This document shows positions 1 to 64,000 of a DNA stretch of 64,000 nt, one piece after another (position 1 is the stretch's first letter; each line of letters opens with the position of its first letter). A program made the position numbers and the translations under genes. The stretch is from an uncultured Flavobacteriaceae bacterium (GTDB lineage Bacteria > Bacteroidota > Bacteroidia > Flavobacteriales > Flavobacteriaceae). Location: the NCBI GenBank assembly GCA_947494325.1, contig CANLUS010000003.1:310001-374000 (forward strand), read 5' to 3'. A model generated the notes under the pieces. That model did no database searches and had not been told where the DNA came from. It saw only the letters and a program-made list of their open reading frames with translations.

Positions 1-2436
1 GGTGTGTTATGTTTTGGATGGGATGGTGAAATATATACCATGAAAGAGGGTGAACAACCTTCTAAAGTAGCCGTTAAAATCAATGCTGATGCCCAGTATA
101 ATGACGTTGTGATTAAAAGAATTACGGGCGGAGCATCAGACTTCGCCGTGTCACCAAATAACAAAGAGGTAGCCTTTATAGCACATGGTGAAGTGTTTGT
201 GACATCAATTGAACATTCGGTTACTAAACGAATTACCGATACGCCTCAGCAGGAACGTAATTTAACCTTTAGCAAAGATGGAAAGTCACTTGTGTATGCT
301 ACCGAAAGAGGAAGTAGTTGGGATATTTACAAAGCAACGCTTGGTCGTTCACAAGACAAATATTTCTACAATGCAACGATCATTAACGAAACGGCATTGA
401 TAGATACAGAAGCCGATGAGTTTCAACCAGAGTATTCTCCTGATGGAAAGGAAATAGCATATCTCGAGAATCGATCAACTATAAATGTATACAATGTAGC
501 TTCGAAGAAGACAAGAAAAGTAATGGATGGTTCTCTAAACTATTCATATTCTGATGGTGACCAGTATTTCGCGTGGGCGCCAGATAGTAAATGGTTATTA
601 GTTCATTTTTTCGATGCGGATAGATGGAATACAGATATCGGATTGCTTAATGTTGGATCTAAAGAAATGATCAATCTTACTAAAAGTGGTTATAATAATT
701 ATGGTGCAAAATTCGCCATGGATGGAGAAATGGTCTATTGGGCAACCGATAAACAAGGATATCGATCACACGGTAGTTGGGGAGCGCAAAGCGATGTGTA
801 TGCCATTTTCTTAACGCAAGATGCGTATAATAAATTCTCATTATCCAAAAGCGATTACGAATTATGGAAAGAGGAGCAAGAAGATGCGAAGAAAGAAAAG
901 AGCGATGATGATGCAGATAAAAAGAAAGACAAAAAGAAAAAAGCAGCTAAAGATGCGAAAAAGGCGACAGCCAAGCTCTTGAAAATAGAAAAAGATGGCT
1001 TAGATGATCGAAAAGTGAGATTGACAACCAATTCGTCATTTTTGGCCGATTTCTTAATTGATAAAAAAGGAGAGGAATTATTCTATATCACCAGGTTTGA
1101 AAAAGGGTATGATCTATGGTCTAACAAATTTAAAGACAACAAAACAAAACTGTTGGCAAAACTAGGTACGACGGGATCTAGTCTGGAGTTTGATAAAGAT
1201 CAAAAACAAATTTATTATTTAAATCGCGGACGAATCAATAAAGTATCTGCGAAAGATGGCAGTAATAAAGGGGTTTCGTTTTCGAGTGAAATGAATTTAA
1301 ATAAACAAGAAGAAAGAGCCTATATGTTCAATCATGCTTGGAGACAGTTTAAAATGAAATTTTACGTTGAAGATTTGCATAATGTTGATTGGGATATGTA
1401 CAAAAAAGTATATTCTAAATTCCTTCCGCATATTAATAATGGATATGATTTTGCCGAAATGTTAAGTGAAATGCTCGGTGAAGTAAATGCTTCTCATACA
1501 GGTTCGGGTTATTTCGGTGGGCCAAGCATAAGAGATCGTACGGCGACATTCGCAGCTTTTTATGATGAAAGTTATCAAGGTGATGGATTAAAAATTGCCG
1601 AGATTATAGATAAAAGTCCGTTACATACCAAAACTGGTAAGATCAAACCAGGTGTGGTGATTGAGAAAATAAATGGTACAACGATTAAATCGGATATGAA
1701 TCAATATCATTTAATGAACCGAACTGCAGGTACGAAGTTATTGGTAGGCTTATATAATCCTGCAACGAAAACTAGGTGGAGCGAGGTGATCAAGCCTATT
1801 TCGACTGGTGCCGAGAACAATTTGTTATATGAACGTTGGATTGAAAGTAGAGAAGCACAAGTTGATAAATTATCGAACGGTCAAATCGGATATGTGCATG
1901 TACGTGGTATGAATAGTGCTAGCTTTAGAGAGGTTTTTGAAAAAGTTTTAGGAAAGCATAATAAGAAAAAAGCCTTGATTGTCGATACGAGATTTAACGG
2001 TGGAGGATGGTTGCATGACGACTTGGTTACTTTCCTTGACGGAAAAAATTACTTAAGATTTGAACCTAGAGGTCAAAAAAATATGGGAGGTGAACCAGCA
2101 AATAAATGGCAAAAACCTTCATGCGTATTAATGAGCGAAAGTAATTATTCTGACGCGCATATGTTTCCATACGCCTATAAAGCATTAGGCATCGGAAAAC
2201 TTGTTGGAATGCCTGTTCCTGGAACAGGAACCGCAGTATGGTGGGAGACGTTACTAGATGGTGAAACCTATTTCGGAATTCCGCAAGTGGGTATGCGAAC
2301 GGGAGATGGTAAATTGATGGAAAATACCCAACTAGAACCAGATGTGAGAGTTAACAATGAATACAGTAATGTACTCAATGGAGAAGACCAACAATTGGAA
2401 GCTGCCATAAAGCTATTATTAGAAACTTCTAAATAA
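1..2436 (+). CDS. Tricorn-like S41 family peptidase (5' end cut by window edge)
   Basis: The frame is open from base 1, so the N-terminus lies outside the window. What remains is the tail of a WD40/TolB-type beta-propeller (SPDGKE-like blades in the first ~290 residues), a very Lys-rich charged stretch (~residues 285-325), further propeller repeats, a PDZ-like segment (~540-600, GVVIEKINGTTI) and the S41 tail-specific protease domain. The probable nucleophile is the Ser of NYSDAHMFP (residue ~716, codon 2149-2151), followed by Asp as in tricorn protease. Family knowledge: tricorn-type enzymes trim oligopeptides; Bacteroidetes members are usually exported, but the signal peptide cannot be checked here. 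A paralogue lies at 58439-61669. A strong hairpin terminator follows the stop. Confidence 0.9.
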   Translation, partial: GVLCFGWDGEIYTMKEGEQPSKVAVKINADAQYNDVVIKRITGGASDFAVSPNNKEVAFIAHGEVFVTSIEHSVTKRITDTPQQERNLTFSKDGKSLVYATERGSSWDIYKATLGRSQDKYFYNATIINETALIDTEADEFQPEYSPDGKEIAYLENRSTINVYNVASKKTRKVMDGSLNYSYSDGDQYFAWAPDSKWLLVHFFDADRWNTDIGLLNVGSKEMINLTKSGYNNYGAKFAMDGEMVYWATDKQGYRSHGSWGAQSDVYAIFLTQDAYNKFSLSKSDYELWKEEQEDAKKEKSDDDADKKKDKKKKAAKDAKKATAKLLKIEKDGLDDRKVRLTTNSSFLADFLIDKKGEELFYITRFEKGYDLWSNKFKDNKTKLLAKLGTTGSSLEFDKDQKQIYYLNRGRINKVSAKDGSNKGVSFSSEMNLNKQEERAYMFNHAWRQFKMKFYVEDLHNVDWDMYKKVYSKFLPHINNGYDFAEMLSEMLGEVNASHTGSGYFGGPSIRDRTATFAAFYDESYQGDGLKIAEIIDKSPLHTKTGKIKPGVVIEKINGTTIKSDMNQYHLMNRTAGTKLLVGLYNPATKTRWSEVIKPISTGAENNLLYERWIESREAQVDKLSNGQIGYVHVRGMNSASFREVFEKVLGKHNKKKALIVDTRFNGGGWLHDDLVTFLDGKNYLRFEPRGQKNMGGEPANKWQKPSCVLMSESNYSDAHMFPYAYKALGIGKLVGMPVPGTGTAVWWETLLDGETYFGIPQVGMRTGDGKLMENTQLEPDVRVNNEYSNVLNGEDQQLEAAIKLLLETSK

Positions 2437-2440
2437 TTGA

Positions 2441-2466
2441 AAAGCCTCGAAAGAGGCTTTCTTTTT
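2441..2466 (+). terminator. Rho-independent terminator after the S41 peptidase
   Basis: Perfect 8-bp stem AAAGCCTC/GAGGCTTT closing a GAAA tetraloop, followed by C and T5. It begins 5 bases after the peptidase stop codon and ends 3 bases before the ATG of the next gene, so that gene must start transcription inside or upstream of the hairpin, or be reached by read-through. Confidence 0.85.
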
Positions 2467-2468
2467 CT

Positions 2469-3143
2469 ATGCAATTATTATTAGCCGCAGTAGCACCAGC
2501 CTTCGTTATTATCATGTATATCTATATAAAAGATAAACATGAAAAAGAACCTAGACATTTATTAATTTATAATTTCTTGTTCGGTGCAATCGTGAGCGTG
2601 ATTGTGACGACGATTTTATATTTTTTGTTTGCTGAGTTTTTTCCACCATTTATAGAGAAAAGTGTCTTTGATCAGTTTATCAAGGCCTTTTTAATGGTTG
2701 GCCTAATTGAAGAGTTTAGCAAATATATTATAGTGCGATATTACGCTCAGCCCAAAGAAGCTTTTAACGAACCCTTTGATGGGATTGTCTATGCTGTGAT
2801 GGTCTCAATGGGTTTTGCCGTGACGGAGAATATATTTTATGTATTTCAATATGGCATGCCAACCGCAATTACCAGAGCGTTTACGGCTGTACCTGCACAT
2901 GCTACTTTTGGGGTGCTCATGGGATATTTTATGGGGAAAGCCAAGTTTTCTAACAATAAAAAAACAATGAACCTCATTGGCTTGCTGTTAGCGGTGTTGT
3001 TTCACGGTGCCTACGATTTCTTTTTGTTTATTCCGTTTGTACCAGGAATTTGGACAGGTGCTTTTATATCACTTGCCATAGGATTATTTTTGTCGAGAAA
3101 GGCCATTAAAACCCATCAGAACAATTCGAATTTTAAGACATAG
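2469..3143 (+). CDS. PrsW-type intramembrane metalloprotease
   Basis: 224 aa polytopic membrane protein of about the usual PrsW length. The three conserved family motifs are present: GLIEEFSKY (EExxK, ~residue 80), a second motif with FDGIVYAVMVSMGFAVTEN (~residue 105) and C-terminal histidines in HATFGV and FHGAYDF. These form the putative zinc site. PrsW in Bacillus performs site-1 cleavage of an anti-sigma factor; the substrate here is unknown and no anti-sigma gene adjoins. The N-terminus (MQLLLAAVAPAF, then YIYIKDKHEKEP) matches the family start, so ATG 2469 is kept although it lies directly behind a terminator hairpin and has no normal leader. Confidence 0.85.
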   Translation: MQLLLAAVAPAFVIIMYIYIKDKHEKEPRHLLIYNFLFGAIVSVIVTTILYFLFAEFFPPFIEKSVFDQFIKAFLMVGLIEEFSKYIIVRYYAQPKEAFNEPFDGIVYAVMVSMGFAVTENIFYVFQYGMPTAITRAFTAVPAHATFGVLMGYFMGKAKFSNNKKTMNLIGLLLAVLFHGAYDFFLFIPFVPGIWTGAFISLAIGLFLSRKAIKTHQNNSNFKT

Positions 3144-3167
3144 ATAGTCAGCAATAATACAGTAAAT

Positions 3168-3194
3168 AAAATAGTTAACATTATTAACTATTTT
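3168..3194. repeat. AT-rich 11-bp inverted repeat upstream of the carboxylase operon
   Basis: Perfect dyad AAAATAGTTAA / TTAACTATTTT around a 5-base loop CATTA. It lies 25 bases after the prsW-like stop and 43 bases before the GTG of the biotin carrier gene. A near-consensus -7 box (TATATTTA, 3207-3214) follows, placing the dyad about where a -33 element and upstream operator would be. It could be a weak U-tailed terminator or an operator; sequence alone does not decide. Confidence 0.5.
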
Positions 3195-3236
3195 TAAATT
3201 TTAAGTTATATTTACAATCACATAAAATTAAACAAC

Positions 3237-3722
3237 GTGAGTACTTCTTATACCGTAAAAGTGAATAATGACTTCGATTTTGACATCGATGCTATCGAAC
3301 TTGCTAAGTTTGATGCCGTGCAAAATTCGGAATCGGAATTTCATATATTAAGCGAAAATAAATCCTATAAGGCGAACATAATCAACGCCGATTTTAATCA
3401 GAAAAAATACATCATTAGTATTAATGACAACAATTATACTGTTGATATTTCTAACGAGTTAGATGCATTGATTAAAGAAATGGGCTTCTCTTTGGGTAAT
3501 GCTAAAAAAGTAAATGAAATCAAAGCGCCCATGCCGGGTCTAATTTTAGACATCAATGTAACTGTTGGAGATACTGTAAACGAAGGGGATACGCTACTTA
3601 TATTAGAAGCAATGAAAATGGAAAATAGTATTGCAAGTCCATGTGAAGGAATTATCAAATCTATTTCTGTTAAAAAGTCAGATGCAGTTGAAAAAAATCA
3701 ATTATTAGTAGAATTCGAATAG
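3237..3722 (+). CDS. Biotin carboxyl carrier subunit of acyl-CoA carboxylase
   Basis: 161 aa. The C-terminal half is a biotinyl/lipoyl domain with the biotin attachment motif EAMKMEN (Lys at ~residue 127) and the APMPGLI sequence that opens the domain. The first ~85 residues resemble the BT linker region that joins carrier and carboxylase in propionyl-CoA carboxylase alpha chains, here on a separate polypeptide. GTG is the only start that gives the full N-terminal domain; no ATG occurs before the biotin motif. It is the first gene of a three-gene operon (1-base gap to the carboxylase) and would carry carboxybiotin between the two following subunits in the cytoplasm. Confidence 0.88.
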   Translation: MSTSYTVKVNNDFDFDIDAIELAKFDAVQNSESEFHILSENKSYKANIINADFNQKKYIISINDNNYTVDISNELDALIKEMGFSLGNAKKVNEIKAPMPGLILDINVTVGDTVNEGDTLLILEAMKMENSIASPCEGIIKSISVKKSDAVEKNQLLVEFE

Positions 3723-3723
3723 T

Positions 3724-5163
3724 ATGAAAAAGATATTAGTTGCCAATAGAGGAGAAATTGCTATTCGCGTGATGCAAACGGCAAAAAAAATGGGAATCAA
3801 AACGGTTGCTGTATATTCTACTGTAGATAGACACGCACCCCATGTAAAATACGCCGATGAAGCTGTATTAATAGGGGAGGCTCCGTCGAGTGAATCGTAT
3901 CTCCGACAAGATAAAATTATAGAAGTGGCCAAAAGTTTGCAAGTCGATGCAATTCATCCCGGTTATGGATTTTTAAGTGAGAATGCGGATTTTGCTGAAA
4001 AAGTAGAGCAAAATGACATCATATTTATAGGTCCAAGATCGAAAGCTATCAAAGTCATGGGGAGTAAACTAGCGGCAAAAGATGCAGTAAAAGCATATGA
4101 TATCCCGATGGTTCCTGGTATAGATAAAGCCATTACCGATGTGAAGAAGGCGACAGGGATTGCGAAAGAAATAGGCTTTCCTATTTTAATAAAAGCTTCC
4201 GCAGGAGGTGGTGGAAAAGGAATGCGTGTAGTGAACAAAGAAGCCGATTTAGAAAGTCAAATGAACAGAGCGATTAGTGAAGCGACTTCGGCCTTCGGGG
4301 ATGGCTCTGTTTTTATCGAGAAGTATGTCACTTCTCCAAGACATATTGAAATTCAAGTAATGGCCGATACACATGGCAACGTGGTTCATTTGTTTGAGAG
4401 AGAATGCAGTATTCAGCGTCGTCATCAAAAAGTGGTAGAAGAAGCACCTTCGGCAGTCTTATCACCTAAGTTACGTACCGAAATGGGAGAAGCTGCTATC
4501 AAAGTGGCGAAGGCCTGTGATTATGTAGGCGCCGGAACGGTAGAGTTTTTACTCGATGATGATCATAATTTCTATTTTCTAGAAATGAATACGAGACTGC
4601 AAGTAGAGCATCCTGTAACGGAGTTGATTAGTCAAACCGATTTAGTAGAACTACAAATACGTGTAGCTCGTGGTGAAAAACTTCCGATGCAGCAAGAGGA
4701 TTTAAAAATTACTGGGCATGCCTTAGAGCTACGTGTATATGCCGAAGATTCGTTAAATGATTTTTTACCTAGTGTTGGAACCTTAGAGAATTATAAATTA
4801 CCAATAGGTGATAATATTCGAGTAGATAATGGTTTTGAAGAAGGGATGGAAATTCCAATTTATTACGATCCTATGTTATCGAAGTTAATTACCTATGGTG
4901 AAACAAGGGCAGAAGCCATTGAACTAATGATCAAAGCCATTCGAGCATATAAAATTGAAGGTATCGAAACAACATTGCCGTTTGGAAAGTTCGTTTGTGA
5001 ACACGAAGCATTTCGTTCAGGTAATTTTGATACGCACTTTGTGCAGCAGTATTATTCGCCAGAAGCATTGAAAAAACAACAAGAAGAAGAGGCGAAAATT
5101 GCTGCTTTAGTGGCAGTGCAACAGTATATTAAAGATCAACAATTGTTACGTTTACCAAATTAG
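3724..5163 (+). CDS. Biotin carboxylase subunit (AccC-like) of acyl-CoA carboxylase
   Basis: 479 aa, close to the length of stand-alone biotin carboxylases. N-terminal biotin-carboxylase domain (KKILVANRGEIAIRV), ATP-grasp domain with glycine-rich loop KASAGGGGKGMR (~residues 158-170) and the active-site block EMNTRLQVEHPVTE (~residues 285-298), then the C-terminal domain. It carboxylates biotin on the preceding carrier protein using ATP and bicarbonate. It lies one base after the carrier stop and 6 bases before the carboxyltransferase. A short Gln/Glu-rich tail (KKQQEEEAK) ends the protein. Since the carboxyltransferase looks propionyl-CoA-type, this is unlikely to be the only AccC for fatty-acid synthesis. 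Confidence 0.92.
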   Translation: MKKILVANRGEIAIRVMQTAKKMGIKTVAVYSTVDRHAPHVKYADEAVLIGEAPSSESYLRQDKIIEVAKSLQVDAIHPGYGFLSENADFAEKVEQNDIIFIGPRSKAIKVMGSKLAAKDAVKAYDIPMVPGIDKAITDVKKATGIAKEIGFPILIKASAGGGGKGMRVVNKEADLESQMNRAISEATSAFGDGSVFIEKYVTSPRHIEIQVMADTHGNVVHLFERECSIQRRHQKVVEEAPSAVLSPKLRTEMGEAAIKVAKACDYVGAGTVEFLLDDDHNFYFLEMNTRLQVEHPVTELISQTDLVELQIRVARGEKLPMQQEDLKITGHALELRVYAEDSLNDFLPSVGTLENYKLPIGDNIRVDNGFEEGMEIPIYYDPMLSKLITYGETRAEAIELMIKAIRAYKIEGIETTLPFGKFVCEHEAFRSGNFDTHFVQQYYSPEALKKQQEEEAKIAALVAVQQYIKDQQLLRLPN

Positions 5164-5169
5164 AGCATC

Positions 5170-6711
5170 ATGGATTCCAAAATAAAAGATTTAAACGAAA
5201 AATTAGCAAAAGCTTATCTTGGTGGAGGTCAAGCCAGAATAGATAGACAACATGAAAAAAAGAAATTAACGGCCCGTGAACGTGTTAATTATTTATTAGA
5301 TGAAGGATCGTTTGAAGAAATAGGAGCGTTGGTTACGCATCGAACCAAAGATTTTGGGATGGATAAACAGCAGTTTTATGGAGATGGAGTAGTGACAGGA
5401 TATGGCACTGTACATGGGCGATTAATCTATGTATTTGCACAAGATTTTACCGTTTTTGGTGGTTCCTTATCGGAAACACATGCTGAGAAGATTTGTAAAA
5501 TCATGGATCTTGCAGTGAACGTAGGTGCACCACTTATTGGGTTGAATGATTCAGGTGGAGCGCGTATTCAAGAAGGAGTACGTTCACTTGGAGGTTATGC
5601 TGATATATTTTATAAAAATGTGCAGGCATCTGGAGTGATTCCTCAAATTTCTGCAATTATGGGCCCCTGTGCGGGAGGTGCAGTATATTCACCGGCGATG
5701 ACCGATTTCACCTTGATGGTTGAAGATACTAGCTATATGTTTGTTACAGGGCCGAATGTGGTAAAAACAGTGACGAATGAAACGGTAACCTCTGAAGAAT
5801 TGGGGGGCGCTAGTACACATTCTACAAAGTCTGGCGTGGCACATAAAACGTCTTCAAATGATATTGAATGCCTTGAGGATGTGAAAAAATTATTGAGCTA
5901 TCTACCTCAAAATAATACACAAACTGCAGCGATGTTGCCCTTCGAATTAAAAGATGAAGTACGGGATTCGCTATCGACTATTATACCGGATAATGCCAAT
6001 AAACCTTATGACATGCATGAGGTCATTAAAGGTATCATCGATGAAGATTCGTTTTACGAAATTCATAAAGACTATGCCGAGAATATTTTAGTAGGTTTTG
6101 CACGTTTGGGAGGTCGAAGTGTTGGAATCGTAGCCAATCAACCCTTGTTTTTAGCGGGCGTTTTAGACGTGAATAGTTCTAAGAAAGCAGCACGTTTTGT
6201 GCGTTTCTGTGACGCTTTTAACATCCCATTATTGGTGTTAGAAGATGTGCCTGGATTTTTACCAGGTACAGATCAAGAGTGGAACGGTATTATAGTGCAT
6301 GGAGCGAAACTCTTGTACGCTTTAAGTGAGGCAACGGTACCAAGAGTGACTGTGATTACAAGAAAAGCATATGGAGGTGCTTACGATGTAATGAATTCGA
6401 AACATATTGGTGCCGATATGAATTTTGCCTGGCCGAGTGCAGAGATTGCCGTCATGGGAGCAAAGGGAGCAGCAGAAATTATCTTTAAAAGAGAAATCCA
6501 AGCTGCCGATGATCCTGAAGCGAAATGGAAAGAAAAAGAAGCCGAATATGCTGAATTATTTGCCAATCCGTATAGTGCTGCCGAACGTGGATTTATCGAT
6601 GAGGTTATTTTACCAAAAGACACTAGACGCAAGTTGATTAAGGCCTTCTCAATGTTAGAAGGTAAAAAAGTAGATAGACCTCAACGTAAACACGGCAATA
6701 TACCGTTGTAG
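5170..6711 (+). CDS. Acyl-CoA (propionyl-CoA) carboxylase carboxyltransferase, beta subunit
   Basis: 513 aa, full length for the PccB family, with both crotonase-fold carboxyltransferase halves. Acyl-CoA side: [16 protein letters not shown] and [12 protein letters not shown]. Carboxybiotin side: [16 protein letters not shown] and [14 protein letters not shown]. It transfers the carboxyl group from biotin to an acyl-CoA. The Asp of GGAYDVM is the position known in Streptomyces PccB (Asp422) to favour propionyl-CoA over acetyl-CoA, so methylmalonyl-CoA formation is the likely role. No mutase or epimerase gene lies in the window. The gene ends 7 bases from the convergent GNAT gene, with no clear terminator between. 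Confidence 0.9.
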
Positions 6712-6717
6712 GCATAA

Positions 6718-7173
6718 CTACCTAAAATGCAATTTCATACCTTCATGCGAAGCCTTAAAACCTAATTTTTCATAAAATTTCAATGCTTCAGGTCGTTTTT
6801 TATCGGTGGTCAACTGGATTAAATGTGCATTTCTATCTTTCGCACGTTCTATGGCCCATTTAAATAAGGTTTCTCCTAAACCTTCGCCTCTTTTATCTTT
6901 GTGAATTCGTACGGCTTCAATTTGTGCACGAATGCCACCTTGATAGGTTAAATATTGAATAAAACTCAATTGCAGTGTCCCAATGATAGAGCCATCAGTT
7001 TCCTGAATTACAATCAATTCCTGATTAGGATCGCTGTCAATTTTTTGAAAAGCTTCATAGTACACCGAAGGTAAAGGGTCTTGAAAGTTTTCTCGAGTTT
7101 GTCCCAAAGCATCATCAGCAATCATTTCAACGAGCTTCGGAATATCTTCTTTGATGGCTTTTCTAAATTTCAT
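6718..7173 (-). CDS. GNAT family N-acetyltransferase
   Basis: 151 aa single-domain GNAT protein: beta-strand IIGTLQLSFI, acetyl-CoA pyrophosphate-binding loop around RIHKDKRGEGLGETLF (the Q/RxxGxG/A motif) and the C-terminal ALKFYEKLGFKASHEGM. It would transfer an acetyl group from acetyl-CoA to an amine; the substrate cannot be told. It lies 5 bases downstream of the amidohydrolase on the same strand, so the two are almost certainly co-transcribed. A C-terminal block of this kind is common in GNATs that act on small molecules or N-termini. Confidence 0.82.
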   Translation of the reverse strand: MKFRKAIKEDIPKLVEMIADDALGQTRENFQDPLPSVYYEAFQKIDSDPNQELIVIQETDGSIIGTLQLSFIQYLTYQGGIRAQIEAVRIHKDKRGEGLGETLFKWAIERAKDRNAHLIQLTTDKKRPEALKFYEKLGFKASHEGMKLHFR

Positions 7174-7178
7174 AGTTT

Positions 7179-8267
7179 CTATTTTGGAAAGAGGCTTTTA
7201 TCGAGTCCTGGTACCAAGCGTAAGGCATTTTTATAATATACTTTTTTTAGTATGTCATCATCCAAATCTAATCCATACATCCGCCAATAGGCATGGTATT
7301 TTTTATGATACGGGAAGTATTCATCATTACTTTCTAACACTCTAAAATAAGTAGGAAATTCATTCGGTTTCCAACTGTCTTTACCAAATAAAATACGATC
7401 TTGATATTTCGTGAAAAAGGCTTTCGCAAAGCGAGGTTGTCTGCCCAATTCTGCGATGATGGCACCAATTTCTACCGACATATTAGGCATTTCATCCATC
7501 AACGTACTCAACTTCTCGAGATCGTTGGCGAACCAACCCATATGCGCATTGATGAATTGTGTTTTTGGGTGTTTTCGAAACATATTATGTTGTTCTTGTA
7601 TAATCTGTTCCCAAGGAGCCGGATTCGTCGCATCGCGTTTTCTTCGTGGATGCGTTTTTAATTCTAACCATCGTTCATTGTCTCCATCAAAAGGATCCCA
7701 AAAAGATTTCGGGTCGGCTGCATGAATCAATACCGGAATACCGAGTTCTCCACACTTGGCCCATACAGGGTCTAATCGAGGATCGTCAATCGCCAAACGT
7801 TTGCCATTAATATCCGTATTACGAAGTCCCAAACTCTTATATACTTTCAATCCGCGTGCACCATTCTTCACATCTTGTTCTAATTGAGCTGCCGCCTTCT
7901 TTCCCCAGTCTTTTTCACCGACACCTTGAAAACTGACATTAGCAAATACAACAAAACGGTTAGGGTAGTGGTCGGCAATATTTTTAACTGATTGTTGGAG
8001 TTTTTCACCCGAGCGTCCACTAAGATTTACCATAATTCCCATATTTAAGGTATCCATCGCAGCAATAACAGGAGCTAGATCTTGCGTGGGCATTCTATAT
8101 TGATGACCATGGATATCGATAAATGGAAACTTTGCTTTTTTAATGAGTTGACCAGGCACGACTAGAGTCGATTTCGGATTGTATTCTTCAAAGGATAAAT
8201 CCTGAGCTGAAATGGAAATGATAAAAAATAAAGCAAGCACTAAGAGAAAAGTATTCTTATAATTCAT
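7179..8267 (-). CDS. Exported amidohydrolase-family (TIM-barrel) metal-dependent hydrolase
   Basis: 362 aa with an N-terminal signal peptide (MNYKNTFLLVLALFFIISISAQ). The mature part carries FIDIHGHQ (the HxH metal motif of the amidohydrolase-2 family), a central His in IPVLIHAADPKSF, FINAHMGW and a C-terminal Asp in LFGKDSWKPNEF. These residues would coordinate one catalytic metal. Family members hydrolyse or decarboxylate small cyclic or aromatic substrates, and the substrate here is unknown. Export to the periplasm is inferred from the signal peptide. It is the first gene of a two-gene unit with the GNAT gene and has a promoter-like sequence immediately upstream. Confidence 0.82.
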   Translation of the reverse strand: MNYKNTFLLVLALFFIISISAQDLSFEEYNPKSTLVVPGQLIKKAKFPFIDIHGHQYRMPTQDLAPVIAAMDTLNMGIMVNLSGRSGEKLQQSVKNIADHYPNRFVVFANVSFQGVGEKDWGKKAAAQLEQDVKNGARGLKVYKSLGLRNTDINGKRLAIDDPRLDPVWAKCGELGIPVLIHAADPKSFWDPFDGDNERWLELKTHPRRKRDATNPAPWEQIIQEQHNMFRKHPKTQFINAHMGWFANDLEKLSTLMDEMPNMSVEIGAIIAELGRQPRFAKAFFTKYQDRILFGKDSWKPNEFPTYFRVLESNDEYFPYHKKYHAYWRMYGLDLDDDILKKVYYKNALRLVPGLDKSLFPK

Positions 8268-8271
8268 TTAG

Positions 8272-8299
8272 TAAAGTTATTAGGGTTTAAAGATACCAA
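8272..8299 (-). promoter_or_regulatory. Bacteroidetes-type promoter of the amidohydrolase-GNAT unit
   Basis: Read on the minus strand: TTG (8299-8297), 17-base spacer, TAACTTTA (8279-8272), which is 7 of 8 to the TAnnTTTG -7 consensus. The box ends 4 bases before the ATG, implying a very short or absent leader. Confidence 0.5.
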
Positions 8300-8405
8300 T
8301 ATGTATACTACAATGCTATTTTTTAGGAAATGTTTAACACGACAATTGCTTCATAATTAACGGTATATTAATAGAAGAATAGCTTCCCAATCTTTAGAAT
8401 TGAAG

Positions 8406-8413
8406 TATCTTTG
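8406..8413 (+). promoter_or_regulatory. Perfect -7 box TATCTTTG ahead of the MFS gene
   Basis: TATCTTTG matches TAnnTTTG exactly and ends 4 bases before ATG 8418. No convincing TTTG lies at -33. Its position argues against the upstream in-frame TTG at 8400 as start, since that would put the promoter inside the coding region. Confidence 0.5.
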
Positions 8414-8417
8414 CCAG

Positions 8418-9626
8418 ATGCAAGAAAAACAGGCCAAGCCAGAATTTGAGTTCATAGCATTGATGGCTTCGTTAATGTCTAGTGTAGCCTTAACAATAGA
8501 CGCATTATTACCGGCTTTACCAGAAATCGGCTCTTATTTACAGGTCGTGAATACCAATGACAATCAGCTATTGATTACCATGATTTTTCTCGGGCTTGGA
8601 TTCGGACAATTAATCTTCGGACCACTTTCGGATAGCTTTGGAAGAAAACCGGTGGTGTATGTTGGTTTTATGCTATTTATAGTTGCTAGTATTATTTGTG
8701 TGACTACTAAGAGTTTTGAAATTATGATCCTCGGTCGTGTATTGCAAGGCATCGGTTTATCATCACCACGAACAATGGCAATTACAATTATTCGAGATCG
8801 ATATAGCGGCGATTATATGGCCAAAATAGTATCGATTGTGGTTATGGTATTTATTTTAATTCCGGTAGTTGCGCCGGCGATGGGCCAGTTTTTGTTGAAT
8901 TTTTATCACTGGAAAGCCATTTTTTATGTCAATTTAATTATTGGAATTGTAGTCATGATTTGGTTTGCGAGACGACAACGAGAGACCTTAAAAAGTGAAA
9001 ACAAAATTCCTTTTTCATGGCGTTTATTTATTGATGGGACTCGAGAGTTTCTGAAATATAAAAAAGCGGTGGCTTATACTATTGTTTCTGGATTTATTAC
9101 TGGGTCGTTCATGGTGTATATAAGTACATCTCAGCAAATTTTTGAACAGCAATATGATATGGCAGAACTCTTTCCATATATCTTCGCAAGTCTTGCTATT
9201 TCTATTGGACTAGCTACTTTTTTAAATAGTCAATTGGTCGTGAAATATGGGATGTTCAAAATTGCCTATATAGCAATGATTGCCTTTGTAGTAATTTCAA
9301 TTTTATATGTGGGCCTGTTTTGGTCAGGAAAGAACCCAAGTGTAGCGGTATTGATTGGATTCTGTTCAATACAGTTTTTCTCAATCGGATTTTTATTCGG
9401 AAATCTTCGTGCCTTAGCAATGCAACCACTCGGGCATATTGCCGGCATCGGAGCTGCAATCAACGGATTTATTTCTACGGTAATGGCAGTGCCTATTGCG
9501 AATTATGTAGGTAGTTTTGTGAATGATTCGGTATTGCCCTTATTTATAGGGTTTTCTATTTTTGGAATATTATCGTTGCTTATTTTTCTTGCTTTAAGAA
9601 AGAAAATGTCGTTGGCAAAAGCCTAA
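8418..9626 (+). CDS. MFS multidrug efflux transporter, Bcr/CflA type
   Basis: About 402 aa and 12 predicted membrane segments. It shows the MFS signature between TM2 and TM3 (FGPLSDSFGRKPVV), the TM1 motif TIDALLPALPEI typical of the Bcr/CflA drug:H+ antiporter group, and the TM4/5 motif GIGLSSPRTMAITIIRDRY. It probably exports small hydrophobic compounds across the inner membrane; the substrate is unknown. ATG 8418 (MQEKQAKPEFEF) is preferred to the in-frame TTG 18 bases upstream because a perfect -7 promoter box overlaps that extension. It is convergent with the small unknown gene that follows. Confidence 0.85.
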   Translation: MQEKQAKPEFEFIALMASLMSSVALTIDALLPALPEIGSYLQVVNTNDNQLLITMIFLGLGFGQLIFGPLSDSFGRKPVVYVGFMLFIVASIICVTTKSFEIMILGRVLQGIGLSSPRTMAITIIRDRYSGDYMAKIVSIVVMVFILIPVVAPAMGQFLLNFYHWKAIFYVNLIIGIVVMIWFARRQRETLKSENKIPFSWRLFIDGTREFLKYKKAVAYTIVSGFITGSFMVYISTSQQIFEQQYDMAELFPYIFASLAISIGLATFLNSQLVVKYGMFKIAYIAMIAFVVISILYVGLFWSGKNPSVAVLIGFCSIQFFSIGFLFGNLRALAMQPLGHIAGIGAAINGFISTVMAVPIANYVGSFVNDSVLPLFIGFSIFGILSLLIFLALRKKMSLAKA

Positions 9627-9641
9627 GTCGGAATTTGCTGT

Positions 9642-9926
9642 TTATTGAAAAGCAAATGATTTTTTGAGCGTATCTAAAAACTGGATAAAACTAAAACTGC
9701 TTTTGTTTGATTGGATGTGTTTTGCCAATTTTGCATACTCTTTTCTCGTAATTATTACAAAATCATTCCAACGATTTTTATCGGCAATAAAGGCCCTCAC
9801 ATTTGTGTAAGCTCCAACATTAAATTTTAAATCATCGGCTACAACGAGATTTTCAATTGAAGATTTATAAAGTTCGATTGCTTGTTTTCCGAAAAGTACA
9901 TAGGTAGGTTGTGTAGTTGATTTCAT
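9642..9926 (-). CDS. Small hypothetical protein
   Basis: 94 aa from ATG 9926 (MKSTTQPTYVLFGKQ); an in-frame TTG 12 codons upstream could extend it. No signal peptide, membrane segment or recognised domain. The C-terminal half is rich in Lys, Phe and Ser. I do not recognise the family. It lies 43 bases downstream of the desaturase on the same strand and may be co-transcribed with it. Its coding quality (no rare stretches, ordinary residue mix, tight fit between neighbours) suggests a real gene, but function is open. Confidence 0.55.
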   Translation of the reverse strand: MKSTTQPTYVLFGKQAIELYKSSIENLVVADDLKFNVGAYTNVRAFIADKNRWNDFVIITRKEYAKLAKHIQSNKSSFSFIQFLDTLKKSFAFQ

Positions 9927-9969
9927 TGTATTACTATTTTTAAATAAAACAACTTCAATCAAATAATTC

Positions 9970-10698
9970 CTACTTTTTTAAATGAATGAATTTAAATTTA
10001 TCCAAAACAACCATAATACAATATGTAAAATCAATTTCATGCCAACGCACGCCACCGAAATTTGCTCTGCCGCTATGTGTATGATGATTATTGTGATATC
10101 CTTCGCCCATCATCAAAAAGTCAAATGGTAACAAATTTTTAGAAGTATCATTTACTTTGAAATTTACGTAGCCATAGATATGAGCGAACCAGTTAATAAT
10201 CACACCGTGAATAGGAGCCATTAGAAATGCTACTGGTAAGAATAACCATTGCCACCAAGTCGTTGCAAAGGCAATAAAGAAAAGTGTGTATAATGTGCCC
10301 CAAGAAAGTCTTGATATTTTTGAACTTGCAAATTTGTCAAAGGCTTCCCATTGCGGTACATTCTTTGTGAATTTTTCTGGAACATTAATTCTCTTTTTAT
10401 TGATGTCGCTATAAATAGTTTTAGTGCGCCACATCATAACAAATACATTATCATCGTATTTTGGTGAATGTGGATCTTTTTCAGTATCTGCATAGGCGTG
10501 ATGCATCCTATGCATAACCCCATAACCATAGGCACTCAGGTAATTGGAACCTTGAAAAAGCCATGTTAAAACGAAGCAAACTTTTTCTGCAAAGGGTGAC
10601 ATGGTGAATGTTTGATGTGCTGCATATCTGTGAAGAAAAAATGTTTGAAAGAATAGTCCTATATACCACAAACCGAGCATTAAAAATAATATTTCCAT
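9970..10698 (-). CDS. Acyl-CoA (delta-9 type) fatty-acid desaturase
   Basis: 242 aa membrane protein with the three histidine boxes of the membrane di-iron desaturases: HRYAAH (residues 23-28), HRMHH (63-67) and HNNHH inside EGYHNNHHTHSG (~residue 200). Hydrophobic segments flank the boxes in the usual order. It introduces a double bond into saturated acyl chains and so adjusts membrane fluidity. It is shorter than eukaryotic stearoyl-CoA desaturases, having no cytochrome b5 domain, so an external electron donor is needed and none is encoded nearby. A Crp/Fnr regulator lies just upstream on the same strand. Confidence 0.9.
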   Translation of the reverse strand: MEILFLMLGLWYIGLFFQTFFLHRYAAHQTFTMSPFAEKVCFVLTWLFQGSNYLSAYGYGVMHRMHHAYADTEKDPHSPKYDDNVFVMMWRTKTIYSDINKKRINVPEKFTKNVPQWEAFDKFASSKISRLSWGTLYTLFFIAFATTWWQWLFLPVAFLMAPIHGVIINWFAHIYGYVNFKVNDTSKNLLPFDFLMMGEGYHNNHHTHSGRANFGGVRWHEIDFTYCIMVVLDKFKFIHLKK

Positions 10699-10759
10699 GT
10701 ACCTCTTTTTTTAAGGCACAAAGAACAGGTCTATTCAGAATATATAAAATGAACCTAGG

Positions 10760-11332
10760 TTAAGAAATTTGTTTTCGTATTCTACTCAAGGCTTGAGGAG
10801 TTACCCCTATATAAGAGGCGATATATTTTAACGGAATCTTCTGTATCAAATTGGGGCGTTCAGTAAAGAGATTTAAATAGCGTTCTTTGGCCGATTCGTT
10901 GAGTAACGATTGCTCTCGTTTCGATTTTATTAAGAAAAGGCGCTCTGTAGAAAGACGACCTATAATATTGCCTATTTGGGTCTTTTGATATACTTCTTGC
11001 AAATCAAGATAGCTAATGCTCCAAATAGTTGTGTTTGTAAGCGCTTCAATTTGATAACTTGAAGGAACTCTTGTTAAAAATGAATCGTAAGCACTTACAA
11101 ATTCATTTGTAAAACAAAACCCAAACGTAATTTCCTTTTCTATATCTTCTTTCGGAATTAAAAACCGAACAATTCCTTTTTCGATAAACGAAATATAATT
11201 TTCGACAGTGCCTTCATCGAGAAGATTGCTTTTTTTGGCAAAGACCCTTTTCGTAAGCTTAGAAGAAAATAATTTCCAATCGTCGTCACAAATCGGCGTT
11301 ATTTTTTCTATATAATCTCTAAATTTATGCAT
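10760..11332 (-). CDS. Crp/Fnr family transcriptional regulator
   Basis: 190 aa. N-terminal cyclic-nucleotide-binding-like beta roll (KKSNLLDEGTVENYISFIEKGIVR, ~residues 30-60) and C-terminal helix-turn-helix (IPLKYIASYIGVTPQALSRIRKQ, the last ~25 residues). There are no clustered cysteines, so it is not an Fnr oxygen sensor, and the cAMP-contact residues are not evident. This is the effector-binding type common in Bacteroidetes, usually annotated only as Crp/Fnr. The gene lies between the HAD phosphatase (14 bases upstream) and the desaturase (61 bases downstream), all on the minus strand; control of the desaturase is possible but unproven. Confidence 0.85.
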   Translation of the reverse strand: MHKFRDYIEKITPICDDDWKLFSSKLTKRVFAKKSNLLDEGTVENYISFIEKGIVRFLIPKEDIEKEITFGFCFTNEFVSAYDSFLTRVPSSYQIEALTNTTIWSISYLDLQEVYQKTQIGNIIGRLSTERLFLIKSKREQSLLNESAKERYLNLFTERPNLIQKIPLKYIASYIGVTPQALSRIRKQIS

Positions 11333-11346
11333 GTACGTCTAGTACC

Positions 11347-12006
11347 TTAGTTAAAGTGAGTTGTTATTTTTGAAAAGCTAATTTCATCAAAAGCTTGAAT
11401 AGTTAGGTCAGCAAAACTATAATCTTGATTTACTGAATGCTCACTTTTATATCCGACACAAAAAATACCAGCACTATTCGCCGCTTTCATACCATTCGTA
11501 GAATCTTCAATCACCATACATTCTGACCGATCGAAACCGGAGGCTTCAGCAGCTTTTATAAAGATTTCCGGATGAGGTTTTGAAGCTTTTAAATCAGCAC
11601 CACTTAATTTTGCAACAAAGTATTTATTTAGATCAAAGCGTTCGAAAATTCTATTGATATTTGGCATCGATGCAGAAGAGGCGAGTACCAACGTTAAACC
11701 ATTATTATAATAGTCTTGAATCAAATCGAGCACCCCGTCTAAGAGTTGTAAACTTTTATCATTTTCGAAGAGATGTTTAAAGTGTTTACGTTTAGAACGA
11801 ACTAAATCTTTGGGGCTTGCTTCAAGTTTAAAGGTGTTGCAAAGTTGTTCGCATATGTTCAGAGTTGCCTGGCCGGTAAACGAGGTAAATAGTTCTTCAG
11901 AAACTTCGATATTCATAGCATCGAACATCATATAATAGGCCTTGCGATGCAAAGGCTCGGTGTCGACAATAACACCATCCATATCAAATAAAACAGCTTT
12001 TAGCAT
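11347..12006 (-). CDS. HAD family hydrolase, beta-phosphoglucomutase-like
   Basis: 219 aa haloacid-dehalogenase fold. Motif I is LFDMDGVIVDTEP (nucleophile and acid Asp at residues ~8 and 10), followed by a helical cap domain of the beta-phosphoglucomutase/YcjU subgroup, motif II LVLASSASM, the Lys of motif III in GADLKASKPHPEIF and motif IV VIEDSTNGMKAA. It dephosphorylates a small phosphorylated metabolite or isomerises a sugar phosphate; the substrate cannot be predicted. It has its own -7 box upstream and precedes the Crp/Fnr gene by 14 bases, so the two are probably co-transcribed. Confidence 0.85.
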   Translation of the reverse strand: MLKAVLFDMDGVIVDTEPLHRKAYYMMFDAMNIEVSEELFTSFTGQATLNICEQLCNTFKLEASPKDLVRSKRKHFKHLFENDKSLQLLDGVLDLIQDYYNNGLTLVLASSASMPNINRIFERFDLNKYFVAKLSGADLKASKPHPEIFIKAAEASGFDRSECMVIEDSTNGMKAANSAGIFCVGYKSEHSVNQDYSFADLTIQAFDEISFSKITTHFN

Positions 12007-12024
12007 GTAGCAGATAATTTAAAA

Positions 12025-12048
12025 CAAAATTAAGTTAAATCAACTTAA
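12025..12048 (-). promoter_or_regulatory. -7 box of the HAD gene overlapped by a TTAAGTT dyad
   Basis: On the minus strand TAATTTTG (12032-12025) is a perfect -7 box about 18 bases before the HAD ATG. Overlapping it is the dyad TTAAGTT-N5-AACTTAA (12030-12048), which also covers the stop codon of the upstream gene. The dyad may be a weak terminator for that gene or an operator at this promoter. Confidence 0.4.
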
Positions 12049-13088
12049 AAGTTTCCATTATCAACATCTTTTATAAATTCAATAAGTCCCTTAAAAAAGA
12101 TCTTTTGATCATCAAACTGAGATAAATGGCTTCCATTAGGGCAAAACAAATAGCGTCCATTTTTTACTTCAGTCGAAATCCATTTCATATGTGCTGGATC
12201 CATGGTGTCATATTTAGCTCCAATGGTCAGTGTAGGTACCGTGATCTTATGCAATTCTTTCTTAACATCCCATTCTTTTAAGTTCGCGTCACCTTTAATA
12301 CCAAACTCACTCGGGCCTTGCATTGTTACATAAACATCAGGGTTTAGATGTTTAAATGATCTATTGATAGGCTCGGGCCATTCATCAACAGGCATGCGAA
12401 TTACATGCTTTACATAATAATTATTGACAATTAAATCTAAGTATCTCTCATTGCTATACTCTCCTTTAAGTTCATAAGACATGATTTCTTCTAATACCTT
12501 AGGGTTCATTTTTGGCGCAAGTACTTCTTCAGAATATTGTTGATATTCAGGAATTGATGCTACCATATTAGAAATAATGAGACCTTTTAAGTTCTCTTGA
12601 TATTTCAATGCATATTGCATTCCTAAAATGCCTCCCCAAGATTGCCCGTAGAGATAAAAATTATCTTTGTTCAATCCGAGGGCAATACGAACTTGCTCCA
12701 CTTCTTCTACAAAACGATCAAGTTCCCATAAAGATAAATCTTTCGGTTGATCACTATAATAGGATCCGAGTTGGTCATAATAATAGTACTCTATACCTTC
12801 TTGCGGAAAATAACCGTCGAAACATTCATAAATTTCATGTGTCATTCCTGGCCCCCCATGAAGCAACAACACTTTCATAGTCGGATTGTTTCCAACACGC
12901 TTTGTCCATACCTTAAATTCTCCTTTCGGAGTTGTAATTGGAATCATTTTTATGCCGCCAAGAAACTGATCACTTTTGCCTGTATTATCTAAATAATCGG
13001 ATGTTTCTTTAGAAACAGGGTCAGAAGTTTTTGTCGTGCAACTTAAAACAAGTGCTACTATACCAAATATAAAAAGTGCTTTTCTCAT
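12045..13088 (-). CDS. Proline-iminopeptidase-like alpha/beta hydrolase, lipoprotein
   Basis: 347 aa. The N-terminus is a lipoprotein signal peptide with lipobox LVLSC (Cys ~17), so the enzyme should be membrane-anchored outside the cytoplasm. The catalytic domain shows the oxyanion motif LLLHGGPGM, the nucleophile elbow GQSWGG, the acid Asp in KYDTMDPAH and the His in NGSHLSQF, which is the S33 prolyl-aminopeptidase pattern. It would remove N-terminal proline or related residues from peptides. It begins 2 bases after the acetyl-CoA synthetase stop, so the two share a transcript, an unexpected pairing of peptide and acetate metabolism. Confidence 0.83.
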   Translation of the reverse strand: MRKALFIFGIVALVLSCTTKTSDPVSKETSDYLDNTGKSDQFLGGIKMIPITTPKGEFKVWTKRVGNNPTMKVLLLHGGPGMTHEIYECFDGYFPQEGIEYYYYDQLGSYYSDQPKDLSLWELDRFVEEVEQVRIALGLNKDNFYLYGQSWGGILGMQYALKYQENLKGLIISNMVASIPEYQQYSEEVLAPKMNPKVLEEIMSYELKGEYSNERYLDLIVNNYYVKHVIRMPVDEWPEPINRSFKHLNPDVYVTMQGPSEFGIKGDANLKEWDVKKELHKITVPTLTIGAKYDTMDPAHMKWISTEVKNGRYLFCPNGSHLSQFDDQKIFFKGLIEFIKDVDNGNF

Positions 13089-13090
13089 AA

Positions 13091-14998
13091 TTATACTACA
13101 TTATCCATTATTTCTTTTACTACATCGGGATTTAGAAGGGTAGAAGTATCTCCTAAATTTTCTGTTTCATCCGAGGCAATTTTTCGTAGAATACGTCTCA
13201 TAATTTTGCCACTTCGGGTTTTAGGTAAGCCACTCGTAAACTGAATCTTATCTAATTTTGCGATAGGACCGATGTGTTCTGTAATTATTTGATTAATCTC
13301 TTTTCTAACATTGTTAGGATCTCGTGATTCACCAGTTTCTTTTAAAATCACATATCCATAAAGGGCATTTCCTTTAATATCATGAGGAAATCCTACAATA
13401 GCCGATTCAGCAACTGCGGGATGTTCGTTAATCGCATCTTCAATTGGCGCCGTGCCTAGGTTATGTCCAGAGACAATAATTACGTCATCGACGCGTCCTG
13501 TTATCCTATAGTACCCTACTTCATCTCTTAAGGCACCATCACCGGTAAAATACATGTTTTCGAATGCCGAAAAATAAGTCTCTTTGTAACGCTGATGATT
13601 CCCCCAGATAGTGCGTGCCATTGACGGCCACGGATATTTTATACATAAGCGGCCATCGACTTGATTACCCTGAATTTCTTGCCCGTTTTCATCCATTAGA
13701 GCCGGTTGTATTCCTGGAAAAGGCAAGGTTGCATATGTTGGTTTTGTGGGCGTCGAAAACGGAATTGGGGTAATCATGATGCCGCCCGTTTCGGTTTGCC
13801 ACCAGGTATCTACAATCGGACTTTTCTTTTTACCGATATTGTCATTATACCAATGCCATGCTTCTTCATTAATGGGCTCACCAACAGTACCTAAAACTTT
13901 CAACGAGGATAAGTCATACTTTTCAACATACGATAAGTTCTCTTTTGCCAAGGCGCGAATGGCAGTTGGAGCTGTATAAAACTGAGTAATTTTATGTTTT
14001 TCGACAATCTCCCAGAAACGGCCCCAATCGGGATAATTTGGGACACCTTCAGACATGACAGTAGTAGCACCATTTGCCAATGGACCATAAACTATATAAC
14101 TATGTCCAGTAATCCATCCAATATCAGCCGTACACCAATACACATCTTCTTCTTTATATTGAAATACATTTTTGAAAGTATAAGCTGTATAGACCATATA
14201 TCCTGCAGTGGTATGAACCATTCCTTTTGGCATTCCTGTAGATCCTGAAGTATATAGAATAAACAATGGATCTTCGGCATTCATTATTTCTGGAGGACAT
14301 TCCGCGGAAGCGATATCTAACAATGGCTGCAACCATTGATCACGTCCCTCTTTCATATTAATCTCACTATGAATCCGTTTTGCCACCAATACCGTTTTTA
14401 CACAAGAGCAATTTTCTAAGCCCTCATCAACAATGCTTTTGAGATCAATTGTTTTCGCACCACGATACGAACCATCAGATGTGATGACCATTTTACAATC
14501 ACTATCGTTAATTCTTGTTGCCAAAGCTGTTGCTGAAAAACCAGCAAAAACCACGGAATGTATCGCGCCAATGCGAGCGCATGCCAATAAGGCAACTGCC
14601 AGCTCTGGAATCATCGGTAAATAGATGCAAACGCGATCACCTTTGGTGATTCCTTGCGCTTTTAGAACATTGGCGAATTTATTAACTCGCGTGTAGAGTT
14701 CTTTATACGATATATGGGTTGCCTCTTCTTTAGGGTCGTTCGGCTCGAACAATATCGCTGTTTTATCACCACGTGTGTGCAAGTGTCGATCTATACAATT
14801 TTCGGTAATATTAAGCTGCGCTCCTTGAAACCAAGATATTTCTGGTTTCGAGAAATCCCAGTTAAGCACCGAGTTCCATTTTTTGCGCCACATAAAATGT
14901 TCTTCTGCAATTTCTTCCCAAAAAGACTGAGGATTGGCTACTGACTTTCTGTAAACCTGAAAATATTCTTCTAAATGTTTGATATGATAATTACTCAT
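13091..14998 (-). CDS. acs: Acetyl-CoA synthetase (acetate-CoA ligase)
   Basis: 635 aa, close to the usual ~650. AMP-binding loop YTSGSTGMPKGMVHTTAGY, acetate-pocket motif WWQTETGG, core YFTGDGALRDEVGYYRITGRVDD and the C-terminal LPKTRSGKIMRR, whose Lys is the acylation-controlled catalytic lysine. It makes acetyl-CoA from acetate, ATP and CoA via acetyl-AMP in the cytosol. The acetate-type Na+ symporter at 16443-18149 is 1.4 kb away on the same strand, so uptake and activation are likely linked. A near-consensus box TACTTTAG lies ~50 bases upstream on the minus strand. Confidence 0.95.
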   Translation of the reverse strand: MSNYHIKHLEEYFQVYRKSVANPQSFWEEIAEEHFMWRKKWNSVLNWDFSKPEISWFQGAQLNITENCIDRHLHTRGDKTAILFEPNDPKEEATHISYKELYTRVNKFANVLKAQGITKGDRVCIYLPMIPELAVALLACARIGAIHSVVFAGFSATALATRINDSDCKMVITSDGSYRGAKTIDLKSIVDEGLENCSCVKTVLVAKRIHSEINMKEGRDQWLQPLLDIASAECPPEIMNAEDPLFILYTSGSTGMPKGMVHTTAGYMVYTAYTFKNVFQYKEEDVYWCTADIGWITGHSYIVYGPLANGATTVMSEGVPNYPDWGRFWEIVEKHKITQFYTAPTAIRALAKENLSYVEKYDLSSLKVLGTVGEPINEEAWHWYNDNIGKKKSPIVDTWWQTETGGIMITPIPFSTPTKPTYATLPFPGIQPALMDENGQEIQGNQVDGRLCIKYPWPSMARTIWGNHQRYKETYFSAFENMYFTGDGALRDEVGYYRITGRVDDVIIVSGHNLGTAPIEDAINEHPAVAESAIVGFPHDIKGNALYGYVILKETGESRDPNNVRKEINQIITEHIGPIAKLDKIQFTSGLPKTRSGKIMRRILRKIASDETENLGDTSTLLNPDVVKEIMDNVV

Positions 14999-15165
14999 CT
15001 GCTCTATTTGCTTTCTTTAATCTGGTTGATATAAATTAATGAGCTAACTAAAGTAGTGAAATTCTATAATCTTGCTTAATTTTTTCTATCTACGACATCA
15101 ATTTATCGATAGAATTAATATTCTCTTGAATGAATATCATGCTTCTTGTGATTTCTAATTAGAAG

Positions 15166-15888
15166 CTATGACCTAATCAATAAGAGTGCTCCTGAGAAAA
15201 ACAAAACGGTTAGAACGCTTTTTCTCATGACGGATTCATTCACTTTTGAGTACATTTTTTTTCCTAGAAAAAGTGCTAACAAAAAGAATGGTAACACGAA
15301 TAAGGCATAATATACATGACTCCAATTTAGGATTCCTCCAACACTTATCATTGGTACTCTAATAATCGAAACTAAACCTAGCACACCGAACATCGTGGCT
15401 CGAAATGTTTTCATATCGAGTGTTGCATTTTTAACTAAAATTACAAATAGAGGACCTCCAGTTGAAAACAGCCCAGAAAAAAAACCACCTAAAAAGCCGA
15501 AAGAATATTCGAAAATTTTAGAGCTCTTAAATTTTTTCACGTCGTAAAAACTATATACTACATATATCAAAAGAAATACACCGAGTGACTTTTTCAGAAT
15601 GAGTGGTTTTCCAAAATTAAGTACCCAAATACCAACTGCTGTTCCAATAATGGCTGTTATGGCAACTTTAATAATTAATTTTTTATCGATATTTATCCAT
15701 TCTTTTTTAACCAAATAGATACTAGATAAAAAATAAAACAACGATATATAGGCAATGGCATCCGATAAGGTTATAACAAATAATAATATCGGTAAGGCTA
15801 TCAACGCGCCAGCAAAACCAATAACAGTTTGAATGAAAAAACCAAGAAAGATGCCTAGTGCAATAATTAAGAAAATTTCTACTTGCAT
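15166..15888 (-). CDS. TauE/SafE family anion exporter
   Basis: About 240 aa from ATG 15888 (MQVEIFLIIALG), with roughly eight hydrophobic segments and the two internal TauE repeats: FFIQTVIGFAGALIALPIL near the N-terminus and GFFSGLFSTGGPLFVILV in the second half. The family moves sulfite, organosulfonates or other small anions across the inner membrane. An ATG 39 bases upstream is in frame, but a perfect -7 box lies within that extension, so the downstream ATG is chosen. It is divergent from an Lrp/AsnC regulator, and paired TTGANTCAA operators lie between, suggesting control by that regulator. Confidence 0.8.
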   Translation of the reverse strand: MQVEIFLIIALGIFLGFFIQTVIGFAGALIALPILLFVITLSDAIAYISLFYFLSSIYLVKKEWINIDKKLIIKVAITAIIGTAVGIWVLNFGKPLILKKSLGVFLLIYVVYSFYDVKKFKSSKIFEYSFGFLGGFFSGLFSTGGPLFVILVKNATLDMKTFRATMFGVLGLVSIIRVPMISVGGILNWSHVYYALFVLPFFLLALFLGKKMYSKVNESVMRKSVLTVLFFSGALLLIRS

Positions 15889-15913
15889 GCCGTTTTTTTG
15901 TTTAAAAGCAACG

Positions 15914-15921
15914 CAAAAATA
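15914..15921 (-). promoter_or_regulatory. -7 box TATTTTTG of the TauE/SafE gene
   Basis: Perfect TAnnTTTG on the minus strand, 25 bases upstream of ATG 15888. The operator half-pair at 15946-15954 falls at the expected -33 region. Confidence 0.5.
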
Positions 15922-15945
15922 CTTCATGTTATAGATTACTTAAAA

Positions 15946-15954
15946 TTGATTCAA
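15946..15954. promoter_or_regulatory. TTGATTCAA operator candidate (TauE side)
   Basis: Palindrome TTGA-T-TCAA at the predicted -33 region of the TauE promoter. An equivalent TTGA-A-TCAA lies at 16008-16016; centres are 62 bp apart, about six helical turns. Likely target of the adjacent Lrp/AsnC protein. Confidence 0.45.
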
Positions 15955-16007
15955 AGGAAAAATATTAATATATCCGTTGAAAAATTGTATTTTTATTTAT
16001 TAAAATA

Positions 16008-16016
16008 TTGAATCAA
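16008..16016. promoter_or_regulatory. TTGAATCAA operator candidate (Lrp side)
   Basis: Palindrome TTGA-A-TCAA, extended to ATTGAATCAAT at 16007-16017, overlapping the ATG of the Lrp/AsnC gene. Same core as 15946-15954. Suited to autorepression. Confidence 0.45.
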
Positions 16017-16438
16017 TGGTAGACTTATTAGATATAAAAATAATCAATGAATTGAATGTGAATTCTAGACAATCATTTGCAGAAATTGGAAGGTTAATTA
16101 ATCTTTCGGCCTCTTCGGTTAGAGAGCGGATTCAAAAAATGGAGGATTTGGGCGTGATCAAGAATTATACATTGAAGGTAGATAATGGCAAGTTAGGATA
16201 TGGACTGGAAGTGTTTGTGATGCTTAAATTATACAGTGGAAAATTGAAAATATTTATAAAAAAAATAGAATCTTTACCAGAAGTAAAAGAGGCATACCGA
16301 ATAACTGGGCCTCATAATATTCATATGAGGGTTGTGCTAAAAGATCAGTTGCATTTACAACAGTTTATTGATCAATTGATTCGTTATGGAGATCCAACAA
16401 CACACCTTATTTTGTCAGAATTAGAGACGAATGAGTAA
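16016..16438 (+). CDS. Lrp/AsnC family transcriptional regulator
   Basis: 140 aa. N-terminal AsnC-type winged HTH (LDIKIINELNVNSRQSFAEIG, recognition region LSASSVRERIQKMEDLGVI) and C-terminal ligand-binding/oligomerisation RAM domain (~residues 65-130, VKEAYRITGPHNIHMRV). Family proteins form dimers to octamers and respond to amino acids or other small metabolites. It is divergent from a TauE/SafE exporter with an 88-base region (to the upstream ATG) holding two TTGANTCAA palindromes, so local control plus autoregulation is the simplest reading. The 3' end is convergent with the Na+ symporter, 4 bases apart, with no obvious terminator. Confidence 0.88.
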   Translation: MVDLLDIKIINELNVNSRQSFAEIGRLINLSASSVRERIQKMEDLGVIKNYTLKVDNGKLGYGLEVFVMLKLYSGKLKIFIKKIESLPEVKEAYRITGPHNIHMRVVLKDQLHLQQFIDQLIRYGDPTTHLILSELETNE

Positions 16439-16442
16439 ATCA

Positions 16443-18149
16443 TTAGTGGTCTACGGCTTCTCCAGCTCCTGACGGGATACGAATGTTATCTACTATTTCT
16501 TGCACTTCTTTTGGTGGTGGCGGTGTGAGTTTAGAAATAGTAATGGAGACAATAAAATTAACTACCATTGCCACGGTGCCAAAGCCTTCGGGTGATATAC
16601 CAAACCACCAATCTTTTTTGAGTGCATCTACGGCCGTTTTCCCTCCATCAAATACGCCAAATTTAAATTTCAACATATAGAATAACATGAGTAAAATACC
16701 AAACACCATGCCGGCAATGGCTCCTTCCTTATTCATTTTTTTATAGAAAATACCTAAAACGATGGCAGGAAAAAATGATGCGGCTGCCAATCCGAAAGCC
16801 AAGGCGACGACCGCCGCTACGAAACCAGGTGGATTCACACCGAAATATCCAGCTACACATACTGCAGCTACAGCCGAAAGACGTGCCGCTACTAATTCTC
16901 CTTTATCTGAGATGTTAGGATTGACTATTTTTTTGATAATATCGTGCGAAACAGAAGATGAAATGACCAGTAATAAGCCAGCCGCTGTCGACAGCGCTGC
17001 GGCTAGACCACCCGCTGCTACCAATGCAATTACCCAATTTGGTAAACCGGCAATTTCTGGATTCGCCAGAACCATAATATCACGATTTACATCAAGTTCA
17101 TTGGCCTCTTTATTTGCAACATATTGAATGATACCATCATTATTTTTATCATTAAAAGTGATTAGGCCTGTTGTTTCCCATTTCTTAAACCATTGTGGCA
17201 TCTCATCATAAGGCTGATTACTTACAGTTTCAATCATGTTTGTTCTTGCAAATAAGGCGATCGCCGGAGCCGTAGTATATAAAATGGCAATAAACAAAAG
17301 CGCCCATCCTGCCGATTTACGAGCATCGCTAACCTTTTTTACTGTGAAAAAACGTACAATAACATGTGGCAATCCTGCCGTCCCTACCATAAGGGCTGCT
17401 GTAATAAAAAAGACATCAATTTTTGATTTACTACCCGTCGTGTATTCATGAAAACCTAATTCGCGATGCAAACCGTCTAGCTTATCCAATAGATATACAC
17501 CATCGGCCCCTGAACTTCCAAAACCAATTTGGGGTATAGGGTTACCTGTCATTTGGATAGAAATAAAAATAGCGGGTACCATAAAGGCAAAAATAAGCAC
17601 GCAGTATTGAGCCACTTGTGTATAAGTAATTCCCTTCATCCCTCCAAGTACGGCATAGAAAAGAACGATGATCATCCCTATAATCACCCCCGTCGTAATA
17701 TCGACTTCTAAGAAGCGTGAAAACACAATACCAACACCTTGCATCTGTCCTGCGACATACGTAAAAGAGACTAATAAGGCACAGCAAACGGCCACAATAC
17801 GGGCTTTGTTCGAATAGTAACGATCACCAATAAAATCGGGAACGGTGAACTTACCAAATTTTCTGAGGTATGGCGCCAATAATAAGGCTAGTAAGACATA
17901 ACCGCCCGTCCAGCCCATTAGGTATACAGACCCATCATATCCTCCAAAAGAAATAATTCCTGCCATTGAAATAAATGAGGCCGCTGACATCCAATCGGCG
18001 GCAGTTGCCAAACCGTTTGCTACAGGGTGTACGCCTTTGCCAGCTACATAAAATTCACCTGTAGAACTGGCTCTTGACCAAATGGCAATACCAATATATA
18101 AGGTAAATGTAATTCCAACTAAAATCCATGTCCAAGTTTGTATATCCAT
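16443..18149 (-). CDS. Na+:solute symporter, acetate-permease (ActP) type, large subunit
   Basis: 568 aa SSS-family transporter with about 13 membrane segments. Recognisable blocks: AADWMSAASFISMAGIISFGG near TM2, FTYVAGQMQGVG, PHVIVRFFTVKKVSDARKS, and a C-terminal LAAALSTAAGLLLVISSSVSHD that holds the Na+-binding Ser residues. A hydrophilic insert with NNDGIIQYV lies between middle helices. It is read as the large subunit of the two-component SSS type because a DUF4212 gene precedes it by 3 bases. The nearby acs gene makes acetate or another short monocarboxylate the likely cargo. Confidence 0.87.
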   Translation of the reverse strand: MDIQTWTWILVGITFTLYIGIAIWSRASSTGEFYVAGKGVHPVANGLATAADWMSAASFISMAGIISFGGYDGSVYLMGWTGGYVLLALLLAPYLRKFGKFTVPDFIGDRYYSNKARIVAVCCALLVSFTYVAGQMQGVGIVFSRFLEVDITTGVIIGMIIVLFYAVLGGMKGITYTQVAQYCVLIFAFMVPAIFISIQMTGNPIPQIGFGSSGADGVYLLDKLDGLHRELGFHEYTTGSKSKIDVFFITAALMVGTAGLPHVIVRFFTVKKVSDARKSAGWALLFIAILYTTAPAIALFARTNMIETVSNQPYDEMPQWFKKWETTGLITFNDKNNDGIIQYVANKEANELDVNRDIMVLANPEIAGLPNWVIALVAAGGLAAALSTAAGLLLVISSSVSHDIIKKIVNPNISDKGELVAARLSAVAAVCVAGYFGVNPPGFVAAVVALAFGLAAASFFPAIVLGIFYKKMNKEGAIAGMVFGILLMLFYMLKFKFGVFDGGKTAVDALKKDWWFGISPEGFGTVAMVVNFIVSITISKLTPPPPKEVQEIVDNIRIPSGAGEAVDH

Positions 18150-18152
18150 AAC

Positions 18153-18407
18153 TTATTCGTTTACCTTGTATTTTTTATCCAAAGAGTTCATCAATTTGAT
18201 ATAGACAAAAATGAGAATTACAAAAACATAAATTGAACCTTGTTGGGCGAACCAAAAACCGAGTTTAAATCCACCCAGCGAAATTGTGTTAAGTTGTTCT
18301 ACGAGTAAGATCCCAAAAACATAGGATGCTAAAAACCAAATAGATAATAAGATGGCGAGGTATTTTAAATTTTCCTTCCAATATTTTTTTTGTTGTTCAG
18401 AATTCAT
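18153..18407 (-). CDS. DUF4212 small subunit of Na+:solute symporter
   Basis: 84 aa with two hydrophobic helices (YLAILLSIWFLASYVFGILLV and QGSIYVFVILIFVYIKLM) separated by a short loop containing GGFKLGFWFAQQGS, the family signature. DUF4212 proteins are almost always encoded directly before an ActP-like SSS protein, as here (3-base gap). The name small subunit rests on that genomic pairing. Translation probably begins at ATG 18407; the charged start MNSEQQKKYWKENLKYL is normal for the family. Confidence 0.88.
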   Translation of the reverse strand: MNSEQQKKYWKENLKYLAILLSIWFLASYVFGILLVEQLNTISLGGFKLGFWFAQQGSIYVFVILIFVYIKLMNSLDKKYKVNE

Positions 18408-18527
18408 GGTGAGTTAATTGATGTCACAAGATAAAATTTATTACGTTAATAGAATAATGATTTCGACAATAGACTTAAAAACAGGACTAAAACTTATTTT
18501 AAATTCTATGAATTGCCTTTAACATCC

Positions 18528-18535
18528 TATATTTG
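18528..18535 (+). promoter_or_regulatory. -7 box TATATTTG upstream of the second TauE/SafE gene
   Basis: Perfect TAnnTTTG ending 25 bases before ATG 18561. No good TTTG at -33 is seen. Confidence 0.4.
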
Positions 18536-18560
18536 ATATTTATACAGTGTACATTTCGAT

Positions 18561-19346
18561 ATGATAGAACTTTCTAGCTTGTCAGCAGCCTTTATAGAAA
18601 ATTGGGAAATAGTGGCCTTATTTTTTACCGTTGCTATTTTGTATTCTTCTGTAGGTTTTGGAGGTGGATCAAGTTATATTGCTATTTTGGCTTTAACCGG
18701 ATTAGCCTTTATTCAGTTCAGGGCAATTGCCTTGTTGTGTAATATTGTTGTCGTTAGTGGAGGGGTTTATATTTTCGCTAAGAATGACCATTACAATTGG
18801 AGAAAGGTATTGCCCTTGGGTATGATAAGCGTGCCCTTTGCCTTCTTAGGTGGCTATCTTAAAATTAGTCAGACTTTCTTTTTTACAGTTTTGGGTGGTA
18901 CGTTGGTTTTTGCCGCGGTATTAATGTGGTTGTCTAATCATTTTGTAAGTGAGGCGAAATCAGATTCGAAAGTGAGTTCAACTGTAAAAGATGGAGCTAT
19001 TGGGAGTGTAATTGGTTTTGTTTCGGGAATGGTAGGTATTGGCGGAGGTATTTTTTTAGCACCTTTTTTGCATTTAACGAACTGGGATACTCCTAAGAGA
19101 ATCGCAGCCGCAGCAAGCTTTTTTATACTAGTGAATTCGGTGGCGGGATTGGCTGGACAGGTTCAAAATCCTGAGTTCTATTTTGAGCCGAATATTGCTT
19201 TTATTTTAATGGTAACGGTGTTTTTTGGGGGGCAAATTGGCTCTCGATTAAGTGCTTCTAAAATAACACCTTTCGTAATTAAAAGAATGACAGCAGTTTT
19301 AATCGCTTTTGTAGGTATTAGAATATTATTTAAATATTTGCATTGA
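18561..19346 (+). CDS. TauE/SafE family anion exporter (second copy)
   Basis: 261 aa and about eight membrane segments. Both family repeats are clear: AILYSSVGFGGGSSYIAIL in the first half and VSGMVGIGGGIFLAPFLHL in the second. It is only distantly similar to the copy at 15166-15888, which lacks the GGG runs, so this is an old paralogue rather than a recent duplication. The role is anion or sulfur-compound export or uptake across the inner membrane, substrate unknown. It is followed 51 bases later by the TetR gene, with a TetR-type palindrome between them. Confidence 0.83.
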   Translation: MIELSSLSAAFIENWEIVALFFTVAILYSSVGFGGGSSYIAILALTGLAFIQFRAIALLCNIVVVSGGVYIFAKNDHYNWRKVLPLGMISVPFAFLGGYLKISQTFFFTVLGGTLVFAAVLMWLSNHFVSEAKSDSKVSSTVKDGAIGSVIGFVSGMVGIGGGIFLAPFLHLTNWDTPKRIAAAASFFILVNSVAGLAGQVQNPEFYFEPNIAFILMVTVFFGGQIGSRLSASKITPFVIKRMTAVLIAFVGIRILFKYLH

Positions 19347-19362
19347 TTTTTTTAATTTTATT

Positions 19363-19378
19363 TATACCAATTGGTATA
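19363..19378. promoter_or_regulatory. TetR operator, perfect 16-bp palindrome
   Basis: TATACCAATTGGTATA is a perfect palindrome 19 bases before the TetR ATG. It lies just upstream of a near-consensus -7 box (TATATTCG, 19386-19393), so a bound repressor would cover the promoter. A near-copy occurs at 20510-20525. Confidence 0.7.
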
Positions 19379-19397
19379 TTTTTAGTATATTCGCTAT

Positions 19398-20000
19398 ATG
19401 ATTGTGACAAAAGCAGCAAGAACGCGTCAATTTATTATTGAAAAAACAGCGCCTATTTTTAACAGAAATGGGTATACTGGAACCAGCTTGTCTGATATAA
19501 CTGAGGCGACTGGATTAACAAAAGGCGCTATTTACGGGAATTTTAAAAACAAGGAAGAGTTAGCTTTAGAGGCTTTCAATTATATTGTTCAATATCAGAT
19601 GATAGAGATTAAAAATATAATCCAAGAGGTAGAATCTCCTTTGGCGAAATTGTTTGCTATTACTAATTTTCATCGATCCTATTATAAGCGTTATATCGGT
19701 TATGGAGGTTGCCCTCTATTGAATGTCGGTGTTGATGCTAACCATACCAATCCTGCATTGTTCACGAGAGTAAAATATGTTGTAGATAAATTACAAGGAA
19801 GTATCGCTTCGATAATTGAAGAGGGTATATTTAAAGGAGAAATTAGAGATGATATCAATGCCATGAAATATGGAACACGTATATTTTCATTGATAGAAGG
19901 TTCTATTTTTACTTCGGTAATATCGAGAGATGAGGGATGTTTGTTAGACATGATGAATCATATAGATAAGATGATTCAGTTAGAATTACAAGCTAAATAG
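19398..20000 (+). CDS. TetR/AcrR family transcriptional regulator
   Basis: 200 aa. N-terminal TetR DNA-binding domain (residues ~8-55) with the classic block GYTGTSLSDITEATGLTKGAIYGNFKNKEELALEAF, then an all-helical ligand domain with the TetR_C core GGCPLLNVGVDANHTNP that marks the AcrR subgroup responding to small electrophiles or lipophiles. It likely represses its own promoter and that of the hydrolase two genes downstream, because matching TATACCnATTGGTATa palindromes occur at both. The flavin-type protein follows after 7 bases. Confidence 0.9.
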   Translation: MIVTKAARTRQFIIEKTAPIFNRNGYTGTSLSDITEATGLTKGAIYGNFKNKEELALEAFNYIVQYQMIEIKNIIQEVESPLAKLFAITNFHRSYYKRYIGYGGCPLLNVGVDANHTNPALFTRVKYVVDKLQGSIASIIEEGIFKGEIRDDINAMKYGTRIFSLIEGSIFTSVISRDEGCLLDMMNHIDKMIQLELQAK

Positions 20001-20007
20001 ACTTGAG

Positions 20008-20487
20008 ATGCATTTGATCAATGATTGGACGGAGATAAGAGAACATTTTAATAAAAGTGTAAGATCAAGTTTGCATGTATCTATCGGATCGGTATCTAAA
20101 GATGGTAATACGACCGTGACACCAATTGGTAGTTTGTTTTTGAATAAGGGTCAGAAAGGATTTTATTTTGAAAGATATACAGCAAGCTTGCCAATGAATA
20201 GTAAGCATAATAACCAAATTTGTGTACTTGGTGTCCATAGTAGCAAATGGTTTTGGATACGATCATTATTGAAGTCGAAGTTTACGAAACCACCAGCAAT
20301 TAAATTATATGGTGTGTTGGGTGAACGACGAGAAGCGACGGAAATAGAGTTGTCGAGATTAAAGAGGAGAACAAAATTGTTTAAAATATCTAAGAAAGGA
20401 TATGATTATTTGTGGGGAGATATGAAACAAGTTAGAGAGATCACCTTTACAAAAATCGAAATGATGAAACTGGGTAATATGACATAG
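20008..20487 (+). CDS. Pyridoxamine-phosphate-oxidase-like (split-barrel) protein
   Basis: 159 aa. The N-terminal half (SLHVSIGSVSKDGNTTVTPIGSLFLN) has the strand pattern of the FMN-binding split-barrel/PNPOx family, as does NNQICVLGVHSSKWFW. The C-terminal ~60 residues are basic and helical. The true PdxH is at 22059-22706, so this is a separate family member, perhaps a flavin reductase or a binding protein. It sits directly behind tetR in the same transcript, 7 bases away. The assignment rests on overall pattern and not on catalytic residues. Confidence 0.6.
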   Translation: MHLINDWTEIREHFNKSVRSSLHVSIGSVSKDGNTTVTPIGSLFLNKGQKGFYFERYTASLPMNSKHNNQICVLGVHSSKWFWIRSLLKSKFTKPPAIKLYGVLGERREATEIELSRLKRRTKLFKISKKGYDYLWGDMKQVREITFTKIEMMKLGNMT

Positions 20488-20509
20488 ATCGTATTTTTTT
20501 GATTTAAAA

Positions 20510-20525
20510 TATACCGATTGGTATT
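20510..20525. promoter_or_regulatory. Second TetR operator candidate within the hydrolase promoter
   Basis: TATACCGATTGGTATT differs from the perfect palindrome at 19363-19378 by two bases. It fills the spacer between TTTG (20498-20501) and a weak -7 box TATTTAAA (20522-20529), 14 bases before ATG 20539. Confidence 0.6.
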
Positions 20526-20538
20526 TAAAAAATTTGAA

Positions 20539-21384
20539 ATGAAATTATATTTAAAACTGTTAAGATTGTATTATAAAGTTATCTCTAACATTTCGCCGAG
20601 ATTAGGCGGATGGATGGCTTTTAATTTATTTCAAAAAGTTAGAAAAAAAGATGTGAGAAAAAGAGAGGAGTCTTTTTATGAAAAAGCAAGGCATTTTAAA
20701 ATTGGTTTTTTAGACCAAGACTTATATTGTTATGAACTAGGTAACGTGCAAGGAGAACTTGTTTTCTTAGTTCATGGATGGGATTCAAATGCTGGAAGCT
20801 TGTCAAAATTTGCATTTGAACTCGCCGAAAGAAATTATCGAGTGGTGAGTTTTGATTTACCAGGACATGCGAAATCTAATTCTGATCGTACAAACTTATA
20901 TGAGTGCAAGGAGGCATTTAGTAGTTTACTCGAGTTTATAGATCCGCAAGAACCTTTTACGGTGATTTCACATTCTTTTGGTTCGGCAATGACGACATAT
21001 ACAATTTCTAAGCTTAATTATAAGATAGATAAGTTTGTGTTCTTAACAACGCCGAATTCATTTTTGGAGGTATTTACCAATTTCAAGAATTTTGTCGGGA
21101 TTACAGATAAAGCATTTGGTTACATGATAAAAAATGCAGAAGAAATTGTAAATGATAAAATTGATTCTGTCAATGTTAGTGAGCGTTTAAAAAACATATC
21201 ATTTACTAAATTACTATTAGTACATGATAAGGCAGATAAAATAATTCCGTTTAAGAATTCTGAAGATGTTTATAAGGCGAATAAGAATTCAGATTTAAAA
21301 ATATACGATAAAATTGGTCATTATAGGATGCTTTGGAATGATGACGTGTTAGAAGATACCTTGTCTTTTATAAGTACAAATTAA
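20539..21384 (+). CDS. Alpha/beta hydrolase
   Basis: About 281 aa from ATG 20539 (MKLYLKLLRLYYKV). An in-frame TTG 21 bases upstream would lie inside the operator/promoter and is rejected. The fold shows the oxyanion region LVHGWDSNAGS, nucleophile elbow ISHSFGSA, Asp in VHDKADKIIPF and His in KIGHYRML, so the Ser-Asp-His triad is complete. The basic, partly hydrophobic N-terminus may sit on the membrane but is not a clear signal peptide. It is probably an esterase or lipase acting on the compound that induces TetR. A long hairpin terminator follows. Confidence 0.82.
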   Translation: MKLYLKLLRLYYKVISNISPRLGGWMAFNLFQKVRKKDVRKREESFYEKARHFKIGFLDQDLYCYELGNVQGELVFLVHGWDSNAGSLSKFAFELAERNYRVVSFDLPGHAKSNSDRTNLYECKEAFSSLLEFIDPQEPFTVISHSFGSAMTTYTISKLNYKIDKFVFLTTPNSFLEVFTNFKNFVGITDKAFGYMIKNAEEIVNDKIDSVNVSERLKNISFTKLLLVHDKADKIIPFKNSEDVYKANKNSDLKIYDKIGHYRMLWNDDVLEDTLSFISTN

Positions 21385-21393
21385 TTTGAGGTG

Positions 21394-21464
21394 AAGCCAT
21401 TGTAAAACAATAGTAAATGCATAATGTTGTGGTTAACATTTTTACTTTTACAATGGCTTTTTTT
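21394..21464 (+). terminator. Long nested hairpin terminator
   Basis: Perfect 14-bp arms AAGCCATTGTAAAA (21394-21407) and TTTTACAATGGCTT (21446-21459), then T continuing to 21464. The 38-base loop holds a smaller hairpin, AATGTT-N6-AACATT. It closes the plus-strand tetR-hydrolase unit; on the minus strand there is no T-run. Confidence 0.7.
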
Positions 21465-21498
21465 GATTAATAATATTGACTAAACCTTTCTAAAAGAG

Positions 21499-21999
21499 TT
21501 AATTTTTCGGAGTTTTATGATGTTTCGGAAATTCTGTTAGAAATGTTTCTCCTTTTTTAATGTTTTTCCAATGTTTGTCTTTAAAACGAATTCCTATAAC
21601 TCCACAGGTAGGCACATGTGAAATGAATTTATCACCAAACTTATTTACGAAAGTATTGATACCGTGATCATGACTAAAAACAATCGCCGATTCAAATCCG
21701 TCATCAAACGCTTTAACTGTTTTAATAAGATACCCATCACTAAAACTATATAAGGCTTTGCTCACCTTTAAATTGGCCAACGGGAAATTGAAGGTATAAC
21801 TAAAAATCATCGCTGTATGCAATGCTCTATTCGCGCAACTTGAAACAAACAGGTTTGGCGTGTCGACTTTATCTTTGAGAACGTTTGATACTAAATAAGC
21901 ATCATTGATTCCACGTTTTTTTAGAGGTCTATCAATGTCTTTAATACCTTCATAAGCCCAAGATGATTTTGCGTGGCGAACTATGTATAGTGTTTTCAT
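21499..21999 (-). CDS. SixA-like histidine phosphatase
   Basis: 166 aa. The N-terminal phosphohistidine motif LYIVRHAKSSW is the RHxK form typical of the SixA branch of the histidine-phosphatase superfamily, and the second catalytic His is in VIFSHDHGI (~residue 108). SixA in E. coli dephosphorylates histidine phosphotransfer or PTS proteins; the target here is unknown. The small size and absence of a signal peptide indicate a cytosolic enzyme. It is transcribed apart from pdxH, with a -7 box in the 59-base gap between them. Confidence 0.85.
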   Translation of the reverse strand: MKTLYIVRHAKSSWAYEGIKDIDRPLKKRGINDAYLVSNVLKDKVDTPNLFVSSCANRALHTAMIFSYTFNFPLANLKVSKALYSFSDGYLIKTVKAFDDGFESAIVFSHDHGINTFVNKFGDKFISHVPTCGVIGIRFKDKHWKNIKKGETFLTEFPKHHKTPKN

Positions 22000-22032
22000 T
22001 TTTTTAGCGATGATCTTATATTATCCTGCAAT

Positions 22033-22040
22033 CAAATATA
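22033..22040 (-). promoter_or_regulatory. -7 box TATATTTG of the SixA gene
   Basis: Perfect TAnnTTTG on the minus strand 33 bases before the ATG at 21999; no clear -33 element. Confidence 0.35.
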
Positions 22041-22058
22041 AATGTTTTATCGTAAGTT

Positions 22059-22706
22059 TTAAGGTGCGAGACGAACTTTTTTCCAACTCAAATCGGAGTC
22101 CAAGGTATATCGAATTCTATCATGCATTCTATTTGGTCTACCTTGCCAAAATTCTATAGAGAATGGTTTCACTAAATAGCCGCCCCAGTGATCCGGTCTT
22201 GGAATATTGCTGCTGCGGAATTTTTCTTCATAAGTCGCTAAGCTATTATCTAGTTCTTCACGTGAGTTTACAATTGTACTTTGATTTGAAGCCCAAGCAC
22301 CCAGTTTACTTCCATCCGGACGAGACTCAAAATAACCATCGGAAAGATTTTCCGCTAATTTTTCGGCCCTTCCTTTAATAATAATTTGTCGTTCAAAACT
22401 ATTCCAGAAAAAAGACAAACAGATATTCGGATTTTCGGCAATAGCTTTTCCTTTTTCAGAAGTATAATTCGTATAGAATATAAAGCCTTCCCATGTGAAC
22501 TTTTTAAGTAAAACCATTCTATTTTTTGGAAATCCGTCAAGGCCAATAGTCGCGATATTCATCGCGTTTGCTTCATGCTCAGCATCCGATGCATCGGCAC
22601 TCAAAAACCAATCTCTAAATAATTCGATTGGATTCTCAGGAGTATTCGCTTCTAATAGCGCATCCTTATCATAATTTACTCTATGGTTACTGAGATCTTT
22701 CTCCAT
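22059..22706 (-). CDS. pdxH: Pyridoxamine 5'-phosphate oxidase
   Basis: 215 aa, the standard PdxH length. It has the FMN-binding strands (NAMNIATIGLDGFPKNRMVLLKKF, FIFYTNYTSEKGKAI), QSTIVNSREELD and the C-terminal signature FWQGRPNRMHDRIRYT with RLAP at the extreme end. It oxidises pyridoxamine or pyridoxine 5'-phosphate to pyridoxal 5'-phosphate using FMN and oxygen in the cytosol. It begins 9 bases after a Na+ symporter gene and probably shares its transcript. Confidence 0.95.
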   Translation of the reverse strand: MEKDLSNHRVNYDKDALLEANTPENPIELFRDWFLSADASDAEHEANAMNIATIGLDGFPKNRMVLLKKFTWEGFIFYTNYTSEKGKAIAENPNICLSFFWNSFERQIIIKGRAEKLAENLSDGYFESRPDGSKLGAWASNQSTIVNSREELDNSLATYEEKFRSSNIPRPDHWGGYLVKPFSIEFWQGRPNRMHDRIRYTLDSDLSWKKVRLAP

Positions 22707-22715
22707 GAATTGATG

Positions 22716-24173
22716 TTAATTTTTTTTTCGAATTAGCCATAAACCAACAAAGGTAATAAATCCATTCAACGGTAATATTTCCCAATGAAATTTATAACTT
22801 CCAATGATACTTTCAGGCAAATATGTAATTGCAAAACTTACCGATAATGCAATAATGGCAACAATCCAAGCATAGGTGTCTTTGATTTGATGTTTCGTTA
22901 AAATACCAAATGCAAATAAACCTAATAGTGGCCCATAGGTAAATGTGGCAAATTTAAAGAGGTTACCTACAACATTACCATCCAAGTAATTAAAGAATAT
23001 CACCACAAAAATCAACAAGATAGATACTCCTACATGTACTTTTTTACGCAAGGGTTTCTGTACAGCCTTAGGTTTATTTTCTATGTCCAAAAAGTCTACC
23101 GAAAATGAGGTAGTTAGCGAAGTTAAGGCACTATCAGCACTCGAATATGCCGCAGCGATCAAACCGATGATAAAAACAATAGCCAATGGTTTACCTAAAT
23201 TTTGGTTCACTGCTATTTCGGGAAATAATAAATCTGTTCTTGTACGACCATCTACGACCGGAATATCGATGCCTAATTTTTCTGAATAAATGAATAGTAA
23301 AGCGCCAAGTGACAGAAATACGAAGTTTACAATCACCAATAGAATAGACATTGTTGTCATATTTTTTTTGGCATCTTTTTCATTCTTACAGGTCAGGTTT
23401 TTTTGCATCATATCTTGATCCAATCCAGTCATGGCAATGGTAATAAAAACACCGCCAATAAAATATTTCCAAAAGTAAGTGGTAGCATTCGGATCGTCGA
23501 AAAAGAAAATTTTCCCTTTTTCTGCAAATTCTGTGGAGTTAAGGAATTCCATATATGACCAACCTAGTTCCTGATTAATAAGATATATAGCCAATCCAAC
23601 TGCCGTAAGCATTGTAAGTGTTTGCAAGGTGTCTGTCCATACAATTGTTTTTATTCCGCCTCTGAACGTATACACCCAAATAAGCAAGATAGAGATGACT
23701 ACTGTAAGCCAAAAAGGAACGCCCATTTGTTCAAAAACAATGTATTGCATGGCAAGAGCTACTAAAAATAAACGAAAAGAAGCACCTGTCACTCTTGAAA
23801 GCAAGAAGAAAAATGCACCTGTTTTATAGCTTACTTTTCCAAACCGTTGTTCTAAATACTGATAAATAGAAGTGACATTCATTCTATAGTAGATAGGTAA
23901 TAAAACAAAAGAAATAATGAGATATCCAACTAAGAACCCGAAAACTCCTTGCATATAAGCGAATTCTTGACCTCCAATTAAACCTGGTACCGAGATAAAG
24001 GTAACTCCAGATAAAGAGGCTCCGATCATTCCAAACGCGACGATATACCAAGGAGATTGTTTATTTGCCTTAAAGAAGGTTTCATTAGAATCGTTCTTTC
24101 CTGTTAAGAAAGAGATCAATAAAAGTATTCCAAAGTAACCTGCAATGAGCAGTAAGATGTGTAATGGTTGCAT
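22716..24173 (-). CDS. Sodium:solute symporter (SSS family)
   Basis: 485 aa, about 13 membrane segments. Family blocks: FGMIGASLSGVTFISVPGLIGG (TM1-2), LFLVALAMQYIVFEQMG, TDTLQTLTMLTAVGLAIYL, GLDQDMMQKNLTCKNEKDAKKN (the SSS cytoplasmic loop) and AAYSSADSALTSLTTSFSVDFL with the Na2-site Ser residues. It couples Na+ entry to uptake of a sugar, amino acid or vitamin. It differs from the acetate-type symporter at 16443-18149 and has no DUF4212 partner. Its neighbour pdxH raises the possibility of a vitamin cargo, but this is only positional. Confidence 0.85.
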   Translation of the reverse strand: MQPLHILLLIAGYFGILLLISFLTGKNDSNETFFKANKQSPWYIVAFGMIGASLSGVTFISVPGLIGGQEFAYMQGVFGFLVGYLIISFVLLPIYYRMNVTSIYQYLEQRFGKVSYKTGAFFFLLSRVTGASFRLFLVALAMQYIVFEQMGVPFWLTVVISILLIWVYTFRGGIKTIVWTDTLQTLTMLTAVGLAIYLINQELGWSYMEFLNSTEFAEKGKIFFFDDPNATTYFWKYFIGGVFITIAMTGLDQDMMQKNLTCKNEKDAKKNMTTMSILLVIVNFVFLSLGALLFIYSEKLGIDIPVVDGRTRTDLLFPEIAVNQNLGKPLAIVFIIGLIAAAYSSADSALTSLTTSFSVDFLDIENKPKAVQKPLRKKVHVGVSILLIFVVIFFNYLDGNVVGNLFKFATFTYGPLLGLFAFGILTKHQIKDTYAWIVAIIALSVSFAITYLPESIIGSYKFHWEILPLNGFITFVGLWLIRKKN

Positions 24174-24332
24174 GAATTAAAAATATAGTTCAAGAAAATT
24201 AGTGTAGCTAAGATAGTTTTTTTTGGATGCTATAAAAAGATAAAAGAACAAAGAAGCCTAAAAAATGAATAGGAAGTTCTTTTCTCTTTTTTCTCGCTAC
24301 TTTTTTCTCTTTTATATTGTAAATTCGCAACT

Positions 24333-24950
24333 ATGAATTTTTCTTCGAAATTATTAGAAAATGCTGTAAATGAAGTGTCTCAGTTACCTGGAATAGGTAA
24401 ACGAACAGCTTTGCGTTTGGTCTTGCATTTGTTGAAGCAACCTAAAGAGCAAACCGGTTATTTAATTACAGCATTAGATCATTTGAGAAATGATATAAAA
24501 TTATGTGAGAAATGTCATAATATTTCCGATGTTTCTATTTGTGAAATTTGTTCTAGTAAACAGCGAAATGCTTCGATCATTTGTGTAGTCGAAGATATAC
24601 GCGATGTAATGGCGATAGAAAGTACTTCACAATTTAGAGGAATGTATCATGTGCTTGGAGGAAAAATTTCTCCTATTGAAGGAGTAGGACCTCAAAACTT
24701 GACAATTGAAAGCCTTGTAACTCGGGTAAAAAGTGGGGAAGTAGAAGAGATTGTTTTTGCCTTGAGCTCTACAATGGAAGGAGATACCACAAATTTTTAT
24801 ATTTATCGACAAATCGAAAATTGCGATGTCAAGGTATCGACAATTGCGCGCGGAATTTCAGTAGGAGATGAGCTAGAATATGCAGATGAAGTAACTCTAG
24901 GACGAAGTATTTTAAATAGAATTCCGTTCGAAAATAGTTTGAAAGCTTAG
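24333..24950 (+). CDS. recR: Recombination protein RecR
   Basis: 205 aa, full RecR length. Helix-hairpin-helix [20 protein letters not shown], the four-Cys zinc finger C-x2-C-x8-C-x2-C ([19 protein letters not shown], ~residues 56-73), Toprim domain ([15 protein letters not shown] and [16 protein letters not shown]) and the C-terminal [21 protein letters not shown]. RecR works with RecO and RecF to load RecA on gapped DNA. A near-consensus box TAAATTCG precedes the ATG by about 9 bases. It is a single gene between divergent and independent neighbours. Confidence 0.96.
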
Positions 24951-25014
24951 CGGTTAGCACTTGATTCGTTGTAACAATTATTGACCTCAATAGTCTATTT
25001 TTTAAAGGCACCTG

Positions 25015-25824
25015 ATGAAAACACTTACCCTTGGGAATTACTATGGAAAAAAGAAGCAAGAGCTTATTTTTGATAGCATGGTGTTGTCAGAATATGACTA
25101 TTTGATTTCTAGAACAGATTGGCATTATCACGAAAACCCTTATTTTATGTATCTCCTTGAAGGAGATTTATATGATGTGAATAAAAAAGGGAAAACAATC
25201 TGTCCGTCTGGAAGTTTCTTGCTCCATAATTGGCAGGAAGAACACTACAATGCAAAAGAGTCATTAAATGCTAGAGGTTTTCATATCGAATTTAAAAGGG
25301 TTTGGTTTGATCGAAATAAATTAGACGTGAATCTTTGGGAAGGGAGTCAGCTAATTGAAAACCCTCAATTACATCATTTATTGGCAAAACTGTATTTTGA
25401 ATTTAAATGCCAAGACGAATTTTCTAAAACAACAATCGAGCTATTGTTATATGAATTGTGCGAAAAACTTGACAATAAGAATAAAGCCATGTTCGCAAGT
25501 GAGCCTTCATGGATTGCGCCTCTGAAGGAGCTCTTACATGATGGAACGATGCCATTGAGTCTTGATTTTCTTTCTAAAGAATTAAAGGTACATCCAGTGT
25601 ATTTATCAAGATCAATTCCGAAATATTTAGGAACGACATTAGGAGATTATATGCGACAGCAAAAAATAAAAAAAGCACTGAACTATATGTTAAATCCAAA
25701 GTTATCGCTGACCGAAATTACATACGCCTGTGGATTTTCTGATCAAAGTCATTTTACAAAAACTTTTAAGTTGTATTTTAACAAGACACCAAAAGGCTAT
25801 AGAAAGGAAATATTAGGAGGTTAA
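25015..25824 (+). CDS. AraC family transcriptional regulator
   Basis: 269 aa. N-terminal cupin-like sensor domain (HYHENPYFMYLLEGDLYDVNK, CPSGSFLLHNWQEEH) and a C-terminal AraC double-HTH domain (LSLDFLSKELKVHPVYLSRSIPKYLGTTLGDYM, then LSLTEITYACGFSDQSHFTKTFKLYFNKTPKGYRK). It probably senses a small metabolite and controls the serine hydrolase 60 bases downstream, which is read the same way but has its own -7 box. The ligand is unknown. Confidence 0.88.
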   Translation: MKTLTLGNYYGKKKQELIFDSMVLSEYDYLISRTDWHYHENPYFMYLLEGDLYDVNKKGKTICPSGSFLLHNWQEEHYNAKESLNARGFHIEFKRVWFDRNKLDVNLWEGSQLIENPQLHHLLAKLYFEFKCQDEFSKTTIELLLYELCEKLDNKNKAMFASEPSWIAPLKELLHDGTMPLSLDFLSKELKVHPVYLSRSIPKYLGTTLGDYMRQQKIKKALNYMLNPKLSLTEITYACGFSDQSHFTKTFKLYFNKTPKGYRKEILGG

Positions 25825-25855
25825 TATCATACTATTTTCATGTATTTTACCACAT

Positions 25856-25863
25856 TATCTTTG
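25856..25863 (+). promoter_or_regulatory. -7 box TATCTTTG of the serine hydrolase gene
   Basis: Perfect TAnnTTTG ending 21 bases before ATG 25885. It lies inside the longer in-frame reading from ATG 25840, supporting the downstream start. Confidence 0.5.
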
Positions 25864-25884
25864 AAAAAAATTAAAACAATATTT

Positions 25885-26961
25885 ATGAGCAAATGTACTA
25901 TTCTAATGTGCTTTTTATTGGTAGGCCATCTAGTGACTGCCCAGTTGAATTTTTCGAAGGTAAATAGCCTAAATAATGTGCTTCTTAAAAAAATGGACAG
26001 CACGGTAAATGCGGGGACTTATGAAAAAATCACCAGTATTTTAATCGCAAAAGATGGCGATGTACTGTTTGAAAGGTACTATAATGGCAAAGATATGAAT
26101 GCTAAACACAATACGCGTTCTGCTACCAAGACCATGGCGACATTACTTACGGGGATCGCTATCAAAAAAGGTTTTATACAATCTGAAAAAGACAAGATTT
26201 TCAGCTATTTAAAGCGAACCTTGCCTTTGCATAATCCCGATAAGAGAAAATTAGAGATTTCAATAGAAGACTTGCTAACCATGAGTTCTATCTTAGAATG
26301 TGATGATAATAATAGTTTTTCAAGAGGGAATGAAGAAAGAATGTATCTGATAGAAGATTGGACAAAATTCTTTGTAAACTTACCCATACGTTCTTACACT
26401 TTTAACCCTAAACCTCAAGAGTTGCCGTACGGACGTTCATTTAGTTATTGTTCGGCAGGAGCAGCTACCATGGCGGAAGTTGTTGAGAGCGCCGTAAAAA
26501 TGAAAGTAGACGCTTTTGCCAAAAAGGAATTATTGAAGCCATTGGGGATTCGTGACTACAAATTAGATTATACTCCAAACAATATTCTAAATACTGCTGG
26601 AGGAAGTGAATATAGAAGTAGAGATTTCTTAAAGCTCATACAGTTGTGCCTGAATAAAGGGAAATGGAATGGAAAACAGCTTATACCGGCATCTTGGATA
26701 GCCAAAGCAACGACACCAAAGGTTGAGGCTTTTGAAGGAATGAAATATGGCTATTTATTTTGGTTGGTAGATTTCGGAGAACAAAAGAAAGTATCAACAT
26801 TTGCCATGGCTGGGAATGGAGGAAATAAAGTAATTGCATGTCCGGAGTTAGGATTAACAGTGGTAATGACAGCAACTAACTATAATAACGGTCGGGCGCA
26901 CCGTTATACGAATGAACTCATGAATAAATTTATTGTTCCGGCCGTGTTAAAAATGGATTAG
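25885..26961 (+). CDS. Exported serine hydrolase, beta-lactamase/PBP4* family
   Basis: About 358 aa from ATG 25885, which gives a clean signal peptide (MSKCTILMCFLLVGHLVTAQ); ATG 25840 would add 15 residues before it and contains the promoter box. Catalytic SxxK is SATK (residues ~79-82), the YxS element is SYCSAG, and a C-terminal GNGGNK replaces the classical KTG. These serine hydrolases of the beta-lactamase fold act as periplasmic peptidases or esterases, rarely as true antibiotic resistance enzymes. The gene follows an AraC regulator and ends at a convergent terminator. Confidence 0.85.
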   Translation: MSKCTILMCFLLVGHLVTAQLNFSKVNSLNNVLLKKMDSTVNAGTYEKITSILIAKDGDVLFERYYNGKDMNAKHNTRSATKTMATLLTGIAIKKGFIQSEKDKIFSYLKRTLPLHNPDKRKLEISIEDLLTMSSILECDDNNSFSRGNEERMYLIEDWTKFFVNLPIRSYTFNPKPQELPYGRSFSYCSAGAATMAEVVESAVKMKVDAFAKKELLKPLGIRDYKLDYTPNNILNTAGGSEYRSRDFLKLIQLCLNKGKWNGKQLIPASWIAKATTPKVEAFEGMKYGYLFWLVDFGEQKKVSTFAMAGNGGNKVIACPELGLTVVMTATNYNNGRAHRYTNELMNKFIVPAVLKMD

Positions 26962-26973
26962 TCTTTTTAATTC

Positions 26974-27015
26974 AAAAAAAGTACTGGTGATCCATGTTGT
27001 GGATCACTAGTACTT
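26974..27015 (-). terminator. Terminator between convergent genes, T-run on the minus strand
   Basis: 16-bp stem with one G-T pair, AAGTACTGGTGATCCA (26979-26994) and TGGATCACTAGTACTT (27000-27015), loop TGTTG. On the minus strand seven T follow (26980-26974), so it mainly ends the SPW-YHS-NTF2 unit; it may also stop plus-strand readers. Confidence 0.8.
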
Positions 27016-27037
27016 AAAATTACTAAAATGGAAATTT

Positions 27038-27394
27038 TTATATCGCCACGACATCGGGTTTGTGCAAACTAACTACTGAAAGAACGGCAGCGCCATTGAT
27101 CCAGTAATAGTACGCATCTATACCTTCAAATGAAAAAATGAACGGAGCTAAAATAAAAACGATTGCCACCACGAAGTCAACAATTAAATGCATTTTATAA
27201 GAAATTACTCGAAATGCCCCTAAATGGTGATCTGTTAATAAAGTCAAAAGAAAAGCAGCAATACCCGTAGCTACTGATAATTGTAATGCGATAGGATTAG
27301 AACTTCCTAAGCCAAGGACAAAAGGCAATACTATTAATGCAATGGCAACTGGATAATCTAAAAAGGCATGTATTCTTTTTGTTATAAATTTCAT
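27038..27394 (-). CDS. Four-helix membrane protein with SPW-like repeats
   Basis: 118 aa with four hydrophobic helices arranged as two similar halves: HAFLDYPVAIALIVLPFVLGL and MHLIVDFVVAIVFILAPFIFSF each follow a His and precede a second helix. This two-fold pattern recalls the SPW repeat family, although the exact S-P-W triplet is absent. Function is unknown. It is the last gene of a minus-strand group with YHS and NTF2-like genes and ends before a strong terminator. Confidence 0.6.
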   Translation of the reverse strand: MKFITKRIHAFLDYPVAIALIVLPFVLGLGSSNPIALQLSVATGIAAFLLTLLTDHHLGAFRVISYKMHLIVDFVVAIVFILAPFIFSFEGIDAYYYWINGAAVLSVVSLHKPDVVAI

Positions 27395-27421
27395 AATATT
27401 CTGTTTTTAAAAAACTGTTTG

Positions 27422-27892
27422 TTAGTTATGTGTTTTGCTAAGTTTACTCCAATTTTTATCAGCTATACCTTTTAGTTTCTTGTGATTGTTCTCGGCTAGC
27501 CATAACTGTTTTGCATCTAATTCAACATTGTTTAAATACAAATAGTACTTATCATTTTTTACGATAAATTTATTTGGATCTACTCTAAACTTGGCCCCAG
27601 CATATACCCCAAAAGCGCAGAAACCGCCATATTGAGGTAAGTATTTTGTTGGGTTGTTGTCAAATGTTGCTTTTTGTTTAGCTGAAGTGAAATAATAAAC
27701 AACTTTTTGATACTCTGATTTGAATGCTTTGTTCCCAATTTGCGCCAATCCAAGATCTAAATAAGATACAGCACTATATCCCGCCAAGGCAATATTACTG
27801 TTGTCGATATTAGTACTCATTTTGTTTTGAGCAATTATTGTGGTAGTGCTTATGAGCATAGCTATTACGAGTATTGATTTTAATATTTTCAT
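27422..27892 (-). CDS. Exported YHS-domain protein
   Basis: 156 aa. Signal peptide MKILKSILVIAMLISTTTIIAQ, then a YHS-type domain: ALAGYSAVSYLD, YYFTSAKQKATFDNNPTKYLPQYGGFCAFGVYAG. The Cys in GGFCAFG is the position often occupied by Cys or selenocysteine in this family; here it is Cys. YHS domains are linked to metal binding, but the role of the secreted Bacteroidetes version is not known. It lies 27 bases upstream of the SPW gene and 24 bases downstream of the NTF2-like gene, so the three form one unit. Confidence 0.85.
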   Translation of the reverse strand: MKILKSILVIAMLISTTTIIAQNKMSTNIDNSNIALAGYSAVSYLDLGLAQIGNKAFKSEYQKVVYYFTSAKQKATFDNNPTKYLPQYGGFCAFGVYAGAKFRVDPNKFIVKNDKYYLYLNNVELDAKQLWLAENNHKKLKGIADKNWSKLSKTHN

Positions 27893-27916
27893 GTCTTTAA
27901 ATTTTAATTTATGTTA

Positions 27917-28270
27917 TTAGGCTGCGTTGAAATATTCTTCTTTGGTAACTTTTCCGTCGGCATTCCAGGTTCTTTTAATGATTTCATGCCAAAGAATTTT
28001 GCTGCCATCTTTCATGTCAAAATCGAATGTGAATTCTGAGGCTGATTGATTACCATCAACAATAGAATTATGGTGTGTAATTCCGTTTACCTTAGCTATT
28101 GCTCCCGCAAAACCTTCCATTTTTGCGATCATTTCAGATTTTCCATGAGTTTTACTATCACCATAATCTGAAGTGTTGGCATCGTCAGCGAAAAATTCTT
28201 TTACTGCGTCTACAATAGCGCCTTGGGCGACTATAGCGTCCATTTTTTGTGTTTGTTCTTTAATATTCAT
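27917..28270 (-). CDS. NTF2/SnoaL-like small protein
   Basis: 117 aa, cytosolic. The cone-shaped NTF2/SnoaL fold is suggested by an N-terminal helix (KMDAIVAQGAIVDAVKEFFADDANTSDYG), a middle helix (SEMIAKMEGFAG) and C-terminal strands (SASEFTFDFDMKDGSKILWHEIIKRTWN). Such proteins are isomerases, hydrolases or simple binders. It is the first gene of the NTF2-YHS-SPW unit, and the tandem-HTH AraC regulator ends 73 bases upstream; a -7-like box (CATCTTTG) sits in that gap on the minus strand. Confidence 0.68.
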   Translation of the reverse strand: MNIKEQTQKMDAIVAQGAIVDAVKEFFADDANTSDYGDSKTHGKSEMIAKMEGFAGAIAKVNGITHHNSIVDGNQSASEFTFDFDMKDGSKILWHEIIKRTWNADGKVTKEEYFNAA

Positions 28271-28343
28271 CTTTTTAATTTTTAGTGATTAATACACTGC
28301 AAAGATGAAGTAGAAATAAAGTTCTATTAGTACAAAAAAAGGA

Positions 28344-29405
28344 CTAAGAATTGTACTTTTTTAATTTAAATTCGGTTGGGGTGGTACCTGAGTAATGTTT
28401 AAAGAATCGTGTAAAATGGTTTGGTTCTTCAAAACCTAGTCTTTGGGAAGTTGTAATCACAGATTCACCTTCTAGAAGCATTAATTTAGCAGTATTGATG
28501 AGTTCTAATCGTATAAGTTGCCCTAAAGAAATATTCATTTTAGACTGTACTCTTTTTGCTAATGTTTTTATGGATAAATTAAGCTTATCGGCATAGAACC
28601 CTAATGATCTTTCTTGTGTGTGATATTGTTTAAGAAGGAGCATAATATCTTGCGTAAAAAGATCTCTATTTTTAAAGTCGAAATTATCACGAAATTGTTT
28701 TGGCGTAGTTCCCGTTACATTTTTAAAAACTCGATTAAAATAGGCATCATCTTTATAACCCAGTTCGTAAGATATTTCTTGAATACTCTTATCAGTAAAG
28801 GCAATTTCCTTTTGCCCTTCTACAAGTTTTTTTGCACGGATCATATTCCTAACAGACAATCCGATTTTGTTTTTTATGAGCGTTTGGGCATTATAACCGC
28901 GCTGATTAATGAGCGCCACCAAATCTCTATTTGTTAATGAATTTGAATATTCTTTATCGATGATCTCTTTTGCGTCGAAAATGATTTGATACTCCTCTTT
29001 ATTTGCTTTGAATGGATTTTGCCAATACCATTGTTTTGAAGAGACATCTATGATCGTGGCAGAAGATTCTTCAAGCAACACTGATTCTGAAAGAAATTTT
29101 TTGCAATCGTCACATTCGGTTAAATCAATATATCCTAAAGAAATAAGATGTTTAAATAAAACACGAACTTCTGGGTTGTAAAATTTATTTTCATCAGCAA
29201 ACTCAATCTTTCTAACTATAAAATCATCACTGAGAAATTTGATATACTGTCCTTTTTCTAAAAATATTGCTTTCTCTTGCCAATCAAAGTAGTTTTTAAA
29301 ATCCACTTGAATGCTACCATTACCAGATAAAATATGAATAAGTGTATGACTTTCTATAAAGTATACTTTGTTAATTTCTGGAGAAAATTTTACTACTTTT
29401 TGCAT
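28344..29405 (-). CDS. Transcriptional regulator with two tandem AraC DNA-binding domains
   Basis: 353 aa. Residues 1-125 form a cupin-like sensor part with the motif ECDDCKK (98-103). Residues ~140-240 are a full AraC HTH domain ending in SIQEISYELGYKDDAYFNRVFKNV and TGTTPKQFRD. Residues ~250-348 are a second AraC domain ending in EPNHFTRFFKHYSGTTPTEFK. Normal AraC proteins have only one such domain, so this molecule could contact four half-sites. The two copies are clearly diverged. It probably controls the NTF2-YHS-SPW unit downstream; the ligand is unknown. Confidence 0.85.
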   Translation of the reverse strand: MQKVVKFSPEINKVYFIESHTLIHILSGNGSIQVDFKNYFDWQEKAIFLEKGQYIKFLSDDFIVRKIEFADENKFYNPEVRVLFKHLISLGYIDLTECDDCKKFLSESVLLEESSATIIDVSSKQWYWQNPFKANKEEYQIIFDAKEIIDKEYSNSLTNRDLVALINQRGYNAQTLIKNKIGLSVRNMIRAKKLVEGQKEIAFTDKSIQEISYELGYKDDAYFNRVFKNVTGTTPKQFRDNFDFKNRDLFTQDIMLLLKQYHTQERSLGFYADKLNLSIKTLAKRVQSKMNISLGQLIRLELINTAKLMLLEGESVITTSQRLGFEEPNHFTRFFKHYSGTTPTEFKLKKYNS

Positions 29406-29521
29406 GACGCGTATTCTATGATAGCTCGAATAAGATTGCTTTTATAGCTGATTACTTTATATACTATTGGTGTTTGACGAATTTCGTTCAAAATTAATAA
29501 AAAGACAAGCTATAATGGTTC

Positions 29522-30748
29522 TTATTTTACAACATCCGTTTTTCTTCTTAAAGCATAAAAGGCTAATAACGTACTAATTAGCATCAATACACCGCCTAGT
29601 ACAAAAGGAGCGCCACCGAAAACGAATGGAGCTTCATTATGAGTAAAGTAATAAAAGATGCCAGTCATTACAGGAGGTCCAACAATAGCAGATGCGCTCA
29701 TCAGACTAGCCAAGGTACCTTGTATTTCACCTTGTTCGTTTGCGGGAACTTGAAGTGAAACAACAGCCTGCAGTGCTGGCCCAGCAATACCTCCTAGGCA
29801 GTAAGGTATTAGGAACACAAACATCATCCAACCTTCTGTTGCGAAGGCAAATAAAAACATACCAATGGCATACATGCCCATACCGATATAAATACTTTTT
29901 TCATTGCCTAAAATAGGGTTGACCCAACGTATAAGTACTCCTTGCACTAACCCAACCAACAATCCGATAGCCCCGAGAGAAATACCTACCATTTTTTCAT
30001 CCCAATTAAATTGATACATCGTAAAATAGCTCCAGTTACTTTGAACCGCATGCGAACCTGTGTATAGGATAAATATGGCCAAAACTAAGCCTATTAATGC
30101 TGGATATTTCTTTAAATGTAAGAAGCTACCTATCGGATTAGCTCTTTTTATATCGAAAGGTCTTCGATTTTCTTTGGTGAGAGATTCAGGTAATACAAAA
30201 TATCCGTAAAGGAAATTTAGCATACATAAGACTGCAGTCGCATAGAATGGCACTCTTGCTCCATATTGGCCGAGTAGTCCTCCAATGACTGGCCCAATGA
30301 TAAATCCTAATCCAAAAGCTGCACCGATCATTCCGAAGTTTTTCGCTCTGTTTTCTGGGGTACTAATATCGGCAATATAAGCTGATGCCGTAGTAATACT
30401 AGCGCCGGTAACTCCCGCAATAATTCGTCCTATAAATAACCATGTAATCGTAGGAGCAAAGGCGAGTAAAATATAATCTAACGAAAAGGCGAAAAGCGAT
30501 ACCAGAATTATGGGTCGTCGACCATATTTGTCACTTAAATTTCCAATTAATGGAGCACAAATGAATTGTACGATAGCATAAGCAAAAGTTAACCAACCAC
30601 CAATTTTTGCAGCTTCGCTAATATCTCCATCAATTAATTGTTCAATTAATGTAGGGATAACTGGAATTATGATTCCCCATCCAATGACATCAAGAAGCAT
30701 GGTAATGAAAATAAAGCCCATGGCTGCTTGTTTTTTATCTTTTTTCAT
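29522..30748 (-). CDS. TCR/Tet family MFS efflux transporter
   Basis: 408 aa, 12 predicted membrane segments. The MFS motif A is [14 protein letters not shown] and the antiporter motif C is [16 protein letters not shown], the pattern of tetracycline-type drug:H+ antiporters (TetA family). Chromosomal homologues are common in Bacteroidetes and often do not give tetracycline resistance, so the substrate is uncertain. It stands alone, with no TetR neighbour, between the tandem AraC gene and a DUF6090 gene. Confidence 0.85.
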
Positions 30749-30832
30749 AGTTGGGGTGAAGTGAATTGCAAATAAATGAAAAAAAAATACAGTTAAGTAG
30801 GATTAAGTGGAGTTTTTAATTTCCTTCCAAAA

Positions 30833-31603
30833 TTAATTCTTCAATTCATTTTCTATCAATCGAATAAGGGTATTCATATCCTCTTCGAAACGCGGATAAT
30901 TTTTGTCATGTAACTGAATAGCTACAGCGATATAATTTAATAGTATGTTCTCTAATTGTTTAGATTGAAATAAGGACTTATTTGTCAATTTTCTTTTGGA
31001 ATTCCGAATACCTAGATCTTCTGAAAAAGAAATTTCGTCAAATAGAACTCTTAATGATCCAAATTCTTCAACATAATCAATCATCTTGTTCAATGATTTA
31101 TTAACAGCTAATTCTTGATCTTTTAGCGTAGTTATTTTACTTTCCCAAGATCTTAATACACTACGAATACTATCATTTTGAAGATCTTTTAGGCCACCAG
31201 AAGAAATAAATTCATTGAATGCACCATTTTCATAGTCTATACTTATTGCGCGAGATATTGGCATAAGTAAAAGTTCTGCTAGTTCATTCTCATCCATTGA
31301 GGCAATTGCAGAATCAGCATCCATGAGATTTATCAACATGCGATTATTTTCTATAATTGTTCCTAAATCTTCTCTTTCATTCAGTAAAATTGCAAGGTTA
31401 CTCTCAGTTTCTCCTTTTATAAGACTCAAATAATCTTGCTGCTTTTTGTAAACATCTGAGTTTTCTTTTTTGTTATTCAAGTACAACGCAATTAAAATAC
31501 CTATAACCACAAGAATAATTTCTCCAATTGCATAGAAGAAATATTTACCAAATTTGGTTTCAGTGATTGCTTGTTGTCTTATTTTTCTAAAAAACTTGAT
31601 CAT
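30833..31603 (-). CDS. DUF6090 family membrane-anchored protein
   Basis: 256 aa. The N-terminal block MIKFFRKIRQQAI-TETKFGKYFFYAIGEI followed by one membrane helix (ILVVIGILIALYLNN) is the hallmark of the DUF6090 family, which is abundant in Flavobacteriia. The rest is a helical, charged domain, probably outside the cytoplasm. No function is known. It is monocistronic as far as can be seen. Confidence 0.78.
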   Translation of the reverse strand: MIKFFRKIRQQAITETKFGKYFFYAIGEIILVVIGILIALYLNNKKENSDVYKKQQDYLSLIKGETESNLAILLNEREDLGTIIENNRMLINLMDADSAIASMDENELAELLLMPISRAISIDYENGAFNEFISSGGLKDLQNDSIRSVLRSWESKITTLKDQELAVNKSLNKMIDYVEEFGSLRVLFDEISFSEDLGIRNSKRKLTNKSLFQSKQLENILLNYIAVAIQLHDKNYPRFEEDMNTLIRLIENELKN

Positions 31604-31717
31604 TAATTTTGCAAGAATGAAATTTTGGAAGCAAAGCTATTCTAACACAAATTGCCTAGAGCGAAGATCGCCGAAAATTACGGAATAAACAAACCTGACA
31701 GGAGAGATAATAAAACG

Positions 31718-32272
31718 CTATTTGTTATTTTCCCAGTTGTTCTTAGATCTAATTCGTTTATATAATTTGATGCCAAGCATCAAAAGTATTGAAATTCCAA
31801 GCAACCCGACCACTCCATAAATCCAGTTGACCGTGCTTTTTAGTACCACTAAGAAAACGATCGAAAATAAAATAATTGTGGCTACTTCATTCCAAATACG
31901 AAGTTTATTTGAAGAATATTTTACAACATCATTCTGCAATTGATTATAAATTCGATGACATGCCAAGTGATATAAGTATAAGAGTCCAACGAATCCTAAT
32001 TTTATATGCATCCATGGCATATCTAAATAAGAAGGATTTTGGTAAAGCATCCAAAAGGCAAAAATACTTGCTAATACAGCAGAGGGCCATGTAATAATAA
32101 ACCACAGGCGTTTACTCATGAGTTTATATTGTGTTTGTAAAATGAGTCGTTCCGAAGATGTTTTTTCTTCGGCTTCTACATGGTAAATAAAAAGGCGAAC
32201 GATGTAGAATAAACCTGCAAACCAAGTAATTACAAAAATAAGGTGTAAAGCTTTGAGGTTTAGAAAGTCCAT
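31718..32272 (-). CDS. hemJ: HemJ-type protoporphyrinogen IX oxidase (CopD/UPF0093-like)
   Basis: 184 aa with about four or five membrane helices. It has the HemJ N-terminal block ALHLIFVITWFAGLFYIVRLFIYH (conserved His ~10), a helix with MPWMHIKLGFVG and a second His region LYHLACHRIYN. HemJ oxidises protoporphyrinogen IX to protoporphyrin IX in the membrane when HemG and HemY are absent. The placement 1 base after the ferrochelatase gene, the next enzyme in the pathway, strongly supports this over a copper-transport role. No hemG or hemY occurs in the window. Confidence 0.85.
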   Translation of the reverse strand: MDFLNLKALHLIFVITWFAGLFYIVRLFIYHVEAEEKTSSERLILQTQYKLMSKRLWFIITWPSAVLASIFAFWMLYQNPSYLDMPWMHIKLGFVGLLYLYHLACHRIYNQLQNDVVKYSSNKLRIWNEVATIILFSIVFLVVLKSTVNWIYGVVGLLGISILLMLGIKLYKRIRSKNNWENNK

Positions 32273-32273
32273 C

Positions 32274-33305
32274 TTATATCAACACTGTTTTTTCTTGCCA
32301 TTCTTCAATCCATTGAACCACAGTATCTACCCAATCATCATTGTCATTCATGCAAGGAATATGTTTGTAAGATTCACCCCCTGCGTTTAAGAATTCCTCT
32401 TTTCCTTCCATGGCAATTTCTTCTAATGTTTCTAGACAATCAGAAACGAAGGCCGGTGTAACCACTGCGAGTTTCTTTTTCCCCTCTCCCGGAAATTTTT
32501 CTAATTCGAAATCTGTGTAGGGTTTAAGCCAAGGGTCTTTTAACAATCGAGATTGAAATGAATTACTATAGGTTCCCTCTTTCAATTCTAATTGCTCGAC
32601 AATCAAACGTGTTGTTTCAAAACATTGATGTCTATAACACGTGCGATGCGCTTTAGACGCCGTATTACAGCAACTGCCATCAATTTTACAATGTGATTTT
32701 GTGGTATCAGATTTTAAGATATGTCTTTCAGGAATACCGTGATAAGAAAACAATACATGATCATAGTCAAATCCATCTAAATGATGTCTAATATTGTCAC
32801 TCATGGCTTTGATATAGGCTTCATTATTATAGAATACAGGAAGCGTATTTATTTTCATATTTGGGAAGTCATCTCGATTTACTTCTTTCGCTTTTTCAAC
32901 AACGGTTTCGTAAGAAGACATTGCGTAATGAGGATATAAAGGGATTAATAAAATTTCTTCAACACCCTGATCATGGAGTTCTTGAATTCCTTTTTTAATA
33001 CTCATTGAACCATAGCGCATTCCAAGTGCCACAGGAATATGCAATTTTTCGGCTACTTTTTTTGTAAAACGTTCTGAAATCACCACTAATGGTGAGCCTT
33101 CTTTCCACCATATTTTCTTGTAAGCTTTTGCAGATTTTTTAGGTCTTGTATTTAAGATAATTCCTTTTATAAGCAAATAGCGTTTCCAATAGGCAATGTC
33201 AATGACACGCTCATCCATTAAAAATTCATCTAAATACTTACGCACATCTTTTGTCTTTGTGCTATCCGGTGATCCTAAATTTACGAGTAATATTCCTTTT
33301 TTCAT
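32274..33305 (-). CDS. hemH: Ferrochelatase
   Basis: 343 aa. Catalytic His189 in FSYHGIPERH and the C-terminal acid block TPAFVSDCLETLEEI. It inserts Fe2+ into protoporphyrin IX. Between these lies a Cys-rich segment with Cys at 206, 212, 213, 223 and 228 (ending CYRHQC), which is absent from E. coli HemH and resembles the internal cluster region of ferrochelatases that bind a [2Fe-2S] centre; cluster binding is inferred. It has a perfect -7 box 18 bases upstream of ATG 33305 and overlaps hemJ closely, forming a hemH-hemJ operon. Confidence 0.94.
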   Translation of the reverse strand: MKKGILLVNLGSPDSTKTKDVRKYLDEFLMDERVIDIAYWKRYLLIKGIILNTRPKKSAKAYKKIWWKEGSPLVVISERFTKKVAEKLHIPVALGMRYGSMSIKKGIQELHDQGVEEILLIPLYPHYAMSSYETVVEKAKEVNRDDFPNMKINTLPVFYNNEAYIKAMSDNIRHHLDGFDYDHVLFSYHGIPERHILKSDTTKSHCKIDGSCCNTASKAHRTCYRHQCFETTRLIVEQLELKEGTYSNSFQSRLLKDPWLKPYTDFELEKFPGEGKKKLAVVTPAFVSDCLETLEEIAMEGKEEFLNAGGESYKHIPCMNDNDDWVDTVVQWIEEWQEKTVLI

Positions 33306-33323
33306 GTAAAAAATAATGTGCTA

Positions 33324-33331
33324 CAAAAATA
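33324..33331 (-). promoter_or_regulatory. -7 box TATTTTTG of hemH-hemJ
   Basis: Perfect TAnnTTTG on the minus strand, 18 bases before the hemH ATG. No TTTG is evident at -33. Confidence 0.5.
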
Positions 33332-33476
33332 CGATTATTCATGAATTAAAATACCATAAAAAATGGTGTTCCTTAAAAAAAAGATAGTTTTACGAATTCA
33401 TACTAGGTATTTACTCATTTGAGGTGTTCTATTAGTGAAGAAATAAATATATTTACTCAATATCTAATAAGATTTT

Positions 33477-36400
33477 ATGAAAAAAAGTCTCGCCTTTCTC
33501 CTCGCTTTTTCTTGTTTAATAGCTTCGGCTCAACAAAAATATCAGAGTTTACTTTGGAAAATTTCAGGGAATAATTTAGCAAAAGAATCGTATTTGTATG
33601 GTACGATGCATGTGAGTAGTAAAGTTGCATTTCGATTAGATGATGTTTTTTATGAGGCCTTAACCAAGAGTGATGTGGTGGCCTTAGAATCTGACCCGAC
33701 CACTTGGATGTCTAATAGTTACGAAAATATGACTGCTGGTAATAGATATAATAATTCTTACAATTCTTATCGAAATTTTTATGAAAACCTGTTTAAGTTA
33801 GCATCCCCAAAAGATCGAGCGATTCGTTCATTTATTCGTTTCGATAATTCTATAATTAATGGTTATCTGTACAGAAAAAGTAATGGTGCCGACAATTTTG
33901 AAGAGGAGACCTATTTAGATATGTTCATTTATCAAGCGGGTAAAAAACAAGAGAAAGATATTGTAGGGTTAGAAGATTTTAAAGAGTCGAGATATTTAAC
34001 TACAAAAGCAAGTTACAATCCAATTAAAAAGAAAATTGACGTCTGGTTAAGAAAAAAATATAAAGAAGAAAATGGCGGTTATATGCTAACCGAAGATGCC
34101 TATAGAAACAGAAATTTAGATTTGCTAGATTCTATAGGTGAAGCATCTAACACACAGCATTTTAGAAAATATATGCTCTACGAACGCAATGCGAATATGG
34201 TGGAGGTTCTAGATTCGGTTATGCAAGAAAAATCTGTCTTTTCTGGAGTCGGAGCGGCTCATTTACCAGGCGAGCAAGGCATGATTGAAATGCTTAGAAG
34301 AAAAGGATATACGGTAACTCCTTTAAAGTCAAATCAAAGTAGCTATGGTAAGAAAGCAAAAATTAAAATTGAAGATACGTTTATAAAGCCAAGCTTGAAG
34401 AAATATTTTACCGAGGATAAATTTTTGGCAATTAAGAGTTTTGAGGAATTACGAGAACTAAATTTTTTCGGACAAAAATACTACGTGGCCACCGATATGA
34501 CGAATGGAGGATATTTAGCAATTACTCGCATAAACTCGTTCGACTATTTGTCAAAAAAACCAAAAAATCACATGAATCGGATTGACGATTTATTATTTGA
34601 AGATATTCCGGGTGAAATTATTAGTAAAGAACGGATAGCGGCTCCTTATGAAGGAATTAAAATTATTAATAAAACGAAAAAAGATGATTATCAACGCTAT
34701 CTTATCTATAAGACACCTTTAGAAATTATCATTATTAAGTTGGGTGGAAAAAAGGATTATGTCTTAAAATATGGAGATGAAATATTTGATTCAGTCGAGT
34801 TTAAAGAGTTCCCGAAAAAACTAGAGAATATGACTCCGGCTTATGGAAAATATAGCATTGAGATGCCCAAAGGTTATATTGCTGAAAATATGACGGTAGC
34901 AGGAAAGAGAATTATCCAGGGATACGATACAACTAGTTTTTATTTTTTACAGGAATCACCTTTGCATGACACAAGATATATTGAAGAGGATGCTTTTGAA
35001 GCGAAGTACATTCACAAAGTATTTGTTAAAAATTTGAAGCTTAAGAACAAAATGATTGGGTCATACAAAGATGCCCGCTATGCAAGCTATCAATCGAAAG
35101 TTTTAATAGATTCGGCACAGAAGAAGCATCTTGTTTTAAGGAGTATCGTAAAAGATGAAGCCTATTATTTACTAGGTTATGTTGGCAATGATACTATCCG
35201 AGCCAATAATTATTTTGATTCCTTTAAATTCAAGGATATTCTTTATCAGGATGAATTTAAAAAAGAGATTGATACTTCCTTACATTTTTCTGTATATACG
35301 AATGTGAAAAAACCTATGGCCAGTCGTTATTATGGAAGAAAAAAAGAGAAGTCATATCAGCAAAAAATAAAGAGAACGACCTATAGCTCAAAAACCAATG
35401 AGCAAATACAGGTTGTGAGAACTAAATATCATGATCTACGAATGTTTGCCAATATCGATACGCTTTGGAGTAACATTCATAAAAAACACAGTAAAAACTT
35501 TACAATTACCGATGAGGAAAAATCAATTGAAAATGATGTTTTCATCTATGAGTTGACCCTCAGCGATAGTTTAAGCGACAAGCGTATCCTTGTAAAAAAT
35601 ATATTAAAAAAAGGAACACTTTTCGAACTAAAGACACTTGAAGATAAGCGTTTTAAACGTTCGAAATTCGTGAAAGAATTTTATGAGACTTTTTCTCCGT
35701 TAGACACCATGTTAGGGGAGACACCATTTAAAGATAAGGCACCTATCTTCTTAGAAGCTTTGCAAAAAAACGATAGTATTATTTATCAATCTTTTTATGG
35801 AATTCATTTCAAGGATAAAGATGCCGATGCAATTATTGAAATCTTACAGAAACATAAATTCACAAAGGGACAGCGGTTTATAAAGTCAAATTTAATTAAG
35901 AAACTAATTAAACTAAAAAGTGCAAGAATAAAGCCTTTTTTGAAGCATTTATATTCAAAATCATATAATGAGCCAGAAAATCAAATAAGTATTATTAAAG
36001 GCTTAATGCATAAAAATGATAAAGAATCTTATGACTATATTTTAGAATTACTTGCAATTGATTTTCCAATAAGTACCTATTCTCTTAATTCAATGTTTGA
36101 GCTTTCTAAAGATAAAGATTCTATGGCGTTGAATAAAAAACTGTTTCCCGAATTGTTGAAATATAGCTCTATACAAGAATACAAAAAGCCTATTTATACC
36201 TTGTTATCTCAGCTAAAACGGAAAGGTGAACTGAAAACAAAGGTTTATAAAAAATATAAAGAGCAGTTATTATACGATGCCAAAATTGAATTGAAAAGAA
36301 GTCTTACGAAAAACAGAACTGGTTATACCGCCAATAGAAAAGCGAATCGCTTAATTTTGGCAGAGTATACCTATTTATTGTTTCCTTTTCGGAAAGAAAA

Positions 36401-36965
36401 AGGGATGATGCAATTTTTTAATAAATTGGTAGATGCAGAAGATGTAAATGCATTGGCAACCTATGTATACCTGCTAAAGAAAAACAGGGAAGCAGTTTCT
36501 AAAAAATTATATGAAAAAGTTTATCATGGTTCTAATAGTATCCATGTACTTGCCGAAAAATTAAGTGATGATGAACTATTGCCAAAAGAATTGAATGATA
36601 GTATATTTAGAGAAAAATATGCCGAATCAAAATTGTTTGAGAATGTATATTACTCACAAGATAAAGATTCAATTTCATTTCATAAAATGAAAACGTTGAA
36701 TTTAGATGAAACCAAGGTTTCGGTGTATTTTTTCAAATTGAAAAAAAAGAGCCAATATAGCACTTCAAATACCTTGTACTATATAGCTTTAGAACACAGA
36801 AATGGAAGTTTGGTATTAAAACCATATTATGGTTCTGGAAGTAGAGGTATTTTCATTGATGAAACTAAAACTGACGAAGAATTGGTTACCGAGGCTTTAG
36901 AAAAGGTGCAATACAAAAATAGAAACCGTATTGTTCCTAAAAGATATAATAATCTGCTGCATTAA
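33477..36965 (+). CDS. Very long exported TraB/GumN-family protein
   Basis: 1162 aa. A signal peptide (MKKSLAFLLAFSCLIASAQ) leads into a TraB/GumN domain over residues ~20-285, with LYGTMHVSSK at its start and the closing GAAHLPGEQGMIEMLRRKGY. Ordinary members end there at ~300 residues. Here ~870 more residues follow: a beta-rich middle (~290-720) and a helical, HEAT-like C-terminal part (~740-1000, e.g. LIKKLIKLKSARIKPFLKHLY). TraB proteins are a proposed metalloprotease-like family of uncertain function. The gene sits between the two arms of the heme cluster and its stop overlaps the convergent AraC gene by 4 bases. Confidence 0.8.
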   Translation: MKKSLAFLLAFSCLIASAQQKYQSLLWKISGNNLAKESYLYGTMHVSSKVAFRLDDVFYEALTKSDVVALESDPTTWMSNSYENMTAGNRYNNSYNSYRNFYENLFKLASPKDRAIRSFIRFDNSIINGYLYRKSNGADNFEEETYLDMFIYQAGKKQEKDIVGLEDFKESRYLTTKASYNPIKKKIDVWLRKKYKEENGGYMLTEDAYRNRNLDLLDSIGEASNTQHFRKYMLYERNANMVEVLDSVMQEKSVFSGVGAAHLPGEQGMIEMLRRKGYTVTPLKSNQSSYGKKAKIKIEDTFIKPSLKKYFTEDKFLAIKSFEELRELNFFGQKYYVATDMTNGGYLAITRINSFDYLSKKPKNHMNRIDDLLFEDIPGEIISKERIAAPYEGIKIINKTKKDDYQRYLIYKTPLEIIIIKLGGKKDYVLKYGDEIFDSVEFKEFPKKLENMTPAYGKYSIEMPKGYIAENMTVAGKRIIQGYDTTSFYFLQESPLHDTRYIEEDAFEAKYIHKVFVKNLKLKNKMIGSYKDARYASYQSKVLIDSAQKKHLVLRSIVKDEAYYLLGYVGNDTIRANNYFDSFKFKDILYQDEFKKEIDTSLHFSVYTNVKKPMASRYYGRKKEKSYQQKIKRTTYSSKTNEQIQVVRTKYHDLRMFANIDTLWSNIHKKHSKNFTITDEEKSIENDVFIYELTLSDSLSDKRILVKNILKKGTLFELKTLEDKRFKRSKFVKEFYETFSPLDTMLGETPFKDKAPIFLEALQKNDSIIYQSFYGIHFKDKDADAIIEILQKHKFTKGQRFIKSNLIKKLIKLKSARIKPFLKHLYSKSYNEPENQISIIKGLMHKNDKESYDYILELLAIDFPISTYSLNSMFELSKDKDSMALNKKLFPELLKYSSIQEYKKPIYTLLSQLKRKGELKTKVYKKYKEQLLYDAKIELKRSLTKNRTGYTANRKANRLILAEYTYLLFPFRKEKGMMQFFNKLVDAEDVNALATYVYLLKKNREAVSKKLYEKVYHGSNSIHVLAEKLSDDELLPKELNDSIFREKYAESKLFENVYYSQDKDSISFHKMKTLNLDETKVSVYFFKLKKKSQYSTSNTLYYIALEHRNGSLVLKPYYGSGSRGIFIDETKTDEELVTEALEKVQYKNRNRIVPKRYNNLLH

Positions 36966-37846
36966 CTCGAAATATACTTTTTCGGAGTGGTACCATATTT
37001 TTTCTTAAAGGCTGCTATAAAATGACTAGAAGTACTATACCCTATTTTATGGCCAACTTCATTTACATTCATTTTATTAGAACTTAGAAGTTTGCAAGCA
37101 TATTCCATCTTATAATCAAACAAGAAACTGTAGACAGAATCGCCATAAATCTGCTTAAAACCTTCCTTCAGTTTTTTTAAGGTTAACCCAACTTCATTTG
37201 CCAATTGTTGCAGACTAGGTGGATCAGCCATTCTAGCAATAATAATATCTTTCGCCTTTCGAATTTTTAAGACATTTTCTTCATCAACTAAAAACGGACA
37301 TTGCTCAATATTGGCATCTTTACTTCTGTTGAAATAAAGACTCAACAATTCATAAGCTTTGCCTTTTAAATATAAGGTTCTAATGGAACTGTGAAGGTTA
37401 GAATTCATCATTTGATTCAAGACAACGGCCATTGCAGGTGAAATGGACTTAGAATCATAATATTTTTTGTCCTTATTTTCGTCGCTTAAAAAATGAATGT
37501 AATCGGCTTCTTGCGAGAATAACGAATGAAATTTTTTAATAGAAATTAAAAGTGAAATCACCCAAGAGTTAGAATTTATATGTAAATCTAAAGGTAAATC
37601 TATTTGTGGGTTATACAGGAGCAAGGCATGCTCGTCTAGCAAATCTAACGCGTAATTCCCATTATTAAATATAAATTGTGCACCCCCTTTTAAACAGTAA
37701 TGAAACTGTATAAAACTGCTGTCTATTTCACGTATGACCTGTTGTGTTTGAGGACTTTCATTTTGAGTTTTTAATACATAAAACCCGTCATCAATTGAAA
37801 TTTCCTCAACTGAACCTCTAGCGATATTTTTTGAACTTGCTGTCAT
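36962..37846 (-). CDS. PchR-like AraC family regulator beside hemA
   Basis: 294 aa. The N-terminal sensor half (FIQFHYCLKGGAQFIFNNGNYAL) resembles PchR-type iron-siderophore regulators, as does the DNA-binding half (LQQLANEVGLTLKKLKEGFKQIYGDSVYSFLFDYKMEYACKLL, then NEVGHKIGYSTSSHFIAAFKKKYGTTPKKY). It is divergent from hemA across a 197-base region rich in dyads, so control of heme synthesis by iron or heme status is likely. Evidence for the ligand is by family resemblance only. The 3' end overlaps the TraB/GumN stop by 4 bases. Confidence 0.87.
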   Translation of the reverse strand: MTASSKNIARGSVEEISIDDGFYVLKTQNESPQTQQVIREIDSSFIQFHYCLKGGAQFIFNNGNYALDLLDEHALLLYNPQIDLPLDLHINSNSWVISLLISIKKFHSLFSQEADYIHFLSDENKDKKYYDSKSISPAMAVVLNQMMNSNLHSSIRTLYLKGKAYELLSLYFNRSKDANIEQCPFLVDEENVLKIRKAKDIIIARMADPPSLQQLANEVGLTLKKLKEGFKQIYGDSVYSFLFDYKMEYACKLLSSNKMNVNEVGHKIGYSTSSHFIAAFKKKYGTTPKKYISS

Positions 37847-37865
37847 AAGTAAAAATTGCTGATCT

Positions 37866-37884
37866 ATTTAGAACTGTTCTAAAT
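37866..37884. promoter_or_regulatory. Perfect 9-1-9 palindrome, Fur-family-like operator
   Basis: ATTTAGAAC-T-GTTCTAAAT is a perfect 19-bp palindrome. Its core TTAGAAC-N-GTTCTAA has the 7-1-7 geometry of Fur/PerR operators. It lies in the leader of the AraC gene, 20 bases before its ATG, in the regulatory region shared with hemA. Confidence 0.55.
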
Positions 37885-37913
37885 AAAATTAAAATAATTG
37901 CGCATTATACCTA

Positions 37914-37934
37914 CAAAAATATGATATTTATCAT
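37914..37934 (-). promoter_or_regulatory. -7 box of the AraC gene adjoining an ATGATA dyad
   Basis: On the minus strand TATTTTTG (37921-37914) is a perfect -7 box, about 67 bases upstream of the AraC ATG. ATGATA-TT-TATCAT (37921-37934) abuts it in the spacer and could be an operator for autoregulation. Confidence 0.5.
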
Positions 37935-37991
37935 AGATTGATGAAAATTTTAGTGAAAAAACCGATATCGTTATTAAAAATTCTTTAAGCG

Positions 37992-38023
37992 TTGTTTTTA
38001 TTCAAGTACGAATAATATTTTTG
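37992..38023 (+). promoter_or_regulatory. hemA operon promoter, TTG-N21-TATTTTTG
   Basis: TTG (37992-37994) and a perfect -7 box TATTTTTG (38016-38023) are 21 bases apart, the normal Bacteroidetes spacing. The box ends 20 bases before the hemA ATG. This is one of the best promoter candidates in the window. Confidence 0.65.
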
Positions 38024-38043
38024 TCTTCGATTCAAAAGAATAA

Positions 38044-39300
38044 ATGAAACGTTATAATATTTCGAAATACAATACTTTTTATTGCATAGGCTTAAGCTAC
38101 AAAAAAGCCAATGCTGAAATAAGAGGTAAATTTTCTGTAGATGCGGAAGCTAAAAAAGAAATTTTGCAGCAGGCTACTAATGAGGGTTTTAACGAAATAG
38201 TAGCGACTTCAACTTGTAATCGTACAGAGATTTATGGTTTCGCCGAGCATCCTTTTCAACTAATTAAATTACTCTGTGATAATACCATTGGAACCGTTGA
38301 AGAATTTCAGAAGGTTGCCTATGTGTACAAAAATAACGATGCCATTGCGCATATGTTTAGAGTTGGTACAGGTTTAGACAGTCAGATCTTAGGAGATTTT
38401 GAAATCATAAGTCAACTTAAAAAGAGTTTTGCTCTTTCGAAAGAGTATGATTTAATCAATTCTTTTTTAGAACGTTTGGTAAATGCAGTAATTCAGGCAA
38501 GTAAGCGTATTAAAAACGAAACTGATATTTCTAGTGGAGCAACATCTGTTTCATTTGCATCTGTTCAGTATATCCTTAAAAATGTGCAAGACGCGTCTGA
38601 CAAGAATATTTTGTTATTTGGTACTGGTAAAATTGGACGAAACACCTGCGATAATCTTGTAAAACATACAAAGAACAACCATATAACCCTCATCAATAGA
38701 ACCAAAGATAAAGCCGAAAGAATAGCTGGGAAATTCAATTTGGTGGTAAAAGATTATGGTGACCTACAAACAGAAATTAGAAAAACCGATATTTTAATTG
38801 TTGCCACTGGAGCACAAAACCCTACGGTTTCTAAAGAATTAATTTACTCCGATAAGGAGTTGTTAATTCTTGATCTATCAATACCAAAAAACGTATCAAG
38901 TGATGTAGAAGAGTTATCAAATGTTACCTTAGTACATTTAGATCATTTATCAAAAATGACTGACGAAACAATTGAGAAGCGAATGGCACAAATTCCAAAG
39001 GCAGAAGAAATTATTGAAGAAGTGAAAGATGATTTTAATGCATGGCTAGAGACTAGAAAATATGCACCTACAATTAAAGCGTTGAAATTAAAGTTGGAGG
39101 AGATTAAGTCAGAAGAAATCAACTATCAACGAAAAAAACAACAAGATTTTAATGAAGCTCAGGCGTCTGTATTGTCTGACAGAATTATTCAAAAAATAAC
39201 GAAACACTTTGCCAATCATTTAAAGGAAGAGGATGAATTTTCTAACGAAAGTATTGAGCTTATTTCAAAAGTTTTTCAATTAGAAAATAGTACAAAATAA
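38044..39300 (+). CDS. hemA: Glutamyl-tRNA reductase
   Basis: 418 aa, standard length. The N-terminal catalytic domain has the nucleophilic Cys58 in VATSTCNRTEIYGF; the NADPH-binding domain has ILLFGTGKIGRNTCDNL; the C-terminal dimerisation helix is KALKLKLEEIKSEEINYQRK. It reduces glutamyl-tRNA to glutamate-1-semialdehyde, the first committed step of C5 heme synthesis. It is the first gene of a long plus-strand heme operon, and its stop overlaps the hemCD start by one base (TAATG). Confidence 0.96.
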   Translation: MKRYNISKYNTFYCIGLSYKKANAEIRGKFSVDAEAKKEILQQATNEGFNEIVATSTCNRTEIYGFAEHPFQLIKLLCDNTIGTVEEFQKVAYVYKNNDAIAHMFRVGTGLDSQILGDFEIISQLKKSFALSKEYDLINSFLERLVNAVIQASKRIKNETDISSGATSVSFASVQYILKNVQDASDKNILLFGTGKIGRNTCDNLVKHTKNNHITLINRTKDKAERIAGKFNLVVKDYGDLQTEIRKTDILIVATGAQNPTVSKELIYSDKELLILDLSIPKNVSSDVEELSNVTLVHLDHLSKMTDETIEKRMAQIPKAEEIIEEVKDDFNAWLETRKYAPTIKALKLKLEEIKSEEINYQRKKQQDFNEAQASVLSDRIIQKITKHFANHLKEEDEFSNESIELISKVFQLENSTK

Positions 39301-40916
39301 TGAGTAACATCATAAAAATTGGAACTCGCGAAAGTGAGTTGGCTTTATGGCAGGCGAACAGTGTAAAGCGTCAATTAGAAGAGTTAGGCTATACTACTGA
39401 ACTTGTACCCATAAAATCTACGGGTGATTTAATACTAGATACTCCTTTATACGAGCTAGGAATTACAGGAATTTTTACAAGAAACTTAGATATTGCTTTA
39501 TTGAATAATGACATTGATATTGCTGTTCATTCACTAAAAGATGTACCCACGGTATTACCAAAAGGTATTGTGCAAGCTGCTGTTTTAAAACGCGGAAACC
39601 ACAATGACATGTTGGTGTATAAGGATAATGAAGAGTTTACCTCTCAAAAAGACGCGATCATTGCTACCGGTAGTTTACGCCGTAAGGCACAATGGTTACA
39701 TCGATATCCGACACATACAGTTGTAGGCTTGCGTGGTAATGTAAATACAAGACTTCGAAAAATACAAGAAAGTGAAGATTGGAATGCTGCCATTTTTGCA
39801 GCGGCAGGATTGAATCGTATTAAACTAACCCCCGAGACAAGTGTCAATCTGAATTGGATGATTCCAGCACCAGCACAAGGAGCAATTATGATTGCTGCCC
39901 TCGAAGGTAATGAGTATGCAAGAGAAGCCGCAGGAAAACTAAACAATAGTGATACTGAAATTTGTACAACCATTGAACGTGATTTTTTACATGCACTCGA
40001 AGGTGGATGTACTGCCCCTATTGGAGGTTACGCTTACATTAAAAGAGAAGAGGAAGAAGAAGGGAAAGACGCAAAAGCAGAAGTCCACTTTAAGGGAGCT
40101 TTGTTTAGTCGTGACGGGAAACAAAAAATTGAAGTATCGAAAATTTCAAAGTTAAGCGAAGCTCATAATATTGCTCGATATTGTGCCGGTACAATTATCC
40201 AAAAAGGAGGGAAGAAAATAATGCTAGATGATTTAGGACATGATCCTAAAAAGATTGCTGTGTTTTCGACAAAAAAATTATCAGAGTCCCAAACAAAATT
40301 ATTTCATGAAGATATTGCTATAGAGGATAGCGATTTCATTACAACGCGCCATAATAGAATTCCGAGTAAAGTAATTAGAAACGAAATTGAGAACGTCGTA
40401 ATTACAAGTAAAAATGCTGTTGAATCACTACTTACTAATTTTTCTGCAGATGAACTACAGTTTAAAAATATGTATTGCGTTGGTAGAAGAACGAAAGCGT
40501 TGATAGAGAAGCGTATTGGAAAAGTTATACATGCTGCAAAGAATTCGAAAAAATTGGCAGAGTACTTAGTCGCTAATTTTAAGGGTTCTTCTCTAACTTT
40601 CTTTTGTGGAGATTTACGTAGAGATGAATTACCAGATATGATGAAAGAGCATGGGGTTGAGGTACATGAAATTGAAGCATATCAAGCTACCTTTAGTCCA
40701 AAAGTAATAGATGAACAAGTCAAAGGGATCTTGTTTTACAGCCCCTCCACTGTCAACAGTTATTTACAAGAAAATGAACCTTCTAAAGTTGCCTTTTGTA
40801 TTGGAAATACTACTGCAGAGGAAGCTAAAAAACATTTTAAAGAGGTAAAAGTGGCAAAAGTGCCAACGGTAGAAAGTGTGATAGAATTGGTAAATATGAA
40901 TTATGTTTCGAACTAG
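39300..40916 (+). CDS. hemCD: Fused hydroxymethylbilane synthase - uroporphyrinogen-III synthase
   Basis: 538 aa. Residues 1-~305 are Hem[47 protein letters not shown] and Cys237 in [11 protein letters not shown], which holds the dipyrromethane cofactor. From ~312 a HemD domain follows ([40 protein letters not shown]). Together they turn four porphobilinogens into uroporphyrinogen III. Fusion of the two is known in Bacteroidetes. There is a 14-base overlap with hemB, and a short Glu-rich insert ([10 protein letters not shown]) in the HemC C-terminal domain. Confidence 0.95.
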
Positions 40917-41865
40917 AAGACTACGCAAAACTGAGAACATTCGCAGATTAGTTCGAGAAACGAGATTATCTGTTGATGATTTGATTTACCCTTTATTTAT
41001 TGAAGAAGGGGAACAGATTGAAACCGAAATTGTTTCCATGCCTGGAATCAAACGTTTCTCTTTAGATAGAATTACCACAGAATTAGATGAAGTGGTTAGT
41101 TTGAATATACCTGCGGTGTTGCTATTTGGAATTCCATCAAAAAAAGATGATGAAGGAACTGAAACATGGGATGAAAATGGGATTATTCAGCAGGCCATCC
41201 GATTTATAAAAAAGAAGTATCCCGAATTATATGTAATTACTGATGTATGCTTTTGCGAATATACTTCTCACGGACATTGCGGAATAATTCATAATAATGA
41301 TGTTGATAATGATGCAACATTAGTAAATATTGCGAAACAAGCCATATCTCATGCGAAAGCTGGGGCCGATATGATTGCGCCATCTGGAATGATGGATGGA
41401 ACTGTTGCGATGGTGAGAGAGTCTCTTGATAATACGGGTTTTGTTGATTTACCAATCATGGCATATTCAGTAAAATATGCCTCGTCGTATTATGGACCGT
41501 TTAGAGATGCAGCAGATTCTGCCCCAAGTTTTGGTGACAGAAGAACCTATCAAATGGATGCAGCAAATAGAGATGAAGCAATGCGGAAGGCTACTTTTGA
41601 TGATCAAGAAGGGGCTGATATATTAATGGTGAAACCAGCATTGTCATATTTAGATATTATTCGTGATTTAAAAAATAATTTCGACAGACCTATTGCCTGT
41701 TATAATGTTAGTGGAGAATATGCCATGATCAAAGCGGCCGGTGAAAAAGGATGGATTGACGAAGAACGTGTGATGATGGAGAGTTTACTATCCATGAAAA
41801 GAGCCGGAGCAGATATTATTATTACCTATTTTGCTAAAGAAGTGGCACGAGTTATAAATAGATAA
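40903..41865 (+). CDS. hemB: Delta-aminolevulinic acid dehydratase (porphobilinogen synthase)
   Basis: 320 aa. The two active-site lysines are Lys191 ([18 protein letters not shown]) and Lys244 ([17 protein letters not shown]). Cys116, Cys118 and Cys126 in [14 protein letters not shown] make this the zinc-dependent form. It condenses two 5-aminolevulinates into porphobilinogen. The start overlaps the end of hemCD by 14 bases, indicating translational coupling. The next gene, hemL, follows after 78 bases. Confidence 0.96.
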
Positions 41866-41943
41866 AATTATGAATGCATGCGAATGAGGCACAGAATTTT
41901 GTAAAGATTTTAGCACCATTCAATCAGACAGAATATATTAAGT

Positions 41944-43236
41944 ATGAGCTTTAAAAATTCAGAGAAACTATATAAAAAAGGACTACAACATTTAGTTGGA
42001 GCTGTGAACTCGCCGGTGAGAGCATTTGCATCCGTTGGTGGAAACCCGTTGTTTATAAAAAAAGCAAAAGGTACAAGAATTACAGATGTAGATGATAATG
42101 ACTATGTAGATTATGTGCTGTCTTATGGACCGATGATCCTAGGGCATCGTCATAAAAAAGTACAAAGAGCAATAGATAAGGCCTTAAAAAATGGCTATAC
42201 CTTTGGAGCATCAACTAAAAATGAAATCAATCTAGCTAAGCTCGTTTGTGATGCTTTTCCAGGAATGGATAAGGTTCGTTTTGTAAATTCTGGTACTGAA
42301 GCTGTCTTAAGTGGAATTCGTTTAGCAAGAGCTTTTACAGGAAAAGATAAAATTATCAAATTTGCTGGTTGTTACCACGGTCATCAAGACGCGTTATTGG
42401 TCGCGGCAGGTTCTGGCTTAGCCACCTTAAGTATGCCTGGAAGTAAAGGAGTACCTGAAGGAGCCGTAAAAAATACATTGATTGCCACCTATAACGATAT
42501 TGAAAGCGTTAAAGCACACTTTAAAAAACATAAAGACATTGCAGGGGTAATTATTGAGCCTGTAGGTGGTAATATGGGCGTTGTAATTCCTCAAAATAAT
42601 TTTTTAAAAGAGTTAAAAGAACTTACGAAGGCGAATGATGCTTTGTTAATTGCAGATGAAGTGATGACGGGTTTTCGATCGCAATTCGGAGGAGCTCAAG
42701 AATTGTTTAACGTAGAAGCAGATATCACTTGTCTGGGAAAAGTCGTAGGTGGAGGTTTTCCTGTAGGAGCTTACGGAGCTCGTAATGAAATTATGGAAAT
42801 GGTAGCACCATTAGGAGGCATGTATCAGGCCGGAACTTTATCGGGTAATCCAATCGCAATGGCAGCTGGGATCGCTACGCTAAAAGAGTTGAAAAGACAA
42901 GACCCTTATCAGTACTTCGAAGAGATTGGTAGTATTATCGAGGTTATTTTAATGGAAAAAGCAAAAGAATATCATGTTGATTTAACAGTGAATAGATTTG
43001 GTTCTATGTTGAATCCTTTTTTCAAGAAAGGAGTAGTGACTAACTTTGGAGAAGCACAACAATCAGATACCAAGAAATTTGGAGTGTTTTTCTGGGAAAT
43101 GATTCGAAACGGAGTGTTTTTACCACCATCACAATTTGAAGCTTGGTTTTTGTCATCCGCGATAAGCGAAAAAGATTTGGATACAACAGCCAAAGCTATT
43201 GATAAATCGATGAGAGCGGTATCAGAGATGAAATAA
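41944..43236 (+). CDS. hemL: Glutamate-1-semialdehyde 2,1-aminomutase
   Basis: 430 aa, class III aminotransferase fold. Lys266 in CLGKVVGGGFPVGAYGA binds pyridoxal phosphate; other blocks are VRFVNSGTEAVLSGIRLARA and IADEVMTGFRSQFGG. It moves the amino group of glutamate-1-semialdehyde to give 5-aminolevulinate, following HemA. The order hemA-CD-B-L places the gene slightly out of pathway order. PdxH, which makes its cofactor, is encoded 19 kb away. Confidence 0.96.
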   Translation: MSFKNSEKLYKKGLQHLVGAVNSPVRAFASVGGNPLFIKKAKGTRITDVDDNDYVDYVLSYGPMILGHRHKKVQRAIDKALKNGYTFGASTKNEINLAKLVCDAFPGMDKVRFVNSGTEAVLSGIRLARAFTGKDKIIKFAGCYHGHQDALLVAAGSGLATLSMPGSKGVPEGAVKNTLIATYNDIESVKAHFKKHKDIAGVIIEPVGGNMGVVIPQNNFLKELKELTKANDALLIADEVMTGFRSQFGGAQELFNVEADITCLGKVVGGGFPVGAYGARNEIMEMVAPLGGMYQAGTLSGNPIAMAAGIATLKELKRQDPYQYFEEIGSIIEVILMEKAKEYHVDLTVNRFGSMLNPFFKKGVVTNFGEAQQSDTKKFGVFFWEMIRNGVFLPPSQFEAWFLSSAISEKDLDTTAKAIDKSMRAVSEMK

Positions 43237-43345
43237 CTTTTTCTTAATAGAAGTTAAAGAGATTCACCAGTGTTGAAAGTGTTAAGTACAAGAAAAAAAT
43301 GTCACAACGATAAAATTCGTTAGACAATTCAAATTAAAATATAAA

Positions 43346-44371
43346 ATGATCAAAAACGATTTATTTTTAAGAGCCTTAAAAGGAGAAACTGTGGATAGAC
43401 CACCTGTGTGGATGATGCGTCAAGCGGGGCGACATTTACCCGAATTTATGAAGATCCGTGAGAAGTACGATTTCTTCACACGCTGTAGAACTCCAGAGTT
43501 AGCTTCAGAGATCACGGTTCAACCAATTAGACGCTATGGTATGGATGCCGCTATTTTGTTTTCTGATATTTTAGTGATTCCGCAAGCGATGAATATTGAG
43601 GTACAGATGAAACCTAATTTTGGCCCATATTTACCAAATCCAGTGAGAGATCAGAAAGACGTCGATCAAGTTATGATACCCGATGTGAATATTGAACTTG
43701 ATTATGTCATGCAAGCCATTAAAGCGACGAAAGAATTGCTGAATGATGAGATTCCGTTAATTGGTTTTGCAGGTTCACCTTGGACCATTTTGTGTTATGT
43801 AGTACAAGGTCAAGGAAGTAAAAATTTCGATAAAGCGAAGGCATTTTGTTTTACAAATCCTATTGCGGCTCATCAATTATTGCAGAAAATTACCGATACT
43901 ACGATTGCATATTTAAAAGCAAAAGTAAAAGCAGGCGTTGATGTGGTACAGATTTTCGACTCGTGGGGAGGCATGTTATCTCCCGTTGACTATCAAGAAT
44001 TTTCATGGCAATATATCAACCAAATTATCGAGGCATTGAAAGATGATGCTCCAGTGATTGCCTTTGGGAAAGGGTGTTGGTTCGCTCTGAACGAAATGGG
44101 TAAATCAAATGCTTCGGCCTTAGGTGTTGATTGGACGATTACCGCTCTAAACGCTCGTTATTTATCTGGAAGAAATATCACCTTACAAGGTAATTTTGAC
44201 CCTTCTCGATTGTTATCTCCACCAAGTGAAATAAAGAAAATGGTCACGCAAATGATTAACGAATTCGGAAAAGATAAATATATTGTAAATTTAGGCCATG
44301 GTATGTTACCAAATATTCCGGTGGAGAATGCAAAAGCATTTGTGGATGCGGTAAAAGAATATAAGGCTTAA
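43346..44371 (+). CDS. hemE: Uroporphyrinogen decarboxylase
   Basis: 341 aa. The N-terminal signature [17 protein letters not shown] and [19 protein letters not shown], with the catalytic Asp in [13 protein letters not shown]. It removes four acetate carboxyls from uroporphyrinogen III to form coproporphyrinogen III. It lies 109 bases after hemL, where a weak separate promoter could exist although no perfect -7 box was seen. Its stop overlaps the next ATG by one base. Confidence 0.96.
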
Positions 44372-44862
44372 TGAAAGTAACGGGTTTCTTGAAGTTAATT
44401 AATAAAGGTAACGCTTGGTCGTTCATCCTTCTTTTTATGAGACATCCGTTTAATTTGATACCTACATTCTTAGCGACCTATCAATGCGTGGAAATTTCTA
44501 ATGAACACTATGGCACCTTGCATCATAAGAATAATAAAACGAACGCTTTTCGTCATGCCTTATGGAATTACCTAATTGCAAAAAAGTGTTCTAGCTGGAG
44601 ACGAAATAAAAGGAAAGCCATTCGTTTCGCACAAAAAATAACCGATTGGCACGAAGAGTTTTCTCCTAATGCGCCGCTTGAAAAGGAAATGGATCTGCAC
44701 AACAATCATATCGGTCGCAAATTATTTATTCAGGAAAACGAGGAATCTGTTGAGAAGTTCGTACATTTTTTGAAAGAGAAAGTAGAAAACTCGCAACTTA
44801 TTGCTAGTATTGAAGATATTAAAAAGCATAGTAACAGTCTCGTACACATAGAAGAAGTATAG
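44371..44862 (+). CDS. DUF6973-like hypothetical protein in the heme operon
   Basis: 163 aa. The core NAFRHALWNYLIAKK, then TDWHEEFSPNAPLEKEMDLHNNHIGRKLF, gives conserved His, Asn and Asp residues like those of the DUF6973 family, which could form a metal or hydrolase centre. It overlaps the hemE stop by one base and the GNAT start by one base, so it is translated in step with heme genes. There is no signal peptide; the N-terminal FLKLINKGNAWSFILLFMRHPFNL is mildly hydrophobic. Function unknown. Confidence 0.65.
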   Translation: MKVTGFLKLINKGNAWSFILLFMRHPFNLIPTFLATYQCVEISNEHYGTLHHKNNKTNAFRHALWNYLIAKKCSSWRRNKRKAIRFAQKITDWHEEFSPNAPLEKEMDLHNNHIGRKLFIQENEESVEKFVHFLKEKVENSQLIASIEDIKKHSNSLVHIEEV

Positions 44863-45392
44863 TGTTTGTAATCGATGGTAACTATATAATTGATGTAATT
44901 CATAGTGCTGATTCGAAAAGTCTATCCGAACTAATGATTTCAAATCATGAACGATTTTACCGTTATTTTCCGAAAACATTAGAACAGAATTTATCCGAAA
45001 AAGCATCGAAAGCATTCATTAAGCAAAAAGAGATACAGTTTAATTCTAAAGCCGAATTTCTATTTGTACTAAAAGAAGCGTCGAGCGTTATTGGATTGAT
45101 TTATATTAAGGAATTAGACTGGAATAAGAAGCAAGGAGAGTTTGCCTATTGTATAGGTGGCGAATTTAGTGGAAAAGGACTCATTAGCAAAGCAGTAAAA
45201 CTTTTGTCGAGGCATGCTTTTGATATATTAGGACTAGAGGTATTACAAATCATGGTCCATAAAGATAATATACCAAGTGTTAGAGTGGCAAAAAATGCAG
45301 GATTTGAATGGCAGAAAACAATGAACAAATCGTATGCACCGCCAAATGAAGAAGCTTTGGATATGGAATTATATGAACTATATAAAAATTAA
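44862..45392 (+). CDS. GNAT family N-acetyltransferase (RimJ/RimL type) in the heme operon
   Basis: 176 aa, GTG start overlapping the previous stop by one base (TAGTG). GNAT pattern: FLFVLKEASSVIGLIYIKEL, the acetyl-CoA loop GGEFSGKGLISKAVKLL and MVHKDNIPSVRVAKNAGFEW, the C-terminal block of the RimJ/RimL branch. Such enzymes acetylate protein N-termini or antibiotics; the target here is unknown. Three bases separate it from the tautomerase gene. Confidence 0.83.
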   Translation: MFVIDGNYIIDVIHSADSKSLSELMISNHERFYRYFPKTLEQNLSEKASKAFIKQKEIQFNSKAEFLFVLKEASSVIGLIYIKELDWNKKQGEFAYCIGGEFSGKGLISKAVKLLSRHAFDILGLEVLQIMVHKDNIPSVRVAKNAGFEWQKTMNKSYAPPNEEALDMELYELYKN

Positions 45393-45395
45393 ATA

Positions 45396-45758
45396 ATGCC
45401 CCATTTTGTAATAGATTGCTCGCAAACTATTTTTGAAATTCAAAGTCCGATAAATATGTTGTGGGCGGTACATGAAGAAGCTAATAATTCTGACTTATTT
45501 GATGAGGCAGATATAAAAGTTCGGTTAAACCCTTATAGCAAAGACTATCTTGTTGGGGGAAAGCAAGAAAATTTCATTCATGTTTTCGCAGACATTATGG
45601 AAGGTAGAAGTGAAGAACAAAAAGCGAACCTCTCGAGAAACATAGTAAAAAGATTAAAATCAATGTTTAAGGATGTTTCGTTTATTGCTATGAATGTTAA
45701 TGATTTTGAAAAAGCTACTTATTGTAATAAGAACATGATTTTAAACGATGAAGGATAA
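45396..45758 (+). CDS. 5-carboxymethyl-2-hydroxymuconate isomerase-like tautomerase
   Basis: 120 aa. It starts MPHFVIDCSQ, leaving Pro1 as the catalytic base after Met removal, and continues with SDLFDEADIKVRLNPYSKDYLVGG, FIHVFADIMEGRSEEQKANLS and ATYCNKNMIL, the pattern of the CHMI (HpcD) family in the tautomerase superfamily. CHMI acts in 4-hydroxyphenylacetate breakdown, but no other gene of that pathway is present. It overlaps hemF by 11 bases. A role in the heme operon has to be inferred; a different keto-enol substrate is possible. Confidence 0.8.
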   Translation: MPHFVIDCSQTIFEIQSPINMLWAVHEEANNSDLFDEADIKVRLNPYSKDYLVGGKQENFIHVFADIMEGRSEEQKANLSRNIVKRLKSMFKDVSFIAMNVNDFEKATYCNKNMILNDEG

Positions 45759-46650
45759 ATTTTATACTTATATACAGCAATTACAAGATACTATTACCGC
45801 TAAACTAGAAGCGATAGATGGTAAAGCTACTTTTCAGGAAGATATTTGGAAAAGACCTGAAGGTGGAGGTGGAAGAACACGTGTCATTGAAAATGGCAAC
45901 GTATTCGAGAAGGGTGGTGTGAATATATCAGGGGTTCATGGTAAATTACCAAAATCAATGCAAGCTTATTTCAAGGTTGGAGATGTTGATTTTTTTGCGT
46001 GTGGCCTTAGTTTGGTGTTGCATCCTAAAAGTCCAATGGTACCAACAGTACATGCAAATTGGCGATATTTTGAAATGTATAATGAGCAAGGAGACATTAT
46101 CGATTCATGGTTTGGAGGAGGACAAGATTTAACCCCTTATTATTTATTCGAGGCTGACGCGCAACATTTCCATAGCGTATGTAAAACTTCCTGTGATCGT
46201 CATAATGATGAATTTTATAATACTTATAAGAAGCGTTGTGATGAATATTTCTATAACGCACATAGAAATGAAGCAAGAGGCATTGGAGGTTTGTTTTTCG
46301 ATTATTGCAAAAAATCGGAGGAGATGACCATGGAAAATTGGTATGACTTTGTAACCGAAGTGGGCGATAGTTTTTTAGAAGCTTATGTACCAATTGTTGA
46401 GAAAAGAAAGGTATTACCATATACGAAAGACCAAAGAAATTGGCAAGAAATTCGCCGCGGTCGGTATGTAGAGTTCAACTTAGTACACGATAAAGGCACG
46501 CTGTTCGGACTCAAAACAAATGGGCGTATAGAAAGTATTTTAATGAGTCTGCCTCCTCACGTTCAATGGGTCTACGATCACCATCCTGAGAAAGGTAGCG
46601 AGGAAGAAAAATTGCTTGAAGTACTGCAAAACCCTAGGGTGTGGATTTAG
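45748..46650 (+). CDS. hemF: Oxygen-dependent coproporphyrinogen III oxidase
   Basis: 300 aa. Family blocks: GGGRTRVIENGNVFEKGGVN, VHANWRYFEMY, DSWFGGGQDLTPYYLFE, ARGIGGLFFDYC, RRGRYVEFNLVHDKGT and LMSLPPHVQWVYDH. It converts coproporphyrinogen III to protoporphyrinogen IX using oxygen. The window shows no hemN, so this step needs air here, in line with an aerobic organism. It is the last gene of the operon; no clear terminator follows, and the next promoter begins 13 bases after the stop. Confidence 0.96.
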   Translation: MKDKFYTYIQQLQDTITAKLEAIDGKATFQEDIWKRPEGGGGRTRVIENGNVFEKGGVNISGVHGKLPKSMQAYFKVGDVDFFACGLSLVLHPKSPMVPTVHANWRYFEMYNEQGDIIDSWFGGGQDLTPYYLFEADAQHFHSVCKTSCDRHNDEFYNTYKKRCDEYFYNAHRNEARGIGGLFFDYCKKSEEMTMENWYDFVTEVGDSFLEAYVPIVEKRKVLPYTKDQRNWQEIRRGRYVEFNLVHDKGTLFGLKTNGRIESILMSLPPHVQWVYDHHPEKGSEEEKLLEVLQNPRVWI

Positions 46651-46662
46651 TGTGTATCGTAT

Positions 46663-46723
46663 GTTAACGCAAGGTTAATATGAGGTATTTGTAACGATAT
46701 ATTTGATAGTTCTATTATTTTTG
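46663..46723 (+). promoter_or_regulatory. Response-regulator operator and promoter of the two-component genes
   Basis: GTTAA (46663-46667), N6, GTTAA (46674-46678): a direct repeat with 11-bp period, typical of OmpR-type regulators. Then N10, TTG (46689-46691), N24, TATTTTTG (46716-46723), a perfect -7 box 4 bases before the kinase ATG. The same elements with the same distances recur at 48839-48899. Confidence 0.75.
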
Positions 46724-46727
46724 AGGC

Positions 46728-48122
46728 ATGTCGAAAAAAATTAGCTTTCTAATAATTGCTTCCATAATAGGATTAATTGCTTTATCACTAACCCAAGCAT
46801 ATCTTTTTAAAAATACCTATACTCAAAAGAAAGTGGCCTTTTTGAATAAGGCAAACCAGGCAGTTTCGAGAATAGATGATTATACACCATCAATTGATTC
46901 AATAAACGATACTTGGCAACTGCTTTTTGTAAAAGAACTTGATAAATACAATGTAGAAGAAATTTCAGATCAAGAGGCACTAGCTAGATTGAAACATATA
47001 ACAGACTCTCTAAACACCTCTTTTAAAAGAGAATATGATAAAGAACTTAAAACTAAAAATCTAGAATATAATTTAAAGTTTCATAAGGTCGTAAAGCATA
47101 TCATCTTAGTGGATAGCACAAAAATAGATACCATTTTTAAAGAAGACCCTAAAAATTTCTATAGATTATTAGGGTACGATTTTGAACACACTCCAGATTC
47201 AGAAATAAGTAATTCTGTTTGGCAAACAGAACGGGCATTTAGGAAACAAATAGGTGGGGTTTCAAAGAACGTGGCTTATCAATTGTATTTTGAAACCCAA
47301 GACCATATTAATATTGATGGTTGGCGAAGTATTGTTCTAAAGAGTATGGCTACGATGTTATTGTTATCTGTTCTTATCTTTACGTTTGTTATTGGCGTAC
47401 TTTATTATTCGATTCAAAGTTTAATACGGCAGAAAAAAATTGCCGACGTAAAAACCGACTTTATCAATAATATTACCCATGAATTAAAAACGCCACTGGC
47501 GACGCTTTCGCTGGCAACAAAAATGCTCAGAAAAAATGAAGTTAAAAATGATCTAAAAACTATGGATGCAACCGTGAGCACTATTGAAAGGCAAAATATA
47601 AGATTACAGAAATTGATTGATCAAGTATTGAACAATAGTCTAGGATACAACGAAATTGAATTGCAAAAAGAAACAGTTGAGACCAATAATTATATAGAAA
47701 CGATATTAAATGATTTCGAACTTTCCTTGACAACTAATGGTGTTGAAATTGAACGATTTTTGGTAGAGGAAAATCATAAAATTTCAATAGATAAATTCTA
47801 CCTAAGTACCGCTATTTTGAATGTATTAGAGAATGCTGTTAAATATGGCGGTACTAAAATTAAGGTTCATGTTAAAGTGATTAGTTCAAAGGAGTTTAGT
47901 ATGGCTTTTCACGATAATGGGGAAGGCATATCAAAAAAAGACCAACAACTATTGTTTGATAAATTCTATAGAGCCAATAATAAAGAAATTCACAATGTAA
48001 AAGGTCTTGGGTTAGGACTCTATTATAGCAACCAAATTATAAAAGCGCATTCTGGGTCTATTACTGTTGATAGTATAGAGGTAAAAGGAGCAACATTCAC
48101 GATAGTTCTTCCAATAAACTAG
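46728..48122 (+). CDS. Sensor histidine kinase
   Basis: 464 aa. Two membrane helices (residues ~5-27 and ~205-228) enclose a ~175-residue periplasmic sensor domain. The cytoplasmic part has the HisKA H-box with His251 in NITHELKTPLATL, and the HATPase blocks (AILNVLENAVKYGG, FHDNGEGISKKDQ, KGLGLGLYYSNQII). There is no HAMP-like linker of normal length between helix and kinase. It pairs with the response regulator 3 bases downstream. The signal is unknown; the periplasmic domain has no recognised fold. Confidence 0.93.
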   Translation: MSKKISFLIIASIIGLIALSLTQAYLFKNTYTQKKVAFLNKANQAVSRIDDYTPSIDSINDTWQLLFVKELDKYNVEEISDQEALARLKHITDSLNTSFKREYDKELKTKNLEYNLKFHKVVKHIILVDSTKIDTIFKEDPKNFYRLLGYDFEHTPDSEISNSVWQTERAFRKQIGGVSKNVAYQLYFETQDHINIDGWRSIVLKSMATMLLLSVLIFTFVIGVLYYSIQSLIRQKKIADVKTDFINNITHELKTPLATLSLATKMLRKNEVKNDLKTMDATVSTIERQNIRLQKLIDQVLNNSLGYNEIELQKETVETNNYIETILNDFELSLTTNGVEIERFLVEENHKISIDKFYLSTAILNVLENAVKYGGTKIKVHVKVISSKEFSMAFHDNGEGISKKDQQLLFDKFYRANNKEIHNVKGLGLGLYYSNQIIKAHSGSITVDSIEVKGATFTIVLPIN

Positions 48123-48125
48123 CTT

Positions 48126-48821
48126 ATGAACGAAAAATTGAATCATATTTTATTGGCTGAAGATGATCACGATTTTGGTAATATCTTAAAGCAATATTTG
48201 GAGATTTCTGGTTACGTCATCACTTGGGCTAAAGACGGTGAAGAAGCCTTAGACCTTTTTAAAAAAGAACATTATGATATTTGTGTATTGGATGTAATGA
48301 TGCCAAAAATGGATGGGTTTACCTTGGCGGAAAAAATTATTGATCTTCAACCGGAAGTGCCTTTTATTTTTCTAACGGCTCGAAAAATGAAGGAAGATAA
48401 GCTCAAGGGCTTAAAACTCGGAGCGGATGATTATATCGTAAAACCCTTCGAAGCTGATGAGCTAGTATTGCGTTTACAAAATATTTTAAAAAGATCTAGT
48501 GGACAAAAAGCATCCATAATCGATGAGGTGGTTAGTATTGGGAGTTATTCTTTTAATACACGACGTTTAGAATTGCGTTTTGAAGATACAGTTCAGCAGT
48601 TAACAGAAAAGGAAGCCGAATTAATACAATTCTTATACAATCATAGGAACCAACTGTTAAAAAGAGACGAAATCTTAACGGCCGTATGGAAGAATGATGA
48701 CTATTTTTCAGGACGAAGCATGGATGTTTTTATTAGTCGACTTCGAAAGTATTTTAAAGATGATGCCAGTATTTCTATTGAAAGTTCTCGAGGTATTGGC
48801 TTAGAATTTAAGATAGGTTAA
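48126..48821 (+). CDS. OmpR family response regulator
   Basis: 231 aa. Receiver domain with phospho-acceptor Asp56 (VLDVMMPKMDGF), acidic pair AEDDHD and Lys106 (DYIVKPFEA), then an OmpR/PhoB winged-helix domain (LTEKEAELIQFLYNHRNQLLKRDEIL, SMDVFISRLRKYF). Proteins of this class bind direct repeats with 11-bp period as head-to-tail dimers; such repeats (GTTAA-N6-GTTAA) occur before this operon and before the following gene, so it probably activates both. It forms one unit with the kinase. Confidence 0.94.
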   Translation: MNEKLNHILLAEDDHDFGNILKQYLEISGYVITWAKDGEEALDLFKKEHYDICVLDVMMPKMDGFTLAEKIIDLQPEVPFIFLTARKMKEDKLKGLKLGADDYIVKPFEADELVLRLQNILKRSSGQKASIIDEVVSIGSYSFNTRRLELRFEDTVQQLTEKEAELIQFLYNHRNQLLKRDEILTAVWKNDDYFSGRSMDVFISRLRKYFKDDASISIESSRGIGLEFKIG

Positions 48822-48838
48822 TGACTTTTTCTATATTG

Positions 48839-48899
48839 GTTAATCCAAGGTTAACGATGCTATATTGTTTTTTTTGAATCCCATTTGAATCTAAGTTTG
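48839..48899 (+). promoter_or_regulatory. Second response-regulator operator and promoter
   Basis: GTTAA (48839-48843), N6, GTTAA (48850-48854), N10, TTG (48865-48867), N24, TAAGTTTG (48892-48899, perfect -7 box). Every interval equals that at 46663-46723. One more GTTAA at 48817, exactly two periods upstream, covers the stop codon of the regulator gene. Confidence 0.75.
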
Positions 48900-48927
48900 T
48901 GGTGTAATAATTTAAAACTATAAAAAT

Positions 48928-49485
48928 ATGAAACCACTAAATTTTATCCTCTTAGCAGTTGCAATGTATACCATGAACGCTTGTGCACAAGACTTTCCAG
49001 CAACTCCCGAAACACCAAAAACACCAAATGTTGATGACATGCATACCGAAGTGACATCTGCTGTCAGTAATTCTACGAGTGTATCGAATTCTGGAAATAT
49101 ATATAAGTTCACTTCAAAATTTCAATCCTCTAAACGTAAAGGTGTATTAGAAATGTTAGAAAATGAATTGAATGATATGCAAGTGCGTAAAAAAGGAAAC
49201 CAATATACATGGACTAAAGTAAAGAATGGGGAAACCATTTTCGAATGTGACTTATCTAATACAAAACTGAAAATGTTATTGCATAAGAATAAAACTTCTT
49301 ATGGTTTTGCGAGCAGAATTAAATCTTTAGGCAATGAATTGAGAACCTATATTTCTGCCCACAAGAGTTTCAAATATACAGCTTCTTCAAATTCTATTGG
49401 CGATGCTCAGGTAAGAGTGGAGAAGGCCAAAGAAGAGTTGAGACGTTCTCTTAAGAATTTAGAAAATGTTAAGAGAAAGCAATAA
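48928..49485 (+). CDS. Small exported protein, likely target of the two-component system
   Basis: 185 aa. The signal peptide MKPLNFILLAVAMYTMNACAQ may end in a lipoprotein Cys (NAC) or a normal Ala-x-Ala cut. A Pro/Thr-rich linker (PATPETPKTPN) precedes a compact domain with Lys-rich helices, ending in a predicted coiled coil (VEKAKEELRRSLKNLENV). The family is not recognised. It has its own promoter with the same operator as the kinase-regulator operon, and a good terminator behind it, so it is probably the main output of that system, perhaps an envelope stress protein. Confidence 0.7.
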   Translation: MKPLNFILLAVAMYTMNACAQDFPATPETPKTPNVDDMHTEVTSAVSNSTSVSNSGNIYKFTSKFQSSKRKGVLEMLENELNDMQVRKKGNQYTWTKVKNGETIFECDLSNTKLKMLLHKNKTSYGFASRIKSLGNELRTYISAHKSFKYTASSNSIGDAQVRVEKAKEELRRSLKNLENVKRKQ

Positions 49486-49510
49486 TTCTTTTTAGGAATG
49501 ATCTAGGATA

Positions 49511-49538
49511 AAAGCCGTAGGTAACTGCGGCCTTTTTT
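49511..49538 (+). terminator. Terminator of the secreted-protein gene
   Basis: Stem GCCGTAG / CTGCGGC (one G-T pair) with GTAA loop, then C and T6. It lies ~28 bases past the stop. The 232 bases from here to the convergent fdhF end are the longest gap in the window and show no gene, RNA or repeat that I can support. Confidence 0.75.
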
Positions 49539-49770
49539 ATTGATGACTATTATATAAAATAATAAAAGGCAGCGACATTAATATTCATAAAGCACTAACG
49601 TCTTAGGGAGAATTTGCATTTAATTCCCTTGTTAAAAGGTAAAGAGGGTCGTACTTCGAACTGTTACATAATGATCACTGCCCGCATATCGTTAATCCAA
49701 ATTTACAAATTTATTTGTTTGTTCCATTAGATAAATAACTGCTTTATTTAATGCATTGTTTATAAGGTTG

Positions 49771-52068
49771 TTAGGAATCATTCTTTTTTACACTAATGAC
49801 CACTGTTTTAGATGCGGGGGTGTTACTGGTGTGTGCAACACTTTTTAACGGTACCAATACATTCGCCTCCGGAAAATAAGTTGCCGTACATTGTCTAGGA
49901 ATAGAGTAGGGTACCACAAGAAACTTTTTAGCGATGCGCTCTTCACCATTAAAGTGAGATACTAAATCTACTTGATCTAATTTTTGCAAACCTTGTTCAT
50001 CCATGTCATCGGGATTCATAAAAATAACACGACGCTCATTTAATACGCCTCTATAACGATCATCTAAGCCGTAAATAGTGGTATTGTATTGATCGTGTGT
50101 ACGAATCGTCATCATGATAAATTGATCTTTGTCTAAGGTTACATCCGATATTGCATTGATAGTAAAATTTGCTTTTCCAGTATGAGTTGGAGCGAAATCT
50201 CCTTTTCGGGAATTGTTCGGTAAATAGAATCCACCTTTTTCACGCACACGCTTATTATAGTTGTCAAATCCAGGGATGGTTGCTTCAATTTTATCACGGA
50301 TAAAATCGTAATTAGTAACTAGTTTCGACCATACAACTTTCGAATTTTTTAAGGTAGCTTCTGCGATTCCCGCCACAATTGCGGGTTCACTTAATAGTTC
50401 ATTAGATAATGGCTCTAAATGCCCATGTGATTGATGAACAACACCCATAGAATTCTCAACACTTACAAACTGCTCACCACCATCTTGCATATCTTTTTCT
50501 GATCGCCCTAGGCATGGTAAAATTAACGCCTGTTTCCCATGAATGACATGACTTCTATTAAGTTTTGTTGATATGTGTACCGTCAAATTACAATTTTTCA
50601 GTGCTTCAGCGGTATGTTCAGTATCTGGTGTTGCCGAAATGAAATTTCCGCCCATTGCAATAAAAACGGTAGCTTTCTTAGCATGCATCGCTTCAATTGC
50701 GTGTACAACATCATATCCATGATCTCGAGGTGCATTGAATTCAAATTCTTTGTCCAAGGCATTTAGAAATGACTCTTTAGGCTTCTCCCAGATCCCCATT
50801 GTTCTATCACCTTGCACATTCGAATGTCCTCTTACGGGGCAAGTTCCTGCACCTTTTTTGCCAATACTTCCTTTAAGCAAGAGAAGGTTTACAATTTCCC
50901 GAATATTATCTACTGCGTTTTTATGTTGGGTCAAACCCATAGCCCAGCATACAATCACTTTGTTACTTTTTGCAATGAGATCGGCAGCTTCAATAACTGC
51001 CTTTTTTTCAAGGCCTGTATTTTCAATGAGCTCATCAACATCATATTGTTGTATGTCCGCCAAAAATTGATCAAGTCCTTGTGTTTTTTCTGTAATGAAG
51101 TCAAGATCAAAAATACTCCCTGGGTTTGTTTCCTCTTTTTCAATAAGAAGTAACAAAATGGCTTTAAGTAACGAAACATCTTCATTTATTTTTACTTGTA
51201 AAAAGAGGTCGGTGAGTTTGGCTCCTGAGAACCACTTCAACGGTTTTTGAGGGTTTTTGAATTCTAAAAGACCCACTTCTGGTAATGGATTTACCGTAAT
51301 AATTTTTCCACCGTTCTTTTTAGTATCCTCTAATGCCGAAAGCATTCTAGGGTGATTTGTACCAGGGTTTTGTCCCATAACAATAACCAAATCGGCATGG
51401 TTAAAATCATCTAATGTTACAGAGCCTTTACCAATTCCTAACGTTTCCGATAAGGCAGAGCCACTTGATTCATGACACATGTTTGAACAATCGGGTAAGT
51501 TGTTCGTTCCAAATTGACGCACGAACAACTGATATAAAAAGGCAGCTTCATTACTTGTTCTCCCGGAAGTATAAAAAATCGCTTCGTTAGGAGAACTAAG
51601 GGTGTTTAATTCGCTACCTATAAGTTCAAAGGCTTCTTTCCATGAAATTTGTTCATAATGTGAACTGCCAGGTTTTAAAACAACGGGATGTGTAATTCGC
51701 CCTTTCTTTCCAATTTCATAATCTGATAGCTTTGCCAATTCAGCAACAGAATGTGAGGCAAAAAAAAGCGGCGATACTCTATTTCTTGTAGCTTCTTCGG
51801 CGATCGCTTTCGCACCATTTTCGCAATATTCTGCTAAAAATGCCCGTTTCGCATCAGGATCTGGCCAAGCACAACCTGGGCAATCGAAACCGTCCTTTTG
51901 ATTAATTTTAGACAGCAGTTTAATTCCGTTTACCAACCCGACTTCTTCTGAAATATGTTTGAAAGTAGACTGAATGGCTTTTATGCCTGCGGCCGAGGTC
52001 GGAATTTTAGTGAGTTCAATTCCAGTTAATTCCTCTGGTGGCTGTGCATCCGTTTTTTTAGTACTCAT
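49771..52068 (-). CDS. FdhF/YdeP family molybdopterin oxidoreductase
   Basis: 765 aa. The N-terminal CPGCAWPDP is the sparse Cys motif of the YdeP branch, and there are molybdopterin blocks (FYTSGRTSNEAAFLYQLFVRQFGTNNLPDCSNMCHESS, DLVIVMGQNPGTNHPRML, and near the end MMTIRTHDQYNTTIYGLDDRYRG). It should bind bis-MGD in the cytosol. YdeP proteins are formate-dehydrogenase-like but the true substrate is unclear; E. coli YdeP aids acid resistance. No electron-transfer subunit is encoded beside it. fdhD is 4 bases overlapped upstream. Confidence 0.9.
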   Translation of the reverse strand: MSTKKTDAQPPEELTGIELTKIPTSAAGIKAIQSTFKHISEEVGLVNGIKLLSKINQKDGFDCPGCAWPDPDAKRAFLAEYCENGAKAIAEEATRNRVSPLFFASHSVAELAKLSDYEIGKKGRITHPVVLKPGSSHYEQISWKEAFELIGSELNTLSSPNEAIFYTSGRTSNEAAFLYQLFVRQFGTNNLPDCSNMCHESSGSALSETLGIGKGSVTLDDFNHADLVIVMGQNPGTNHPRMLSALEDTKKNGGKIITVNPLPEVGLLEFKNPQKPLKWFSGAKLTDLFLQVKINEDVSLLKAILLLLIEKEETNPGSIFDLDFITEKTQGLDQFLADIQQYDVDELIENTGLEKKAVIEAADLIAKSNKVIVCWAMGLTQHKNAVDNIREIVNLLLLKGSIGKKGAGTCPVRGHSNVQGDRTMGIWEKPKESFLNALDKEFEFNAPRDHGYDVVHAIEAMHAKKATVFIAMGGNFISATPDTEHTAEALKNCNLTVHISTKLNRSHVIHGKQALILPCLGRSEKDMQDGGEQFVSVENSMGVVHQSHGHLEPLSNELLSEPAIVAGIAEATLKNSKVVWSKLVTNYDFIRDKIEATIPGFDNYNKRVREKGGFYLPNNSRKGDFAPTHTGKANFTINAISDVTLDKDQFIMMTIRTHDQYNTTIYGLDDRYRGVLNERRVIFMNPDDMDEQGLQKLDQVDLVSHFNGEERIAKKFLVVPYSIPRQCTATYFPEANVLVPLKSVAHTSNTPASKTVVISVKKNDS

Positions 52069-52859
52069 AATTCTAAATATTGTGGGTTTGCATAAATAGT
52101 GGCTTTATCATCCCGACTAAATCCGATAAGGCAGATACCAAATTCCTTCGCATAATCAACAGCTAACGAAGAGCAAGCTGAAACCGCCACAATGATCGGG
52201 ATCTTCGCGATGAATGCTTTTGATACAATTTCATATGAAACTCTTCCACTTACTAAGATACACGCGATTTCCCTTAACTTATATTGATTTAATAACTCAC
52301 CCACCACTTTGTCGAGGGCATTATGCCTTCCAATATCTTCTTTGATACTTAATAAATTCTTTTTAGTGTCAAAAGCCGCAGTAGCATGTGAACCGCCAGT
52401 TGCTAAAAACAGCGATTGTTCTCCTTTCATTCGCTGATACATGTCTCTGATGTCAGATAGTCTTAAGGCTGATGAGGTGGTTATTTTTTTTCCAGTAATG
52501 GTAATGTCCTCTAATTGTTGCTTACCACAAATACCACAAGAAGATACCGAAAGAAGGGTGCGTTTATTTAAATAACCTTTCCCTAAATCTTCAACGGGAA
52601 TGGTAGCATTTATAATAGAAAATCCATTTTCGTGATCCTCAATGGTTTCTAAGGTCAATAGATCTGCTCCTTTGTATATATCTTCTGCGAATAATAAACC
52701 CCTAATTAACTCTTCATCGTCATTAGGTGTTCGCATGACAACGGTATAGGCTTTCCCATTAATATTTATTTGTAAAGCGGCTTCTACAACTAAATCATCT
52801 TTGATTTTATTGTTTGATACATTGTTCGCTTTAATGGCATCATATAATGAAGACCGCAT
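52065..52859 (-). CDS. fdhD: Formate dehydrogenase accessory sulfurtransferase FdhD
   Basis: 264 aa. It has the FdhD catalytic Cys pair CGICG (~residue 115), the cofactor block RHNALDKVVG, and LVSGRVSYEIVSKAFIAKIPIIVAVSACSSLAVDYA. It passes sulfur to the molybdenum cofactor of formate-dehydrogenase-like enzymes, here most likely the YdeP-type protein, whose start overlaps its stop by 4 bases. A well-spaced promoter lies upstream. Confidence 0.93.
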   Translation of the reverse strand: MRSSLYDAIKANNVSNNKIKDDLVVEAALQININGKAYTVVMRTPNDDEELIRGLLFAEDIYKGADLLTLETIEDHENGFSIINATIPVEDLGKGYLNKRTLLSVSSCGICGKQQLEDITITGKKITTSSALRLSDIRDMYQRMKGEQSLFLATGGSHATAAFDTKKNLLSIKEDIGRHNALDKVVGELLNQYKLREIACILVSGRVSYEIVSKAFIAKIPIIVAVSACSSLAVDYAKEFGICLIGFSRDDKATIYANPQYLEL

Positions 52860-52877
52860 ACCTAAAAATTTGTTAGG

Positions 52878-52908
52878 TAAAGTTAGTTCTTTTAAGGCTA
52901 TTCACAAA
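52878..52908 (-). promoter_or_regulatory. Promoter of fdhD-fdhF
   Basis: On the minus strand TTTG (52908-52905), 19-base spacer, TAACTTTA (52885-52878; 7 of 8 to TAnnTTTG), about 19 bases before the fdhD ATG. Confidence 0.6.
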
Positions 52909-53053
52909 CAAGTTTAAGACTCGCGATAATTTTTTTAAATAAAATGTGACTTATTAAATATTTATGTGTCATAAAGGTGTAAGAGATAGTTTTTTTTAAT
53001 TGCTATGAAGAAGAACTAGAAATTGTGGAAGAAAAAGGGTATGTGATTTTGAG

Positions 53054-53086
53054 ACCTCAGTATGTTAAAGTACTGAGGTTTTTTTA
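53054..53086 (+). terminator. Plus-strand hairpin with T-run and no upstream plus-strand gene
   Basis: ACCTCAGTA (53054-53062) and TACTGAGGT (53071-53079) pair perfectly, followed by T to 53085. The minus-strand methyltransferase stop lies in the loop; on the minus strand no T-run follows. The arrangement would end a plus-strand transcript starting in the 205-base gap before it. Confidence 0.65.
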
Positions 53087-54255
53087 TGGGTTTTCTCACA
53101 AATTAACACAATATAATTGTCGTTCATATCCTTTGTAAAAAACAAATATTGATGCCCACCCTCTTTTATTTTTGTTCTTTTTCTAATTTCTGCTACAGTT
53201 TGAGAAAAGTTACGCGTGGTCATATTGGCTTTGTTCGTAGAAATTAATTTTTTGAGGAGCTTTTTATCGTACGGAACGACATGTTTAATTATAAACGATC
53301 GCCCTGGAAAATCAACTGGTGCAGCTGAAGTATACAAATGACTATGTTGATGTAATTTCGAAACACTTAGCTTAGCGAGTTCATTAAATAGACCCGCTTT
53401 GAGAATAGCGGCGTTTGGTTCATAAAGATATGTTTGTGGCTTCGAGAATTCGATATTGGGTTTTTGTTTGAAAAGAGCGTCAAAGTGTTGATGTTTTTTC
53501 GGACCTATATCGATCGTTTTAACATTCACCTGTGCCGTGTAATCTTTTACTAATACGAACAACAATTCTTTCACTTCATTGTTAACAGCAACAACATGCA
53601 CTTCTTTAACAAAATTAAGCTCATTAATGGCACTCGTGATATCGAGCATTGGAGAGACTTTTATCAAAAGATGATCCGTATGTTCAAAAAGCATTTCTAA
53701 ATTTTCTGGTACATTGGGCAAACAGTCTTCTAATAAAAATACTTTGCCTTTGGTATCATTTCTTCTTGATGGATCGAGATATATCCAATCAAAGCGTCCC
53801 TCAGAAGGAAGGTAACTTAAGCCATCTTGAGAAATTATTTTAATATGTTGGATATTGAGTTGCTCGTAGTTATGAGCTACAATCTTTGATAAAATGGTGT
53901 TTATTTCACAATGGGTTACGTGTTTAAAAACTTTAGAAAAGTAAAAAGTATCGATACCGAAACCACCGGTTAAATCTATAATTGAATCACCAGAAACTAA
54001 ATTGGCTTTGTAAGCTGCCGTAATTTCAGAAGAAGTCTGTTCAATGTTTAATTTGTTTGGATAATAAATTTGCGGTGTTTCATACCAAGTGGGCAATTTA
54101 TATTTTGCTCGTTTTTTTGCCTCTATTTGTTCAGCTAGTTCTTGGATACTAACATCTTGAAATGGACTCCCCTTAAAAAGTGCCTTGGAAATATCTGAGT
54201 CAAGATGTTCATGAATAAACTCTTGTACTTCGTTATGTAAAATTTTCGCATTCAA
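53065..54255 (-). CDS. SAM-dependent methyltransferase with THUMP-like C-terminal domain (PG_1098 type)
   Basis: 396 aa. The Rossmann SAM site is IDLTGGFGIDTFYFSK (~residues 95-110), and YLDPSRR (~residue 170) is the catalytic or substrate loop of the family. The C-terminal part (PVDFPGRSFIIKHVVPYDKKLLKKLI) matches the THUMP-like module of PG_1098 homologues. The role is probably RNA methylation; the target base is unknown. It begins 1 base after the AI-2E gene stop and both are one unit. Confidence 0.82.
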   Translation of the reverse strand: MNAKILHNEVQEFIHEHLDSDISKALFKGSPFQDVSIQELAEQIEAKKRAKYKLPTWYETPQIYYPNKLNIEQTSSEITAAYKANLVSGDSIIDLTGGFGIDTFYFSKVFKHVTHCEINTILSKIVAHNYEQLNIQHIKIISQDGLSYLPSEGRFDWIYLDPSRRNDTKGKVFLLEDCLPNVPENLEMLFEHTDHLLIKVSPMLDITSAINELNFVKEVHVVAVNNEVKELLFVLVKDYTAQVNVKTIDIGPKKHQHFDALFKQKPNIEFSKPQTYLYEPNAAILKAGLFNELAKLSVSKLHQHSHLYTSAAPVDFPGRSFIIKHVVPYDKKLLKKLISTNKANMTTRNFSQTVAEIRKRTKIKEGGHQYLFFTKDMNDNYIVLICEKTHKKTSVL

Positions 54256-54256
54256 A

Positions 54257-55339
54257 CTATAAATCCTTCGTCAAAGATTTTACAATTTTATTATCAGCTA
54301 AAAATTCTTTTAAAATGACTTTGAGAGCAGTATACATCGGTACGGCGACAATCATTCCTGTAATTCCAAATAATAAGCCACCAATAATAATGACCAAAAA
54401 TATTTCTAATGGATGGGCCTTCGTTGCCTGCGAAAAAATACGCGGCTGACTTACAAAATTATCAATCATCTGAGCCACAAAATAAAAGATCATAACATAA
54501 ATTGTGGTAGGTAATATTTGTGTTTGAAAATCTTGTTCTAGGTGGCTCGTCATTGTTAAGAGAAGCATGATAGCACCTCCTATAAGAGGACCAACATATG
54601 GAATCAAGTTGAGCAAGGCACATAAAAAAGCAATGACGATTGCATTATCAACTCGAAAAATGAGTAATATGATGGTGTATAATACAAATAATATTGTAAT
54701 CTGAGTTAGTAATCCGATAAAATAACGAGATAATAAATCTTCAATTTTTTCTAAAGAAGCTGCGAATCGACCTTCTGTTTTGTCAGGTACAATAACCATT
54801 AAACCATTGTGAAGAAGTTGACTATCTTTCATAAAAAAGAAAGCAATAAAGAGTACTGAAAACAAACCAATACTTAAACTTCCAACAGCACCGATGACCG
54901 TATTTAATAAATTAGGAATTGCCTTAAAATTTGAAAATACATCAACACTTTTTAATTGTTCTAAGACATTAATACCGCGAGAGACAAAATAATCGTTCGC
55001 TTGATTGAGTAAATTTTCAATATTGTATTGTAATTGATTGATATCAAGCAATGACAAGTTTCTGCCCTGTTTTGCTATTAAAGGAATAAACATCGAAATG
55101 AGCCCAAACAACATCCCTAAAAACAGCGCCATGGTTGTAATAACGGCTAAGGTATTCGGGAATTTTAATTTTCGTTTTAAAAATCGAATAATTGGTCTTC
55201 CCATCAATGATAATACTGCTGCTATTATTATGTAGATAATAACTGAGCGTGTTTTGTATAGAAAAAACAAAAATAGTGCCGAGCCAAGAATTATTAATAC
55301 TGCTCTTAAGATTCCGTTGCTAATCGTTTTTGAATTCAT
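54257..55339 (-). CDS. AI-2E family transporter (PerM-like)
   Basis: 360 aa with about eight membrane segments. Family marks: ILRAVLIILGSALFLFFLYK, the large central helical region (residues ~85-140), FLCALLNLIPYVGPLIGGAIML and ITGMIVAVPMYTALKVILKEFL at the end. Despite the family name, most members are not shown to move autoinducer 2; some act as Na+/H+ antiporters. It is first in a two-gene unit with the methyltransferase and divergent from the 7-TM gene. Confidence 0.88.
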   Translation of the reverse strand: MNSKTISNGILRAVLIILGSALFLFFLYKTRSVIIYIIIAAVLSLMGRPIIRFLKRKLKFPNTLAVITTMALFLGMLFGLISMFIPLIAKQGRNLSLLDINQLQYNIENLLNQANDYFVSRGINVLEQLKSVDVFSNFKAIPNLLNTVIGAVGSLSIGLFSVLFIAFFFMKDSQLLHNGLMVIVPDKTEGRFAASLEKIEDLLSRYFIGLLTQITILFVLYTIILLIFRVDNAIVIAFLCALLNLIPYVGPLIGGAIMLLLTMTSHLEQDFQTQILPTTIYVMIFYFVAQMIDNFVSQPRIFSQATKAHPLEIFLVIIIGGLLFGITGMIVAVPMYTALKVILKEFLADNKIVKSLTKDL

Positions 55340-55369
55340 ATCTGGTAAATATATAAAATTATTGAAATG

Positions 55370-55396
55370 TTGAGCGCGCTTATTTTTCTATATTTG
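55370..55396 (+). promoter_or_regulatory. Promoter of the 7-TM gene
   Basis: TTG (55370-55372), 16-base spacer, perfect -7 box TATATTTG (55389-55396), 12 bases before ATG 55409. It lies inside the reading frame that begins at ATG 55367, which argues for the later start. Confidence 0.5.
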
Positions 55397-55408
55397 AAAG
55401 ATAAATCA

Positions 55409-56527
55409 ATGAAAGTGCCGAATAGTTTTCTTTTTAAAATGACAATCGATAACGAGATATTATCATTTTACGGTTGGTGGCAATTTGCAGTATGTTTATT
55501 TGCTTTCGTTGGTTTGTTAGCCATTTGGTGGCATATTGGGAAACGTCAGAATGATTTCGGTCAAGTGTGGTTGGCCTTATCAGTATTGTGCTGGAGTATT
55601 TCCGGAGCCGTTGAAGTTTACTATACACAGCATGACCTTATTGATAATTCTTTAGTAGATGGTTGGCGGAGTATTTTGTCACTGTTAAACAGTTTATTCA
55701 TCTTATTAGCCCTGCCTTGGTTTAGATACTTACCAAAACCAATCGGACATATTATCAAATCGAAATACTGGATTTACATTGTTGGTTTACCCTTTTTGTT
55801 TTCGATGTTACCAACTTTAAGCAAAATGGCCCTAGGATCTTCATTGAGCGTAATTAGCGAATTAGATGTATATTATGCCTTTTTGACACTGGGATTTTTG
55901 GGTTATGTTTTATGGGAATCATTTGCCAAAAGAAGGCTTAAAATACTAGCCTGGCTCTCATTAATGACTATTTTAATTACCTTAATTGCTCAATTGTATA
56001 AGCTAACGAATTCTTCAATTAACCTCACCTTATTCTCTGCGATTTTCAAAACATCCTTAATTATGTTATTTTTTGCCTTGGCATTAAGTTGGGTAAAAGA
56101 ATTGGCTGAAAATGTGATTCCAGTTTCTCAGAATTTTTTCATAAATTTTAAAAAACAAAAGAGTGCAGTTGGAAAATTAGAGCAATTTGTTTTATTGAAA
56201 GGATTGCCAGGAGGATCCGAACGTAAAGTACTTTTAACACCAGCTTCATATGAACTGTTCTTAAGGTTTGCTACGCGGAAAAAAACACATAAAGATGATT
56301 GGTTAGAAATAAAACCTAAGAATTTCGATAGTGCCAAATCATACGATATTAATGACTATAATGAGATTAAGAGGCTATTGATTGCGTTGCTTGATGGGAT
56401 TTTCGGAAAAGAAAATTGGACACGCGATCATCATTTACAACCCCTAAAAGATACCCTTTTCGAAATGTCAGAAAAGCGAGAAAGAAAAATTCGTTTGGCA
56501 GTACCGCCCAGAAATCTTTCTATGTGA
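55409..56527 (+). CDS. Unrecognised seven-helix membrane protein with cytoplasmic tail
   Basis: About 372 aa from ATG 55409 (ATG 55367 would add 14 residues). Seven hydrophobic segments fill residues ~15-235, beginning FYGWWQFAVCLFAFVGLLAIWW and ending FKTSLIMLFFALALSWVKELA. A ~150-residue soluble tail follows, with ordered-looking blocks (VLLTPASYELFLRFATRKK, NDYNEIKRLLIALLDGIFGKENW). The layout resembles 7TM receptors joined to an output domain, but there is no kinase, cyclase or HTH motif that I recognise. It is divergent from the AI-2E gene; no role can be assigned. Confidence 0.6.
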   Translation: MKVPNSFLFKMTIDNEILSFYGWWQFAVCLFAFVGLLAIWWHIGKRQNDFGQVWLALSVLCWSISGAVEVYYTQHDLIDNSLVDGWRSILSLLNSLFILLALPWFRYLPKPIGHIIKSKYWIYIVGLPFLFSMLPTLSKMALGSSLSVISELDVYYAFLTLGFLGYVLWESFAKRRLKILAWLSLMTILITLIAQLYKLTNSSINLTLFSAIFKTSLIMLFFALALSWVKELAENVIPVSQNFFINFKKQKSAVGKLEQFVLLKGLPGGSERKVLLTPASYELFLRFATRKKTHKDDWLEIKPKNFDSAKSYDINDYNEIKRLLIALLDGIFGKENWTRDHHLQPLKDTLFEMSEKRERKIRLAVPPRNLSM

Positions 56528-56610
56528 TTCTAAATGTATTTTCGACCCTTGTTGAAGAGATTAAAAGCTGAAAACCATAGTTTTCTCATTCTTTAGAACG
56601 ATTCGAAAAA

Positions 56611-56640
56611 TAAATTTGTCAGTAGCATTGGTTCTGACAA
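56611..56640 (+). promoter_or_regulatory. -7 box and TTGTCAG dyad ahead of the AGCS symporter
   Basis: Perfect -7 box TAAATTTG (56611-56618) overlapped by inverted repeat TTGTCAG (56616-56622) and CTGACAA (56634-56640), spacer 11. The dyad straddles the expected start of transcription; the leader to ATG 56718 would be about 95 bases. It may be an operator or a 5' hairpin. Confidence 0.5.
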
Positions 56641-56717
56641 TTGTAACTCTTTTCTGACTTTTTAGCTACTTCAACATCTAGAAATGCAAATTGCGCCCAA
56701 ATTATAAAAACAATCTT

Positions 56718-58340
56718 ATGTATTTGAGTAAAAAACATTTCGCCATTTTTGGTTGTATGTTATGTACACCTCTAATGATTCGTGCACAGTCAAAGGGTTT
56801 AGATGAACAGATAAATGACGCTTTTATGCCATTTGCAATTTGGTGGGAAAATTTTATTTTCACTGAAATTCCAATTGCTGGATTTGGCATTCCCATTGTA
56901 TTAATTTTATTGCTTTCAGGAGCCTTGTTTTTTACCTTTTATTTTGGATTTGTAAACATTAAACACTTTCCAACAGCCATTCAAGTTGTAAGAGGAACAT
57001 ATGATGACTTAGAAAAGGTTGACGAGCGCTTAACTGTAAATGTTCATGAAGTTGGAGGAGACATAGTCGATACCATTAAAGATGAAGGTCATCATGGAGA
57101 AGTGAATCATTTTCAAGCGTTGGCGACTGCAGTTTCGGGAACGGTGGGTCTCGGTAACATAGCCATGGTGGCCGTAGCTATTTCCATTGGAGGTCCAGGG
57201 GCAACTTTTTGGATGGTCATAGCTGGTTTGCTCGGAATGTCATCGAAATTTGTAGAATGTACGCTTGGAGTGAAATACAGAGATATAGATGACGAAGGAA
57301 ATGTTTTTGGAGGTCCTATGTATTATTTGTCAAGAGGATTAAAAGAACGTGGATTTAAACATATAGGTAAAATATTAGCAGCTACGTTTGCGGTCTTATG
57401 TGTAGGCGCTTCATTTGGTGGCGGAAATGCCTTTCAGACGAATCAAGCTACGGCTCAAATCATAGCGCGATTCGGTATAGAAGGCGCGGCTTCAGGAAGT
57501 ATGATAGGCCTTATATTTGCCATTTTCGTTGGTATTGTTATTATCGGTGGTATTAAAAGAATTGCGAAGGTAACAGAGAAAATTGTACCGTTTATGGCAG
57601 TTTTATACGTAGCAGCAGCCTTATTTATTATTCTTTCAAACTTCTCCTATGTGGATGATGCCATATCTTTAATTTTTAACGAAGCCTTTACACCACGCGC
57701 AACTATTACTGGTGGTTTTATTGGAGTGATGATTCAAGGTTTTCGTCGGGCAGCGTTTTCTAATGAAGCTGGAGCCGGTTCAGCAGCTATTGCACATGCT
57801 GCTGTTAACACGAAGTTCGCTGCTTCTGAAGGATTAGTTGGTTTACTGGAACCATTTATTGACACTGTTGTGATATGCACAATGACGGCTATTGTAATTA
57901 TAATGTTTAATGTTGACGGAGCTTTCGTTTATGGAGATGTTGTGAACGGGCAAGCGTTGTTGGCAGACGGTAGTAGAGCAGGAGGAGTGAATTTAACATC
58001 TTTGGCTTTTGATAGTGCCATTCCCGGATCGTCATACGTTTTAGCGATTGCAGTTGTGCTGTTTGCTTTTTCTACAATTTTATCTTGGTCATATTACGGT
58101 TTGCAATCTTGGAAGTATCTATTTGGCAGAGGTAGATTGACCGATTTAACCTATAAAATTATATTCTTAGTCTTTACAGTATTAGGTGCTGCGGTGACAT
58201 TAGATGCCGTAATTAAGTTTTCAGATGCCATGATCTTGGCCTTAGTATTTCCAAATATGATTGGTTTGTTGTTTTTGTTTCCTAAGGTACGGGAGGAGTT
58301 AAAACGATATTTAGAAATGATTCGCGTGAAGTTAAAATAG
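56718..58340 (+). CDS. Alanine/glycine:cation symporter (AGCS family)
   Basis: 540 aa from ATG 56718 (an in-frame TTG 27 bases upstream adds MRPNYKNNL and is not needed). The AGCS signature is ATAVSGTVGLGNIAMVAVAISIGGPGATFWM, and later helices hold FSNEAGAGSAAIAHAAV. The N-terminal MYLSKKHFAIFGCMLCTPLMIRAQ looks like a signal sequence, as often in Bacteroidetes members. A hydrophilic loop (VNVHEVGGDIVDTI-KDEGHHGEVNHF, ~residues 105-135) is longer than in short AGCS proteins. It brings alanine or glycine into the cell with Na+. Confidence 0.9.
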   Translation: MYLSKKHFAIFGCMLCTPLMIRAQSKGLDEQINDAFMPFAIWWENFIFTEIPIAGFGIPIVLILLLSGALFFTFYFGFVNIKHFPTAIQVVRGTYDDLEKVDERLTVNVHEVGGDIVDTIKDEGHHGEVNHFQALATAVSGTVGLGNIAMVAVAISIGGPGATFWMVIAGLLGMSSKFVECTLGVKYRDIDDEGNVFGGPMYYLSRGLKERGFKHIGKILAATFAVLCVGASFGGGNAFQTNQATAQIIARFGIEGAASGSMIGLIFAIFVGIVIIGGIKRIAKVTEKIVPFMAVLYVAAALFIILSNFSYVDDAISLIFNEAFTPRATITGGFIGVMIQGFRRAAFSNEAGAGSAAIAHAAVNTKFAASEGLVGLLEPFIDTVVICTMTAIVIIMFNVDGAFVYGDVVNGQALLADGSRAGGVNLTSLAFDSAIPGSSYVLAIAVVLFAFSTILSWSYYGLQSWKYLFGRGRLTDLTYKIIFLVFTVLGAAVTLDAVIKFSDAMILALVFPNMIGLLFLFPKVREELKRYLEMIRVKLK

Positions 58341-58438
58341 TCAAGGAGTTCATGGGCAGTATTCAAAATAATTGGAATGTTTTTGATATCTTTAGAAGGT
58401 AAAACAAATTGACTAATTCTCCATTTAACTAACTTCAT

Positions 58439-61400
58439 ATGAAAACATTTTTTAAAGTATTATTCGTAATTGTCTTCTTGATTCCTTTTGGATCAAATGC
58501 GGCACTTCAACAAAACACAAAATTGTTATCTCAGCCAGCAATAAGCGATAGCCATATTGCATTCATTTATGCTGAAGATCTTTGGGTTGCGAATCGCGAT
58601 GGTTCTAATCCGAAAAGATTGACTATTGATGAAGGAATAGAATCGGCACCTATTTTTTCTCCTGATGGAAAAATGATTGCATTTGAAGCACAGTATGATG
58701 GAAATTCTGATATTTATATAGTTTCTGTTGATGGAGGCGTGCCAAAACGATTAACGTGGCACCCGTATTATGAAGGTATACAAGATTTTTCTCCCGATGG
58801 GAAAAAGATATTGTTCTTTTCACAACGTAATACACATACCAATAGACATGCACAATTGTTTGAGGTTAGTATTAATGGAGGCGCTATAAACCAATTAAAA
58901 ATTCCTGTTGCTTTTTCGGCTAGTTATTCAGGGGATGGAACTCATATTGCATATAATCCACTTTATGAAGTTTTTAATCAATGGAAGCACTACCGTGGAG
59001 GTACAGCATCACGAATTTGGATATATAATGTAAAAAATCACAAAGTAGAAGAAATTTCAAAACCTACAGGAGGTAGTAATGATGCGAAACCGCAATGGGC
59101 GAAAGATCATGTTTATTTTAAAAGTGATAGAGATGGCGAATTTAATTTATACAGTTATAATGTAACTTCTAAGCAAGTAAAAGCATTAACGAATTTTAAA
59201 GATTTTCCTGTAATTGATCTCTACGCGAATAATAACACAATTATATTTCAACAAGCAGGACTTTTACATACCTATGATATAAATTCAGGTACGATCAACA
59301 CGCTTAAAATAAAAATCAATACTGACCTCCTAGAATTAAGACCGCGTTATGTGTCAGGTAGAAATTACGTACGATCTGGAGGTATTTCTCCATCTGGAGC
59401 AAGAGCTGTTGTTGATTTTAGAGGTGATATTATTACCGTTCCAGCTAAAAAGGGAGATGACAAAAATTTAACAAATTCTCCAGGTGTTCACGAGAGCTAT
59501 CCACAATGGTCTCCAGATGGTAAGGCAATAGCCTATTTTTCGGATGCCTCAAATGAATATGCGCTACATGTGCATTCGACAGTAACAAATACAGTTACAA
59601 AAATACCACTTAACGGTGCAGGATTTTATGCGTATCCCCATTGGTCTCCTGATAGTAAAAAAATTAGTTTTATTGATAATGGTCGTAACCTCTTCGTAGC
59701 GGATGTTGCTTCAAAAAAAGTTGATAAGATTGCCCAAGATGAGCGTTACGTACCGGGTCCATATAGAGAATTATTTGGAAGTTGGTCTCACGATTCTAAA
59801 TGGATCGCTTATACGTTAATTACAGATACCAGTTTCGAAAAAGCTTTTTTATATTCTTTAGATAAAAAGAAGTCATATGCTGTTTCTGATGGATTATCTA
59901 GTGTTTCGGAGCCCGTTTTTGATCCAAGCGGAAAGTATTTATACATGTTGGCTTCGACTGATGCAGGGCCTGTGGTAAACTGGTTTGATCAGTCAAGTAT
60001 CGATATGAGAGCGACGAATTCAATTTATATGGTCACACTTCAAAAAGAAGTGATGTCTCCATTGAGTAAGGAAAATGACGAGGAAAAAGTATCTGCTGTA
60101 AAATCAGAAGGAGATGATAAAAAGAAAGAAACGTCTAAAAAAACAGAGTTAACAATCGATTGGGATGGTTTTGAAAGTAGAATAATTGCCTTGCCCATAA
60201 GTGCAGGTCAGTATCGAAATTTAGCGATTGCAAAAGAAGGTGAATTGTATTATTTAGCAAATAGCGAGGGTTCAACTACGTTAAACAAATATGATCTTAA
60301 TAAAAGAAAGCAAGATAATTTAATGCCTGTAGACGCTTATGAAATTGCCAGCGGCGGAAAGAAAATGTTGTATTTGGCTAATGGCTCTTGGAAAATTTCC
60401 AATCTTGGGAAGAAATCAGAAAATGGACCATTAAATTTCGGAGCGATTAAAGTCAAAATTAATCCGAGAAAAGAGTGGAATAATATTTTTGAAGAAGCTT
60501 GGAGAGTAAACAGAGATTATTTTTACGATCCGGGGATGCATGGCGTAGATTGGAACGCCATGAAAGTAAAGTATAAAACATTTTTACCACATGTTAGTTG
60601 CCGGAGTGATTTGTATACAGTTATGGGATGGATGTTCAGTGAGTTAGGAGTTGGCCATCATCGTTTTGGCGGAAGAGGTGATAGACTCAACAACCCTGAA
60701 AGAATATCTGGTGGATTGCTTGGTGCAGATTATCAAATCAAAAACAATAGATATCAAATCAAAAAAATCTATGGAGGTCTTAACTGGACGCCTAATTTGA
60801 GATCACCTTTAACTGAGCCAGGAGTTGATGTAAGTGAAGGTGATTATCTGATAAAAGTGAATGGTAAAAATGTGACAGCAAGTGATAATATCTATAGTTT
60901 TTTCGAGAATACTGCGAATAAAATAACACAGCTCACTGTAAGTACTAATAGAGATGGTTCGAATGCAAGAAATGTAAAAGTAACGCCTTTAAGAACAGAA
61001 TGGGCTATTCGAAATAGAGATTGGGTAGAAGGAAATATCAAAAAAGTCGATAAGGCAACAAACGGTCAAGTAGCGTACGTGTATGTGCCGAATACGGCAA
61101 ATGCCGGGCACGAATATTTTAAACGTTATTTCTTTCCACAAGCAACTAAAAAAGCCATTATTGTTGATGAGAGGTATAACGGAGGAGGGTATTTAGCGGA
61201 TTATTATATAGATATCTTAAAACGACCAGAACAAGCATATTGGAATTTTAGATACGGAAAAGACCTAAAGTCTCCAAGTGCTTCCATTCAAGGACCAAAA
61301 GTGATGATTACCGATGAAACAGCAGGTTCTGGAGGGGATTATTTACCATGGATGTTTAGAAAATTTAAATTGGGAACCATCGTTGGTAAGAGAACTTGGG

Positions 61401-61669
61401 GTGGATTAGTCGGAGTATTGGGCTATCCAGAATTTATTGATGGAGGTTCAGTAACTGCTCCAAATGTTGCTTTTTATAGTGAAAAAGGGTTCAGAGTCGA
61501 AAATGAAGGTGTCGCACCCGATATCGAAGTTGAACAATGGCCAGAACTAATTAATAAAGGACAAGATCCACAGTTAGATAAAGCTATTGAAATTGCTTTA
61601 AAAGGGTTGAAGGAAAATCCGCCTAAAGTGATGAAAACACCCGCATATCCAGATAAAACAAAGAAATAA
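58439..61669 (+). CDS. Tricorn-like S41 family peptidase, full length
   Basis: 1076 aa. Signal peptide MKTFFKVLFVIVFLIPFGSNA, then repeated TolB/WD40 propeller blades (e.g. SPDGKMIAFEAQYDGNSDIYI, WSPDGKAIAYFSDASNEYALHV) to ~540, a charged Lys/Glu/Ser insert (~545-570), a second blade group, tricorn core (NIFEEAWRVNRDYFYDPGMHGVDW), a PDZ domain (~800-850) and the S41 domain with Ser964 in TAGSGGDYLPWMF. It should be a periplasmic or secreted oligopeptidase. The paralogue at 1-2436 is distant, with a different motif around the nucleophile. Confidence 0.93.
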   Translation: MKTFFKVLFVIVFLIPFGSNAALQQNTKLLSQPAISDSHIAFIYAEDLWVANRDGSNPKRLTIDEGIESAPIFSPDGKMIAFEAQYDGNSDIYIVSVDGGVPKRLTWHPYYEGIQDFSPDGKKILFFSQRNTHTNRHAQLFEVSINGGAINQLKIPVAFSASYSGDGTHIAYNPLYEVFNQWKHYRGGTASRIWIYNVKNHKVEEISKPTGGSNDAKPQWAKDHVYFKSDRDGEFNLYSYNVTSKQVKALTNFKDFPVIDLYANNNTIIFQQAGLLHTYDINSGTINTLKIKINTDLLELRPRYVSGRNYVRSGGISPSGARAVVDFRGDIITVPAKKGDDKNLTNSPGVHESYPQWSPDGKAIAYFSDASNEYALHVHSTVTNTVTKIPLNGAGFYAYPHWSPDSKKISFIDNGRNLFVADVASKKVDKIAQDERYVPGPYRELFGSWSHDSKWIAYTLITDTSFEKAFLYSLDKKKSYAVSDGLSSVSEPVFDPSGKYLYMLASTDAGPVVNWFDQSSIDMRATNSIYMVTLQKEVMSPLSKENDEEKVSAVKSEGDDKKKETSKKTELTIDWDGFESRIIALPISAGQYRNLAIAKEGELYYLANSEGSTTLNKYDLNKRKQDNLMPVDAYEIASGGKKMLYLANGSWKISNLGKKSENGPLNFGAIKVKINPRKEWNNIFEEAWRVNRDYFYDPGMHGVDWNAMKVKYKTFLPHVSCRSDLYTVMGWMFSELGVGHHRFGGRGDRLNNPERISGGLLGADYQIKNNRYQIKKIYGGLNWTPNLRSPLTEPGVDVSEGDYLIKVNGKNVTASDNIYSFFENTANKITQLTVSTNRDGSNARNVKVTPLRTEWAIRNRDWVEGNIKKVDKATNGQVAYVYVPNTANAGHEYFKRYFFPQATKKAIIVDERYNGGGYLADYYIDILKRPEQAYWNFRYGKDLKSPSASIQGPKVMITDETAGSGGDYLPWMFRKFKLGTIVGKRTWGGLVGVLGYPEFIDGGSVTAPNVAFYSEKGFRVENEGVAPDIEVEQWPELINKGQDPQLDKAIEIALKGLKENPPKVMKTPAYPDKTKK

Positions 61670-61748
61670 GCTCGACTAGTCATTTGTAAAAAAGGTTTCT
61701 TTTATGAGTATGAAGATTAATTAACTTTTTTAACTATTTTTGCCAGCC

Positions 61749-61756
61749 TAAATTTG
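61749..61756 (+). promoter_or_regulatory. -7 box TAAATTTG of the STAS-like gene
   Basis: Perfect TAnnTTTG 20 bases before ATG 61777; no convincing -33 element. Confidence 0.45.
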
Positions 61757-61776
61757 AATCCCAAATATAGCAAGGC

Positions 61777-62160
61777 ATGTTTAAGAAAACTAATAATCCG
61801 ATTGCAGAACGGATTGTAATTAATGGAAAAGAATGTATTCGCTTTACCTTTAATGAGGTGTTAACGTCATTAGAAGCAGCATCTTTTGTTACGGAATGGA
61901 AGCGTTCATTTGAAGAAGATTTTGATGAAAAAGTAACCATTATTTGGCAATGTTTAGACATGAAAAATGATAAGACAGAAGCGAGATTAATTTTTCAAAA
62001 TGCACTAAAAGATGTGAAGGATAAAATCGAAACTATTTGGTTAGTGACAGATTCAATATTGATTCAAGCTGAGGCAGAAATTATCTCTTTCTTTGCGTCT
62101 TACAAAATACATTTGGTGAAGTCGGAAGAAGAATTGTTAAGTCAAATGTCAGTTGCTTGA
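61777..62160 (+). CDS. STAS/SpoIIAA-like small protein
   Basis: 127 aa, cytosolic. The alternating strand-helix order (CIRFTFNEVLTSLEAASFVTEWKRSFEED, VTIIWQCLDMKNDKTEARLIFQNALKDVKDKIETIWLVTDS, then IISFFASYKIHLV) matches the STAS or SpoIIAA-like fold seen in a family widely spread in Flavobacteriia. No conserved phospho-Ser motif of anti-sigma antagonists is clear, so the regulatory role is uncertain. It is convergent with the TonB-domain gene 5 bases away. Confidence 0.65.
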   Translation: MFKKTNNPIAERIVINGKECIRFTFNEVLTSLEAASFVTEWKRSFEEDFDEKVTIIWQCLDMKNDKTEARLIFQNALKDVKDKIETIWLVTDSILIQAEAEIISFFASYKIHLVKSEEELLSQMSVA

Positions 62161-62165
62161 TAGAA

Positions 62166-62924
62166 TTACTGTAATTTAAAAGTAATTGGCAACGCGTATT
62201 TCACGTCTATTTTTTCACCATCACGAATTCCCGCTTTCCATTTCTTAAGTAATTTCACAACGCGTATGGCTTCCTTGCTAAAAGCAGGGCTCGACGATCG
62301 TAAAATTTGAATATTTTTTAATTGAGCGTCTCTCGTGACCGTAAACCCAACAAAAACTTTTCCATTTTGACCAAGTGCTAACATCCGTTTTGGATACTTC
62401 ATATTTCGACCAATAAATTTATAGATGGCTCTATTGCCACCATCGTAAGAAGGTTTTACGAAGTAATCAAAATGTTCAATTTCATTACCATTCTCATCGT
62501 AGCATATTCCGGAAACAAATTCACCAGCTACAAATTCATCTTTCCTTTTTAATTGTTTGGAACCTTCAAAAAATGTCGTTACTTCTCCATGTAATTTATT
62601 GTTCTTATATGATTCTTGGATTTTTAGATCTCCATTATCATGATAGATTTTTGAAATTCCTTCTTTCGTCCATTTTTTAATAGAATCATTATTTCTATTA
62701 ATATTAGAATAGGTTGTTTCACGGGTTAATTTCCCTCTCTCTTTGAACCATCTAACGATACCACTTCCTTGAACAGAATCAGTAAAAATATAATGTTGAT
62801 ATGTCGAGGCATTAACGCTATCTGTTTTTTTACCGTCGCCATCAAAGTAGTATTTTTCAATTTTTTGTTGCCCATGGGTTAGCATTGCTAGCAATAAAAA
62901 AATCCCTAATAATTTAATTTTCAT
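62166..62924 (-). CDS. TonB C-terminal-domain protein with MORN-like repeats
   Basis: 252 aa. Signal sequence MKIKLLGIFLLLAMLTHG, then repeats of the MORN/antitoxin type (YHDNGDLKIQESYKNNKLHGEVTTFFEGSKQLKRK, YDENGNEIEHF), and a C-terminal TonB domain (GKVFVGFTVTRDAQLKNIQILRSSSPAFSKEAIRVVKLLKKW). Unlike true TonB it has no long Pro-rich spacer or anchored N-terminal helix, so energy transduction is doubtful; the domain is often used as a general protein-binding unit in Bacteroidetes. It lies 34 bases after prfC and may share its transcript. Confidence 0.8.
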   Translation of the reverse strand: MKIKLLGIFLLLAMLTHGQQKIEKYYFDGDGKKTDSVNASTYQHYIFTDSVQGSGIVRWFKERGKLTRETTYSNINRNNDSIKKWTKEGISKIYHDNGDLKIQESYKNNKLHGEVTTFFEGSKQLKRKDEFVAGEFVSGICYDENGNEIEHFDYFVKPSYDGGNRAIYKFIGRNMKYPKRMLALGQNGKVFVGFTVTRDAQLKNIQILRSSSPAFSKEAIRVVKLLKKWKAGIRDGEKIDVKYALPITFKLQ

Positions 62925-62958
62925 AATTATAAACTAAATAGTTAGTAAAAGCCTTAGG

Positions 62959-64000
62959 TTAAAATTCACTTGTAAAATGCAATTTCACACTCGGATATTT
63001 ACTTTGCGTCATTTGAATCGTAAATGCAGAATCGGCAAGAAATACCAATTGCCCTTGTTTATCTTTCGCCAAATAGCGCTGTTTTACGCGCTTAAATTCA
63101 GCAAACTCTTCACTTTTCGCATCTTCTGGAGCTACCCAACAAACTTTATGCATCGGGAGATTCTCATAGGTACACTTCGCACCATATTCGTGCTCCAAAC
63201 GATATTGAATTACTTCGTATTGAAGAGCTCCAACGGTACCGATCACTTTACGTCCATTTAATTCTAGGGTAAACAATTGCGCGACTCCTTCGTCCATTAA
63301 TTGATCAAGTCCTTTGTAGAGTTGTTTTGCCTTCATAGGATCTGCATTGTTGACATAACGAAAATGCTCAGGAGAAAAACTTGGAATTCCTTTAAAATTT
63401 AAGTGCTCTCCTTCCGTTAAGGTGTCTCCAATTTTAAAATTTCCCGTATCGTGTAAGCCTACAATGTCTCCTGGAAATGATTCGTCAACTATTTCTTTTT
63501 TCTCTGCAAAGAAAGCATTCGGACTTGAAAATTTCAATTTCTTATTATGACGCACATGTAAATAAGGAGCATTTCGTTTGAAGGTTCCGGAAACAATTTT
63601 TACAAAGGCCAATCTATCTCTGTGTTTTGGATCCATATTCGCATGAATTTTAAACACAAAACCGGATAATTTATCTTCTTTAGAATCGACTAATCGTTCT
63701 TCAGACATTTTGGGTTGAGGTGGAGGTGCAATATCAATAAAGCAATCTAGTAATTCTTTTACACCGAAATTATTTAGGGCCGAACCGAAAAATACGGGCT
63801 GAAGTTTTCCATCTAAGTAATCTTGCTGATTAAAGTCAGGATAAACTTCATAGACCAATTCAAGCTCTTCCCTAAGTTGATTCGCAGGCCCTTCGCCAAT
63901 AATGGTATCTAGTTCTGGGTTGGTAACATCATTAAATTCAATACCTTCTGAAACGGTCTGCTTCTTTTCACCAGAAAATAAATTCAGTTTTTTCTCCCAA
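62959..64000 (-). CDS. prfC: Peptide chain release factor 3 (N-terminus beyond window edge)
   Basis: The frame stays open to the right edge, giving ~346 C-terminal residues of an expected ~530. The GTPase motifs lie outside the window. Present are the end of the G domain (ELVYEVYPDFNQQDYLDGKLQPVFFGSALNNFGVKELLD), domain II (KIHANMDPKHRDRLAFVKIVSGTF) and domain III with GTVGALQYEVIQYRLEHEYGAKC, all close to RF3. It recycles RF1 and RF2 after termination. No frame break was seen. Confidence 0.93.
   Translation of the reverse strand, partial: WEKKLNLFSGEKKQTVSEGIEFNDVTNPELDTIIGEGPANQLREELELVYEVYPDFNQQDYLDGKLQPVFFGSALNNFGVKELLDCFIDIAPPPQPKMSEERLVDSKEDKLSGFVFKIHANMDPKHRDRLAFVKIVSGTFKRNAPYLHVRHNKKLKFSSPNAFFAEKKEIVDESFPGDIVGLHDTGNFKIGDTLTEGEHLNFKGIPSFSPEHFRYVNNADPMKAKQLYKGLDQLMDEGVAQLFTLELNGRKVIGTVGALQYEVIQYRLEHEYGAKCTYENLPMHKVCWVAPEDAKSEEFAEFKRVKQRYLAKDKQGQLVFLADSAFTIQMTQSKYPSVKLHFTSEF

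What the first reader, a model, noticed from the sequence alone, without database searches (positions are those of the whole stretch)
46663..48899. Two promoters with identical operator geometry: an autoregulated two-component regulon with a secreted output
Seen: GTTAA-N6-GTTAA-N10-TTG-N24-TAnnTTTG stands before the kinase gene (46663-46723) and before the small exported protein (48839-48899). All intervals agree to the base: repeat start to -7 box is 53 in both. Established: OmpR/PhoB-type regulators bind direct repeats with 11-bp period. Inference: the regulator encoded here activates its own operon and the exported protein, and GTTAA is its half-site. The secreted protein family is unrecognised, so the whole system may be undescribed.
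Basis: partly seen in the sequence, partly recalled or inferred. Interest (0 to 1): 0.78.

Follow-up and report, generated by a model that had tools for sequence, protein, structure and literature searches.

The report
Self-regulating kinase operon with exported partner
A bacterial sensor-and-switch gene pair appears to turn on both itself and a small exported protein through a short repeated DNA word whose spacing to the promoter has been kept to within a base or so across many related bacteria, while two sister systems use the same word with other spacings.

Summary
In detail: GTTAA-N6-GTTAA with TAnnTTTG at +53 stands before the kinase gene and before the exported-protein gene. The bare repeat is common in this genome (35 places; reversed control 40), so conservation must carry the argument, and it does. 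In 80 loci fetched by regulator similarity, 77 have the exact repeat before the kinase gene or just after the regulator gene: 137 hits, against 0 or 1 for any other gap from N3 to N9. 76 sites, in 68 loci, have TAnnTTTG at 52-54.

A site model finds only these two strong sites in the own genome: a nearly closed circuit. The exported protein matches no Pfam or NCBIfam family; relatives follow the regulator in 31 of 80 loci.

Binding, activation and the exported protein's job remain inferred.

The parts
46663..46678 (+). operator 1, GTTAACGCAAGGTTAA (direct repeat, 11-bp period) before the kinase gene
   Evidence: exact; conserved in relatives
46716..46723 (+). -7 box TATTTTTG (TAnnTTTG) of the kinase promoter, 53 from operator start
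   Evidence: offset 52-54 in 76 sites of relatives
46728..48122 (+). sensor histidine kinase (464 aa; HisKA + HATPase_c; N-terminal sensor region)
   Evidence: Pfam; model of residues 1-225 with mean pLDDT 88.6, no PDB match at E <= 0.001
48126..48821 (+). OmpR/PhoB-type response regulator (231 aa), RprY-like
   Evidence: Pfam Response_reg + Trans_reg_C; best NCBIfam match RprY, 248.9 bits, below its cut-off of 370
48839..48854 (+). operator 2, GTTAATCCAAGGTTAA, before the exported-protein gene
   Evidence: exact; an exact repeat lies after the regulator gene in 10 of 80 loci
48892..48899 (+). -7 box TAAGTTTG of the exported-protein promoter, 53 from operator start
48928..49485 (+). small exported protein (185 aa): signal peptide with a likely cut before invariant Q21, T/P/S-rich linker, alpha/beta domain, C-terminal coiled coil
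   Evidence: alignment; model mb9ffdad96e70, pLDDT 94-98 in the ten-residue blocks from 51 to 140; no Pfam or NCBIfam family at E up to 0.1
49514..49538 (+). likely intrinsic terminator (GCCGTA-GGTAAC-TGCGGC then T run) after the exported-protein gene
   Evidence: read by eye from the sequence; not tested

Best explanation
The RprY-like regulator encoded at 48126-48821, once phosphorylated by the kinase beside it, binds as a head-to-tail pair to GTTAA-N6-GTTAA and activates two promoters: that of its own kinase-regulator operon and that of the small exported protein downstream. The operator sits at a fixed place, its end about 37 bp before a TAnnTTTG box, in promoters that lack a conserved -33 TTG; this is the layout of an activator rather than of a repressor that covers the promoter. 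The regulon is very small: own operon plus exported protein. In relatives where the gap between regulator and exported-protein genes is short, one promoter before the kinase gene probably serves all three. Inferred only, and less sure (about 0.35): the exported protein acts back on the kinase from outside the inner membrane as a feedback partner, as SaeP does with SaeQ; the main alternative is that it is the effector itself. Shown: the sites, their conservation and fixed geometry, gene linkage, domain content. Inferred: binding, phosphorylation dependence, activation, function of the exported protein.
For: 77 of 80 loci picked by regulator similarity alone carry the exact repeat before the kinase gene (76) or after the regulator gene (10): 137 hits in 56.0 kb of promoter windows against 11 in 770 kb elsewhere in the same loci, + strand. 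In the same windows other gaps of the same half-site (N3, N4, N5, N7, N8, N9) give 1, 0, 0, 0, 0, 0 hits, the reversed pattern 1, and five shuffled half-sites 0, 0, 1, 4, 0. 76 sites have TAnnTTTG at 52-54 from the repeat start, in 68 of 80 loci; of nine repeat-bearing loci without it, eight carry TAnnTTTA at 53 or 54 from one of their repeats (L194 is the exception). 17 of 17 loci of the first set have a site, and 23 of its 24 proximal sites have TAnnTTTG at 52-54. Site model R1: in the own genome two strong hits (E 6e-10, 2.6e-7), next E 0.026; the best hit lies at this operon in 15 of 16 genomes. Exported-protein homologues lie behind the same kinase-regulator pair. The same operator word is proven for an OmpR-type regulator, SaeR, that activates its own operon with the lipoprotein gene saeP (PMC5083920, passages read).
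Against: No binding or expression data. Three of 80 loci lack the repeat in the windows searched (L129, L137, L197). A wider look finds it with a box at 53 in L129 (45 bases inside an over-long kinase ORF) and in L137 (1.28 kb upstream of the kinase ORF), and nowhere in L197, where no kinase ORF was found. The background is mostly coding DNA, so the ratio of densities partly reflects base composition; the gap controls do not have that weakness. The two paralogous RprY-like systems also have GTTAA repeats before their own kinase genes, so another regulator could use these sites. Kinase-regulator pairs with the repeat but without a recognised exported-protein homologue are common (a clade of 36 loci, mostly Flavobacterium), and in the own genus only 4 of 17 genomes, own included, have the regulator at E <= 1e-60. 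R1 was trained on 21 sites of the same operons, and 150 first-look candidates per genome were scored; divergent targets may be missed. It did not find the triple-repeat kinase sites in any of four Flavobacterium genomes (G548-G551), so its regulon estimate holds for the window type only.
Confidence: 0.78

Rival explanations
1. The sites are bound mainly by one of the two paralogous RprY-like regulators (type A, own genome C4:212974; type B, C1:234482), so that the promoters report cross-regulation rather than autoregulation.
For: Both paralogous systems carry GTTAA repeats before their own kinase genes, type B even with the same distance of 52-54 to the -7 box. The recognition-helix region is nearly the same in all three by eye (sequences). 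Type A shares the 11-bp period in 13 of 18.
Against: Each system has its own arrangement: 11-bp period with box at 52-54 (window type); 10-bp triple with box at 52-54 (type B, 13 of 15); pair with box at 42-44 (type A, 17 of 18). The N6 arrangement follows the window-type regulator across 77 of 80 loci, whose promoter windows hold no N5 pair.
Confidence: 0.13
2. The repeat is a repressor site: the regulator shuts its own operon and the exported protein.
For: Autorepression is common among regulators (general knowledge); direction cannot be read from sequence.
Against: The identical SaeR word activates (PMC5083920).
Confidence: 0.08
3. The exported protein is the working end of the system (an envelope-protecting or binding protein), not a feedback partner of the kinase.
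For: In relatives other exported proteins stand in its place or beside it: a 958-aa protein with a T9SS sorting tail and a sub-threshold SBBP hit (L184), a beta-lactamase-type serine hydrolase (L136), a carboxylesterase with sorting tail (L161). These look like alternative outputs. The own genome shows no other strong target.
Against: A small exported protein with its own promoter beside the kinase is also how a known feedback partner, SaeP, is arranged; no enzyme family or confident fold match was found.
Confidence: 0.5
4. Chance likeness of two promoters in one window.
For: The bare repeat is frequent in this A+T-rich genome, and 10 of 100 shuffles give two in the window.
Against: Conservation, gap specificity and fixed spacing in relatives.
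Confidence: 0.005

Closest known systems
[quoted passage not shown]
   Same: Operator word is letter for letter the same, GTTAA-N6-GTTAA; autoinduced operon; small exported partner encoded in the operon (SaeP, a lipoprotein). From passages of PMC5083920.
   Different: Other phylum; SaeR is only a general relative (DNA-binding part, E 2.3e-5, 26th of 60 PDB chain sequences); no further gene such as saeQ between the parts (ORF list); SaeS is described with a nine-residue outer linker, whereas here there is a large sensor region; SaeRS controls over 20 virulence factors, here two promoters; no likeness of the exported protein to SaeP was tested.
RprX-RprY of Bacteroides and Porphyromonas
   Same: Best curated match of the regulator is RprY; kinase-regulator gene pair in Bacteroidetes (PMC3646045, passages).
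   Different: 248.9 bits against a cut-off of 370; no genome of a 118-genome phylum sample passed that cut-off. In the RprY paper PMC3646045 the terms 'consensus', 'binding site', 'motif' and 'direct repeat' occur 0 times, so no operator could be compared.
CpxRA-CpxP of Escherichia coli
   Same: Repeat of a five-base half-site, GTAAA-N5-6-GTAAA (PMC9600279, passages). That CpxP is an exported, Cpx-controlled inhibitor of CpxA is recalled.
   Different: Half-site differs. That CpxR has a large regulon and that CpxP has another, all-helical fold is recalled; no direct comparison was made.
PhoB/OmpR-type regulators in general
   Same: Head-to-tail binding to direct repeats with an 11-bp period (recalled; domain content tested).
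   Different: The operator ends 37 bp before the -7 box, further up than the pho box of E. coli (recalled).

Membership tests
OmpR/PhoB-type two-component system | receiver domain plus winged-helix Trans_reg_C in the regulator | tested here: met
   PF00072 3.5e-32 and PF00486 9.6e-16
OmpR/PhoB-type two-component system | HisKA and HATPase_c in the kinase next to it | tested here: met
   PF00512 8.8e-12, PF02518 2.6e-22
OmpR/PhoB-type two-component system | direct-repeat operator with 10-11-bp period | tested here: met
   11 bp in the window and in 77 of 80 loci, as a sequence; binding not tested
RprY (NCBIfam NF051850) | score over the curated cut-off of 370 bits | tested here: not met
   248.9 bits
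Sae system | regulator site GTTAA-N6-GTTAA | tested here: met
   as a conserved sequence; definition from PMC5083920
Sae system | regulator is an orthologue of SaeR | tested here: inconclusive
   no tree was made; SaeR chains rank below WalR, VicR, CovR, PhoB, OmpR and others for the DNA-binding part, which speaks against it
Sae system | saeQ-like membrane protein gene in the operon | tested here: not met
   the ORF list shows only kinase, regulator and exported protein on the + strand between 46728 and 49485
Feedback partner of a kinase (SaeP/CpxP-like role) | exported protein binds the kinase and lowers signalling | not testable with these tools
   needs experiment
Known exported-protein family | match to a Pfam or NCBIfam family | tested here: not met
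   0 families for the window protein at E up to 0.1; among the 25 aligned members only scattered hits in a few members each, best PF13644 DKNYY (2 members, 6.3e-5) and coiled-coil families
T9SS-secreted protein | Por_Secre_tail sorting domain | tested here: not met
   not among the Pfam matches of the window protein at E up to 1; present in the other downstream proteins of L184 and L161

The most novel reading that the evidence does not exclude
In Flavobacteriaceae three sister regulators of the RprY-like group share one half-site, GTTAA, and are kept apart mainly by arrangement: an 11-bp pair or triple with the -7 box at 52-54, a 10-bp triple with the box at 52-54, and a pair, often with a more distant third copy, with the box at 42-44. 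Repeat period and distance to the promoter would thus serve as an insulation code between paralogous signalling systems.
Probability: 0.4. Interest if true: 0.72.

Novelty: new variant of a known kind. Interest (0 to 1): 0.55.

Why it matters
Few operator sites of response regulators in Flavobacteriaceae turned up in the literature searches made here. This one can be read from sequence with a fixed geometry in dozens of genomes, tied to its regulator and to a family of exported protein without a Pfam or NCBIfam entry. The comparison with two sister systems that carry the same half-site in other arrangements makes a general question directly testable: how do duplicated regulators with nearly equal recognition helices avoid each other's promoters? 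The same word in SaeR of a distant phylum gives a ready comparison.

Tried and rejected
Bare repeat as evidence: rejected, because the genome has 35 copies and the reversed control 40. Further targets in the own genome: C5:346272 lies inside a long ORF without TAnnTTTG in the 75 bases after it, C7:33966 likewise has none; C1:524491 (E 0.026) recurs in one sister genome (G263), but the hit in G262 is an unrelated place, and it lacks the layout. A link to haem synthesis through the neighbouring hem genes: rejected, they are near in only 6 of 80 loci. A fold for the exported protein: Foldseek against PDB gave nothing at E <= 0.001 (best 0.01, Flpp3, TM 0.28/0.38); kinase sensor region likewise. 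Phage copies of the exported protein: no match in 50,697 records. RprY proper as a comparison for its operator: no genome of a 118-genome phylum sample passed the threshold set, so not done. Porphyromonas HaeR as a comparison: in PMC3764172 'GTTAA', 'consensus' and 'direct repeat' occur 0 times (passages). Literature: ten searches, of which I saw listings and starts of abstracts; none of the listed titles or abstracts describes this operator in Bacteroidota, but several searches matched more papers than were listed, and most subscription papers are not held. 'Bacteroidetes', 'OmpR', 'direct repeat', 'GTTAA' (three of four) gave 8 papers, among them the Sae review; 'SaeR', 'GTTAA', 'Bacteroidetes' together gave none.

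Rows dropped before counts: for model R1, 21 of the 24 sites were used; L048_HK, L051_HK and L067_HK (box at 52 or 54) were left out. The three-fold repeat and distal sites were not in R1. In one search, 2 of 17 type-B regions gave no kinase ORF and are not in the 15; L307 and L319, fetched as type B, are in the 15 but do not show the type-B layout (L319 has the window layout). One type-B hit (G259:C28) was not fetched because the contig begins close by. Types A and B were read only in the own genome and in genomes that also have the window type. The group labels are rough: the serine-hydrolase label caught no locus, L184 was labelled 'none' although it carries the 958-aa protein, and only the first three ORFs of 100 aa or more within 1.8 kb were scanned.
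Full report
WHAT IS THERE. The window lies in a 3.64-Mb genome (G000:C3:310001-374000) whose relatives are Flavobacteriaceae. At 46728-48122 stands a sensor histidine kinase, at 48126-48821 an OmpR/PhoB-type response regulator, at 48928-49485 a small exported protein. The regulator's best curated match is RprY, 248.9 bits against a cut-off of 370, so it is RprY-like but not a member by that test.

IS IT MORE THAN CHANCE. By itself the repeat is not: 35 places in the genome against 40 for the reversed pattern, two in the window in 10 of 100 shuffles. The fuller word GTTAANNCAAGGTTAA is exact only at the two places. So I tested conservation. A search with the exported protein alone in 249 family genomes gave 15 matches, own included. 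In 13 of the 14 others a relative of the kinase, of the regulator or of both lies next door (the exception is L045). In the own genus 4 of 17 genomes, own included, have the regulator at E <= 1e-60. I read the upstream regions of those 13 loci, of three same-genus loci found with the regulator, and of the window. All 17 carry at least one exact GTTAA-N6-GTTAA before the kinase gene or after the regulator gene. Of 24 proximal sites 23 have TAnnTTTG at 52, 53 or 54 from the repeat start; L052 has TActTTTA.

A LARGER, NAMED SET. It overlaps with the first set (for example L119 with L065, L124 with L049). In 77 of 80 the exact repeat is present in the windows searched, 76 before the kinase gene and 10 after the regulator gene; it is missing there in L129, L137 and L197. 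A wider look finds it in L129 and L137, each with a box at 53, at places outside those windows, and not in L197, where no kinase ORF was found. The density is 137 hits in 56.0 kb of promoter windows against 11 in 770 kb of the rest of the same loci, + strand. The gap is specific: in the same windows N6 gives 137 hits, N3 one, and N4, N5, N7, N8, N9 none; the reversed pattern gives 1 and five shuffled half-sites 0 to 4. TAnnTTTG follows at 52-54 in 76 sites, 45 pairs (42 at 53) and 31 triples (30 at 52), in 68 of 80 loci. Of the twelve loci without such a box three are those just named; of the other nine, eight show TAnnTTTA at 53 or 54 from one of their repeats, and L194 does not. Position by position the half-site is GTTAA followed mostly by Y-G; the base before it is mostly G for the second copy (43rd column for pairs) and mixed for the first.

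VARIANTS OF THE LAYOUT. 42 of 80 loci, mostly Flavobacterium, have a third GTTAA 11 bp further on (31 proximal triples). Seven pairs of successive sites are 95-97 bp apart and two 116-117, so several promoters carry a second operator about nine helical turns upstream. The ten loci with an operator after the regulator gene have the next ORF 100-132 bp away, as in the window (109); L129, with 117, has none there. Where the gap is short the exported-protein gene is presumably read through from the kinase promoter.

SIZE OF THE REGULON. A sequence model of 21 sites (R1) was run on 16 genomes. In the own genome it gives two strong hits, the two sites in question, and then nothing better than E 0.026. 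The best hit lies at the kinase or exported-protein gene in 15 of 16 genomes; in G063 a hit elsewhere (C33:341038, E 6.1e-5) is about equal to the operon hit (6.7e-5), and no ORF of 60 aa or more starts behind it within about a kilobase. A further hit in G063 (C42:725949, E 1.2e-4) lies before the kinase gene of a second system with the window layout. In a phylum sample 7 of 296 genomes, own included, had a hit at E <= 0.005 under stricter filters. R1 did not find the triple-repeat kinase sites of four Flavobacterium genomes. For those I counted the exact triple: once in four of seven genomes and twice in three (G548, G549, G562), with one copy at the kinase gene. In G549 the second lies before a second kinase-regulator pair that is followed by an ORF like the exported-protein homologue of L190 by eye. 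The regulon thus looks close to closed, with the caution that divergent sites can be missed.

THE EXPORTED PROTEIN. It has a signal peptide whose likely cut lies before an invariant Gln (Q21), a T/P/S-rich linker, a domain predicted with pLDDT 94-98 from residue 51 to 140 (strands 49-54, 58-64, helix 67-80, strands 85-89, 92-99, 102-109, 113-119, helix 125-143) and a helix at 156-184. The window protein has Cys at 19, so a lipoprotein is possible, but the invariant Gln after a small-x-small motif favours an ordinary signal peptide; this is inference. The window protein matches no Pfam or NCBIfam family at E up to 0.1, and no PDB fold at E <= 0.001. A profile finds it within 1.8 kb behind the regulator in 31 of 80 loci; 24 of those are in the profile itself, so 7 are new finds. 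Five of nine Aquimarina loci have two copies. Some members are 414-450 aa with an extra C-terminal part. On the regulator tree the label needs 5 changes against 25.6 for shuffled labels; the bootstrap had not settled. It thus looks inherited, with some gains or losses. Other exported proteins occupy the place elsewhere: a 958-aa protein with a T9SS tail (eight loci have a look-alike by eye), beta-lactamase-type hydrolases, a carboxylesterase with a T9SS tail.

THE SISTER SYSTEMS. 18 genomes have one to four RprY-like regulators each at E <= 1e-58, the window type included; 15 of 18 have three. I read the sequence before the kinase genes of the two other types, own genome included (box searched there as TA..TTT[GA]). 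Type A (18 read): GTTAA pairs of 11-bp period in 13 and of 10-bp in 5, a further GTTAA at 33-34 from the first in 11, and a box at 42-44 in 17. Type B (15 read): 10-bp triples in 13, all of them with a box at 52-54; the other two, L307 and L319, do not show this layout. So GTTAA repeats mark the whole RprY-like group in the genomes read, and the arrangement differs by system.

HOW IT PROBABLY WORKS. Phosphorylated regulator binds head to tail and recruits RNA polymerase to promoters that have a -7 box but no conserved -33 box; this raises kinase, regulator and exported protein together. The closest proven case is SaeR: 'GTTAAN6GTTAA', an autoinduced P1 promoter, and SaeP, a lipoprotein made from it that with SaeQ induces the phosphatase activity of SaeS (PMC5083920; passages read). 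SaeR is no special relative: its DNA-binding domain ranks 26th of 60 PDB sequences for our domain, so the shared word is best taken as convergence or as an old preference of the fold. A feedback role for the exported protein is an analogy, not a result; an effector role is at least as likely.

VERDICT. Observation confirmed; autoregulation and joint control well supported by conservation; -33 element and sole ownership of GTTAA not supported; binding, direction and output function untested. A new variant of a known kind.

Noticed in passing
L120, L122, L124, L128 (leader before the kinase gene); L253, L279; many family genomes: The operator-promoter of Winogradskyella/Psychroserpens-type loci first meets a 28-31-residue ORF (MRTLNN...WNxKRR(F/Y)R), with a hairpin that looks like a terminator by eye between it and the kinase gene. 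Relatives of this peptide occur in 102 of 299 family genomes at E <= 0.05. Of 30 loci looked at, 28 are elsewhere, often as tandem copies and with a second peptide of about 44 residues ending in KRYAH or similar, behind a different, strongly conserved promoter. No match in the own genome.
   Followed up: partly
L047, L051, L054, L056, L057, L126, L151, L154, L167, L170, L172, L191; L250: A second GTTAA repeat lies 95-98 bp upstream of the promoter-proximal one in these kinase promoters (L191 and L057 are the same locus), close to nine helical turns; possible cooperative binding or looping.
   Followed up: partly
L146, L171: The regulator of a contig labelled Limnohabitans (Comamonadaceae) sits beside that of Flavobacterium davisii, and one labelled Saprospiraceae sits among Flavobacteriaceae: mis-binned contigs or transfer.
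   Followed up: no
L136, L137, L148, L149, L152; L252: A serine-hydrolase gene lies between regulator and exported-protein genes in these loci (by eye; Pfam Beta-lactamase for L136), and a similar-looking gene lies before the kinase gene in G148.
   Followed up: partly
G355, G463 (L111, L114, L117): In another family of the same order, kinase promoters of this type carry two or three GTTAA copies at 11-bp period.
   Followed up: no
window 41944-46650: hemL-, hemE- and hemF-like genes with small genes between lie just upstream of the kinase gene (named from recall, ORFs); this neighbourhood is found in only 6 of 80 loci.
   Followed up: yes
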